From a virus, in the IMG/VR virus record IMGVR_UViG_3300032291_003652, positions 1 to 36,441 of that record: DNA of 36,441 bases. The stretch is one strand, 5' to 3'. Under the pieces are notes generated by a model. It did no database searches, was not told the origin of the DNA, and was given only the letters and a program-made list of their open reading frames with translations. Position numbers and translations under genes: made by a program. Each line of letters opens with the position of its first letter. The first letter of the stretch is position 1. Below, in pieces: positions 1 to 36,441 of the stretch.

Positions 1-34
1 CGCAACCTGGACATTCGTATGGATAGCTAGGCAT
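1..34 (-). CDS. FmdB-type zinc-ribbon gene, duplicated 5' end
   Basis: The first 11 codons of the zinc-ribbon gene found complete at 35957-36352, reading leftward off the window edge. The fragment begins MPSYPYECPGC. It overlaps the stop of terL by 8 bases. It is a product of the terminal repeat and not a second gene. Confidence 0.9.
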   Translation of the reverse strand, partial: MPSYPYECPGC

Positions 35-123
35 ACTCTTTCCTTTTACGCATAAGTTTTTTGATCCGCTCAGAGTGGTGAAGCTGATGATCATGTTTTT
101 GATCGCCAGGTCTAACGATAGAG
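1..123. repeat. Terminal direct repeat, left copy
   Basis: These 123 bases are identical to the last 123 bases of the window (36319-36441). The repeat runs through the junction of two leftward genes, the FmdB-type gene and terL, which fit together without a gap when the ends are merged. This indicates a circular assembly, or a terminally redundant linear genome. It is a coding sequence duplicated by the representation, not a separate element. Confidence 0.95.
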
Positions 124-1337
124 TTGATCCTTTCAACGTCAATAGTCCCCATGGTGCAATATCGAGATCCGTCCATAGCATGATTGTTTTGATCGACCGG
201 CAGCATGTCTTTGCCATTCTGGTCTGGCTTTAAATCTTTGGGATCTGGATAATGATAAGTAGAGTATTCATCAATGGAATTTTTGCAATTACTGAAGACT
301 TTATACTTATCAGATTTGATCAGTTTATAGTGCTCCTCGATACCAATCTGAATCGTGTTGATCGCAGCCATAGCGTTAAGCCCGTTAAGACAAAACTCCT
401 GAATGTATTCCGGACGAGACGGGTCACAATGAAACTCCTCGATCTGGTAAAGATCCCGAAATCGTTGCGCTGCCATTACCATCTCTGCTAACCGCTTTGC
501 CGGCTGATAGTACTCAGCGATCTGGTACCTATGTCCATCCGGCAGCACTGCGACGACAATGATCACAAATGGATCGGTATACCCCCAATCCACTCCCGCA
601 TAGATCCTGGCACTAGACGGCAATGCAATGGGTTCGATAACGTGAATTTCTTCTCGAAAACAGTCATAAACCAGTCCCTCAGGACGTTCAAACTGCCCAC
701 CATAAACCATGTTAAACCGTCTCTGGTCCATGGTGTACTGCCGGTTTATATATTCGGATTTTGGGAAATAGGGATTCTCGCTGCTGTTCGCTTGAATTAT
801 CGTTGCAATTTGTCTGATATAGGGATCGTGGTTGTTCCATTTACGAATGTAATCAGTCCATAACCAATTGAGGCTGTATGGGCTCGATACAATACTTATG
901 GGGGCTTCAGAAAAAGATGACCTGGCTTGGATGTTGTCCCAGAAATAACGAGAATAAAGACCTGCTTCATCACACAGAATGGATCTCACTCGAGTGATAC
1001 CGACAACAGAGTTAGGATCGGTGCCTGTTCGAAACCAGACAGTGCCACCGCCAGTGATCATAAAACAGTCGTTTTTCTTGTCCCATTTACCATAGGCGCC
1101 CATGACGTGATTGAACACAGGTAGTGTCGATTGTGACAGGATCTTATATGTCGGAGACGTGATCAAAAAATTGTCCTGTCTGTCGGTATAAGTGAAGTAA
1201 TAGATGGTCTGGCGCATAACGCCAACAAGAGTTTTCCCCCATTGGATGCCTGTAGCAGCAATCGTGATCTTGCTATCGCTATTTATGATTGTGTTTTGTT
1301 TTTCGCTGTGCGGCCTAAATACCAATGTCTCTTGCAT
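27..1337 (-). CDS. terL: Terminase large subunit (ATPase/nuclease)
   Basis: DNA-packaging motor: an N-terminal ATPase drives DNA into the prohead and a C-terminal RNase H-fold nuclease cuts the concatemer. The 436-residue protein has a Walker A-like GIQWGKT at about 30-36, a Walker B LCDE at 121-124, a nuclease aspartate in GVDWG at about 250, and the late acidic motif NHAMD near 385-389 followed by RY. The length is normal for the family. It lies downstream of the NeuB-like gene with a 23-base overlap and no strong Shine-Dalgarno, so translation is probably coupled. Its stop overlaps the start of the zinc-ribbon gene by 8 bases across the circular junction, and the portal follows. Assignment is secure; the packaging type (cos, pac or DTR) is not established. 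Confidence 0.93.
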   Translation of the reverse strand: MQETLVFRPHSEKQNTIINSDSKITIAATGIQWGKTLVGVMRQTIYYFTYTDRQDNFLITSPTYKILSQSTLPVFNHVMGAYGKWDKKNDCFMITGGGTVWFRTGTDPNSVVGITRVRSILCDEAGLYSRYFWDNIQARSSFSEAPISIVSSPYSLNWLWTDYIRKWNNHDPYIRQIATIIQANSSENPYFPKSEYINRQYTMDQRRFNMVYGGQFERPEGLVYDCFREEIHVIEPIALPSSARIYAGVDWGYTDPFVIIVVAVLPDGHRYQIAEYYQPAKRLAEMVMAAQRFRDLYQIEEFHCDPSRPEYIQEFCLNGLNAMAAINTIQIGIEEHYKLIKSDKYKVFSNCKNSIDEYSTYHYPDPKDLKPDQNGKDMLPVDQNNHAMDGSRYCTMGTIDVERINSIVRPGDQKHDHQLHHSERIKKLMRKRKEYA

Positions 1338-2199
1338 TAATCACGGTCCCGTTCGATATTTTTGATATCGCATACATGATCCCTTCATTGGAATCAAATA
1401 GTTCATTTTTGTCGTCAGATGAAAGGCATCTCTCGAAAGACCAATTGACGCCATACTCGAGACGATCTCCGGGATTGATATCAGCTATCGCAAAGGCATT
1501 TCTCCTTGGTAAACCGTATGGTATTTCCCTCTTGTCGTAGTTCCCTGTCTTGAGGAAATGGCAGTAACGGTAGAAATCACGGCCATTGAGAGCAAATATA
1601 CCGCTATCTGGGGTTGTCGTTAGCTCGAGCGGGTTAACGTGCTTTTCGACGACATTGATTCCAAAGAGCCGTTGCGCTGCCCAAGCAGTGGTATAAATGT
1701 CAGCTGAGTGGTCTGAAAGGCCTACGTCACAATCATATCGTTCAATGAAACTATCGATATCCTTAAGATTCATGCGTCTTGATGGGTATTCCGATTCACA
1801 AGCCAGGAGCGTGACGTTCTCAGGCAAAAACACTCCAAAAACATGGTCAAATGATTCGTAGGCACCAGTGGAGATGATGACTGGCTTATTAGTCCTTTCG
1901 ACCATTCTCAAAAGCGGAAAGTGTTTCGCCTCACATGATGCTATTTTCCAACGATCAACATATGGGTTTAGGACCTCGACATCAAGAGGATCAAAAACAG
2001 ACGCTAAAAACTCTATGCCATGTTCGTCGCATTCTGCTTTAATACGATCCAAGTCATATAGCTTTGACCGTGATACTCCATGCATATCTAGATATTGGAT
2101 TTTAAACACGTCTGCTCCACATATAGAGCAGACTTTGATTGAACGCAAAAGGTCGGACGTGCAGTAAAAATTTGAACCAATGTCAGCTATGATTTTCAT
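1315..2199 (-). CDS. NeuB-family nonulosonic acid synthase
   Basis: NeuB/PseI/LegI enzymes condense phosphoenolpyruvate with a 6-carbon amino sugar to make a 9-carbon nonulosonic acid. The 294-residue protein shows the TIM-barrel signatures: ADIGSN (5-10), GADVFKIQ (28-35), KIAS (85-88), ESEYP (135-139), GLSDHS (160-165) and EKHV (185-188). A shortened SAF/antifreeze-like C-terminus starts near 221 (PRRNAFAIADINPGD). Family members are usually about 340 residues. The first metal-binding histidine (H187) is present, but the second, normally in a PDH motif, reads PDS at 197-199, so catalysis may be altered. The gene sits between the TerS-like and TerL genes, overlapping its neighbours by 17 and 23 bases, an unusual place for a sugar enzyme. 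It probably joins the sugar genes at 15495-19646. Exact substrate unknown. Confidence 0.86.
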   Translation of the reverse strand: MKIIADIGSNFYCTSDLLRSIKVCSICGADVFKIQYLDMHGVSRSKLYDLDRIKAECDEHGIEFLASVFDPLDVEVLNPYVDRWKIASCEAKHFPLLRMVERTNKPVIISTGAYESFDHVFGVFLPENVTLLACESEYPSRRMNLKDIDSFIERYDCDVGLSDHSADIYTTAWAAQRLFGINVVEKHVNPLELTTTPDSGIFALNGRDFYRYCHFLKTGNYDKREIPYGLPRRNAFAIADINPGDRLEYGVNWSFERCLSSDDKNELFDSNEGIMYAISKISNGTVINARDIGI

Positions 2200-2401
2200 C
2201 GTAAACTCGATAATGAGAATTAATAATAAATGAGACGTAATGCTGAGACAGTTCTAGCACCTCGGTTGGATTTCGACAACCTCGAAACAATCCTAACCAT
2301 TGCTCTGCATCGTCTTTATTCGTGTCATAAAGATGCTGGTAAACCTTTGTCGCCATTTCCCAAGGGTTCTGTGGGTTGTTTAACTGAATCTGGTGTTTCA
2401 T
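2183..2401 (-). CDS. Hypothetical protein between TerS-like and NeuB genes
   Basis: A 72-residue acidic protein with no family I recognise. It overlaps the end of the TerS-like gene by 77 bases in another frame and the NeuB-like start by 17 bases, which fits a tightly packed operon. The first ATG has no good ribosome-binding site. An internal methionine at residue 16 is an alternative start and would shorten the overlap. The middle of the protein (about 17-60) looks like amphipathic helix with several Trp and Tyr residues. It may be a packaging accessory or a partner of the sugar synthase, but nothing in the sequence decides this. Confidence 0.6.
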   Translation of the reverse strand: MKHQIQLNNPQNPWEMATKVYQHLYDTNKDDAEQWLGLFRGCRNPTEVLELSQHYVSFIINSHYRVYDENHS

Positions 2402-2768
2402 TTTTTTGCTCGAGTTTCATTTCTATGCATCGACCATCGATCGTTTTTATAATGATCGGCTTACTTGGGTCTGTCGGTTCAGGATCTGCAGCCTTGCCAA
2501 TTGTGCGGTCGAGGAGAAACGAGAGCCCGTTGTGGTCTCCGTTTTTGATCCCACGTTTCAAAATTGCCGCGATCCACCAATCGAGACTTTCACGGTTTTC
2601 ATCTTTTTGCACAAGATCAAGTTGTTCTTTAGACATGCGTAAAAAATAACCAAGTCGCTGCGCCACCCAATCCCTGCTTAATTTTGCTGCAAAGCGAACC
2701 TCTTCCGGAACATCTTTGTTAGGTCGTCGTCCTCGACGCGGTTTTTCTGGCGCATTTTCATAATCCAT
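2325..2768 (-). CDS. terS: Probable terminase small subunit
   Basis: Small terminase subunits recognise viral DNA and regulate TerL. The 147-residue protein has a basic N-terminal stretch (KPRRGRRPNK) and a central helical region ending in LSFLLDRTIGKAADPEP at about 85-98, a stretch often seen in phage small-terminase and packaging-regulator proteins. It is the first gene of the packaging operon, with a clear AGGAGA ribosome-binding site 8 bases before the ATG. It lies three genes upstream of terL, with two small or unrelated genes inserted between. No clear N-terminal helix-turn-helix is visible, so the call rests on position, size and the central motif. Confidence 0.65.
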   Translation of the reverse strand: MDYENAPEKPRRGRRPNKDVPEEVRFAAKLSRDWVAQRLGYFLRMSKEQLDLVQKDENRESLDWWIAAILKRGIKNGDHNGLSFLLDRTIGKAADPEPTDPSKPIIIKTIDGRCIEMKLEQKNETPDSVKQPTEPLGNGDKGLPASL

Positions 2769-2823
2769 TAATAAAATCTCCTGTTTTTATTTTATAAAAA
2801 TCGTATTTACTTAATCTCTTTTA

Positions 2824-2832
2824 TGCTATCAT
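2824..2832 (+). promoter_or_regulatory. Extended -10 promoter candidate for the Fis-like gene
   Basis: The sequence TGCTATCAT has the TGn extension and a near-consensus -10. A weak -35 (TTTACT, 2806-2811) lies 15 bases upstream. It sits in the AT-rich divergent gap between the leftward TerS-like gene and the rightward Fis-like gene, and starts a transcript about 25-30 bases before the first possible start codon. The same TGCTAT core recurs at 12081. Confidence 0.45.
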
Positions 2833-2862
2833 GTTTTTACTATTACGCTAACAATAAAAACT

Positions 2863-3141
2863 GTGAATTGCAATGATTGGGACTATATGCGACAATTAGA
2901 TGCACTAAAACAGGGCATTAACGATGCCTTTATGACGCTACCAGCAGGTCTCACGCTTACCAATATAGAACAATGGTACATCTGGTTTATCCTGAAAAAA
3001 CATGGTTGGAATAGGTCTAAATCGTGCAAAGCACTGGGCATGTGCCGCAGGTCAATATCAAGAAAAATTTGGGAACTACGAATGGCAGGGATTGAGGTCC
3101 CAGAGTATTACGATAGTCGTGCCAGAAGCAATGACGAGTGA
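2863..3141 (+). CDS. Fis-type helix-turn-helix DNA-binding protein
   Basis: A 92-residue protein whose residues about 30-78 follow the Fis/HTH_8 pattern: an entry helix ending in a hydrophobic LKKHGWNRSKSCKALGM segment, a turn, and a recognition helix RRSISRKIWELR. This domain ends many bacterial enhancer-binding proteins, where it binds DNA as a dimer. Here it is nearly the whole protein. The start is uncertain: GTG at 2863 has no clear ribosome-binding site, and ATG at 2887 has a weak GGGA upstream. It is the first rightward gene, ahead of the caspase-like gene and the ACP cassette, so a role as regulator of this arm or of the divergent late operon is likely. Confidence 0.72.
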   Translation: MNCNDWDYMRQLDALKQGINDAFMTLPAGLTLTNIEQWYIWFILKKHGWNRSKSCKALGMCRRSISRKIWELRMAGIEVPEYYDSRARSNDE

Positions 3142-3168
3142 AATCATCGCTCCTGGTACAACCCCCAT

Positions 3169-3205
3169 ATTTCCTGGAATCATTCCGGAGAATATCAGAT
3201 ATAAT
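3169..3205 (+). promoter_or_regulatory. Dyad operator candidate and TATAAT -10
   Basis: An inverted repeat with perfect core GGAAT-C-ATTCC (3176-3186) and partly matching outer arms lies just upstream of a perfect TATAAT (3200-3205). No good -35 is at normal spacing, which suggests an activator-dependent or repressor-controlled promoter for the caspase-like gene. The Fis-like protein encoded just upstream is a natural candidate binder. This is inference from pattern only. Confidence 0.38.
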
Positions 3206-3236
3206 TTATTTATGGCAATACATATGAGGAGCACAC

Positions 3237-3794
3237 ATGAAAAAAAGAACGGTGGCGATAGTAGGTCTTGAGACAATATTCGACGGTGTCGCTAAGAAAT
3301 GGCGTCACTCAGAGACGTTTTTAAATAACATACGGACATACATTGACGATCATCCGGATGAAGATGTTCTCACTCTCGATGCTCGCGAGTACAAAGAATT
3401 TATGAACCCGTTGGGCGAGATGTTTAGAGACATTCAAAAACATGGCACAATTGACCAGCTGATCTATTCAGGACATTCAGGTCCCAACAAACTTTTTGTA
3501 TTTTTCAGATATCCAGAGGGTCAGCCAGATCAAAGACGGTTTATCACCAAAGCCACCGATTGGACCAAGATCGAGTTTTCCGCTCACGCTGAAATACGTC
3601 TCATGGGATGTCAAACGTTAGGGCAAAATGGTAAGCGCATTGACGAGTGTATCGGGCAATGGATTTCTGACGCGACTAACAGACCGGTTTGGGGATTTTG
3701 CTCGAGATCATCTCAGAAGAAAAATTACGAGAACAAATTTTATATGCGGTCAGCAACACCGTTGGTATGTGTTCAGCCCAGAACTAGCTTATAG
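3237..3794 (+). CDS. Caspase-like (DUF4347-type) His/Cys protein
   Basis: A 185-residue protein with the layout of a minimal caspase/gingipain-fold (clan CD) domain: a beta strand then IYSGHSGP with His80, and a second strand then IRLMGCQT with Cys125. In DUF4347 and related CHAT-like proteins the matching motifs are SHG and a small residue before GC, forming the catalytic dyad. The N-terminus MKKRTVAIVG resembles the first strand of a Rossmann-like core. Start ATG at 3237 has AGGAG 6 bases upstream. There is no signal peptide. It stands alone between the Fis-like gene and a leftward membrane peptide that overlaps its 3' end. It could be a protease for virion maturation or host takeover, or a catalytically dead relative. 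Function unproven. Confidence 0.55.
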   Translation: MKKRTVAIVGLETIFDGVAKKWRHSETFLNNIRTYIDDHPDEDVLTLDAREYKEFMNPLGEMFRDIQKHGTIDQLIYSGHSGPNKLFVFFRYPEGQPDQRRFITKATDWTKIEFSAHAEIRLMGCQTLGQNGKRIDECIGQWISDATNRPVWGFCSRSSQKKNYENKFYMRSATPLVCVQPRTSL

Positions 3795-3874
3795 ACCCAA
3801 TATGCAAAAAGCCAAAAGCAGATCGAGAACATCGATCCCCAGAACATCCCCTTAAAAAAATCCAAATTTTGCAT
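3773..3874 (-). CDS. 33-residue single-helix membrane peptide (paralogue 1)
   Basis: A small leftward gene inside and beyond the 3' end of the caspase-like gene, overlapping it by 22 bases. It has TTTGGAG 8 bases before its ATG. The peptide begins MQNLDFFKGMFWG and then has a hydrophobic span of about 18 residues ending in a YKLVLG tail, a typical short transmembrane peptide. Its pattern F-x2-G-x-FWG, then L, A, V and K at matching spacing, aligns without gaps to the 36-residue peptide at 7020-7130. A consensus leftward promoter lies at 3959-3987 with a hairpin leader between. Candidate roles are holin or antiholin, toxin-like membrane peptide, or superinfection exclusion. Confidence 0.6.
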   Translation of the reverse strand: MQNLDFFKGMFWGSMFSICFWLFAYWVYKLVLG

Positions 3875-3894
3875 ACCAATACTCCAAAAAGAAA

Positions 3895-3917
3895 TGCCGA
3901 ACTGGAGATGTTCGGCA
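3895..3917 (-). promoter_or_regulatory. Leader hairpin, possible attenuator
   Basis: A perfect 8-bp stem (TGCCGAAC/GTTCGGCA) with a 7-base loop is followed on the minus strand by TTTCTTTTT, the shape of an intrinsic terminator. It lies between the leftward promoter and the 33-codon membrane gene. The loop contains CTCCA, complementary to the TGGAG of that gene's ribosome-binding site about 20 bases downstream. It could therefore act by termination or by masking translation. Confidence 0.5.
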
Positions 3918-3958
3918 CCGATACAACAAACGGTTGTGTTCTTTTCACGATCACTCTA

Positions 3959-3987
3959 TATATACATATGATCGTGTACATTGTCAA
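3959..3987 (-). promoter_or_regulatory. Consensus sigma70-type leftward promoter
   Basis: On the minus strand TTGACA (3987-3982), 17 bases, then TATATA (3964-3959). The -35 overlaps the stop of the 47-residue gene. Transcription would start near 3951 and run through the hairpin leader into the 33-residue membrane gene. The bases after the -10 read TAGAGT, also found downstream of the TTGACA at 13711-13716. Confidence 0.65.
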
Positions 3988-4127
3988 GCGATTTTATAAT
4001 GATCTGTCCTTTGGATATCAAGTCTATTTATGATCCCGTAAACGGTGCCATTGTCATTGACAAATCCTACCTGTTCAGCGGAACCTTTCGCAATCAATTC
4101 AAGAGCATATTTTTTTGTGATAATCAT
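3984..4127 (-). CDS. 47-residue phage accessory protein
   Basis: A small leftward gene with a good AAGGGG ribosome-binding site about 8 bases before its ATG. The product starts MIITKKYALELIAKG and ends INRLDIQRTDHYKIA. An alpha-beta layout (short helix then two strands) is likely. The NRLDIQRTDHY ending resembles that of small phage proteins of unknown function, a comparison from memory. It fills the divergent gap between the caspase-like gene and the rightward ACP cassette and probably shares a transcript with the 33-residue membrane gene. No function can be assigned. Confidence 0.68.
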   Translation of the reverse strand: MIITKKYALELIAKGSAEQVGFVNDNGTVYGIINRLDIQRTDHYKIA

Positions 4128-4168
4128 ATGTTTTCCCCTTTTAAATCCGCTCCATTACGGATATACCT

Positions 4169-4198
4169 TTGGATATGCACGATCTAGACCAATATAAA
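4169..4198 (+). promoter_or_regulatory. Promoter candidate of the acyl-sugar cassette
   Basis: TTGGAT (4169-4174), 18 bases, then TATAAA (4193-4198). The start site would fall near 4205, giving a leader of about 35 bases before the GTG of the GNAT gene. It is the only good promoter match upstream of the four overlapping rightward genes. Confidence 0.45.
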
Positions 4199-4239
4199 TA
4201 ATTGTTTTCATTGAACTCGAACTGCACAAGGATTAGACA

Positions 4240-4800
4240 GTGTCAAAAGGAATAACATTCAGGGAAATTGATGCCCTGGACACGATCATGCTCTATAAAT
4301 GGAGAAGGTCTCACCGTGTCTCAGTAATGATGAGTGGAGATCCGCCAACGGATTTAGCAACACATTGCCAATGGCTTGATGGTTGCTATCGGCATCAGCA
4401 CTATTACCATTGGGTAATAGAAATCAACGGTTTTCCCGCAGGATTGATCAATATTTGCGATTATGATCCAGTAAACCGATTAACTTTTTGGGGTTATTAT
4501 ATAGGAGACGATAAATACCTTGGTTATGGTGCGTTGATTCCGCCATACCTGTATAATTTTCTTTTCACCGAAATGGCTATCGACAAAATTGAGGCTGAGG
4601 TTTTCGAACGTAACGCGATGGTAATTGGTATGCATAAATATCATGGCTATCAAGAAGTGCCGTTTTTCGACAAAGACCTGAATAATGGCCATCTAAAATA
4701 TATGTTTTTAGATAAAGACGATTGGCTAGCACAAAAACAGTATGCGCGATTTCGCGCAGAATTTCCAATGACGAGGTGGTTGTATGCTCCAGCGCGATGA
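4240..4800 (+). CDS. PseH-like GNAT N-acyltransferase
   Basis: A 186-residue GNAT-fold protein. PseH-type members acetylate the 4-amino group of a UDP-amino-dideoxy sugar in pseudaminic acid synthesis. Family signs are the WRRSHRV segment near 21-27, the central INICDYDPVN-x-LTFWGYYIG (about 70-90), a glycine-rich cofactor loop GDKYLGYGAL near 89-98, and EVFERNAMVIGMHKYHGY near 117-134. It starts with GTG at 4240, preceded by AAGGA, and overlaps the acyl carrier protein gene by 17 bases. That tight coupling suggests that it takes an acyl group from the carrier protein instead of, or as well as, acetyl-CoA. It is the first gene of a four-gene operon. Confidence 0.78.
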   Translation: MSKGITFREIDALDTIMLYKWRRSHRVSVMMSGDPPTDLATHCQWLDGCYRHQHYYHWVIEINGFPAGLINICDYDPVNRLTFWGYYIGDDKYLGYGALIPPYLYNFLFTEMAIDKIEAEVFERNAMVIGMHKYHGYQEVPFFDKDLNNGHLKYMFLDKDDWLAQKQYARFRAEFPMTRWLYAPAR

Positions 4801-5077
4801 TTTAGTGCAACTTATAATTGATTGCGGGAAAGAGTTTAAACTATCAAGCAATTTAGATGAGGGATTGATAGGTATGGGATCTCAGCTTGATTCCCTCGAT
4901 CTGGTGCGGTTCCTGGTGAATGTCGAAGCAAGGGTCAACACTGATCTGCAGTGTTTTGTTGTTCTAGTTGACGATCGAGCAATGTCAGAACGGAATAGCC
5001 CATTTCGGTCAATAAATGCATTAACAGACTATATTTTAAGGATCGCAAATGAAAACAATGGTGATTTCCGGTCATAG
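4784..5077 (+). CDS. Acyl carrier protein
   Basis: A 97-residue protein with the ACP helix II motif DSLDLVRFLVNVE; Ser37 is the expected phosphopantetheine attachment site. ACPs carry acyl or aminoacyl groups as thioesters between enzymes. The protein is a little longer than a typical 80-residue ACP, with a C-terminal extension. It overlaps the GNAT gene upstream (17 bases) and the dehydrogenase downstream (29 bases). With the AMP ligase at the end of the operon it forms a loading pair: the ligase adenylates an acid and transfers it to the ACP thiol. Activity depends on a host phosphopantetheinyl transferase, as none is seen here. Confidence 0.78.
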   Translation: MLQRDDLVQLIIDCGKEFKLSSNLDEGLIGMGSQLDSLDLVRFLVNVEARVNTDLQCFVVLVDDRAMSERNSPFRSINALTDYILRIANENNGDFRS

Positions 5078-5699
5078 TCGAGGTATCGGTAAATTTCTGG
5101 CTAATTATTACAATGACAAAGGATGGTTCGTTATTGGTCTTTCGAAATCAACTGGATGCGACATAACCGACGAAGATGCTGTATGGATGAAGTTAAAAGA
5201 TTTATACAGCATTCAAGCATGTATAAACTGTGCTGGAATCGCAAGCATGAATCATTCCATGACAATTCCGATCGATAGGGCAAGAGACGTGCTAAATACA
5301 AATGTTCTTGGAAATTTCACAGTTTCCAGGCAATGTGCAAAAAAGATGTTATCGCATAAAAACGGCAGGATCATTAATTTTTCTTCGATAGCTAGTCCCA
5401 TGGATATCCAAGGTGAATCTATCTATGCAGCATCGAAAGCAGCTATCGAGAGCCTTACAAGGATCATGGCCAAAGAACTTGCACAAGCTTGCATAACTTG
5501 CAATTGTGTTGGCCCTAATCCCATTCAGACAGATTTGATCAAAGGTCTTTCACAAGAGAAAATCGATGCTCTAATAAGTAAGCAGCCAATTAAGCGTATG
5601 GGCACTTTCGAGGATGTCGCCAATGTGTGCGATTTCTTTTTGGATGACAGAAGTAATTTTATTACAGGACAGACCATATACTTGGGGGGGATATCGTGA
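5049..5699 (+). CDS. Short-chain dehydrogenase/reductase (FabG/PtmA-like)
   Basis: A 216-residue classical SDR: cofactor motif GHSRGIG (8-14), NCAG (60-63), catalytic serine in FSSIAS (112-113) and Y126-x3-K130 in YAASK. The C-terminal GQTIYLGG is typical. Such enzymes reduce 3-oxoacyl-ACP (FabG) or oxidise and reduce sugars and acids. An SDR gene (ptmA) is also known in the Campylobacter flagellin glycosylation locus. AGGA lies 6 bases before the ATG. It overlaps the ACP by 29 bases and the ligase by 4. Its placement between an ACP and an AMP ligase suggests that it acts on an ACP-bound acid, for example making a hydroxyacyl group, though a sugar substrate is possible. Confidence 0.9.
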   Translation: MKTMVISGHSRGIGKFLANYYNDKGWFVIGLSKSTGCDITDEDAVWMKLKDLYSIQACINCAGIASMNHSMTIPIDRARDVLNTNVLGNFTVSRQCAKKMLSHKNGRIINFSSIASPMDIQGESIYAASKAAIESLTRIMAKELAQACITCNCVGPNPIQTDLIKGLSQEKIDALISKQPIKRMGTFEDVANVCDFFLDDRSNFITGQTIYLGGIS

Positions 5700-7030
5700 G
5701 CATAATAGCACGGCTAGTTGAGGACAAAAAACTGTTTACCGCGATCATCGATAACGGTAAATACATATCAAATACTGATTTAAAACATCGGTGTGATAGC
5801 TGCTTAGCGTCTCTTTCGTGGTTTAGAGTTAAGAGGGGTGACGTTATTGCGATCGAGACTAACTTTTGTGCGGACGCTATCGCTTGGTTTTTTGCGGCCG
5901 TTGAGATCGGTGCCGTAGTGGTTCCTTTGCAAAATGGCGATAAAGATAAGGATCGCAAGCAAGAGATAAGCGAAGTAAACCATATAATTACCAAAAAAGA
6001 GGATGAGACGTTCTATCATCATATCCGCTCCACCGAAGAAAAGAAAAACCCGCTCTATAACTGCCTAGAAAACGCAGGTCTGGTTTTATTCTCTAGTGGG
6101 ACATCTGGCAAGCCAAAAGCGACGTTACATTCTATGGATAGATTGCTTAAAAAATGGACACATAAACGTAAATCTGAGACGACATATCTCGCGCTAAGAT
6201 GGGATCACATAGGCGGGATCAATACCATGCTGCACGTTCTGCTTAACGATGGATGCCTAGTTAGAGATGCGCTAAGATCTGCTAAGAATGTATGCAAATT
6301 GATTCAGGAGCATAAGATCTCTTGTCTACCGACAACACCGACATTTCTAAACCTGATATTGACATCTGGCGCTTATAAAGAGTTTGATCTGAAATCTCTT
6401 AAGACAATCACATATGGGACTGAGCCCATGCCAGAAATAACGCTATCGATGCTTAATCTAGCGATGCCTTGGGTAAAATTAAAACAAACTTATGGATTGA
6501 CAGAAATAGGAATCCTTCGATCAAAGTCAATGTCCTCAAATAGTACTTACATGCAAGTTGGTGGCGATGGAGTGGAGACACGCATCAGAGACGGTAAGCT
6601 TGAAATAAAATCAGAAACATCCATGATAGGTTATCTTAATGACATATCTCCTTACACTGAAGATGGTTGGTTCATGACTGGCGATCTGGTCGAGGAGAAT
6701 GGCGAATACATCAAGATACTTGGACGGGAATCTGATCTCATCAATTGTGGCGGTGAAAAGGTTTATCCGGCTGAAGTAGAGGATGCTATCAAACTTTTTG
6801 AGAACATCGAAGATTGCGTAGTTTTCGGTGAAAGATCACCGCTTATTGGTCAAATGGTATGCGCAAAGATCTCAGTTAAGGACAAAAACATCGATGAGAA
6901 TCTATACAAATCAAAATTAAACAGTCATTTAAACAGTGTTTTGGATAAATACAAAATACCAATGAAAGTGTCGATTGTGGCATCGATTGGAATGACTGAT
7001 CGAGGTAAAAAAGACCGCTCTACTTGCTAA
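5696..7030 (+). CDS. AMP-forming acyl/aminoacyl-ACP ligase
   Basis: ANL-superfamily adenylating enzyme of 444 residues, slightly shorter than the usual 500. Motifs present are the phosphate loop LFSSGTSGKPKA (131-142), YGLTEIG (266-272), GWFMTGD (324-330), the hinge region after GR-x-SDLINCGGEKVYP (343-358), and the C-terminal catalytic lysine in TDRGKKDR (K438). It should activate a carboxylic acid as acyl-AMP and load it on the upstream ACP. It starts with GTG (GTGA overlap with the dehydrogenase stop) after a G-rich ribosome-binding site. The acid is unknown; hydroxy, keto or amino acids are all possible. The last 11 bases overlap a leftward membrane peptide gene. Confidence 0.92.
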   Translation: MSIIARLVEDKKLFTAIIDNGKYISNTDLKHRCDSCLASLSWFRVKRGDVIAIETNFCADAIAWFFAAVEIGAVVVPLQNGDKDKDRKQEISEVNHIITKKEDETFYHHIRSTEEKKNPLYNCLENAGLVLFSSGTSGKPKATLHSMDRLLKKWTHKRKSETTYLALRWDHIGGINTMLHVLLNDGCLVRDALRSAKNVCKLIQEHKISCLPTTPTFLNLILTSGAYKEFDLKSLKTITYGTEPMPEITLSMLNLAMPWVKLKQTYGLTEIGILRSKSMSSNSTYMQVGGDGVETRIRDGKLEIKSETSMIGYLNDISPYTEDGWFMTGDLVEENGEYIKILGRESDLINCGGEKVYPAEVEDAIKLFENIEDCVVFGERSPLIGQMVCAKISVKDKNIDENLYKSKLNSHLNSVLDKYKIPMKVSIVASIGMTDRGKKDRSTC

Positions 7031-7130
7031 ACTTGCACACAACCCAGGCAACGAGGAACATCATCGTTAAAGTCACACAACCCCAAAAATATCCAACTAA
7101 AAAACTCTGATATTCCCCAATTGTCTCCAT
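7020..7130 (-). CDS. 36-residue single-helix membrane peptide (paralogue 2)
   Basis: A small leftward gene at the convergent end of the AMP-ligase gene, overlapping it by 11 bases. AGGAGT, which overlaps the stop of the preceding 69-residue gene, lies 8 bases before the ATG. The peptide begins METIGEYQSFLVGYFWG, continues with a hydrophobic span and ends in CKFSK. Its F-x2-G-x-FWG motif and the L, A, V and K positions after it match the peptide at 3773-3874 without gaps. Both genes overlap the 3' end of a rightward gene. A topology with a cytoplasmic basic C-terminus is likely. Role unknown; holin-like or exclusion functions are possible. Confidence 0.65.
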   Translation of the reverse strand: METIGEYQSFLVGYFWGCVTLTMMFLVAWVVCKFSK

Positions 7131-7134
7131 GGTT

Positions 7135-7344
7135 TTAACTCCTGTTTATTTCCCTATCAACGATGCAAGGGTTTTCCTCGTCTGATCTCCCGGTATTCCG
7201 CCAATGTTTATCAAATAAATTTTCAAATATTTTTTTCGTTTCCTCATTTTTAACTAAAAACTCTTCAATTGTCGAAATTCTGCAATGAATTATGTCGAAA
7301 GCCCTCAATAAATCCATTCTATGCTCAATAACTTTTCCAAACAT
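7135..7344 (-). CDS. Hypothetical small protein downstream of annealing protein
   Basis: A 69-residue charged, probably helical protein, starting MFGKVIEHRMDLLRAF. A GAGGGG sequence lies about 9 bases before the ATG. It begins 5 bases after the stop of the probable annealing protein and ends 4 bases before the 36-residue membrane gene, so the three form one leftward operon with Gp157. No domain is recognised. Possibly a small accessory to recombination or an early host-directed protein. Confidence 0.55.
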   Translation of the reverse strand: MFGKVIEHRMDLLRAFDIIHCRISTIEEFLVKNEETKKIFENLFDKHWRNTGRSDEENPCIVDREINRS

Positions 7345-7349
7345 CTAAA

Positions 7350-8333
7350 CTATCCCCTCGACAGTTCTAACATCACGATCTTAATTGAATTTAGCTCTTT
7401 TAGATTATTGCTTGATTCTATCTTTGCGCGCAGATCGGTGCCAGTGATCTCTTTTGACGTTTTACCTAGTGTGCTCTCAATCACGTCAAGGTCAAGCAGC
7501 AGATCCCTTTTCATATCGCTGATACTGGCGTGCTCAGCATCTTTCGCGATCACCTCACCAGCGCTTGGCATCTCGAACCACTCACCTGGCGAGCTCACGC
7601 CATCTTTTAGAGATGCGTATATTTGCCGTAGTTTAACAAGTTGGTTCTCATGCGCGCCATTAACGTCACTAATACCCAAGTATTTGCGAATCTGGTCAAC
7701 TGAAATGCCGATCTCGTCAAAAGCCAAAATCATCTTTTTTATCGCATCTTTTTTGGTATCGCCTTTATAACCCTTGGCAATGGTCTCTTTGCATTGTGTC
7801 ATAGCATCAGAGATAACATCATCAGGAATCACCGCAAGGATGCACTGGCGCATTCTCCTGGCGCCAAAATTCGCTATGTGCTCATAGATGTCCCGATCAC
7901 TTTCCAGCCAGACAACTCCCTTCTTTGTGTGTCTGGCAAGCTGAACCTCAAATTCAAGTCTACGCTTTACGTTGGTCTCGAGGTCCCAGCAATAAGCCTC
8001 TACCAGAGACTTCTGGCTATCGCGCTCGAGCTCTCGCAACCCAAAATCAAGGTTCCCCCATGCTCTGGCTGCTACCTCTGCAAGTCTAATACTGGGCCCC
8101 TCGACCATTTCCCCTCCCCTTTTATAAGCATAAACAGCTTTTTCAGCCATTCCAGTACGCTTACATGCGGAAATGATCCTTGCATATCCTTGTTGCTCGT
8201 CTCTCGGGAATTTCTTTGCTAAGACGATAGATCCCTCTATCTCTTTCTGAGCCCTAGTGACAACCCCTTGGGTCCTGATGTCTACCGATTGAGTCCTTAC
8301 TTCAGTGCTAAATTCAGTTGATAATTCGTTCAT
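7350..8333 (-). CDS. Probable single-strand annealing recombination protein
   Basis: A 327-residue protein with a conserved core seen in phage recombination regions: GPSIRLAEVAARAWGNLDFG (about 78-97), VEAYCWDLETNVKRR (111-125) and the IYEHIANFGARRMRQCILAVIP stretch near 147-168. It overlaps the Gp157 gene by 4 bases. Gp157-family proteins commonly accompany phage ssDNA annealing or recombination proteins. Such proteins anneal complementary strands and support concatemer formation. I recognise the core as a recurring phage protein but cannot place it with certainty in RecT, Erf or Rad52-like groups. No partner exonuclease is visible nearby. Confidence 0.58.
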   Translation of the reverse strand: MNELSTEFSTEVRTQSVDIRTQGVVTRAQKEIEGSIVLAKKFPRDEQQGYARIISACKRTGMAEKAVYAYKRGGEMVEGPSIRLAEVAARAWGNLDFGLRELERDSQKSLVEAYCWDLETNVKRRLEFEVQLARHTKKGVVWLESDRDIYEHIANFGARRMRQCILAVIPDDVISDAMTQCKETIAKGYKGDTKKDAIKKMILAFDEIGISVDQIRKYLGISDVNGAHENQLVKLRQIYASLKDGVSSPGEWFEMPSAGEVIAKDAEHASISDMKRDLLLDLDVIESTLGKTSKEITGTDLRAKIESSNNLKELNSIKIVMLELSRG

Positions 8334-8854
8334 TTACTAACCCCTAATTTCAAAAATCTGGTTTTAGATAAAGCATAAAATTCTTTTATTTCGTCAGGAT
8401 TTTGCTTCTCGATCACGCTTTTAAGATCATTTTTATTCCATTCTCTTGTCACCCTGATCACTCCTGGGTATTTAGACCCAAGTTTAATAACCATATCTGA
8501 TGTTATTTCCGGCAATTTCCAATCGATCGCATCTCTTTCAACGATCTGCAGCTTAAATTTATCACCATTAACAACCCGTAGTTCTGATTTAACCATGGTC
8601 TCAACAATGTATTTTTTAAGCCTGTCGAGGTTTTTCTCAACCGTTCGTTGTGCTTTTTCAAACTCTGTTTTTATGCATTTCAATCTGTCGGATTCAGCCT
8701 CTAACTTGCTAATCACGGTTCTCAGCGCATCAACCTTGTCGCCAACCTTGCCGACAATCGCTGCATACTCATCGTCACTGTAGCAGTCCATTTCCTCAGC
8801 ATCGATAAGCATACGCATTAATTCTGCAAAACTTAATTTTTCCTCATCACCCAT
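8330..8854 (-). CDS. Siphovirus Gp157-family protein
   Basis: A 174-residue protein matching the Gp157 pattern: an acidic N-terminal segment with a long coiled coil (about 40-90, repeating VDALRTVISKLEAESDRL and KAQRTVEKNLDRLKKYI), then a small beta region that starts with a basic FKLQIVER strand. Gp157 proteins occur next to phage recombination genes, and in Streptococcus thermophilus phages were linked to phage resistance phenotypes. It is the first gene of a leftward operon with the annealing protein (ATGA-type overlap). The ATG has a nearby GAGGAGAAAAAATC ribosome-binding stretch. An 18-bp palindrome with a candidate leftward promoter lies just upstream. Confidence 0.75.
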   Translation of the reverse strand: MGDEEKLSFAELMRMLIDAEEMDCYSDDEYAAIVGKVGDKVDALRTVISKLEAESDRLKCIKTEFEKAQRTVEKNLDRLKKYIVETMVKSELRVVNGDKFKLQIVERDAIDWKLPEITSDMVIKLGSKYPGVIRVTREWNKNDLKSVIEKQNPDEIKEFYALSKTRFLKLGVSK

Positions 8855-8883
8855 TGATTTTTTCTCCTCGCGGTTCTATATAC

Positions 8884-8901
8884 TATACATATATATGTAT
8901 A
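8884..8901. promoter_or_regulatory. 18-bp perfect palindrome in a divergent promoter region
   Basis: TATACATATATATGTATA is a perfect palindrome in the 73-base gap between the leftward Gp157 operon and the rightward arm-domain gene. On the minus strand TTGCTT, 18 bases, TATAGT makes a promoter that runs across it, so a bound protein would block transcription. The pure AT/TA composition means part of the symmetry could be chance. It is the best operator candidate for switching this arm. Confidence 0.5.
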
Positions 8902-8927
8902 CATAAAGCAATTGAAAGGATTGTTCA

Positions 8928-9170
8928 ATGCATTTAACACAAGAATTTTACGAATCGGTAAAACCCCAAGAGGAGAAGAAAATTTACTGGTGCGATAAGC
9001 TTATTGGATTTGGAATTATCGTCTATTCTAGCGGTTTAAAGCGTTTCGTGGTTCGGTGGAGAGAAAACTATAAGCCCAAGCAATTTGCCTTTGGATCTAC
9101 GGGAATGACGGTGGAAAGAGCTCGCGAATACGCAAAAGCAGTTATCGCTAGTAAAACTCCTCGTAGTTAA
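8928..9170 (+). CDS. Orphan integrase arm-type DNA-binding domain
   Basis: An 80-residue protein that resembles the N-terminal arm-binding domain (DUF4102 type) of P4-like tyrosine integrases: IYWCDKLIGFGIIVYSSGLK, then FVVRWRE and a closing helix MTVERAREYAKAVI. In integrases this domain binds arm sites in attP and is followed by a core-binding and a catalytic domain, which are absent here: the gene ends with TAA and the next sequence is a leftward structural gene. AAAGGA precedes the ATG by 8 bases. It may be a remnant, or a free-standing regulator that binds the palindrome upstream. The 3' end overlaps the structural gene by 23 bases. Confidence 0.72.
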   Translation: MHLTQEFYESVKPQEEKKIYWCDKLIGFGIIVYSSGLKRFVVRWRENYKPKQFAFGSTGMTVERAREYAKAVIASKTPRS

Positions 9171-10407
9171 TAGCTCCCAGAACCCTGCCGCTCGCAACCC
9201 CGGTAACACTCAAAGCAGCGATCGTCAGAACATCGCCAACACCATCATAAGAACCACCAAGAACATCCTGTTCGGTAAAAGAATGCAGTGCTACTTGCGC
9301 ATCTCTAGCTGAGTAAAATTGCTCTAAAACGACGCCACCAGACAAACTGGTAGCAGCTACGTCATAAGCAGCAATACCGCTATTGTTAGCAAATGAAGCA
9401 CCTGACAATGTTGGGTTATAGATCACCTGAAAAAGGAGGTCTTTAGAATCAAGAGAGATCGTCGAAATCCTGGTAGGCTGGATTCTCGACGTACCAATAT
9501 AAGCGGTCTGAAGTCGCATCGAAAGTATTGGGGTAACAATACTAGTGACGGCTTTCGGAGTAACACCATTTGACACGCTTCTGTGATCCGAAGAAACTGC
9601 CCGCTCACCCTCGATGATCACGCTAGAGCAAATCTGGCGGAAATCTGTCTGTGCCGAACTGGCCCCGGTGTTAATCGTTTCAAACCTAACCGGCAAATTG
9701 GCGGTGCTCATGTAAACGTAAGCCAGGTCATTTCCATGGCCTACCTCATGGCAGTAATAAATGAGCCCGTCAAAAACAAATCCAAAGCGAACACGGCCAA
9801 CACCAAGCCATTCAAGATCGATCAGAAATATATGAGCCTTGGTAAAATCAAGATCGATCCCAGATGGTCCAGAACCATCCATGCGATCGATGTTCCAGTC
9901 CTCTTGATCAACCCTAATGTCTTCAGGAGTACCGGTCACATCAGACCTGATGACGACACCCATGACTTGATTTTTCTGTTCAAAAAAGCAGCCATTATAA
10001 TCGCTGAAAAAACCAATTCTTTGGCTGCTGTTTGTCGCGCCTGAACCCATAACGCCAGTATTGAGAACCAAGATGCTAGTTCCTGGCACGTACACGTTGA
10101 CGCGCTTACCTTGCCTCATTGCCCGATCACCGGTTGTTGCGCTCAAGACAAATTTATGGGCAGCGTAGTTCGTGAGGTAGGATATTGTGCCGGCACCAGA
10201 ACATGCCGTAGTCCACCTATCTGTCCTGGATCCGTTGCTCTCCGCGTTATCGAAAACAACAAACGGAGTGGAGACACGATATCTACCAAATGCATCGATA
10301 GCCGGACCATCGCCAGATGTGGTTCTAACAGCATACTGTGGTGTTTTGTCTTTACCCACGTCCACATAACTGAAAAACTGCTTATCGGCAATGTTCCGCT
10401 CGGTCAT
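9148..10407 (-). CDS. Virion structural protein (DAFGRYRVS family)
   Basis: A 419-residue protein with features of a family of phage and jumbo-phage structural proteins: IDAFGRYRVSTPFVVFDN near 35-55, a RIGFFSDYNGCFFE stretch, an NIDRMDGSGPSGIDLDF stretch, and WLGVGRVRFGFVFDGLIYYCH followed by a TANLPVRFE motif. These are probably baseplate, fibre or head-decoration proteins, beta-rich. The ATG at 10407 is chosen because GGGAGA lies 6 bases before it; an upstream ATG at 10413 sits directly on that site. The start region overlaps the preceding 91-residue gene. It is encoded far from the main virion cluster, next to the winged-helix gene. Confidence 0.72.
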   Translation of the reverse strand: MTERNIADKQFFSYVDVGKDKTPQYAVRTTSGDGPAIDAFGRYRVSTPFVVFDNAESNGSRTDRWTTACSGAGTISYLTNYAAHKFVLSATTGDRAMRQGKRVNVYVPGTSILVLNTGVMGSGATNSSQRIGFFSDYNGCFFEQKNQVMGVVIRSDVTGTPEDIRVDQEDWNIDRMDGSGPSGIDLDFTKAHIFLIDLEWLGVGRVRFGFVFDGLIYYCHEVGHGNDLAYVYMSTANLPVRFETINTGASSAQTDFRQICSSVIIEGERAVSSDHRSVSNGVTPKAVTSIVTPILSMRLQTAYIGTSRIQPTRISTISLDSKDLLFQVIYNPTLSGASFANNSGIAAYDVAATSLSGGVVLEQFYSARDAQVALHSFTEQDVLGGSYDGVGDVLTIAALSVTGVASGRVLGAINYEEFY

Positions 10408-10409
10408 GA

Positions 10410-10685
10410 TCATTCTCCCTTGATCAACTTAATCCATTCCCTAACGTGGTCACGTTTTTGATCATAACACGTTTTTTTGTGCGCAAGAGCCAGCAAAATT
10501 GACTGGGTTCCTGGAATATGACCACGGATAAACTCACATTCCAAATTGGTGTTAGCTAGTTCGGCTGCAACCATTTCTGGGATCAAATCGCAGTTAACAA
10601 AATCGTTCAAATCCAGGAATGCAAATCTCAAGTGAGCCTCAGCATTAATAGCTTCAGCTTGTGCTCTTTCAATCATGGTATCCAT
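10410..10685 (-). CDS. Hypothetical 91-residue protein
   Basis: Starts at ATG 10685 with GGAG 8 bases upstream; a longer reading frame to 10886 only shadows the lipoprotein gene. The product begins MDTMIERAQAEAINAEAHL and looks mostly helical with an acidic centre. It lies one base after the lipoprotein stop and runs into the structural protein start, so the three are one operon. No family recognised. It could be an assembly chaperone for the downstream structural protein, which is inference from adjacency. Confidence 0.6.
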   Translation of the reverse strand: MDTMIERAQAEAINAEAHLRFAFLDLNDFVNCDLIPEMVAAELANTNLECEFIRGHIPGTQSILLALAHKKTCYDQKRDHVREWIKLIKGE

Positions 10686-10686
10686 T

Positions 10687-10920
10687 TTAGTCACTCCATT
10701 TTTCACATTTTCGATATTTCTTTTTAGCTTTTGGTGGCGGTGTCTGCTTAGGCCTTGGCAGGTCATCGGCTCTTGCCGGCACCTCGAGGTGTTGTGGTTG
10801 TTGCTGATCAACGTTGACCTCAACACCACCTCCGGATCCGACAGGTTCTTCAGTGTCTGGATAATAATGATTATTATAACAACCACTAAACAATGCTGTA
10901 AACAATAATAATTTTTTCAT
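10687..10920 (-). CDS. Small proline-rich lipoprotein, o-spanin candidate
   Basis: A 77-residue protein with a lipoprotein signal: MKKLLLFTALFSGC, the lipobox cysteine at residue 14. The mature part of about 64 residues is rich in Pro, Gln and, near the end, Lys. GAGGAG lies 5 bases before the ATG at 10920. Outer-membrane spanins (Rz1) are short proline-rich lipoproteins, so this is a spanin candidate, but no i-spanin gene is nested with it. Other possibilities are an exclusion or receptor-masking lipoprotein. It is followed one base later by the 91-residue gene. Confidence 0.68.
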   Translation of the reverse strand: MKKLLLFTALFSGCYNNHYYPDTEEPVGSGGGVEVNVDQQQPQHLEVPARADDLPRPKQTPPPKAKKKYRKCEKWSD

Positions 10921-10978
10921 AATAACTCCTCGCAATTTTAAATAATAAGACGCGCTGCGGCAACATTTACCAAACGCG

Positions 10979-11953
10979 CTAACCTATGTTCTGCATTAAT
11001 TCCCGCAATTCTCCAATTGATAACCCGATTTTTTCACCTGTCTCAATATCAGGTACGTTCTCATAAAACACTGCAAAATCTGATCGATCTACCTCCTGTT
11101 CTCTGTGAAACCCATTTGATTTTTCAGCGATAAATTCATAAAGCCAATCTAGTCGCCAATATTTTTTATCAATTTTTTTTCCAGACAGGAAAAAATATTC
11201 CAAATAAGCATGAACGGAATCAGGATCGCAGTTGTCATAAAGCTTGGCTGCAAGCCGAGACACGTCAAATGGCGTTATTCCAGGTCTGTTTTTCTTTTCT
11301 TTTGCTGAATACGGGATAACCAAATTCAGCAAATTCCTGATTTCTGAAACACCTCTCCTTTTAATCACCATACGCTTAGGCGTAGGTCTATTTTTCTCTC
11401 TTGCCTCTGGTATACGATGCTCATTTTTTGTGCAATGACCTTCGGGTAATTCTTTATTATTATTAGTTGTAGTTACATTACTTAATTGTTCGGACAAAAG
11501 TCCGATATGTAAAATTGGCGTAAATACTTGTCCCACTAGCTCACCGCTTGGAATTTCTGTAAACATAGGTCCTAGCTCCTGACGTTGCCATTCTGGGTTT
11601 TCGTGCCATTTGTACGCGGTATGAAAAGCCAGATTGGTTTTTATCTTTGACCCAAGATACTTGAAATCATCTGTGACTTGTTCAACCTCAACGAACCCTT
11701 TTTCCTTAAGTTTGTCTAAATGTTTACTAATAGCTCTCGGACTGAGATAGCGAAAACGTGCTAGTTCAGAAATTGATTTTGGCTCTGAGCTAATTATCAT
11801 TTGTAGTGTTATGTATTGAGATACGTTTATGCCGTTTTTTTGGCAGAAACTGAGGATTTGACCAACATGGTTATTAATAACCACATCTTTTTTTTCTGAC
11901 ATTTTGTGAACCGGTTTTGACTTTTCTTCTTGATATTTTTTCTGCGTCATCAT
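10979..11953 (-). CDS. Winged-helix protein, replication or control candidate
   Basis: A 324-residue protein. Residues about 42-105 form a MarR-like winged helix: an entry helix, then ISELARFRYLSPRAISKHLDKL and LKEKGFVEVE. The middle is low-complexity with Asn and Lys, and the C-terminal part (about 215-290) is helical and charged (VSRLAAKLYDNCDPDSVHAYLEYF). Phage replisome organisers often join a winged helix to such a C-terminal domain, and no other replication gene is evident, so a replication role is plausible; a transcription regulator is the alternative. AAGGTG lies about 6 bases before the ATG. It is first in the operon leading to the lipoprotein and the structural gene. Confidence 0.55.
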   Translation of the reverse strand: MMTQKKYQEEKSKPVHKMSEKKDVVINNHVGQILSFCQKNGINVSQYITLQMIISSEPKSISELARFRYLSPRAISKHLDKLKEKGFVEVEQVTDDFKYLGSKIKTNLAFHTAYKWHENPEWQRQELGPMFTEIPSGELVGQVFTPILHIGLLSEQLSNVTTTNNNKELPEGHCTKNEHRIPEAREKNRPTPKRMVIKRRGVSEIRNLLNLVIPYSAKEKKNRPGITPFDVSRLAAKLYDNCDPDSVHAYLEYFFLSGKKIDKKYWRLDWLYEFIAEKSNGFHREQEVDRSDFAVFYENVPDIETGEKIGLSIGELRELMQNIG

Positions 11954-12017
11954 ACGGTCACCTTTGTCATCAAAGTGTGATTGTTTTTGTGGTAAAAAAC
12001 AAGATTACACTCAATGT

Positions 12018-12060
12018 AGCGGACGGCAAGTTAAAATTTACGTCCGCTTCCTTTTTTTTT
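12018..12060 (+). terminator. Orphan rightward intrinsic terminator
   Basis: A perfect 8-bp inverted repeat AGCGGACG/CGTCCGCT (12018-12025 and 12041-12048) is followed by TCC and nine T residues. It is oriented for rightward transcripts, yet no rightward gene lies directly upstream; the neighbour is the leftward winged-helix gene. It may end a short antisense or leader RNA or insulate the promoter at 12081. Confidence 0.7.
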
Positions 12061-12080
12061 AATTCCAATAAAATATCATC

Positions 12081-12104
12081 TGCTATAATATTGATCATGA
12101 TCAA
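12081..12104 (+). promoter_or_regulatory. Extended -10 promoter with palindromic operator
   Basis: TGCTATAAT (12081-12089) is an extended -10 with a perfect TATAAT. Two bases later begins TTGATCATGATCAA (12091-12104), a perfect 14-bp palindrome covering the expected start site. This layout is that of a repressible promoter for the gene at 12138. No clear -35 is present at 17 bases. Confidence 0.62.
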
Positions 12105-12137
12105 ATTTTTTCCGGAAAAAACGACAGGAGATTTATT

Positions 12138-12488
12138 ATGGCTGAACTAGATCCTAGCACACTCGCAAGCGTGAACAATTTAAATTACAAAAGCCTCGGA
12201 GAAATGAACGTTCTTAGCTACATGGGCGCAATGCACGGTTGGCAGAGGACCATGACCCAGCTAGGCGACGATGCCAGAGCGTCTCAGCAGCGGACCACAA
12301 TTCTTGCCGAAAACCTGCTTGGGAAAGGCGTTAAGAGCATCGTGGAAATGGATTCTGAGGAGGCCATTTCTAATAATGCGATGTTCACAAGAGTTGATCC
12401 AATGTCTCAAGGCTTTGCTGCCCAACAAAATGGCACAATGTACGCCATGCTAGCAGAGATCCTAGCGGCATTACGCGCTAAGGCTTAG
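12138..12488 (+). CDS. Hypothetical 116-residue protein
   Basis: A Met- and Ala-rich, probably helical protein starting MAELDPSTLASVNNLNY. It has a strong AGGAGA ribosome-binding site 7 bases before the ATG and a private promoter with palindromic operator. It is convergent with the leftward 150-residue gene, overlapping it by 11 bases. No signal peptide or membrane span is visible and no family recognised. The strong expression signals suggest an abundant early product or a small virion-associated protein. Confidence 0.68.
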   Translation: MAELDPSTLASVNNLNYKSLGEMNVLSYMGAMHGWQRTMTQLGDDARASQQRTTILAENLLGKGVKSIVEMDSEEAISNNAMFTRVDPMSQGFAAQQNGTMYAMLAEILAALRAKA

Positions 12489-12930
12489 TTTTAAAGCGAT
12501 CCAAGATACTCCGCTCGGACGATTCACTTCGGGCTTCTTCTTTGGCTGATGTTCGGTTCTCATCAGCCTTTTTTTTTGCTGCAGCGTCTTCAGGAGTGTG
12601 AATAAACGATCCTAAGCTGTTCTGAAAATATGCGTACATATCGGATTGCCGCTTTTGGCTTTCCTCCATGATCTTGTCTAATTTGCTCTGAAACGATAGT
12701 TGTTTGTCGAGGTTCTCGTAAAGCAGATCGCCAGCTTTAGAAAGATTCTTAAGCTGGTCTGTCCAGCCAGTAGTGCGCTTATTCAATTGGTTATGCAGCC
12801 CATTAATTTCCGCATTCAGGTGCTCTTGCATTTTTTCGAAGTTTTTTTGCAATCCCTCGTAGTCCGTTTTTCCGGCGTCTGTTGTGTCGGCTGCTGGATC
12901 TTCAGCGTCCGGTATTTTTTTTTCAGCCAC
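12478..12930 (-). CDS. Coiled-coil protein downstream of RHH gene 2
   Basis: A 150-residue, highly charged protein with a long coiled coil (about 25-100, including EGLQKNFEKMQEHLNAEI) between an acidic N-terminus and a Lys/Glu-rich C-terminus. The GTG start at 12930 has GAGGAG 6 bases upstream, a site lying inside the coding region of the ribbon-helix-helix-like gene, which it overlaps by 115 bases. The order small DNA-binding protein then overlapping partner resembles antitoxin-toxin or partition pairs, but the coiled-coil content does not match a known toxin. It might be a structural or scaffolding accessory. Confidence 0.62.
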   Translation of the reverse strand: MAEKKIPDAEDPAADTTDAGKTDYEGLQKNFEKMQEHLNAEINGLHNQLNKRTTGWTDQLKNLSKAGDLLYENLDKQLSFQSKLDKIMEESQKRQSDMYAYFQNSLGSFIHTPEDAAAKKKADENRTSAKEEARSESSERSILDRFKTKP

Positions 12931-13076
12931 TTCTCTATCTCCTCATCTAGTATGAGCCTAACAAATTGAGACGCGCTTATCCCCATTTGCGATTTTATAT
13001 CACTCAAAAACGAGTAGTGCTTTTCTTCGAGTGTCACGCATAAGCTTTTCAAAGGATTGGATTTTTTTAAGCCCAT
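12816..13076 (-). CDS. Ribbon-helix-helix-like protein 2
   Basis: An 86-residue protein. Residues about 8-50 fit a ribbon-helix-helix fold: a strand (SLCVTLEEKHYSFL), then helix A, a turn at MGISASQF and helix B ending in LDEEIEKWLK. The C-terminal tail is basic and overlaps the next gene by 115 bases. Such proteins bind DNA as dimers and often repress their own operon. GGGGC lies about 8 bases before the ATG. It is the third gene of a leftward operon starting at 13659, which begins with another RHH-like protein. Confidence 0.58.
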   Translation of the reverse strand: MGLKKSNPLKSLCVTLEEKHYSFLSDIKSQMGISASQFVRLILDEEIEKWLKKKYRTLKIQQPTQQTPEKRTTRDCKKTSKKCKST

Positions 13077-13169
13077 AATGTGCGCCCCAGTGTCCGCTAG
13101 ATATGAGATATGAATACCTCATCAAAATTATCTGCTCTAACGTTTCAGCGCAACCCATTATCGTCCGGA

Positions 13170-13514
13170 CTAATTTTTCTTTTTCAACTTGATGCGCGCC
13201 ATCGGCTCGCCGTTTTTTGCGAGCACCAGTTCGTCAAAATCGACCGCTTCATCCACTGCCAGTATGTCAATATTACCTATCAACTTAGGATTTGAGCGGA
13301 TTTTTGAAAGCAAATCTGACATCATGCTCTTGCTACTTTTCGCAATTTGGGGATCGATGGTTATCATACCGTCTATAGCCGCGATCTCCCGTTTAACCAT
13401 TTTTTCAAGTAAGTCCATTTCACGTTCATTAAACATCCCTTTTTGTCCCCTTTCGCCGTTTAACCAATTTAGGAATCTCGAGAGAATCTCGACAATGCCC
13501 ATGAATTCGCTCAT
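13170..13514 (-). CDS. Hypothetical partner of RHH-like protein 1
   Basis: A 114-residue protein starting MSEFMGIVEILSRFLNW. The first half is amphipathic and helical with an acidic-basic core, and the second half has a VDEAVDFDELVLAKNGEP-like beta segment near a basic C-terminal tail. The start overlaps the preceding RHH-like gene by 86 bases in another frame; AGGA lies about 9 bases before the ATG. No recognised family. Its arrangement parallels the downstream RHH/coiled-coil pair. Confidence 0.55.
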   Translation of the reverse strand: MSEFMGIVEILSRFLNWLNGERGQKGMFNEREMDLLEKMVKREIAAIDGMITIDPQIAKSSKSMMSDLLSKIRSNPKLIGNIDILAVDEAVDFDELVLAKNGEPMARIKLKKKN

Positions 13515-13659
13515 AATCGATTATCCTATAGACACAATGCGTAACAGTATTCTTACCGTAAACCATATCGTCAGCCTGAGATCTCAACCAGTCCCAAATC
13601 CAGTCAGGCATTATCAAATTCTTTCGCACCATTTTTCCGGTATATGCAGCGTTCATCAT
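13429..13659 (-). CDS. Ribbon-helix-helix-like protein 1
   Basis: A 76-residue basic protein. The NLIMPDWIWDWLRSQAD segment (about 14-30) and the following helix ending in VYRIIDYER fit a strand-helix-helix DNA-binding unit of the CopG/Arc type. The tail is Lys/Arg rich. AGAGGA lies 5 bases before the ATG. It is first in a leftward operon of four genes, downstream of a TTGACA-containing promoter candidate at 13688-13716, so it may autoregulate. Confidence 0.52.
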   Translation of the reverse strand: MMNAAYTGKMVRKNLIMPDWIWDWLRSQADDMVYGKNTVTHCVYRIIDYERIHGHCRDSLEIPKLVKRRKGTKRDV

Positions 13660-13687
13660 TTTTTCCTCTTGAATTCCATATGCTCTT

Positions 13688-13716
13688 GATTTACTCTATA
13701 CACATGTTGTTGTCAA
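13688..13716 (-). promoter_or_regulatory. Leftward promoter candidate for the RHH operon
   Basis: TTGACA on the minus strand (13716-13711) with TAAATC 17 bases away (13693-13688), a weak -10. The octamer TATAGAGT lies between them and is also present beside the promoter at 3959-3987, so it may be a shared control site. The expected start is about 20 bases before the ATG at 13659. Confidence 0.4.
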
Positions 13717-13734
13717 TATCATTAGGTTTTAAAG

Positions 13735-13917
13735 ATGAACATACTCATTCGCCTACGTCAATTTTTTTGTGTTCACCGTTGGTCATACATAAGTCGTGAG
13801 ACCATTTGCGCCACGGTCGTGTCTCGGCATCGATGCATTGACTGCGGCAAAGAAAAACTGGTTAATTTCAGTTCTATAACTAACGATGTCAACTTTTGGA
13901 TAGGCAGTCAGGGTTAA
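13735..13917 (+). CDS. Small zinc-ribbon-like protein (DUF1660-like)
   Basis: A 60-residue protein with CVHRW near residues 12-16 and RCIDCGKEK near 33-41, giving a C-x-H/C-x2-C metal-binding pattern like small phage DUF1660 proteins, which usually start with a C-x-x-H-x-W motif and end with CxxCGK. The ribosome-binding site is weak (TTAGG about 10 bases before the ATG). It starts a rightward run with two lipoprotein genes. Function unknown; single zinc knuckles of this type are common in phage accessory regions. Confidence 0.58.
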   Translation: MNILIRLRQFFCVHRWSYISRETICATVVSRHRCIDCGKEKLVNFSSITNDVNFWIGSQG

Positions 13918-13957
13918 AACCCTTTTATTATTTTTTATTATTCTATATGGAGAATTG

Positions 13958-14317
13958 ATGAAACGTGTATTACTATTTGTCCTTATTTTTAGCATTTGTG
14001 GTTGTGGCAAAGACGATTCTCGACAGAAAACAGTTGAGACGCCAGAATGCTTTCGCCCACCTACGCAAACCCCAACACCAACACCAACACCAACACCACC
14101 AGTGCCAACGCCGTGCCCGACAGTGACAGTCACGGTAACACCAGAACCCAAGCCATGCCCTGAGTGTCCGGAGCCAAAGCCTTGTCCGGAATGCCCAACA
14201 TGTAAAGAGTGTCCGACCTGCAAGGAATGCCCAACTTGCAAAGATTGCCCTACGCCTTTACCATGCCCACAATGTCCTCAATGTCCCGGTAAACCTGGAA
14301 AGCCTGGACCTAAATAA
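13958..14317 (+). CDS. Cys/Pro-rich repeat lipoprotein
   Basis: A 119-residue protein with a lipoprotein signal MKRVLLFVLIFSICGC and then low-complexity sequence: a TPTPTPTPTP run, two KPCPEC units and three CPTCKE-type six-residue repeats, ending GKPGKPGPK. It has 17 cysteines. The ATG at 13958 has GGAG 6 bases upstream; a TTG three bases earlier is less likely. After lipidation it would extend from the membrane as a stiff, disulphide- or metal-rich rod. It could change phage adsorption as an exclusion lipoprotein, or be a structural spike. It is followed by a second lipoprotein 18 bases later. Confidence 0.7.
   Translation: MKRVLLFVLIFSICGCGKDDSRQKTVETPECFRPPTQTPTPTPTPTPPVPTPCPTVTVTVTPEPKPCPECPEPKPCPECPTCKECPTCKECPTCKDCPTPLPCPQCPQCPGKPGKPGPK
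14072..14097 (+). repeat. Six-base tandem repeat encoding Pro-Thr
   Basis: About four copies of CCAACA within the lipoprotein gene, encoding a Thr-Pro run. Such repeats can change length by slippage in multiples of two residues without shifting the frame. Confidence 0.8.
14192..14245 (+). repeat. Three 18-base repeats encoding CPTCKE/D
   Basis: Three consecutive units (14192-14209, 14210-14227, 14228-14245) encode CPTCKE, CPTCKE and CPTCKD. The DNA copies differ mainly at third codon positions, so the protein repeat is older than a recent slippage event. Confidence 0.8.
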
Positions 14318-14335
14318 CAAACGAAAGGATCAAAA

Positions 14336-14890
14336 ATGAAAAAGCTTCTTTTACTTGCATTCGTGTTGTCGCCATTCGGTTGTGGAGATCGTGACCGGAT
14401 CTATAAAGGGGATAAAGATGATGGAGACATCACCATCATTCGAGACCTTGGCGGTTCATCATGTGTGTGTCAGGCCAATCAACCTTGCCAGTGCGTGCCG
14501 CCAGTGCCTCAGCAGCCTGGTCAGCCTAATCGTCCGCAACAACCAACGCCTGTGCCAGTGCCCGTCACACCTTGCAATCAGAGCCCATGCCCAGGGAACA
14601 ACCAACTTGGACAACCGGTCAATATCACGATCAACAACAATTCAAATGCGACTAATAAGGTAGACATGAACCAGTGCCAGCGGTCTTACTCATTCAATAC
14701 CAACAAGACTTTTAGCCGCCAGGTTACTTGTCAGAATGGACAGAAATGTCAAGCGCAAGGGACGTGGACGCCCATTCAGCAGCAACAACAACCTCAGCCA
14801 CCCTGGGAACCGGTTCCGACGACACAATACAATCTAGAGTATGATGAAAATACATGTGGCGATTGTCAGTCTGAAATTGTTACAATATAG
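14336..14890 (+). CDS. Pro/Gln/Asn-rich lipoprotein
   Basis: A 184-residue protein with signal MKKLLLLAFVLSPFGC, lipobox cysteine at residue 16. The mature part has a charged stretch (KGDKDDGD), Cys pairs, a PQQP-rich linker near 58-80, an Asn-rich segment (ITINNNSNATNK) and a C-terminal region with further cysteines. AAAGGA lies 6 bases before the ATG. It is linked to the preceding lipoprotein gene, and the two probably share export and location. The role is unknown; paired phage lipoproteins can act in exclusion or as surface morons. Confidence 0.72.
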   Translation: MKKLLLLAFVLSPFGCGDRDRIYKGDKDDGDITIIRDLGGSSCVCQANQPCQCVPPVPQQPGQPNRPQQPTPVPVPVTPCNQSPCPGNNQLGQPVNITINNNSNATNKVDMNQCQRSYSFNTNKTFSRQVTCQNGQKCQAQGTWTPIQQQQQPQPPWEPVPTTQYNLEYDENTCGDCQSEIVTI

Positions 14891-14935
14891 CTCTTGAAAT
14901 TACGGCATCGAAATTCCAGCCTAAGCCAACAAATC

Positions 14936-14954
14936 GAGATCCCTTGCGGATCTC
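14936..14954. other. Perfect hairpin in the lipoprotein/sugar-operon gap
   Basis: GAGATCC-CTTGC-GGATCTC, a 7-bp stem with a 5-base loop, lies in the 169-base convergent gap 14891-15059. It has no U-tract on either strand at the usual place, so a terminator is not supported. It may be an RNA end-processing or protein-binding site. Confidence 0.4.
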
Positions 14955-14961
14955 AAAAAAC

Positions 14962-15030
14962 TCAATTATCCGCAAAAGTCTCACCAAACACGATTTCGAT
15001 GTCATGATTTCTCAAGTCTGACAATCTCAT
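14962..15030 (-). CDS. Possible 22-codon ORF in frame with the gene upstream
   Basis: After the TAA of the 75-residue gene, the same frame stays open and contains ATG at 15030, giving MRLSDLRNHDIEIVFGETF and three more residues before TGA. The sequence looks protein-like, but there is no good ribosome-binding site. It may be the former C-terminus of the upstream gene cut off by a nonsense mutation, or a read-through extension. Low confidence as an independent gene. Confidence 0.28.
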   Translation of the reverse strand: MRLSDLRNHDIEIVFGETFADN

Positions 15031-15059
15031 CTCAGATGCCAATTTACAATTTGATTTTT

Positions 15060-15287
15060 TTAATCCTCGAGGTGCTCAATGTCTGACCTGAGAACTGCTA
15101 ATGTTATTTCTATTGAATTTAGTTGTTTATTAAAACTTTCTATTGATTTTTCATATTCTGATTTTTGTGAAAGCATCTGATCAGTTATTTTCCCGATCGA
15201 CATCCGAATGAAGAAAAACGCAAGAGAACTAAACGCTCCGAGAAGTGTCAGAAGAACCTGGACCCACCCTGGATCGATTTGTCCCAT
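15060..15287 (-). CDS. Membrane-anchored coiled-coil protein, lysis candidate
   Basis: A 75-residue protein: one membrane span at about 9-27 (WVQVLLTLLGAFSSLAFFFI), then a coiled coil to the end (SQKSEYEKSIESFNKQLNSI). Inner-membrane spanins and some single-span holins have this plan. It overlaps the preceding 100-residue membrane protein gene by 59 bases and ends the sugar operon. No lysozyme or amidase is adjacent. It could also be an accessory of the glycosylation system. The frame stays open past the TAA for 32 codons. Confidence 0.58.
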   Translation of the reverse strand: MGQIDPGWVQVLLTLLGAFSSLAFFFIRMSIGKITDQMLSQKSEYEKSIESFNKQLNSIEITLAVLRSDIEHLED

Positions 15288-15531
15288 TTTCGCGCTCCCA
15301 TAAATCCTGGGCTGAAAACTTTTTTATAGGAAGTACCCTACCATCAAGTCTATCGTGAGATTGTTGATCAGGCAAATCATGATTTTTTGGCAGTGTACCT
15401 GGACCTTGGTAAATGGGTCCGGTTCGATCGCGCAGAACACGATTGAGCCGGACAATATGTAGCACTCCTATGATTTCAGCAGTTAAAATTAAAATCAAGA
15501 TTGTGATGATCGCGATTTGTTCCATTTCCAT
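15229..15531 (-). CDS. Small single-span membrane protein
   Basis: A 100-residue protein with an N-terminal membrane span (about 6-28, starting IAIITILILIL) and then a polar, Pro/Gly-containing tail with many Asp and Arg residues. The start overlaps the GNAT gene by 37 bases and the end overlaps the next membrane protein gene by 59 bases. AGGG precedes the ATG. Nested overlapping small membrane genes are typical of phage lysis modules, but the protein has no family signature. Confidence 0.55.
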   Translation of the reverse strand: MEMEQIAIITILILILTAEIIGVLHIVRLNRVLRDRTGPIYQGPGTLPKNHDLPDQQSHDRLDGRVLPIKKFSAQDLWERENGTNRSRVGPGSSDTSRSV

Positions 15532-16043
15532 TGATCCCTAGTGATACTAATCATGTGAGCGGAAATCCATTTCCCGCCTTTGAAATAGAAAGATTGCCTC
15601 TCACCATCATATATCATCCACAATTTTTTGATAAACGTTTCTATAGCAGGATTGCCATCAAAACACTCACCGTAAATCAGGTTAAGGTTTAGGTCATCAA
15701 AACCGTGGTCAAAAAGCGTCCGAAGAGCATTTGTCCCAATTCCACGTTGCTGGATCTCAGGTCTGACCCATGCGCTAAATTCTGCACGCTGGTTCTGGCG
15801 GCAAATGTATGTCAATCCGCACACACCGCAGAATTTGTTGGTCTGGTCATGGATCTCATAAAACTTGTGCTCGTCACTCGAGAACACCTTTTGCCAATAC
15901 GCAGCGTTTTCCCACTCACTAAGCAGACCTACTTGCCTAAACCAACGGTTAAGCCTGGGATCGTTGCGATGGTCCATGATCGTTCTTAAATTCGCAGTGG
16001 AGACGACATCAAGATAAATGCCACCGTGTTCATAATCAATCAT
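15495..16043 (-). CDS. GNAT-family acetyltransferase of the sugar operon
   Basis: A 182-residue RimJ/PseH-type GNAT. It has the DHRNDPRLNRWFRQ segment near 24-37, CGLTYICRQNQRAEFSAWVRPEIQ containing the central strands, the acetyl-CoA loop QQRGIGTNAL (about 98-107) and LIYGECFDGNPAIETF near 120-135. Such enzymes acetylate an amino sugar or a sugar nucleotide. It overlaps the 55-residue gene by 4 bases (ATGA) and is the last enzyme of the operon. With the PseH-like enzyme at 4240, the phage encodes two different sugar N-acyltransferases, one possibly using acetyl-CoA and the other acyl-ACP. Confidence 0.78.
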   Translation of the reverse strand: MIDYEHGGIYLDVVSTANLRTIMDHRNDPRLNRWFRQVGLLSEWENAAYWQKVFSSDEHKFYEIHDQTNKFCGVCGLTYICRQNQRAEFSAWVRPEIQQRGIGTNALRTLFDHGFDDLNLNLIYGECFDGNPAIETFIKKLWMIYDGERQSFYFKGGKWISAHMISITRDQWKWNKSRSSQS

Positions 16044-16207
16044 AGCTCAAGAACCCTCAAAAGCAGGTCATCCCATTTGATGTTTTTCTCGCCGGTCTCA
16101 GTCTCAACGCGAGAATTCCAATCGATTACTCTACGTTTAAAATCTTCTTGTTCTTGATCGAGTTTTTTCTTTTCAATAAACAGCTCTTTAATTTTTTGCT
16201 TATCCAT
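16040..16207 (-). CDS. 55-residue coiled-coil protein in the sugar operon
   Basis: A small leftward gene between the aminotransferase and the GNAT gene. The product begins MDKQKIKELFIEKKKLDQEQ and is charged and helical. It overlaps the aminotransferase stop by 8 bases and the GNAT start by 4 bases (ATGA), strong evidence of a real, translationally coupled gene. Function unknown; possibly a subunit or scaffold of one of the neighbouring enzymes. Confidence 0.65.
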   Translation of the reverse strand: MDKQKIKELFIEKKKLDQEQEDFKRRVIDWNSRVETETGEKNIKWDDLLLRVLEL

Positions 16208-17426
16208 TAGCTTTTTCCCTCACCTTTTGTGACATCGGTTTAATTGGCATCTGACCTTCGAGGTTTATCTGACCCTCAGAGATCCTCTCAAGTATCAATT
16301 TTGAGATATACAAAATTTCAGAAAAGTTTTCAGCAATTTCAAAGTTGGTCAAAAATGTAGTTTTGGTGAAAAACTTCGCCTTGATCATTTCCTGCCGAAA
16401 TAAAGCAAGATTAAGATCGCTGCCAACGAAATTGCAACGGTTCCCCCATCCGACCAGCTTAACAATATCAGGGTAGAGGCTATTGAAATTTTGCATAAAA
16501 TTCTTAGATTTTTCGTTAAGCGTGGTAACATCATATTGGTGACCTCGCTTTGTCAATAATTCGATGACAACGGTGACGGCTCTGAGACTTGGAATATGCG
16601 AAAAATATGACCCGGAGACAAAATACTCACCGTCCATGATATCGCTTTTACCGGCAACAAGCGCGACTTTATGACCATTACCAATTGCTTTTCCCATCAA
16701 AATTAAATCTGGTTGATGATTCCAGTGGCGAGCTACGGTATAATCAGGGTACCGAATCCCCGTGACTATTTCGTCATACACCAAGACAACACCGTGAGCA
16801 CTGCAAAGTGCTCGCAGTTTTTTAAGCCATTCGATCCGCTCTAGTGAATCGTCCAGCATAACTGGTTCGACGATAATTGCTGCCGTTGCATCAAGCAAAA
16901 ATGGGTTTATTTCATCCAAATTTGCTGGCAATTCGAACATCGCGTGTTGTTCTGGAATTCCGTTGGCTGGCGGTGTTAAAGAAACAAATTCATCTGACCA
17001 ACCATGATAACCCTGGCTCATAACTACTTTCCTGCCGGTATAAACCCTAGCCATCCTGATTGCAGCTATGCAAGCTTCAGTGCCTGAATTGACAAACTTG
17101 ATCTTTTCTGTCCATGGTAAAATTGACTTAACTGCTTCAGCAGCATGAACCTCTTGAACAGTTGAACCACCAAGGCAGCCGCCATAATCGCTATCAACAA
17201 AATTCTCGATCAAAAGATTTCCGTAACCAAAAAAATTGCATCCCAAAGCACAGACGAGATCCATGTACCGGTTATCTTGACTGTCCCAAATCCAGCATCC
17301 CTTGCCTTTTTTAAAATGCGTAGGGAAAACGCCAAAGATATCAGTTTTAGGGTTCTTTGAATTTGTCAAATAACCCTGTGCAATGCATCGATTCGCACGG
17401 TCTAAAATCACGTTATCAATACTCAT
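16200..17426 (-). CDS. Class III (GSA-type) PLP aminotransferase
   Basis: A 408-residue fold-type I aminotransferase close to glutamate-1-semialdehyde 2,1-aminomutase. Motifs: SGTEA (114-118), GYHGWSD (139-145), EPV (187-189), YDEIVTG (217-223) and the PLP lysine K246 in LMGKAIGNG. The start at 17426 is used; a longer frame to 17468 lies inside the upstream gene. It should transfer an amino group to a keto sugar. Classical Pse and Leg pathways use DegT-family PseC/LegC here, so this is a substitution or a different step. It overlaps the cytidylyltransferase gene by 11 bases. Confidence 0.9.
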   Translation of the reverse strand: MSIDNVILDRANRCIAQGYLTNSKNPKTDIFGVFPTHFKKGKGCWIWDSQDNRYMDLVCALGCNFFGYGNLLIENFVDSDYGGCLGGSTVQEVHAAEAVKSILPWTEKIKFVNSGTEACIAAIRMARVYTGRKVVMSQGYHGWSDEFVSLTPPANGIPEQHAMFELPANLDEINPFLLDATAAIIVEPVMLDDSLERIEWLKKLRALCSAHGVVLVYDEIVTGIRYPDYTVARHWNHQPDLILMGKAIGNGHKVALVAGKSDIMDGEYFVSGSYFSHIPSLRAVTVVIELLTKRGHQYDVTTLNEKSKNFMQNFNSLYPDIVKLVGWGNRCNFVGSDLNLALFRQEMIKAKFFTKTTFLTNFEIAENFSEILYISKLILERISEGQINLEGQMPIKPMSQKVREKANG

Positions 17427-18135
17427 AGACGCCCAACCCCATTTCCTGCGCTTTTTTGCGTTTTTCAATCGATCTATTAAGCCGATAATTTACGCCATTG
17501 AAATCATCTGGCGTGTCGATCGAACATTTAATATGCGAATTGTCCTCGATTGTCGAGAGGATTGCCATCCTGAGATGAGAAGGCAGCTTTTTGCGCAAAG
17601 CAATCGTGACGTGCTCAAAATCCTCTTGATCGCTGTTGTTGGCATTAAGCCATTCCATAGCGTCTGCTGACATGAGCTCGACATCATGACCATCAGGAGT
17701 GGTTCTAATGTGCTCCCAGCTATTGCACATATAGTCGATCCTGTGCTTTGCCGCTTGGTAAATGGATCGATTGATTGCAGGCTGAGGGATCAACGGGCAA
17801 TCGGCAGTTAGACGCATCAAATACTTTGGTTTTTTCATCTCATAGATCGACCAGAACCTCGAGAACACGTTGTTGAGATCGCCACCGATAATTAGGTCAA
17901 AATTGTGCTTGTGCCGCTCTACCCAAAAATCAAATTCTAATTCCGGGACCAGGAGATTAACCGAAAACTGAAAATCATAGGCTGTGTTCGGTCCTTTTAG
18001 CGGTAAAATTGAGTTTTTAATGGTCTTAACCATATAGCTAATGATCGTACCGTCACCGAGAGGTTTCGTAGATTTGCCTGGCATCCTAGTCGAGGATGCT
18101 CGCGCTTGAATGCATATGTCAATATTTGTAGGCAT
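17416..18135 (-). CDS. SpsF-like CMP-sugar cytidylyltransferase
   Basis: A 239-residue nucleotidyltransferase. The N-terminal signature IQARASSTRMPGK (9-21) is that of SpsF/KdsB/NeuA-type cytidylyltransferases that couple CTP to a 3-deoxy-ulosonic acid. Other conserved parts are IIGGDLNNVFSRFW (82-95), RLTADCPLIPQ (108-118) and PDGHDVELM (147-155). It would activate the NeuB product as a CMP-sugar. The ATG at 18135 is preferred since AGGAG lies about 10 bases before it; the ATG at 18144 is only 1 base from it. It overlaps the Gfo/Idh gene by 17 bases and the aminotransferase gene by 11. Confidence 0.86.
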   Translation of the reverse strand: MPTNIDICIQARASSTRMPGKSTKPLGDGTIISYMVKTIKNSILPLKGPNTAYDFQFSVNLLVPELEFDFWVERHKHNFDLIIGGDLNNVFSRFWSIYEMKKPKYLMRLTADCPLIPQPAINRSIYQAAKHRIDYMCNSWEHIRTTPDGHDVELMSADAMEWLNANNSDQEDFEHVTIALRKKLPSHLRMAILSTIEDNSHIKCSIDTPDDFNGVNYRLNRSIEKRKKAQEMGLGVYEY

Positions 18136-18760
18136 TTTTTGCATACTCCTGAGTTTTTTTATGCGCTGAAATTATATATTCATGATTCTGGTCTAATTTA
18201 GACAACCAGGATTTTATGTTCCAGACGTAGGCAGCATCCATCGCGCCAATATCGCATTTCCAGCCATTAAGCCACAATGTCCATATCGGACTGGTCTCGC
18301 GTAGGATCAGCCTGCCTGTCGAGAGACCTATGATGTTTATGCAATCCCAGTACAATCCATCTCCACCATGCCGATAATAGTTAAAAAGCGTGACTGGATC
18401 GGGTCCGCAAAGACTGATGTCTTTCACCATTTTTTCTTGCTCAGCACGATTTCCCTCATACCATGCGTACTGGTTTATCATCCTGATGTTTATGCCTGGT
18501 ATTGATAAAGTCTTCTCCAATTCGTTCAAATCAAACGACATAGGCTTTTCACAAAGAATCGGCATGTGAGCAAATTGCTCGCAGTGCTTTAGATGGAAAT
18601 GTGTCGGTGTTGCAATGATAAGACCATCGCATTTTTGCAGATCTGCGATATTTTGGCCTATGTCAACAACCACGGTTTCATGACCAAGCATTTGGCAAAT
18701 AAGCTTATATCTGGTGCCCATATTCCCCTTGCCACCAAGGATGCCAATCTTTTTAGCCAT
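18119..18760 (-). CDS. Short Gfo/Idh-type sugar oxidoreductase
   Basis: A 213-residue protein with a Rossmann domain: glycine motif GGKGNMG (9-15), ATPTHFHLKHC (50-60) and the family marker EKP (71-73). Gfo/Idh/MocA enzymes oxidise or reduce sugars with NAD(P) and are found in many sugar-modification loci. The usual length is over 300 residues; here the C-terminal beta-sheet domain is reduced to about 90 residues with aromatic-rich sequence, so substrate binding may differ. GGAG lies 7 bases before the ATG, and the start overlaps the dehydratase stop by 8 bases. Likely works on a keto intermediate made by the dehydratase or aminotransferase. Confidence 0.75.
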   Translation of the reverse strand: MAKKIGILGGKGNMGTRYKLICQMLGHETVVVDIGQNIADLQKCDGLIIATPTHFHLKHCEQFAHMPILCEKPMSFDLNELEKTLSIPGINIRMINQYAWYEGNRAEQEKMVKDISLCGPDPVTLFNYYRHGGDGLYWDCINIIGLSTGRLILRETSPIWTLWLNGWKCDIGAMDAAYVWNIKSWLSKLDQNHEYIISAHKKTQEYAKNAYKY

Positions 18761-19646
18761 AAGCCAGCTCCATAACTGTCGGTCTGAGTTTAGAAATCAA
18801 TTCATCCTCTTTATACCTGACAGAGCTATCAGACCTGATGCAATAATCGTGGTCGGATTTGAGATGCTCATGGATTTTCTCGCCAGGTCTTATGCCGGTA
18901 AACCGGATCTTGACATCAAATTCATCCAGGATCACGCCAACCGCATTAGCAATGTCAATCAATGTTGCGCTCTTGATGGTTGGGCAAATGCGCGCCTCTT
19001 TCTGGATCTCTAGGTATGTCGTTAGCACAAAGTAAACAGCTTCATTGATTGTCAACCAAAACCGTGTCATATCAGAGTGAGTTATGTTTACTGGCTGCTT
19101 TGCTTTTATCGCATCAACAAAATATTTCAAAACAGAGCCGTTAGACCCAAGAATATTTCCCCAGCGGTAAATGCTCATGTTCACGTGTTTATCCTGACCG
19201 TCTACCCATTTTGCTCTGATATATTTCTCAGCCAGTGCTTTGGTCATTCCGTAGGCATTGATCGGCAACACCGCTTTGTCAGTACTAAAAAACACGAAAT
19301 TTTTGATCCTGAAATTTAATGCAGCATTTACAACGTTAATCGTGCCATTGAGGTTAGTGTTTATGTATTGCTGAACCACCTGTTCTCCTCTGTCAACATG
19401 CTTCAAAGCCGCGCAGTGAAAAACACTGTCAGGCCTATACTGCCTAAGGCAAGCACCGACGTCTTCAGATCTTGTGACATCGCCAAGAAAACAGGTCACA
19501 TTTTTGTGCTTTTTCTCTAGTTCAATATGCTTCGATTCATCTCTCGAGAACACAACCACTTCATCAAAATAGCTGGCTGCATTTATTTGCCTGATCAGTT
19601 CAGTTCCCAAGGTCCCGGTTCCACCCGTTATCACACATACACTCAT
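18753..19646 (-). CDS. UDP-GlcNAc 4,6-dehydratase/epimerase (PseB/FlaA1-like)
   Basis: A 297-residue extended SDR. Motifs: TGGTGTLG (7-14), FSRDESK (33-39), GDVTRS (55-60), HCAALKHVD (77-85), STDKA (121-125) with Y132-x3-K136, RWGNILGSNGSV (161-172) and MTRF (193-196). Small PseB-type proteins of this family remove water from UDP-GlcNAc to give the 4-keto-6-deoxy sugar that starts pseudaminic and legionaminic acid synthesis. The ATG at 19646 is chosen over a longer frame to 19676 because the family begins at MSVCVITGG and AGGGG lies upstream. It is the first enzyme of the leftward operon, directly before the Gfo/Idh gene. Confidence 0.9.
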   Translation of the reverse strand: MSVCVITGGTGTLGTELIRQINAASYFDEVVVFSRDESKHIELEKKHKNVTCFLGDVTRSEDVGACLRQYRPDSVFHCAALKHVDRGEQVVQQYINTNLNGTINVVNAALNFRIKNFVFFSTDKAVLPINAYGMTKALAEKYIRAKWVDGQDKHVNMSIYRWGNILGSNGSVLKYFVDAIKAKQPVNITHSDMTRFWLTINEAVYFVLTTYLEIQKEARICPTIKSATLIDIANAVGVILDEFDVKIRFTGIRPGEKIHEHLKSDHDYCIRSDSSVRYKEDELISKLRPTVMELAYG

Positions 19647-19648
19647 CG

Positions 19649-19975
19649 TTAATTTCCCCTTTCCCTGGGAGACCAAGTAAACAAAAAGTCAGGATCGATT
19701 CTTTCAACCCTTAGGATCGTTGCTCCTTTGTTGAGATCAGCCATGATTCCTAAGATGTCTGGATGTTCTGACTGTTTTTTTAAGCTATTTTGCAGTTCAA
19801 GTATTTTCGCTTCATGATCCATTATTTTAGTAATTTGATTGATATTGACTTGTAGCTTTTCTTGAATTGATGACTTTAAACGTCTTATTTGTGATGCATA
19901 ATGGATGTTCTGAAGAAATAAAAAGCAGAGTATTGTGGCAAAAACAACATAGTAAATAATAGTCAAATAATCCAT
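19649..19975 (-). CDS. Membrane-anchored coiled-coil protein at operon head
   Basis: A 108-residue protein with an N-terminal membrane span (about 4-22, IIYYVVFATILCFLFL) and a coiled coil to about residue 75 (IRRLKSSIQEKLQVNINQ), then a short globular tail. It has GAGG 8 bases before the ATG and follows a candidate promoter at 20017-20045, so it is the first gene of the sugar operon. It ends 2 bases before the dehydratase start. An i-spanin or a membrane anchor for the sugar enzymes are both possible. Confidence 0.55.
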   Translation of the reverse strand: MDYLTIIYYVVFATILCFLFLQNIHYASQIRRLKSSIQEKLQVNINQITKIMDHEAKILELQNSLKKQSEHPDILGIMADLNKGATILRVERIDPDFLFTWSPRERGN

Positions 19976-20006
19976 CGTAAATCCTCAAAAATCATAGTAA
20001 TCAATA

Positions 20007-20035
20007 TTGAAATTGAATTGTATGGCTTGTAAGAT
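20007..20035 (+). promoter_or_regulatory. Rightward promoter of the interleaved divergent pair
   Basis: TTGAAA (20007-20012), 17 bases, then TAAGAT (20030-20035). Transcription would start near 20042 and run through the 13-codon mini-ORF, then antisense to the end of the tail-fibre gene. Its elements interleave with those of the leftward promoter, so polymerase can occupy only one at a time. Confidence 0.55.
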
Positions 20036-20045
20036 GATATCTCAA
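20017..20045 (-). promoter_or_regulatory. Leftward promoter of the sugar operon
   Basis: On the minus strand TTGAGA (20045-20040), 17 bases, TACAAT (20022-20017). The start would fall near 20010, 35 bases before the ATG of the first gene at 19975. This would let the sugar operon be expressed separately from the structural cluster. Confidence 0.55.
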
Positions 20046-20071
20046 CTATTATTTAACGGAAAGGAGTTTTT

Positions 20072-20113
20072 ATGTGCAAGAAACCTAAAAAAGGTAAGCC
20101 AGGTAAGAAGTGA
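20072..20113 (+). CDS. 13-residue basic mini-ORF
   Basis: ATG with a strong AAGGAG site 5 bases upstream opens a 13-codon frame, MCKKPKKGKPGKK, ending in TGA. It is rightward, whereas genes on both sides are leftward, and it lies about 30 bases after a consensus-like promoter. It may be a leader peptide, a small basic peptide or a chance frame in a regulatory RNA. Its GKPGK motif resembles the end of the Cys-rich lipoprotein. Confidence 0.4.
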   Translation: MCKKPKKGKPGKK

Positions 20114-20114
20114 G

Positions 20115-20228
20115 TTAAGCGGGTCTTTCTAGTGCTTCGATGCGCGATAGGGCTGCGTTGAGTTTGGTGTTCACCGTTACACCAAGGTGCTTCTTAGTGA
20201 CATAAAACTCCAGTAAAAAGTATATGCG
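20115..20228 (-). other. Protein-like frame beyond the tail-fibre stop
   Basis: The -1 frame relative to the tail-fibre gene stays open from 20228 to TAA at 20115 and reads as a plausible coiled-coil ending (TKKHLGVTVNTKL, then SRIEALE). It has no ATG; GTG start at 20172 is possible. It may be a short gene, or a C-terminus lost or joined through a frameshift in the run of T near 20215-20220. Confidence 0.3.
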
Positions 20229-21169
20229 CTACCTATAGTGTGTGTGAGTTGAATGTTAGCTCCACTCAAAGAAAGAGCAACCCCGCTACCTGCCGCCGCC
20301 AATTGGTTTAAAAGATAGTTAACCCCGTTTCTTCCAACAAGCGCAAATGCATAATACTGCGGATTGTTTCCTTGTAACCATACTGTAAATAGCCCCATTG
20401 ACCCATCCGTTAAGGCGGTTAATGTGGTTGCGGTGCTGTTATTTACGCTGGTAGACCCTTGGTTTGTTGTAAAGAAACCTCCTTTTATTGACCCTGTATC
20501 TGCATCCATTTTGCATGTGGGACTCGCCGTGCCGATGCCAACGTTGCCATCATTTCTAACTGCAAAAATATTTGCCGGAACTGAATTACGACAAAGTAGA
20601 GAATATCCGCTAGAATCACTTCCAGCACCGTCAATATATACTAAGCCACCAATAACTCTTAATTTTGAATCAGGAGATGCTGTGCCAATACCTATAAACC
20701 CAGTATCACCCTCAACAACCAAGGCAGTTGAGTTAACCGTAAAATCGTCACCCGCAGTTGAATGAGTGGTTATAGCAACACCAGCACCAGTTGACCCAAT
20801 ACTAACGGCACCAGCAGCTGAGATGCCAATCGTAGTGCCTAACGGTGCAATTGCATCGGTGTAACATGTTCCCTCTAAATACAAATCTTGCCATGCTAAC
20901 GTTGATGTCCCGAGATCATATGTGTCATCAGTTTTCGGAACTATCGCAGACGCGACATACCCGGTAATAGTGATATCGTCACTTGTGGCATTGCCAAGCG
21001 AGACGGCACCATTTAACGTTGTGGTGCCAGCTGCGGTGATTGCAGCTACCGACAGGTCTTTAGTCCCATCCGATAACCCGTTTATAATATCGGTGAAATT
21101 GGTGTTTACAGCTCCGGCATCAGCTACGGAACCATTGGTAAATGTGTTGGTTACAGCTATATAGGCCAT
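20177..21169 (-). CDS. Tail fibre/appendage protein
   Basis: A 330-residue beta-rich protein. The N-terminus MAYIAVTNTFTNGSVADAG resembles the tail-attachment part of phage fibres. The middle has repeated GIGTASP units (two copies near 168 and 213) and DDTYDLGTSTLAWQDLYLEG, patterns common in fibre shafts and pre-peptidase regions. The C-terminus TFYWSFMSLR is typical of a fibre tip, and no S74 chaperone peptidase is attached. GGAGA lies 7 bases before the ATG. It is the last gene of the structural cluster and the likely receptor-binding or decoration component. It is Ser/Thr rich, so it is also a possible glycosylation target. Confidence 0.75.
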   Translation of the reverse strand: MAYIAVTNTFTNGSVADAGAVNTNFTDIINGLSDGTKDLSVAAITAAGTTTLNGAVSLGNATSDDITITGYVASAIVPKTDDTYDLGTSTLAWQDLYLEGTCYTDAIAPLGTTIGISAAGAVSIGSTGAGVAITTHSTAGDDFTVNSTALVVEGDTGFIGIGTASPDSKLRVIGGLVYIDGAGSDSSGYSLLCRNSVPANIFAVRNDGNVGIGTASPTCKMDADTGSIKGGFFTTNQGSTSVNNSTATTLTALTDGSMGLFTVWLQGNNPQYYAFALVGRNGVNYLLNQLAAAGSGVALSLSGANIQLTHTIGSAYTFYWSFMSLRSTLV

Positions 21170-21183
21170 GTGAAAGTCTCCTG

Positions 21184-23469
21184 TTATTGCCTTGGAATTA
21201 TTGAAGTTGGATAATAATATTTTTTACCGGTTAACGCTTGCCCTTGGATTTTTTCAGGACCAATTTCTTTGGGCAACAAGGTCTGACCCTCTTGAGCACC
21301 AATAGCACCTGTCGTCAACAAATTTGGCATTGGAATATCATATTTTTTGAGAAGTTTACGACCCTGCAAAGTCTGACCCAAGTTAAAAAGAATATCCTCA
21401 CCTTGTCTACCAGATGTCGCGCTAAAATTGAGTAACATGCCTCTCATGAAAGAAGACGCATTAGATGTCGGGATCATAAATACCGCTTTCAATGGTCCAT
21501 CTGCGCTAGTTATTTCAGATGCAAAAGCAGTTTTTGACGGGTTAACTTCACCTTTAGGAAAAGACCGATAAACAGTTATTAAGTCATTAATAACCTCATC
21601 AGAATTTTTACCGAAAAGAATATGTTTCCATTCCTTGGTCATTAACTTTTTGTCGTCTAAATCTGCAATAATTTTTCTAGGATCTAATCCAACGCCTTTA
21701 GTGAACCATCTGTCATATAGCTCTTGTTGCTTAAATGCTTTTAATTCAGTGTAAACATCAGGAAATCTTTTCCTTAGCTCATCGATTTTATCGTAGTCGC
21801 CTTTCTTAAAAATATCGTCAACCATCTTTTCAGACGTATGCTTATTGGCAAATTTTTCAAGGATTGAAGACACGCCACCAGAGACCTGTTCACCTGGCCT
21901 TGCAACAAGTGTATCTAAATCTTTATGCAGCTCGACATAAACACTGTCAGCTAGTTTTTTAGTGTCCCTAGATGCCTTAATTACCTCTGGTTTTGTTTTC
22001 CACTCACCTGATTCTGCTTTTTGTAAAAACAGTTCAAAATTTTCATCCCAAGATTTTTTTGCAGATGTCCGCATTGCATTTAATGCAGCACCTTCTTTTG
22101 CTGAAACCGCTCCTTGTTGTTTTCTTACTTCATCTCCTAACGATGATATAAAATTCCATAGTTCATCTAAATTATCTAAATCATTTAGCTCATCGTCAAA
22201 TTTAGAAAATGTCGTTTTAACGTTAGGATCGCCCTTATATTTCTTTTTTATAGCTTCAAATTCAGCCTTCAAATTTGCCGTGTCAATCTTTGGATCGTTT
22301 CGGAAAAATGGAGCATTCTTAGCTTCATTATATAAATCTGTCGCATTTTTCTTTCTAATGTCGATGATCTCATTTGCTAACTGCCATGCCTTGCTACCAG
22401 CTTCGTTTTTGCTTAAACCAGAACGTCCAGACACTAGCTTTTCAGCCTCTGTCGCCACCTTGTCGTATGTCGCTTGAGCGGTGTTTCTGTTCTTTAAAGC
22501 ATATGGTCCTATAAAACCATATCCTTTTTCTTGAGCCTCAGAAATCCATCTTACCCATGCTGATCTCGACATCTGGCCAGGTGTTGTCTCTAATCCAAGA
22601 CGACCAGCTGATTCAGCAATTTCTTTCGCTTGAAATGATGGTTTATCTATCGATTGAATGATCTTATTTAGGCCTTTGCCAGCACCTTTAGATAGAACCC
22701 CTAAGGCACCAAAGGCTCCTGGTATTGCACCACCTGTTACAGCCTCTTGAGCAATCGTTGATAGATCGAATTCATCTCTTGTCCCTAAAACCTTTCCAAC
22801 CGATTGCCTGCCTATTTCACCAGCAGCACCAACGAGAGCACCACCAGCCACCGCTGCAGGAATACTCAATCCGCCAGTGGTACCAGCAGCTACAGCACCA
22901 GCAAATTTAGTCGCGGTGGCAGCACCCTGAAGACCGCCAATGACAATGTCATCAACAATATCCAGTGCGTCAAATGCGTCAATATCATCTGATTCAATCG
23001 GTCTAAAACCAATTTCTCCTGGCTTTCTAACCTCGACACGTCCGTTTTCATCTTGTCTAACGTCAAAATTACGATCGGTAAAATACTTAATCTGAAGATC
23101 AGGATGATTTGAAATCGTATTCTTTACCGATACCCTACGACCGAGAGCCTGGGCAAATGGCACGATATTAGGTAAAAGTCCTCCTGGTTGTTTTACAAAT
23201 CCGCCACCAACGTCAAATCTGCCTAATTCTTCAGCTGGCAAATTGTCTGAGACTTTACCGAATATGTAATTTTTGTACTGAACGGATCTCTTTTTCTGTT
23301 CTTCTGTCGTAGTTGGTGATTTGATAATGTTTTCAGCATCAATCAGAGATTTTTGCTCATCTCTAGTTATGCCCATGTTTTTTATCGTGCGCATCGCCTC
23401 GGGGGAATCTGGCTCTGTCACAACCAGCTCATACATTTTTTTGACATCGCCAGGCATTAATTGCGGCAT
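21184..23469 (-). CDS. Large internal virion / DNA-ejection protein
   Basis: A 761-residue protein with a Gly/Ala-rich hydrophobic region (about 180-230) that could insert in membrane, flanked by long charged helical regions (about 285-560, rich in Lys and Glu). This plan fits ejection proteins carried in podovirus heads, which form a channel across the cell envelope. The start at 23469 has GGGAG 8 bases upstream and lies just after the stop of the preceding gene; the ATG at 23484 is less suitable. It follows two smaller coiled-coil or Ala-rich internal proteins and precedes the fibre. No lysozyme or transglycosylase motif is evident. Confidence 0.62.
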   Translation of the reverse strand: MPQLMPGDVKKMYELVVTEPDSPEAMRTIKNMGITRDEQKSLIDAENIIKSPTTTEEQKKRSVQYKNYIFGKVSDNLPAEELGRFDVGGGFVKQPGGLLPNIVPFAQALGRRVSVKNTISNHPDLQIKYFTDRNFDVRQDENGRVEVRKPGEIGFRPIESDDIDAFDALDIVDDIVIGGLQGAATATKFAGAVAAGTTGGLSIPAAVAGGALVGAAGEIGRQSVGKVLGTRDEFDLSTIAQEAVTGGAIPGAFGALGVLSKGAGKGLNKIIQSIDKPSFQAKEIAESAGRLGLETTPGQMSRSAWVRWISEAQEKGYGFIGPYALKNRNTAQATYDKVATEAEKLVSGRSGLSKNEAGSKAWQLANEIIDIRKKNATDLYNEAKNAPFFRNDPKIDTANLKAEFEAIKKKYKGDPNVKTTFSKFDDELNDLDNLDELWNFISSLGDEVRKQQGAVSAKEGAALNAMRTSAKKSWDENFELFLQKAESGEWKTKPEVIKASRDTKKLADSVYVELHKDLDTLVARPGEQVSGGVSSILEKFANKHTSEKMVDDIFKKGDYDKIDELRKRFPDVYTELKAFKQQELYDRWFTKGVGLDPRKIIADLDDKKLMTKEWKHILFGKNSDEVINDLITVYRSFPKGEVNPSKTAFASEITSADGPLKAVFMIPTSNASSFMRGMLLNFSATSGRQGEDILFNLGQTLQGRKLLKKYDIPMPNLLTTGAIGAQEGQTLLPKEIGPEKIQGQALTGKKYYYPTSIIPRQ

Positions 23470-23470
23470 G

Positions 23471-24550
23471 TTATTGTCTCCCAAATTTTGGGGGAGTATT
23501 TGGTTTTTGATTCATTTGTTTTTGCATAATTTCAATTTTATTGTTTACATCAGAAACAGTTGATTGAAGGGACTTATCCGCATTTGCCGTTGATTCAATA
23601 TTAAATTGTGGTTGTGCTGAATAATTTTGAGATGGTTGTTGTTGAACAGGACGTGGTTGAGAGAACTTTTTTTCCAGTTCATCAGCAATCTGCATCCATG
23701 CTGGGTTGACAACAATCGTTGGATTGGCACCATACTGATTAGCTTTTGCAATTGCAGGCTCAGCGACGGTTTTTCGGTATGCAAGAGCATTTTCTAATAA
23801 TATTCCTTCAGCAACGTCAACCATGTGTTGTCGTTGATCTGGTCTCAGCATGGTGCCGTCAACCGCTCTATTATACATATTAATTATTTGGTCAGGAACA
23901 CCAGCAGCGTTTTTTGCAGATGCGTATTCACCTTCTCGCACTGTGCTAGTTGTGTCTAAAGTCTTCATATATTGAAAAATAAGAGCCATATCAGAAGCAG
24001 CGGTTGGTTTATCGGTAAGACCAGTTCTTTTCATTTCGTTAACCGCATTATACCTAGCGGCAAGACTTATAGTAGTTGGATGTTTTTCGGTTTTATCTGC
24101 CATTGCAAGAGATAATTCTCTAGCGTCTTTAGATTTTGCAGCCGCGATTTCCAGATCTTTATTAAATTTATCCGTTGCTTGCTTAACTAATGTCATATCC
24201 ATTTGAACATCTTGAGGAGTTTTAAAAGATATTTTTTCTCCTGTTCTAGCAAGAACACCTTCTCTAGCTCCTGGTGTACCAAAAGGCAAAGGAGTGATTT
24301 GCAATTCCATATCAGGTGTAATCTGTCCAGCCTCTAGTGCTTGTTGCTTTTTTAAAGCAATCTCACCGGATTTTAGCTCTTGATCCATCCGTTGTTGCTG
24401 CAATTTACTGGCTTGAATTTGATGATAATTGGTAGCAATGCCAGTAATTGACTGAGCAATCTGCAGGCCTTTTATAAGCCTGTCGAAATCGTCTTCTTTC
24501 TTTTCTTTTTCTCGCGGTGCCTCTGGTCTGTTTACTGACATTATTGCCAT
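23471..24550 (-). CDS. Coiled-coil internal virion protein
   Basis: A 359-residue protein, Gln-rich, with a probable coiled coil early (ITGIATNYHQIQASKLQQQR, about 35-55) and a Pro/Gln-rich C-terminus. It overlaps the preceding gene stop (TAATG). Its place between a Gly/Ala-rich protein and the 761-residue ejection protein, in a tail module lacking tape measure and tube, suggests a second internal or ejection protein. No enzyme motif is visible. Confidence 0.58.
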   Translation of the reverse strand: MAIMSVNRPEAPREKEKKEDDFDRLIKGLQIAQSITGIATNYHQIQASKLQQQRMDQELKSGEIALKKQQALEAGQITPDMELQITPLPFGTPGAREGVLARTGEKISFKTPQDVQMDMTLVKQATDKFNKDLEIAAAKSKDARELSLAMADKTEKHPTTISLAARYNAVNEMKRTGLTDKPTAASDMALIFQYMKTLDTTSTVREGEYASAKNAAGVPDQIINMYNRAVDGTMLRPDQRQHMVDVAEGILLENALAYRKTVAEPAIAKANQYGANPTIVVNPAWMQIADELEKKFSQPRPVQQQPSQNYSAQPQFNIESTANADKSLQSTVSDVNNKIEIMQKQMNQKPNTPPKFGRQ

Positions 24551-25008
24551 TATACTGTCCTCATACCGTAATTTTGTTGGTATTGCGCGATCGCTTGATC
24601 AATGGGTTTTTGATAGTAAAGCCTGGATTCTCGATCAAGATTCATCGCTGAAATGCTGTTTCTTGCAGCCATCAGAGTATCAACGGGGTTTTGCTGCATA
24701 GAATCAAGTCGAGATGACATTGTTGATTCTGTGTATGGCAATTTGGTCTCAGCCTCTTTTATTTTAGTTTTTGGCTTTTCTCTCAAATAGTCATACGCAG
24801 CTAGTGCCGCAATTCCAGCTGCCGCATAAGGTCCAGCTGCCGCCAGTGCTCCTGTCGTAGCTGCCGCACCTAATCCGCCAGATGCAGCTAATCCGCCAGC
24901 AGCTGCTACGGTTCCACCAGCTATTTGAGCTCCTTGAATGTTGCGGCCAGTCCAGTCAGTTTTTTGTCTTATATAACCTGGCGATCCGCTAACAGGTATT
25001 AATCCCAT
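24550..25008 (-). CDS. Gly/Ala-rich internal virion protein
   Basis: A 152-residue protein with a strongly hydrophobic, small-residue segment (about 30-70, GGTVAAAGGLAASGGLGAA-like) that may form one or two membrane helices, then a charged C-terminal half. Short proteins with such segments form membrane parts of podoviral ejection machinery. GGAG lies 7 bases before the ATG. The stop overlaps the next start. Confidence 0.58.
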   Translation of the reverse strand: MGLIPVSGSPGYIRQKTDWTGRNIQGAQIAGGTVAAAGGLAASGGLGAAATTGALAAAGPYAAAGIAALAAYDYLREKPKTKIKEAETKLPYTESTMSSRLDSMQQNPVDTLMAARNSISAMNLDRESRLYYQKPIDQAIAQYQQNYGMRTV

Positions 25009-25023
25009 TTTTTTGCTCCAATT

Positions 25024-25866
25024 TTAATATTGCAAAGCACCTCTAAAATTGCCGCCAGTCCTCAAGGTTTTTACCATATTTCCCAATTCAGCAGAATCAG
25101 GGCGCCAACCCATGTTGTATGCAGAGACGACAGAATTAATATCAAACTCTTTCTGGAATATTTCTTTCTGAAGTGATCTTGTCAATTCAGCTAACTTTTC
25201 CTGAGAGTTTAACTGAGTGACAATATCTGCTGATCTTGCAACACGTTCAGCTTTTGCCTGACCTGCTGTAAACTCCTGACCTGCAACACGCTCACCTCTA
25301 GCAAATTCCCTGGCATATCCAGCTTCACTTTTTGCAAAATTCTGTGCGCCAAGTCTTTCCCCTTTAGAAAACTCCTGACCGCCAATTCGTTCACTTGTCG
25401 AAAACGCACGGTTAAGACCTGCTTGAGCCGCTGAGAAATCCTGGCCACCAAGTCGTTCACTTGTCTGAAATTGCCTACCAAGACCAGCCTGTTCAGCAGC
25501 AAATCCCTGCCCACCCAAGCGCTCTGATGTCTGGAACTGCCTGCCAAGTCCAGCTTGCTCAGCGGCAAATGTCTGGCCACCCATTCTTTCAGACGTTGCA
25601 AATTCGCGAGCCCGTTGATTCTCCTCTAGCGCTTGCTCCTCACCAAGCCTAGCAACGTCAAGTTGGCCTTGGCCTTGCATGAGACGTTGCGCGGATGCAT
25701 CTCGGGCTTTCTGTTCAGCCTTCATTGCCGCTCCGGATCCAAGCGAACCCATGCTAGCGAACCGCCTCCTAAGAGCATCTTGCTCAGCCTGTGATTGACT
25801 GCTCTCTTGTTGCTGCAAATTTTGCCGAAGCATTGCATAACGCTTGTCCATTGCGGAAACTGCCAT
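25024..25866 (-). CDS. Virion protein with 22-residue tandem repeats
   Basis: A 280-residue protein. Residues about 87-152 contain three near-identical 22-residue units with SERLGGQ-x-F and EQAGLGRQFQ, then degenerate copies to about 205, giving an extended Arg/Glu/Gln helix or rod. The N-terminal part (about 1-60) is Gln/Ser rich, and the C-terminus has an IVSAYNMGWRP-like globular segment. Similar repeat proteins occur in the internal or tail modules of podoviruses. GGAGA lies 8 bases before the ATG. A long internal protein or tail needle are both possible. Confidence 0.58.
   Translation of the reverse strand: MAVSAMDKRYAMLRQNLQQQESSQSQAEQDALRRRFASMGSLGSGAAMKAEQKARDASAQRLMQGQGQLDVARLGEEQALEENQRAREFATSERMGGQTFAAEQAGLGRQFQTSERLGGQGFAAEQAGLGRQFQTSERLGGQDFSAAQAGLNRAFSTSERIGGQEFSKGERLGAQNFAKSEAGYAREFARGERVAGQEFTAGQAKAERVARSADIVTQLNSQEKLAELTRSLQKEIFQKEFDINSVVSAYNMGWRPDSAELGNMVKTLRTGGNFRGALQY
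25411..25608 (-). repeat. Three 66-base coding repeats
   Basis: Units of 66 bases encode residues 87-108, 109-130 and 131-152 of the 280-residue virion protein. The DNA copies have diverged at silent positions while the amino acids stay almost identical, so selection keeps the repeat. Confidence 0.75.
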
Positions 25867-25868
25867 GG

Positions 25869-27776
25869 CTATCGTCTCCCTCTTACATTAAACATCAGGT
25901 TCATGCCGACCAGCTTAAATTTCTGACCAGCGGTATTTTGATTTGAAAACTTGAACTGAATTCGTTTACCGGCAAATGTCCCTAGTGAGATCTGGCTATC
26001 TTCTGTCGCTTGGCCAGGTTCCCAAGTATCGATACCCCAGCGCATAGATCCCCATACCGTTGACCCAGGATCTAGGTCGATTTGCTGAGTTGATCCAGCG
26101 CCACCAGTACTGTCGGTCTTAATAATCATATCCATGAAGTAAGCACCCGATAATTCATGGAGAAGGTTTATCCAGCGAAAATCCTTATAGTGGTTCTCAA
26201 AGCCAGGTCCGCCATCGAATTCTTTGCTAGAATAATAGCTATCGATTGGGGAACCGTCATCGCTGTAAGTCGTGGAGTTTAACTTATAGACAAATCCTGT
26301 CGCTGTGCTTGTTGCATAGTAAAGAGAACCGTCATACTCACAGAACTGAGCGGGATTGAGACCAGTCCAAGGTGCCCACATGAATTTTTGCGCTTTGCTG
26401 AGATTCTCCTGTGAGAAATCGAAAAAGTAAACCCGGTTATTTGTTGTATTTGACGCACCATAGGTCACCGCGATATACGCTTTGTTCTTGTGCACGATCG
26501 CGGAAATGTTCTGGACGTAGGATTCCTGGATATCGAAGATCTGGCTCTCGATCTTATCCGAATAAGTCATGCCCATTGCACTTGATGCGGTCAGCAACGT
26601 AACAGATGGCTCAACAGCATTGCCTGAGATCGCAGCAAATCCCACAAACTTTCCGTTTTGCATCACCGGCATCATGAGCCGATTGTTGAAATAGAACGAT
26701 CCAAAGGGTGATTTCGATCCAAAATCGCATTTTAGCCGAACATCTACCCAATTCGAATCATCGCTATCTGGCATGTAAATAAGCCATAACGAACCATTCG
26801 CAGTGCCGACGATAATGCCGTTATCGTAAACAGCTAGGGTCTTTGGAACCTCGCCAGACGTGTCACCGATCCTTCGAAAGTTTTCGGCTTTGAAAGTATA
26901 AGGGTCACCGAGCTCAGAATAGATCACGAGATCGGTTGTTGGATCTATGCAAAATAGACGCGCTTGGTGATAAACGACAACGGAATAGAGCGGTGGGACA
27001 CCCTGGTCAGACGGTGCCGCAACGCCAAGCGATGCATCGGCTATCGCATCCTCATACGTCGTCGTTGTGTTGTCTGATATCGTTGCAAGTCGCTTGTAAA
27101 CAATTCCCGAAGACACATTTCGGTAAAGATACCTCCCGGCAACGCCAAAACTGGCGGCCGCTACAGGAATCGACGTCAGCAAAATATTTTTCGCTGACGC
27201 CGTGAAAGTATTCGACACAGGAGACACATCGCTTTCGACCAGGTTGGTATTAAAATATGTCACTTTGTACGAGTATTCGCCCGTCAAAGCCGAACCTGTC
27301 GTCGCACTGGCAGCAACAACCGCTGATGTTGGCGGATAATTGCCGTGCCTTGTGAAATGCGCTCCGTTGTATTTCATGGGAATGGCGCCACCGTTGCCAA
27401 AGAAAATATGATTTTCATATTCGGCAGCGCTGACCCGGGCACCAGCGGTGAACTGAGACACAGAAGACGCTATCGCGGTGAACGTTGTTGAGCCCAAACC
27501 ATAAAGGGTCCCACCGAACCATGCGAGCATCGTAGTCGAACCGTTATTCGCGTGCCTAACATAGAGGCCATCGCACGCAAATGTGCCAACGGTTGTGGTA
27601 TTTAGCTTTGTGGTGCCACCTCTGGTCTCGACCGTGCCGTTGCCGTAAATAACGTTTTGGCAATCAGGGCTCTCGTTATCAGCGATCAGCTGCTTATCGA
27701 ATTTGGTGTTGAGACCGCCATCAAAGCCAATGCGGCCTTTTGACGGGTATAGCATCTCGAACCTGTTAGAAGCCAT
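25869..27776 (-). CDS. Large tail hub/nozzle-type protein
   Basis: A 635-residue beta-rich protein that begins MASNRFEMLYPSKGRIGFDGGLNTKFD, with the start at 27776 chosen because GGGG lies 6 bases upstream; the longer frame to 27818 overlaps the adaptor gene more. Many repeated strands and YYATSTATG, WNLYY-like aromatic stretches suggest a propeller-like or barrel fold, as in podoviral nozzle or hub proteins. It directly follows the adaptor gene, the order found in P22- and T7-like tail modules. Ser and Thr are abundant. Function is inferred from size and position. Confidence 0.68.
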   Translation of the reverse strand: MASNRFEMLYPSKGRIGFDGGLNTKFDKQLIADNESPDCQNVIYGNGTVETRGGTTKLNTTTVGTFACDGLYVRHANNGSTTMLAWFGGTLYGLGSTTFTAIASSVSQFTAGARVSAAEYENHIFFGNGGAIPMKYNGAHFTRHGNYPPTSAVVAASATTGSALTGEYSYKVTYFNTNLVESDVSPVSNTFTASAKNILLTSIPVAAASFGVAGRYLYRNVSSGIVYKRLATISDNTTTTYEDAIADASLGVAAPSDQGVPPLYSVVVYHQARLFCIDPTTDLVIYSELGDPYTFKAENFRRIGDTSGEVPKTLAVYDNGIIVGTANGSLWLIYMPDSDDSNWVDVRLKCDFGSKSPFGSFYFNNRLMMPVMQNGKFVGFAAISGNAVEPSVTLLTASSAMGMTYSDKIESQIFDIQESYVQNISAIVHKNKAYIAVTYGASNTTNNRVYFFDFSQENLSKAQKFMWAPWTGLNPAQFCEYDGSLYYATSTATGFVYKLNSTTYSDDGSPIDSYYSSKEFDGGPGFENHYKDFRWINLLHELSGAYFMDMIIKTDSTGGAGSTQQIDLDPGSTVWGSMRWGIDTWEPGQATEDSQISLGTFAGKRIQFKFSNQNTAGQKFKLVGMNLMFNVRGRR

Positions 27777-28410
27777 ATTTGACCCCATAATCAGCGCAAA
27801 AATATGTGTCCCGCACAACCGATGTTTTGTCGGCTTGTTCTCTTATCTGCCGTTGATCGCGAGCTCGCTGGACAGTCTGTTCCCATTTGCCGACATACTC
27901 ACGCTGCAAAGCGATATTGCCGTCTTTCAGGGACATCTCAGCCAAAACAAAGTCCGCCAAATCTATCTGGTATTCTGTCGGGACGTTTAAAGCAGACGTT
28001 GCCGTGAGCCTCTGAGGATATTCGTAAACCCTGACCTGGATCGTGTCAGCTGACGTGTCTGGTGTGGGGAAAAGAATGATCACGTCATCCCAAATACCGT
28101 AGTGGGTTGGGGTTCCAGTTGGTTCAGTTGTGTCAATTTTGGGATCGTCAACCAATGGGACCTTAACCAGCTTCGAGTATTTGTAACGAACCTCTCTGAT
28201 TGCTAGCGTGTTCGAGGGATAAGCGAGCTCTCTTGTTGCTGCAGTTGAGGTGGTCGTATAGGTGTTCTGGATGACATAACCTTCTTTCGCCAGCACTGAT
28301 TCAGCTTGCCAGATCAAATCATAAATGTATTGATCGGAGAAAAACGAATCACCAACGGCATTGTACCGTTGCCGGATGATATCTGACAAAACCGTTATTG
28401 TGATTGACAT
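27766..28410 (-). CDS. Head-tail adaptor protein
   Basis: A 214-residue protein. The start MSITITVLSDIIRQRYNAVGDSFFSDQYIY and the later YPSNTLAIREVRY, VIILFPTP and VRVYEYP segments fit the family of phage adaptor or connector proteins, with an N-terminal helical bundle and beta arm that dock on the portal. GGAG lies 5 bases before the ATG. The gene overlaps the hub protein start by about 11 bases and follows several small neck proteins. Confidence rests on the arrangement and fold pattern. Confidence 0.68.
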   Translation of the reverse strand: MSITITVLSDIIRQRYNAVGDSFFSDQYIYDLIWQAESVLAKEGYVIQNTYTTTSTAATRELAYPSNTLAIREVRYKYSKLVKVPLVDDPKIDTTEPTGTPTHYGIWDDVIILFPTPDTSADTIQVRVYEYPQRLTATSALNVPTEYQIDLADFVLAEMSLKDGNIALQREYVGKWEQTVQRARDQRQIREQADKTSVVRDTYFCADYGVKYGF

Positions 28411-28411
28411 T

Positions 28412-28891
28412 TTAGCTCCATACTGTGCTAGCTGCGGTCACTTGAGACCAGATTGATGTTGTGCTGCTTAAAACATAAGCATTTGCTACCGCGCTTAAAG
28501 CGTTAGTTGTGCCGCCATGGAAAACCCGTTCATATCCATTATTGCACACATTTATTTCATTTGGATCAGAGGTTAAATCCAAATTGTTGCCATATGATTT
28601 TTGAAAATTAGATGCTTTTGAACTATCAATCGTTAGATCATCAGTGATCTGATGCTGAACATGAAAAGCCTGAACCGTTGTGACAATCGCGGTAGTTGGA
28701 AACTGATGAATAACCGAAAAACCGTTCGTTGTTGTGACCACAGCAGTTGAAATATGGTTTTTATAAACTACAAAATTGAGATGGCTTTCACCCCAATTAT
28801 CAGTTCCCCAGACGATAGAATTCCAGTATGTTGCTTTACCTAAGCCAACAATGCCAACCCTGGCAACGATTGTTTTTGTAAAGTCTGTCAC
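28412..28891 (-). CDS. Hypothetical virion protein
   Basis: A 159-residue protein starting with GTG at 28891, with GGGA about 8 bases upstream. It has a Thr/Val-rich beta pattern with repeated VVTTTNGFSVIHQF and TVQAFHVQHQI stretches, a sign of an internal duplication. It lies between a fibre-like small protein and the adaptor, so a neck or tail accessory role is likely. No family recognised. Confidence 0.55.
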   Translation of the reverse strand: MTDFTKTIVARVGIVGLGKATYWNSIVWGTDNWGESHLNFVVYKNHISTAVVTTTNGFSVIHQFPTTAIVTTVQAFHVQHQITDDLTIDSSKASNFQKSYGNNLDLTSDPNEINVCNNGYERVFHGGTTNALSAVANAYVLSSTTSIWSQVTAASTVWS

Positions 28892-28905
28892 TGGAAAATC
28901 CCATG

Positions 28906-29349
28906 TTACGCTACAGTCACATCCGTTATGACAACCAACGTGTCATTTGCACCTTTGTTGATCACGCTCTCGAGATCCCGAGAGAACATCGTCCCTGCCG
29001 TTGCAGATGCAGTGTCAAAGAGACCATATTCGGTAATTGCCCCTACACCAACCCCGGAACTGAAGGTGGCACTGACCCTATAAATCGCACCAGTCACGTT
29101 AGAAACCGTCCCGGTTGTGGCTCTTGCAGCTTCAGTGCCAAGCTGAGTATTAGCTGCTAATTCAGCACCAGTTCCGGTGCCGATCGCGATATAGCGCATG
29201 ACAAATGTCGATGCGGTAGCAGCTGCGGAATTCAAAAACGCTGCAAGAAATGATTTACCATCAGTGGTAATCACGTTACGACCTGCACGCTCTTCGATCA
29301 CCTGATCACCGCGATAAAGTTTAATAAACCATCTTCCTTGCAGTTCCAT
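28906..29349 (-). CDS. Small beta-rich virion protein
   Basis: A 147-residue protein with MRYIAIGTGTGAELAANTQLGTE in the centre, a signature I associate with phage tail/neck and appendage proteins that contain a TGT-rich loop. The ends MELQGRWFIKLYRGDQVIEE and TEYGLFDTASA also match that family. GGGGAA lies 6 bases before the ATG. Part of the run of small structural genes between DUF115 and the adaptor. Very Thr/Ala/Gly rich. Confidence 0.65.
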   Translation of the reverse strand: MELQGRWFIKLYRGDQVIEERAGRNVITTDGKSFLAAFLNSAAATASTFVMRYIAIGTGTGAELAANTQLGTEAARATTGTVSNVTGAIYRVSATFSSGVGVGAITEYGLFDTASATAGTMFSRDLESVINKGANDTLVVITDVTVA

Positions 29350-29351
29350 AT

Positions 29352-29747
29352 TTATTCCCCTAGTTCTTCGTCCAATTCATCTCTAGTTTTCTCATCAACT
29401 AGTTCATCGACATGCATATCTTTGACATGCTTTGCCAGCGCTTTTTTGCTCTTAAACTCTTTGTTGCATCTCATGCATACGAAAACACGCGACGACTTTT
29501 CTTCGCTTGCTTGATTTAGTTCATCAAGAGCCCTTTTGTTGTCTTCGGGATCGATAACCAGATATTTCATGCTCTCAATCGTCTGCTGACCGCCTTTGCT
29601 GAACACTGGATTGAAAAACTGACCTTTGAAGTCAATCGCGTCGTGGTAATCCATCTCGATTGCTTTTCCAGGAGGGATTTCAATCCAAACACCCTTGTAT
29701 TTTTCCCGATGAACAATGCTGTTTTTATTCCAAATTTTTACCATCAT
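29352..29747 (-). CDS. Virion-module protein with a C2H2 zinc finger
   Basis: A 131-residue protein. The N-terminal half has a beta pattern (KYKGVWIEIPPGKAIEMDYHDA). Near residues 88-112 is a full C2H2 finger: VCMRCNKEFKSKKALAKHVKDMH, with correct spacing of both Cys and His pairs and the conserved F and L. The C-terminus is acidic. Single C2H2 fingers occur in some phage structural modules. ATG choice between 29747 and 29744 is open. It could bind DNA in the head or act as a protein docking knob. Confidence 0.65.
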   Translation of the reverse strand: MMVKIWNKNSIVHREKYKGVWIEIPPGKAIEMDYHDAIDFKGQFFNPVFSKGGQQTIESMKYLVIDPEDNKRALDELNQASEEKSSRVFVCMRCNKEFKSKKALAKHVKDMHVDELVDEKTRDELDEELGE

Positions 29748-29762
29748 AAAAAATATTAATCC

Positions 29763-30119
29763 TTAATTTGATGAACAAATGAATTTAAAATTTGCTGATG
29801 TCCCAGTAACAAGTGTCTGAACACCAACTTTGACATACTGTGCGCCAATATCAATCGGAATGGCAACACTCGTCAATGCCGAATCAAAATTAGCAACGGC
29901 AACGGTAAACGTAGGTGTTGCGATCGCTTTAGAATACAGTGTTCTGAAATCACCATCCTCTTTGTCGGAGACGTAAAGCCTGAGATCAGTACCCGTTGTC
30001 ATCGATGGAATCACGAACAAATAATGACCATATCCTCCACCGAGATCCAGTGCAGAAGTATAAGTCGTATTGCTCGCTAAGTTTACGGTAAATGCTTTTA
30101 CCGGTCCGATAGTTGACAT
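29763..30119 (-). CDS. Small beta-rich head/neck protein
   Basis: A 118-residue protein. The start at 30119 (MSTIGPVKAF) has GGAG 9 bases upstream and falls just after the previous gene; the longer frame to 30161 would overlap it. The sequence is rich in Thr, Val and Ser (TLYSKAIATPTFTVAVANF) and probably forms an immunoglobulin-like or jelly-roll fold, as in head-decoration proteins. It follows an 88-residue gene of similar type. Confidence 0.58.
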   Translation of the reverse strand: MSTIGPVKAFTVNLASNTTYTSALDLGGGYGHYLFVIPSMTTGTDLRLYVSDKEDGDFRTLYSKAIATPTFTVAVANFDSALTSVAIPIDIGAQYVKVGVQTLVTGTSANFKFICSSN

Positions 30120-30123
30120 AGGC

Positions 30124-30390
30124 TTAAACTCCGTAAATCGTGCAATAAAACACGTCACCACTCGTTACTGAACTAAGCGCAAGATAACCAGCGGTAGCAG
30201 TGCCGCTTGGTAAAGCGTTAATCGCGATCCGACATCCGCTTGTCTGGGTTTTTGCGGTAAGCTGAGCAGCGATAATGTTACCAAATCCAGTATTGACAGA
30301 ACCACTAGTGTTATCAGCAGTGATTGTGCCGTGAATTACGCGCTGATTTCCGTAAATCGTTTTATTTGTGACGGTAAGAGTAAAAGCCAT
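30124..30390 (-). CDS. Small head protein, probable decoration
   Basis: An 88-residue Thr/Ala/Gly-rich protein, starting MAFTLTVTNKTIYGNQRV, with AAGGAG 7 bases before the ATG. Its short beta-strand pattern ending in CTIYGV fits a small capsid-decoration or head-completion protein. Similar small proteins following the capsid gene are common in podovirus genomes. Together with the 118-residue protein it could be a substrate of the DUF115 protein just upstream. Confidence 0.55.
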   Translation of the reverse strand: MAFTLTVTNKTIYGNQRVIHGTITADNTSGSVNTGFGNIIAAQLTAKTQTSGCRIAINALPSGTATAGYLALSSVTSGDVFYCTIYGV

Positions 30391-30402
30391 TTGTGATCTC
30401 CT

Positions 30403-31434
30403 TTAGATTAAGAGCATCTGGCTCGCGCCAGGTTTAAATTCGGAGCAATTTTTTGCCTGAAACTCAAATTGCTCATGTATTTTGTACAATTCAATGAATT
30501 TTGAGAACTCCATCTGCTTAAAGCTATCAAGGTTTCCTTCTCGGTATGCACCCAAAATGCCGTCTTCTGAACAATTGATATAAACGCCAGGGCATGTCTG
30601 GCTAACATAGTCAAACCATTGCTTAAAATTCCAATATGATGGCCATGTCCTAACAGAATTTCCCCAAATATCGACAGTTCTAATGGTGTTTCCGATGTTC
30701 TTATCGTAATCACTATCCCAGGCATGAAACCGCAGTTTGTCTTTGTTCGAAAACGCAAAATCGGCTCCGATAAACACACTTGTCTGGCATCCCATGAATG
30801 CCTTGGAAATGTAAAAACATGCGCCTAAAACATTTCCGCCATTACTGACCCAAATGTTGAATGGCTCGATATCATTTACCGCTTTGTTGTATTCTTCACC
30901 TGGTACAGGTGCGTTATACCAAAGGATCTTTCCCCGCCATTTCTCAATGAGACGTGGCGATGATCCAATATATGCAAGCAATGTTCTCTTTTCAGTCATT
31001 GCCCAATATTCATCTTCAGTTTTTGTTCCACCTTCGCAGACCTCTTTGACCGTGATCTCACCTGCGTCTAGTGTGACGTAGTAATCTGGATTTGCGCCAG
31101 CTTCTTCCATCGCGTGAAAGGAATGCAAGCATGATATAAGCGGCATCCAGTATGGTCGGTCTTTGAGAATATCGATGTTATTTCTAAGACTCGGGCCTGC
31201 ACCAGCGATGATGCAGGGCAAGCCCGACTTAGAACCCCAAATCTCACCAATCGACTTTGGTGAGAATGGTCCGAAACGATCATGGTTTTCTTTGATATTT
31301 TTCAGCCAAATCGGCAGCCAATTTTGCAGCGTAGGACCATCAGACGCGCAAGCATTCGAGTACATTTGCTGCGTAGTGATTGGCGGCACCGCAATGTATG
31401 GCTGTAATTCCAAAATGATGTTCGCTGTTTTCAT
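30403..31434 (-). CDS. DUF115/Maf-like glycosyltransferase candidate
   Basis: A 343-residue protein with DUF115 signatures: CIIAGAGPSL (74-83), ANPDYYVTLDAGE (114-126), and GGNVLGACFYISKAFMG (199-215) then VFIGADFAF (220-228). In Helicobacter and Campylobacter-type bacteria DUF115 (Maf) proteins are needed for adding pseudaminic acid to flagellin Ser/Thr, and other members are MptE-like pterin kinases. GGAA lies 5 bases before the ATG. It is encoded in the head cluster directly after the capsid genes, although the other sugar genes are elsewhere. If it is a transferase, capsid or fibre proteins are the likely acceptors; this is inference. Confidence 0.72.
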   Translation of the reverse strand: MKTANIILELQPYIAVPPITTQQMYSNACASDGPTLQNWLPIWLKNIKENHDRFGPFSPKSIGEIWGSKSGLPCIIAGAGPSLRNNIDILKDRPYWMPLISCLHSFHAMEEAGANPDYYVTLDAGEITVKEVCEGGTKTEDEYWAMTEKRTLLAYIGSSPRLIEKWRGKILWYNAPVPGEEYNKAVNDIEPFNIWVSNGGNVLGACFYISKAFMGCQTSVFIGADFAFSNKDKLRFHAWDSDYDKNIGNTIRTVDIWGNSVRTWPSYWNFKQWFDYVSQTCPGVYINCSEDGILGAYREGNLDSFKQMEFSKFIELYKIHEQFEFQAKNCSEFKPGASQMLLI

Positions 31435-31460
31435 AATAATTCCTATATCAAAATAAAATA

Positions 31461-31940
31461 TTAAATTTGTCCGTAAACTAGTGCGCTGGTAGCAGTACCA
31501 GTGACGCCAGTAACCGTGGACATTGCGGCCGCTTGATGAATCGCAGTCACGATCGCGGTCACAAAAACACCGTTAATATCCAAAGCCAATGGAATACCAA
31601 CGGCATAACTATTGCCAGGCATTGCAGGGACAACACCTTTGGAGCAAACCCAACCGTATGTCGCTGTCGTTAGTGTTGCGTGAACGACAACACCAATCAA
31701 AGGAGAACCACTGTTACTTGATACTGTGCAGCTGTAAGGAGACACACAACCACTTACGGTGTTAGGTGTAAGACCATAACCAGGAGAAGCCTGGCTGGTG
31801 CCTTCATTGTAAACGTAAATCCATTCTTTGCCATCAGCCCAAAGGCGAGTGCCTAAGCTTGGTGCTTGACGTCCAGGGGTTCCAGTCACTGCTGACAGAG
31901 ATTCTGTCAACACTACGTTCGGGGAATAATACTGACTCAT
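31461..31940 (-). CDS. Probable head-decoration protein
   Basis: A 159-residue protein with Ser/Thr/Gly-rich, beta-type sequence, directly after the major capsid gene. Its start MSQYYSPNVVLTESLSAVTG is followed by two WADGKEWIYVYN and YGWVCSKGVV strands. AGAGG lies 6 bases before the ATG. Proteins in this place usually decorate the capsid. The many Ser/Thr make it a possible acceptor of a sugar. Confidence 0.6.
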   Translation of the reverse strand: MSQYYSPNVVLTESLSAVTGTPGRQAPSLGTRLWADGKEWIYVYNEGTSQASPGYGLTPNTVSGCVSPYSCTVSSNSGSPLIGVVVHATLTTATYGWVCSKGVVPAMPGNSYAVGIPLALDINGVFVTAIVTAIHQAAAMSTVTGVTGTATSALVYGQI

Positions 31941-31962
31941 TATTTACCTCTCCTTCTACTTA

Positions 31963-32886
31963 TCAAGCGGTGATGCCAGAAAGTTTGAAATGTTTACGGT
32001 TGTTGCTGCTACCCAATGCGCCCATCCAGCAAATCCGACCAGTGCGAACTCTGGAGTTAATTGGGGATTGGAATGGGTCAACGCTAAAGTTCATCTCGGG
32101 GTGATAGAACAGGTGCAGTTCCTTTTCGTTAATCCCAAAAATATGCGCTGTTGGGCAGTGGGAATCACTGATAAAAGGCACGCCATTGAACATTAACGAT
32201 TGAAAACCGGCATTTGCGGTCGATGAATCAAAAAACCTCTGTGCGGGTTGTAGCAGGTTATAGAACCGGTTATAGTTTGCTCTTGTACCTACTATCACGC
32301 TTGGTTTACTCGATCCGATAGCAGCTGCTTCGAATTGAGTATTTAGTGCGGAAATGGTGAGAGTGGTTGTCGTGCTATCGACTTGACCCTGATGCCAGGA
32401 CGAAGTTGTCTGAGAAATGCCACCAACGGTCTGATCGACCGCTACGATGTCTCTAAGGCCAACGATCGACTTAGAATCAGTTCCATCGCTGTAAAGACCA
32501 GTCCCGAGATAATCGCGGATGGTTTCTTCAGCAATCTGGCTTTTCGATGCGAGAAGCTTGATAACGCCAGCATCACCACCGTTTTTCAAAATGTCTTCCT
32601 CGGTGAGCGAGATGGCAGCATATAGGTTACACCAACTGAAACGGGCTGCCGTCAAATTATCCGAATCTGCCGTGGCCAAAGTGTCGTTGCCGCTAAACCA
32701 ACCAGCGCTGGTCTGCTTTGCATAATTGAGTGGGACATCAATATATGTGCCACCAGACACACTTTGATATTGTCCGCCTTTCAAAATTCTTTGAAGCAAT
32801 GGATTACTATCGAATATATTGTCAAATAGCTTAGGCACAATGTACCTATGGGTAAGTGCCGTCAATTGGTCTAAACTTAATGCCAT
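31963..32886 (-). CDS. Major capsid protein
   Basis: A 307-residue protein of the HK97-fold type. It begins MALSLDQLTALTHRYIVPKL and has N-arm like LQRILKGGQYQSVSGGTYIDVPLNY, a mid-region VIVGTRANYNRFYNLLQPAQRFF, and the ending HKHFKLSGITA-like segment preceded by GRICWMGAL. Position downstream of scaffold and portal and normal size support the call. GGAAAG-like GGAT lies 8 bases before the ATG. No protease domain is fused. Confidence 0.82.
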   Translation of the reverse strand: MALSLDQLTALTHRYIVPKLFDNIFDSNPLLQRILKGGQYQSVSGGTYIDVPLNYAKQTSAGWFSGNDTLATADSDNLTAARFSWCNLYAAISLTEEDILKNGGDAGVIKLLASKSQIAEETIRDYLGTGLYSDGTDSKSIVGLRDIVAVDQTVGGISQTTSSWHQGQVDSTTTTLTISALNTQFEAAAIGSSKPSVIVGTRANYNRFYNLLQPAQRFFDSSTANAGFQSLMFNGVPFISDSHCPTAHIFGINEKELHLFYHPEMNFSVDPFQSPINSRVRTGRICWMGALGSSNNRKHFKLSGITA

Positions 32887-32914
32887 TTTTGAATCCTTTC
32901 AAAAATTATGGTTG

Positions 32915-33841
32915 TTATTGAACACCGAGATCTTTCCATCCTTGGCCGATCAGATCGGCATAACTACGATTTCTCAATGCGCCAGAACCCGATTGCGGCT
33001 GGCTGCTTTGCATCATATTTGCTTGACCCTCAGTTACAAAACCGGTTTTTGTTCTTTGCTGCTGGTCTTTAACAAGTTGTTCTTTCGATTTCATTACTGC
33101 CCGATCAATCAACTGCTGGTGATAATAGTCTCTAAATGCCGCCTCAAAGTTATTGATACCTTTATTGATACCATGCTCTAAAACCTGCATCTCAAGGGTT
33201 TTCCCGGTAGCTGGATCGGAGTAACCGAAATCAATGTCGCCATATGATGATTTGACTTTTTCAATCTCAGAATGCAGCGCTTTTTGCTCCTCAGCCTCTT
33301 GCTTAAGAGCCTTTTCGCGCATGAATTCGTCCCGAAAAGATTTTAGGTCATTCAGTTCTTTAGCGATCTCAGGTGGCAAAGCCGACGATTGTTGGTTAGC
33401 CGATGGCGAAAGTTGAGAATTGTTTGATTGAAATCCAAATCTGTTTTCCCATGCATTCCGAACATGATCCGCCCATTCAGGATTTGTGTTGGCGAATTCA
33501 TCGTAGGGTTTCCATTTACTCTCGAGATCTTTTAGTTGTTGTTCTTTTTGCGTCAAAGATGTCTCACGCTGCTTGTGTTCATTCACAAGTTGAGCATAAT
33601 CATAACCTCTCTGAGCACGTTGAATTATTACCGAAAGTGGTTCCTCGAGATCCCGATTGCTTGCCCGGTATTTGATCTTTAAATTGGGATCATAACCGAG
33701 GTTCTGCTGGCTCTCTTGAGGATTTCCCGCATTCGGTTGAATTGAACCAGGCTCTGGCACTGTCGGGATTGAGCTCGGAGTATTATCCAGCTGTCCTGAA
33801 GTTAGCGCTTGGGTCATTTCAGTTATCAGTTGATTGTCCAT
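32915..33841 (-). CDS. Capsid scaffold protein
   Basis: A 308-residue acidic, Gln-rich protein with a disordered N-terminus (about 1-55) and a central coiled coil (about 80-115, YDYAQLVNEHKQRETSLTQK). A second charged coil (150-185) and a C-terminal basic tail follow. Such proteins guide capsid assembly and are then removed. Gene order portal, small protein, scaffold, major capsid is the usual one. AGGA is 12 bases before the ATG, rather far. Confidence 0.72.
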   Translation of the reverse strand: MDNQLITEMTQALTSGQLDNTPSSIPTVPEPGSIQPNAGNPQESQQNLGYDPNLKIKYRASNRDLEEPLSVIIQRAQRGYDYAQLVNEHKQRETSLTQKEQQLKDLESKWKPYDEFANTNPEWADHVRNAWENRFGFQSNNSQLSPSANQQSSALPPEIAKELNDLKSFRDEFMREKALKQEAEEQKALHSEIEKVKSSYGDIDFGYSDPATGKTLEMQVLEHGINKGINNFEAAFRDYYHQQLIDRAVMKSKEQLVKDQQQRTKTGFVTEGQANMMQSSQPQSGSGALRNRSYADLIGQGWKDLGVQ

Positions 33842-33874
33842 AAAATATCATAATCCTAAAAAGTAAAAAAAATA

Positions 33875-34153
33875 TTAATACATTCCCATTGGCTTGCCAC
33901 CGCCTTGACCCTGCATTGGTTGTGGTCCTGCTGGTTGTGGCTGACCGCCTTGCCCACCAAGCGACGACATAATTGCCCTAAACTCACCCTGCAATGCGGC
34001 CATACGCTTTTTGATCTCATCTGGTGCCGGCCCGTTAACAATCGCATCAGCCAAAACGCCAAGGAGCGTGTCAACATTTGCAATTATTTCGCCAGCTGAT
34101 GGTGCCTGGCCACCCTCACCGCCAGGACCTGCCATTTGTTGCATTTCTGCCAT
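33875..34153 (-). CDS. Small Gly/Gln/Pro-rich protein between portal and scaffold
   Basis: A 92-residue protein with a helical centre (IIANVDTLLGVLADAIVNG) flanked by Gly- and Gln-rich tails. It starts inside the portal stop (TAATG) with GGAG upstream. Function unknown; it might be a scaffold helper or a portal-associated peptide. Such low-complexity proteins often follow the portal gene in podovirus genomes. Confidence 0.58.
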   Translation of the reverse strand: MAEMQQMAGPGGEGGQAPSAGEIIANVDTLLGVLADAIVNGPAPDEIKKRMAALQGEFRAIMSSLGGQGGQPQPAGPQPMQGQGGGKPMGMY

Positions 34154-35997
34154 TATTTTGCTCCTTGTTGCGCTTGTTGTTGTGCCATTTGCTCCTGACG
34201 TTGCGCTAAACGTTCCAGTACTTTCTCTTTATTTGGATATTCGAGACGTGTAAGAACCTCCTCCTCGTCGATGATCCCGCGATCAAATAGAGATAGAGCC
34301 TTTCTTTCCACGTCAGCGATCTCGAACGGCAAGTCAGACCCGGTTTTCACCCGTAGGTCAAAATCACCGTTGACGATAAATTTCTTGATGTCTCCCTCGA
34401 TCAGCTCACGACTATTGGGATTCTCGATATAGGGCTGAACATAAGCAGTTTTCTGACCGTTCTCGTCTGGCTCCATGCTCATCTTAAAATATTGCTGAGC
34501 ACCTTCATTATTGGTGATCCGAAACACTCGAGGAGCACTGTAAAACTGAAAAACCCGATTGATATACTGGCGACCAACGGTTGTCAGATATGCGTCAAGA
34601 TTGCGCTGCTTTTGCCGGATCCTGACCCTACTTTCGTTGATCAGTTGTTCGATTGCTGATGCTGCAGTCACGCCACCAGGAGAAACCCCTTGGCTAAACT
34701 CGTTGTTGCCGCTCATGCCGTTGAACCAGTTCACCATTCGATCTAAGATCTGCAAAAATCCCGGGTTGATGCCAACGCCTTGCTCACGTCTCACGTCAGA
34801 TCCAGGGTTTTTCTGAACGACGTTTCCTGGCTGGTTAGTCAAATTGTCAGTATCGACCCGGCTGTTACTGTCCACTATCCAGATTGGATTTCCCATGACC
34901 GCAAGAGAATCAATTGTGAAAGCTAAGATCTTATTGAACACCATTTGCGGGTTTTCAAGCTGTTCGACTTCGCTAATTCCATAAAATTCTCGCGGCAAAA
35001 CATAGTTACAATAGCGGGAAAATGGTATGAGGCCATCGGAAAAATCCAATGGTCCATCGGAAAGCACTACGCCATTAGCAATGACCAAATGGCGCCCATT
35101 GGGATACTTTTTCTTGACGACAAACTTGTTAATCTCAGAGCCGTCCTCAGCCTTTTCCTTTTCCTCGATTTGCTCAACGTCCTGAGGCTTAAGGTAGGCA
35201 TGGATAACGAGTGTTCTGTCGGTGGCTTGCTCATCATAGGTCCCACTGTCAAATTTCGTCGATGGCAGCTGAACGTCTTTGGACCTCCAATCGACAAATT
35301 TTGCTGAACCTAAGTCGGTTTTTTTGCGTCTTAAGGTATCAACAACGTCAGGCTTAATCATGTCAGAGCGTTTTGGATATTCGCGTCTCAGCCTCGAGGT
35401 TTGTTCAGGGTAAGCGTAGAAAAAACCCTCTGAATTTTTGTCGTTTATGTCATTGCAGCATGGGTCAGGGTAGCAATAAAACGGATCGCACGATTCATAC
35501 AGTGGAGCACCAAGTCCAAAGTTGAAATCGTGGTCATAACCCATTTGGGAAAACCCGGTCCCATAGAGGTATCCGTCAAGAATCACGGCTAGCACCACTT
35601 GCAGCCAGTTGTGCTTTTCCCAATCTGCATCTGAGATCTTGTCGAGAATGTCCGCGAGCTCTCGATCAGATGGCTCTTGTGGCAAGAACGTAAACTTTGG
35701 ACGGGCATCAGTCTGAAGCGGTGCCTGGCTTTGGATTGTCTGAAAAATCATGTTTACGATTTCACCGGAGATCCAGCTAGGTCTCTTTGTCGCCCACTGT
35801 TTTCCGCGAAACATGTAATAATAATCAAGCCACCTGCGGTCATACATGTTGCGATAGCGTTTAAAGCGGAAAAATTCTTTCATTACCGCTTTAACAAGAT
35901 CTTGTTCTGGCTTGGGAATATCGTTGTTGGATTGCTCAATTTTGCCTAGGGCTTGATCATAACTCGTCAGCTGCTCTGTTATTCCCGACATTCGCAT
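34153..35997 (-). CDS. Portal protein
   Basis: A 614-residue protein; the ring at the unique vertex through which DNA enters and leaves. Conserved pieces include YRNMYDRRWLDYYYMFRGKQW (about 43-63), WISGEIVNMIFQTIQSQ, the acidic WEKHNWLQVVLAVILDGYLYGTG region, the P-loop-like SQGVSPGGVTAASAIEQLI wing (about 450) and a Gln-rich C-terminus. Size and the following scaffold and capsid genes support the call. The start region overlaps the zinc-ribbon gene by about 41 bases; ATG 35991 is an alternative. Confidence 0.85.
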   Translation of the reverse strand: MRMSGITEQLTSYDQALGKIEQSNNDIPKPEQDLVKAVMKEFFRFKRYRNMYDRRWLDYYYMFRGKQWATKRPSWISGEIVNMIFQTIQSQAPLQTDARPKFTFLPQEPSDRELADILDKISDADWEKHNWLQVVLAVILDGYLYGTGFSQMGYDHDFNFGLGAPLYESCDPFYCYPDPCCNDINDKNSEGFFYAYPEQTSRLRREYPKRSDMIKPDVVDTLRRKKTDLGSAKFVDWRSKDVQLPSTKFDSGTYDEQATDRTLVIHAYLKPQDVEQIEEKEKAEDGSEINKFVVKKKYPNGRHLVIANGVVLSDGPLDFSDGLIPFSRYCNYVLPREFYGISEVEQLENPQMVFNKILAFTIDSLAVMGNPIWIVDSNSRVDTDNLTNQPGNVVQKNPGSDVRREQGVGINPGFLQILDRMVNWFNGMSGNNEFSQGVSPGGVTAASAIEQLINESRVRIRQKQRNLDAYLTTVGRQYINRVFQFYSAPRVFRITNNEGAQQYFKMSMEPDENGQKTAYVQPYIENPNSRELIEGDIKKFIVNGDFDLRVKTGSDLPFEIADVERKALSLFDRGIIDEEEVLTRLEYPNKEKVLERLAQRQEQMAQQQAQQGAK

Positions 35998-36352
35998 TGA
36001 CCTCGATTGGCTTTGTTAGTTCATCCCAGCTATCTTTCCTTTTTTTCTCTCGGAAAGAATCAAAATGCTTATGGATGGTCTCGGCATTTTCAGTGCCGAT
36101 TTCTTCAAGCCCACGATCCTTTGCTAGTCGGTTTCTTTGTGCTGCGCTATTGACAACACACCCGAGGCCTGGACAGTAGTAGGATTCGAACGGTTTTTCT
36201 CCGGTAAAATAAACTCGCCCGATCCGACGACAAGAACTATCTAATAGATTACCACAATTGATACAATTTTCAATCCTGTCTATTCCGTTGAAAGATTTTA
36301 CAATATCGAATTCGATTCCGCAACCTGGACATTCGTATGGATAGCTAGGCAT
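35957..36352 (-). CDS. FmdB-type zinc-ribbon protein
   Basis: A 131-residue protein with an N-terminal FmdB/zinc-ribbon motif: MPSYPYECPGCGIEF and a second CINCG pair near residues 31-35. It is followed by another CPGLGC pair and a charged helical tail. Zinc ribbons of this type occur in small bacterial regulators and are often found between terL and the portal in podovirus genomes. Start at 36352 is chosen because it matches the family start and has AAGGAAAG upstream; a longer frame to 36412 lies in terL. It overlaps terL by 8 bases through the circular junction and the portal start by about 41 bases. Confidence 0.72.
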   Translation of the reverse strand: MPSYPYECPGCGIEFDIVKSFNGIDRIENCINCGNLLDSSCRRIGRVYFTGEKPFESYYCPGLGCVVNSAAQRNRLAKDRGLEEIGTENAETIHKHFDSFREKKRKDSWDELTKPIEVNANVGNNRAADEL

Positions 36353-36441
36353 ACTCTTTCCTTTTACGCATAAGTTTTTTGATCCGCTCAGAGTGGTGAA
36401 GCTGATGATCATGTTTTTGATCGCCAGGTCTAACGATAGAG
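36319..36441. repeat. Terminal direct repeat, right copy
   Basis: Identical to bases 1-123. See the left copy. The unique genome is therefore 36,318 bases. Whether this repeat is a true physical terminal repeat or an assembly overlap of a circular or permuted genome cannot be told from one copy of the sequence. Confidence 0.95.
36345..36441 (-). CDS. terL: Terminase large subunit, duplicated 3' end
   Basis: The last 97 bases of terL repeated at the window end by the terminal repeat. It is continuous with the complete gene at 27-1337 when the ends are merged, and it is not an independent gene. Confidence 0.9.
   Translation of the reverse strand, partial: SIVRPGDQKHDHQLHHSERIKKLMRKRKEYA

Follow-up and report, generated by a model that had tools for sequence, protein, structure and literature searches.

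A conserved nonulosonic acid-type gene set and a Maf-like transferase gene among the head genes of uncultured phages

Why does a small phage carry a whole set of genes for a nonulosonic acid-like sugar, and where would that sugar go? The DNA analyzed here (the window, 36,441 nucleotides, filed as a virus in the database) is a complete phage genome of 36.3 kb with a 123-bp terminal direct repeat. The initial annotation had read a leftward operon, a distant NeuB-like synthase gene and a DUF115 gene as a pathway for a nine-carbon sugar, which the phage would attach to its virion proteins or use to remodel the host surface. All the genes named there are intact open reading frames (Table 1). Profile searches match all seven to the proposed families, and the folds of the Gfo/Idh-type and DUF115 proteins were modeled as well. 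These seven core genes take up 16% of the genome, or 24% when a second operon is included.

Table 1. Features of the window discussed in the text
Feature	Position	Strand	Evidence or context
NeuB/PseI-like nonulosonate synthase	1315..2199	-	PF03102 8.4e-32; adjoins large terminase gene
PseH-like GNAT	4240..4800	+	TIGR03585 1.4e-20, 74 bits vs cut-off 93; first gene of accessory operon
Acyl-carrier-protein-like protein	4784..5077	+	DS[LI] motif conserved
FabG-like short-chain dehydrogenase (SDR)	5049..5699	+	PF13561 7.5e-38
AMP-forming acyl ligase	5696..7030	+	PF00501 3.6e-29, PF13193 2.7e-8
GNAT N-acetyltransferase, PseH-position	15495..16043	-	PF13302 3.5e-14
Class III (glutamate-1-semialdehyde-type) PLP aminotransferase	16200..17426	-	PF00202 4.3e-31
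SpsF/PseF-like CMP-sugar cytidylyltransferase	17416..18144	-	PF02348 3.7e-9; profile match 6oew 4e-22
Compact Gfo/Idh-type oxidoreductase, 213 aa	18119..18760	-	PF01408 3e-6
PseB-like inverting UDP-GlcNAc 4,6-dehydratase	18753..19646	-	PF02719 7.6e-75; first enzyme gene of operon
Small membrane/coiled-coil-like protein	19649..19975	-	Directly upstream of PseB; family in nearly all members
Small protein downstream of DUF115	30124..30390	-	Adjoins DUF115 in nearly all members; candidate acceptor
DUF115/MptE-like (Maf-type) glycosyltransferase	30403..31434	-	PF01973 5.4e-21; between head genes
Capsid+1 protein	31461..31940	-	Precedes DUF115 directly in every member; candidate acceptor
Major capsid protein	31963..32886	-	phrog_9953 6.7e-52; candidate acceptor

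The leftward operon had been described as one overlapping unit. This holds for its first four enzyme genes, which overlap by 8-26 bp, whereas the GNAT gene follows after a gap of ~156 bp. The best NCBIfam model for the first enzyme is that of PseB (TIGR03589), with 197.7 bits against an equivalog cut-off of 407.8. Its closest solved relatives are 4j2o, CapE, and 2gn4, and the residues T122-D123-K124 and Y132-x3-K136 are invariant in the four phages aligned. The AlphaFold2 model of the compact Gfo/Idh protein (pLDDT 95.5) matches GenD2 (Z 19.9) and GnnA (Z 18.8), and its E71-K72-P73 motif is invariant in 15 phages. This protein is suspected to lack the catalytic His typical of its family, the profile alignment stopping short of the region. 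The cytidylyltransferase scores 37.1 bits with PF02348 (cut-off 22.6) over an alignment of only 34 residues and matches no NCBIfam model; its Q-x-R and R-x-P-x-K motifs and D115 are invariant in 15 phages, as are D218 and the PLP lysine K246 of the class III aminotransferase. The operon GNAT, which keeps its position in most members of the family, reaches 37 bits with TIGR03585 (cut-off 93), and the small membrane/coiled-coil-like protein has no match in Pfam. At the level of sequence, membership of the separately encoded synthase in the NeuB family is certain. Its closest solved relative is the Campylobacter jejuni pseudaminic acid synthase (8h2c, 2.6e-24), K33, K85, H164, E185, and H187 are invariant in 16 phages, and the PseI model gives 87.9 bits against a cut-off of 340.

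Like the pseudaminic pathway (PseB-C-H-G-I-F), the phage set appears to include PseB-, PseH-, PseI-, and PseF-type enzymes. The phage differs in having a class III aminotransferase and a compact Gfo/Idh protein, in lacking PseC and PseG, and in specificity scores that fall below the equivalog cut-offs. Indeed, an HMM from cellular PseC, a DegT-type aminotransferase, found no match in any phage genome examined, nor did an HMM for the UDP-sugar hydrolase PseG, and no sugar enzyme was recognized among the recurrent unassigned phage families. The host must therefore supply those steps, or else the product differs. Judged from its genes, the predicted phage pathway is not canonical pseudaminic synthesis, and the CMP-pseudaminic or legionaminic pathway of the initial annotation, if a complete one was meant, does not hold. 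The combination of this class III aminotransferase with an SpsF-type cytidylyltransferase also occurs in operons of cellular genomes. There, the aminotransferase relatives are accompanied by PseB, the cytidylyltransferase, PseC, PseG, and PseI, and among 27 cellular loci combining aminotransferase, PseB, and NeuB, PseC is present in 26 and PseG in 21.

The sole glycosyltransferase recognized in these phages is the DUF115 protein, a predicted soluble protein of 343 aa that exceeds the curated cut-off of PF01973 (75.5 bits versus 34.6). The top structural match of its model (pLDDT 88.9) is Magnetospirillum Maf (5mu5; Foldseek E 3.4e-10, Z 21.8, 247 residues, rmsd 3.4), followed by two users of CMP-sialic acid, CstII (Z 9.6) and ST8SiaIII (Z 9.4). 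The alignment spans only residues 238-516 of the 632-residue chain of 5mu5, and the N- and C-terminal flanking domains of flagellar Maf are missing. Because of this and of its length, we call the protein a Maf-like core and do not equate it with the complete flagellar Maf. Maf flagellin transferases such as 5mu5 and Aeromonas Maf1 have ~630-670 aa, and the phage protein corresponds to their central catalytic domain only. They share with it the core fold, PF01973, and the presence of nonulosonate synthesis genes in the same genome, but the phage gene lies among capsid genes and not among flagellar genes. DUF115 was found in 34 phage contigs, and in every one of them it directly follows the capsid+1 gene. 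Ser and Thr make up 23% of the capsid+1 protein and 25% of the small protein encoded downstream of DUF115, the maximum in the window. The position of the DUF115 gene and the predicted fold of its product favor a modification of virion proteins.

Is this gene set a property of one phage? A search of IMG/VR found ~30 relatives, which together form a lineage of uncultured phages with genomes of 33-40 kb. No relatives of this lineage were found in INPHARED, where a nucleotide search with the operon and a tblastn search with the window DUF115 gave no match. Relatives of the capsid in that collection do not exceed 32% identity, and in BUCT555, the only one inspected, no glycosyltransferase is annotated behind the capsid gene. 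A selection-free sample was obtained from IMG/VR using the capsid sequence alone, which yielded 11 near-complete relatives of at least 32 kb. DUF115 is present at the same place in 11/11, the aminotransferase in 11/11 (one degenerate), the cytidylyltransferase and NeuB in 10 each, Gfo and GNAT in nine each, and PseB in eight. In a set of 15 genomes measuring 31.5 kb or more, mostly found through their sugar genes, PseB, cytidylyltransferase, aminotransferase, and GNAT are universal, DUF115 occurs in 14, and NeuB in 13. Gene order is shuffled in four genomes (G014, G015, G018, and G020), yet the gene set is kept. G002 and G003 have no NeuB but keep the other enzymes, and several genomes have no Gfo; an 80-aa match to NeuB in G003 (30 bits) was dismissed as spurious because of its surroundings. 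G1015 has kept DUF115 and lost most pathway enzymes, its aminotransferase being degenerate, so that DUF115 may use a host donor there or do something else. The set is thus kept lineage-wide. The initial annotation had named as a refutation that relatives keep just one or two of the genes at random; the capsid-selected genomes contradict this, and speaking of an investment by one phage undersold the trait. Because the phage aminotransferases form one clade (SH-aLRT 99) and enzyme distances track those of terminase, portal, and capsid, the sugar genes are old residents.

We lean, at slightly better than even confidence, towards a pathway dedicated to a CMP-nonulosonate, from which a Maf-like transferase in the cytoplasm would draw its donor to glycosylate a head protein. 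The reactions, product, acceptor, and benefit that we infer are as follows. The PseB-like dehydratase would convert UDP-GlcNAc to a 4-keto-6-deoxy sugar, to which the class III aminotransferase would add an amino group that the GNAT would then acylate, with a further, optional oxidation by the compact Gfo/Idh protein. Once a host enzyme or an unrecognized step has removed the UDP, the freed sugar would be condensed with PEP by the NeuB-like synthase and converted to a CMP-sugar by the SpsF/PseF-like enzyme. DUF115 would transfer it in the cytoplasm, before or during assembly, onto a head protein, the likeliest acceptors being the capsid, the capsid+1 protein, or the small neighbor. Pseudaminic acid is transferred onto flagellin in this manner, in the cytoplasm and dependent on Maf (PMC4065374). 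The phage might benefit by masking receptors, by having more stable particles, or by evading recognition by the host. The idea of an own sugar attached to virions is partly supported, as regards a dedicated, intact gene set with a Maf-like transferase, but the set does not amount to a complete CMP-pseudaminic or legionaminic pathway, and its nine-carbon product is putative. A fuller version, in which the lineage makes its own nonulosonic acid sugar and covalently decorates its capsid through the transferase of the capsid module, with the class III aminotransferase replacing PseC and an unrecognized step replacing PseG, is more doubtful, and we put it forward tentatively.

Alternatively, the incomplete pathway may provide some steps only and top up or divert that of hosts already making pseudaminic-type sugars, on which the phage would always depend, with DUF115 using host CMP-sugar where phage genes were lost. 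We consider this a serious contender, not far short of an even chance. It agrees with the absence of PseC and PseG from every phage, compared with their frequency in the cellular loci, with the loss of NeuB in two genomes, and with the gene content of G1015. However, most genomes keep PseB, which opens the pathway, as well as the synthase and cytidylyltransferase, which close it, and these would be needless for a mere top-up, and amination may be done by the class III aminotransferase. This alternative is about where the sugar comes from and is compatible with attachment to virions.

Remodeling of the host surface or flagellin, by which a nonulosonate made or diverted by the phage and placed by DUF115 or host transferases would block rival phages, is a weaker alternative to virion modification, because DUF115, a predicted soluble protein, is the only glycosyltransferase recognized in the phages, and searches for a flippase, polymerase, or membrane-bound glycosyltransferase revealed none. 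Although characterized Maf proteins act on flagellin (PMC4065374), and phages without PseC and PseG look as if they were tapping a host pathway, we find remodeling unlikely, the transferase gene being locked in the head-gene module. A precedent, EpaA/EpaB, two enzymes that epimerize host-made pseudaminic acid in the capsule of Acinetobacter (PMC12053666), belongs to prophages living with their host, whereas no signs of lysogeny were seen here. A search of 978 genomes from three phyla (398, 296, and 284) with a phage-type DUF115 profile found nothing, which is weak evidence on a prophage state and uninformative about the host. Less likely still is the synthesis of another nucleotide-activated amino sugar, e.g. 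for a polysaccharide or other modification. The aminotransferase does resemble aminoglycoside C-6' aminotransferases, the Gfo/Idh protein resembles GenD2 and KanD2, and the specificities of GNAT and cytidylyltransferase are predicted only, but the catalytic residues of a NeuB-family synthase are conserved in most genomes, cellular homologues sit in PseI/PseG operons, and the transferase fold is common to sialyltransferases. That the genes are functionless passengers recently captured from a host is barely credible. Phages do capture cellular genes, and one genome (G1015) shows decay, but these genes are old, monophyletic, and co-diverging with structural genes, their active-site residues are invariant, and their conservation across ~30 genomes contradicts this idea.

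Known phage systems differ from the gene set described here. EpaA/EpaB are likewise phage-encoded nonulosonate enzymes and include a CTP_transf_3 domain, but come without a synthase or transferase, both of which the window encodes, and from temperate phages. Their make-up, an AKR-fused cytidylyltransferase plus an SDR, is not that of the window, whose domains differ. In mycobacteriophages, glycosyltransferases were proposed to act on the capsid (PMC11256854); the descriptions of these phages mention glycosyltransferases only, whereas genes for a dedicated sugar pathway accompany a Maf-type transferase gene here. Our literature search, with thin coverage of subscription journals, found no phage with such a pathway, and a share of 16-24% of the genome given over to one sugar is expected of few small phages. 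If the proposed virion modification is true, it would represent a self-sufficient glycosylation system in which a nonulosonate pathway is tied to a head-gene transferase, and flagellin-style sialylation would have been repurposed as a virion coat. This would raise the question why a virus should wear a sialic acid-like coat, be it as a receptor decoy, for stability, or for escape from bacterial or protist recognition. The missing steps of the shortened pathway point to new enzymology or host dependence, and short Maf-type enzymes with simple acceptors would serve biochemistry and glycan engineering.

The second operon (4240-7030, rightward), which the initial annotation had overlooked, encodes a PseH-like GNAT found only in the window, G001, and G004, together with the ACP-like protein, SDR, and AMP-ligase. 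In this sublineage, it would add an unusual acyl group to the sugar. D36-S37 of the ACP-like protein, which has no significant match in Pfam, is invariant in three phages. In a Pelagibacteraceae nonulosonate locus with a relative of the phage aminotransferase, a related protein adjoins an SDR and an AMP-ligase, so that the ACP-SDR-AMP-ligase run occurs there too.

The window comprises an entire phage genome, entered in the database as a virus record, with a 123-bp direct repeat at its ends. Its gene products include a large terminase, P22-like portal, major head protein, and further virion proteins; searches for tRNA and Rfam RNA genes were negative. Family matches confirmed every sugar enzyme named in the initial annotation, but that inventory had overlooked a rightward operon. 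The leftward operon, described as overlapping, is so for its first four genes, whereas its GNAT gene is set off by a gap of ∼156 bp. Sugar genes occupy 16% (core set) to 24% (with the accessory operon) of the genome, and the operon and its flanking DNA have similar G+C contents.

Sugar-related features in the window
Feature	Position	Direction	Content or remarks
NeuB protein	1315-2199		adjoins terminase
Accessory operon	4240-7030	rightward	PseH-like GNAT, ACP-like protein, FabG-like SDR, AMP-ligase
Sugar operon	15495-19646	leftward	PseB-like dehydratase, short Gfo/Idh, CTP_transf_3 cytidylyltransferase, class III aminotransferase, GNAT
Gfo/Idh protein	18119-18760		C-terminal half with conserved motif GxDGLxWDC[IF][QN]
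Small membrane/coiled-coil-like protein	19649-19975		directly upstream of PseB; conserved family-wide; without Pfam match
DUF115/MptE-like protein	30403-31434		

First scans of IMG/VR with PseB and terminase queries gave four relatives, and additional ones emerged when aminotransferase and DUF115 profiles were used. Gene order is largely common to the long contigs (31-40 kb), several of which look complete because of 114-127 bp direct repeats at their ends. In the set of 15 genomes measuring 31.5 kb or more, which counts the window itself, PseB, cytidylyltransferase, aminotransferase, and GNAT were present in all, Gfo in 13, NeuB in 13 (absent from G002 and G003), and DUF115 in 14, the remaining contig (G020) not spanning the capsid region. 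PseB is relocated but retained, upstream of NeuB, in G014 and G015; the operon is on the opposite strand in G012 and G013, and G020 has NeuB, PseB, Gfo, cytidylyltransferase, and aminotransferase in one cluster. Because most of these genomes had been found via sugar genes, the test was repeated with a capsid-protein alignment as sole query, and 11 additional contigs of 32 kb or longer were examined. Co-occurrence in related phages, a check proposed in the initial annotation, holds in these contigs, in which the core genes are kept as a set: DUF115 and aminotransferase in 11/11, cytidylyltransferase and NeuB in 10/11, Gfo and GNAT in 9/11, and PseB in 8/11. Some genes missing from G1016 and G1020 may reflect contig ends.

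The sugar genes are very unlikely to be passengers, on three grounds. In a comparison with 45 cellular aminotransferases, those of the phages group as a single clade (SH-aLRT 99). For each enzyme, pairwise distances correlate with the terminase, portal, and capsid distances (r 0.54-0.94; 0/500 permutations as high). Finally, the catalytic residues of these families are invariant: D218 and K246 in aminotransferases, the N-terminal nucleotide motif and D115 in cytidylyltransferases, K33, K85, H164, E185, and H187 in NeuB, and TDK...YxxxK in PseB. Judged from their sequences, these are maintained enzymes. A disrupted active site, which the initial annotation named as a refuting condition, was seen in G1015 (a capsid-found contig), whose degenerate aminotransferase (L262:10640-11590) is shortened and lacks the PLP lysine, with AANACG in place of GKAxGNG in the segment that holds it. 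The other pathway enzymes are gone from G1015, a block loss of the kind that one single pathway would predict. The persistence of DUF115 there suggests that it can draw on a donor of other origin or serves a different function.

When the aminotransferase profile was run once against 84,980 species genomes, it returned 80 cellular loci (e.g. in Aeromonas, Colwellia, and Janthinobacterium), 27 of which also hold PseB and NeuB; these 27 include PseC in 26, PseG in 21, and the same cytidylyltransferase family in 23. A Pelagibacteraceae locus encodes PseB, PseC, NeuB, Gfo, aminotransferase, PseG, and PseI, then ACP, SDR, AMP-ligase, and one more protein with a weak match to the GNAT profile. Taken together, the two phage operons thus resemble a single nonulosonate locus of cells. 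PseC (aminotransferase) and PseG (UDP-sugar hydrolase) are absent from all phage genomes examined. For the phage-made sugar originally proposed, a complete CMP-pseudaminic or legionaminic enzyme set is therefore not supported. There is good support for a conserved phage pathway of nonulosonate type that supplies a Maf-like transferase. The simplest readings of the gap are that the class III aminotransferase performs the amination while a host or unrecognised enzyme removes UDP, or that the phage depends on hosts that run a pseudaminic pathway themselves. The compact Gfo/Idh protein has a fold similar to that of full-length sugar dehydrogenases including GenD2, KanD2, and GnnA (Z 18.7-19.9), a type that works beside aminotransferases; the Gfo/Idh and aminotransferase pair might thus install the amino group. 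The Gfo/Idh protein may lack the catalytic His that its family usually has.

The predicted DUF115 structure is confident (pLDDT 88.9), and among solved structures it comes closest to that of the Magnetospirillum Maf glycosyltransferase (Foldseek E 3.4e-10; Z 21.8 across 247 residues), of which it holds only the catalytic core. An MptE-type HPPK follows (Z 14.7), then SteA, an unrelated cell-division protein (Z 10.3), and two sialyltransferases that take CMP-sialic acid as donor, CstII (Z 9.6) and ST8SiaIII (Z 9.4). The sialyltransferase matches lend support without being decisive, because their scores exceed by only a moderate margin those that common arrangements reach. Capsids are made in the cytoplasm, and DUF115 directly follows the gene beside the major capsid protein gene in all 34 contigs in which it was found. 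Maf1-dependent flagellin glycosylation is also cytoplasmic (PMC4065374). Given where the gene lies and that Maf acts in the cytoplasm, attachment to the virion is the most likely putative use of the sugar. Known phage precedents are different: mycobacteriophages encode glycosyltransferases that have been proposed to modify the capsid (PMC11256854). No phage combining a nonulosonate pathway with a Maf-type transferase in the capsid module was found in the literature covered, a set with few subscription papers, and no INPHARED record carries the DUF115 of the window. Because BFVD contains other viral MptE-like proteins, the mere presence of DUF115 in a phage is no novelty.

Relatives also vary in gene content. 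Outside the window, the accessory acyl operon occurs only in the two nearest relatives, G001 and G004, whose AMP-ligase lacks ∼100-120 N-terminal residues. The G020 sugar cluster holds a Formyl_trans_N gene (L083:3500-4048), suggesting an N-formyl variant of the sugar. Three NeuB proteins are very short (229-256 aa; L062:7830-8576, L073:7779-8549, and L083:7757-8446), without the C-terminal part present in longer family members. A ∼330-aa protein with no Pfam match adjoins GNAT in G002 and G007 (L014:2060-3052 and L061:12734-13768). Papain-like secreted lipoproteins, accompanied by a second conserved protein, are encoded in G002 (L015), G003 (L016/L017), and G007, and a trypsin-like protein in G016.
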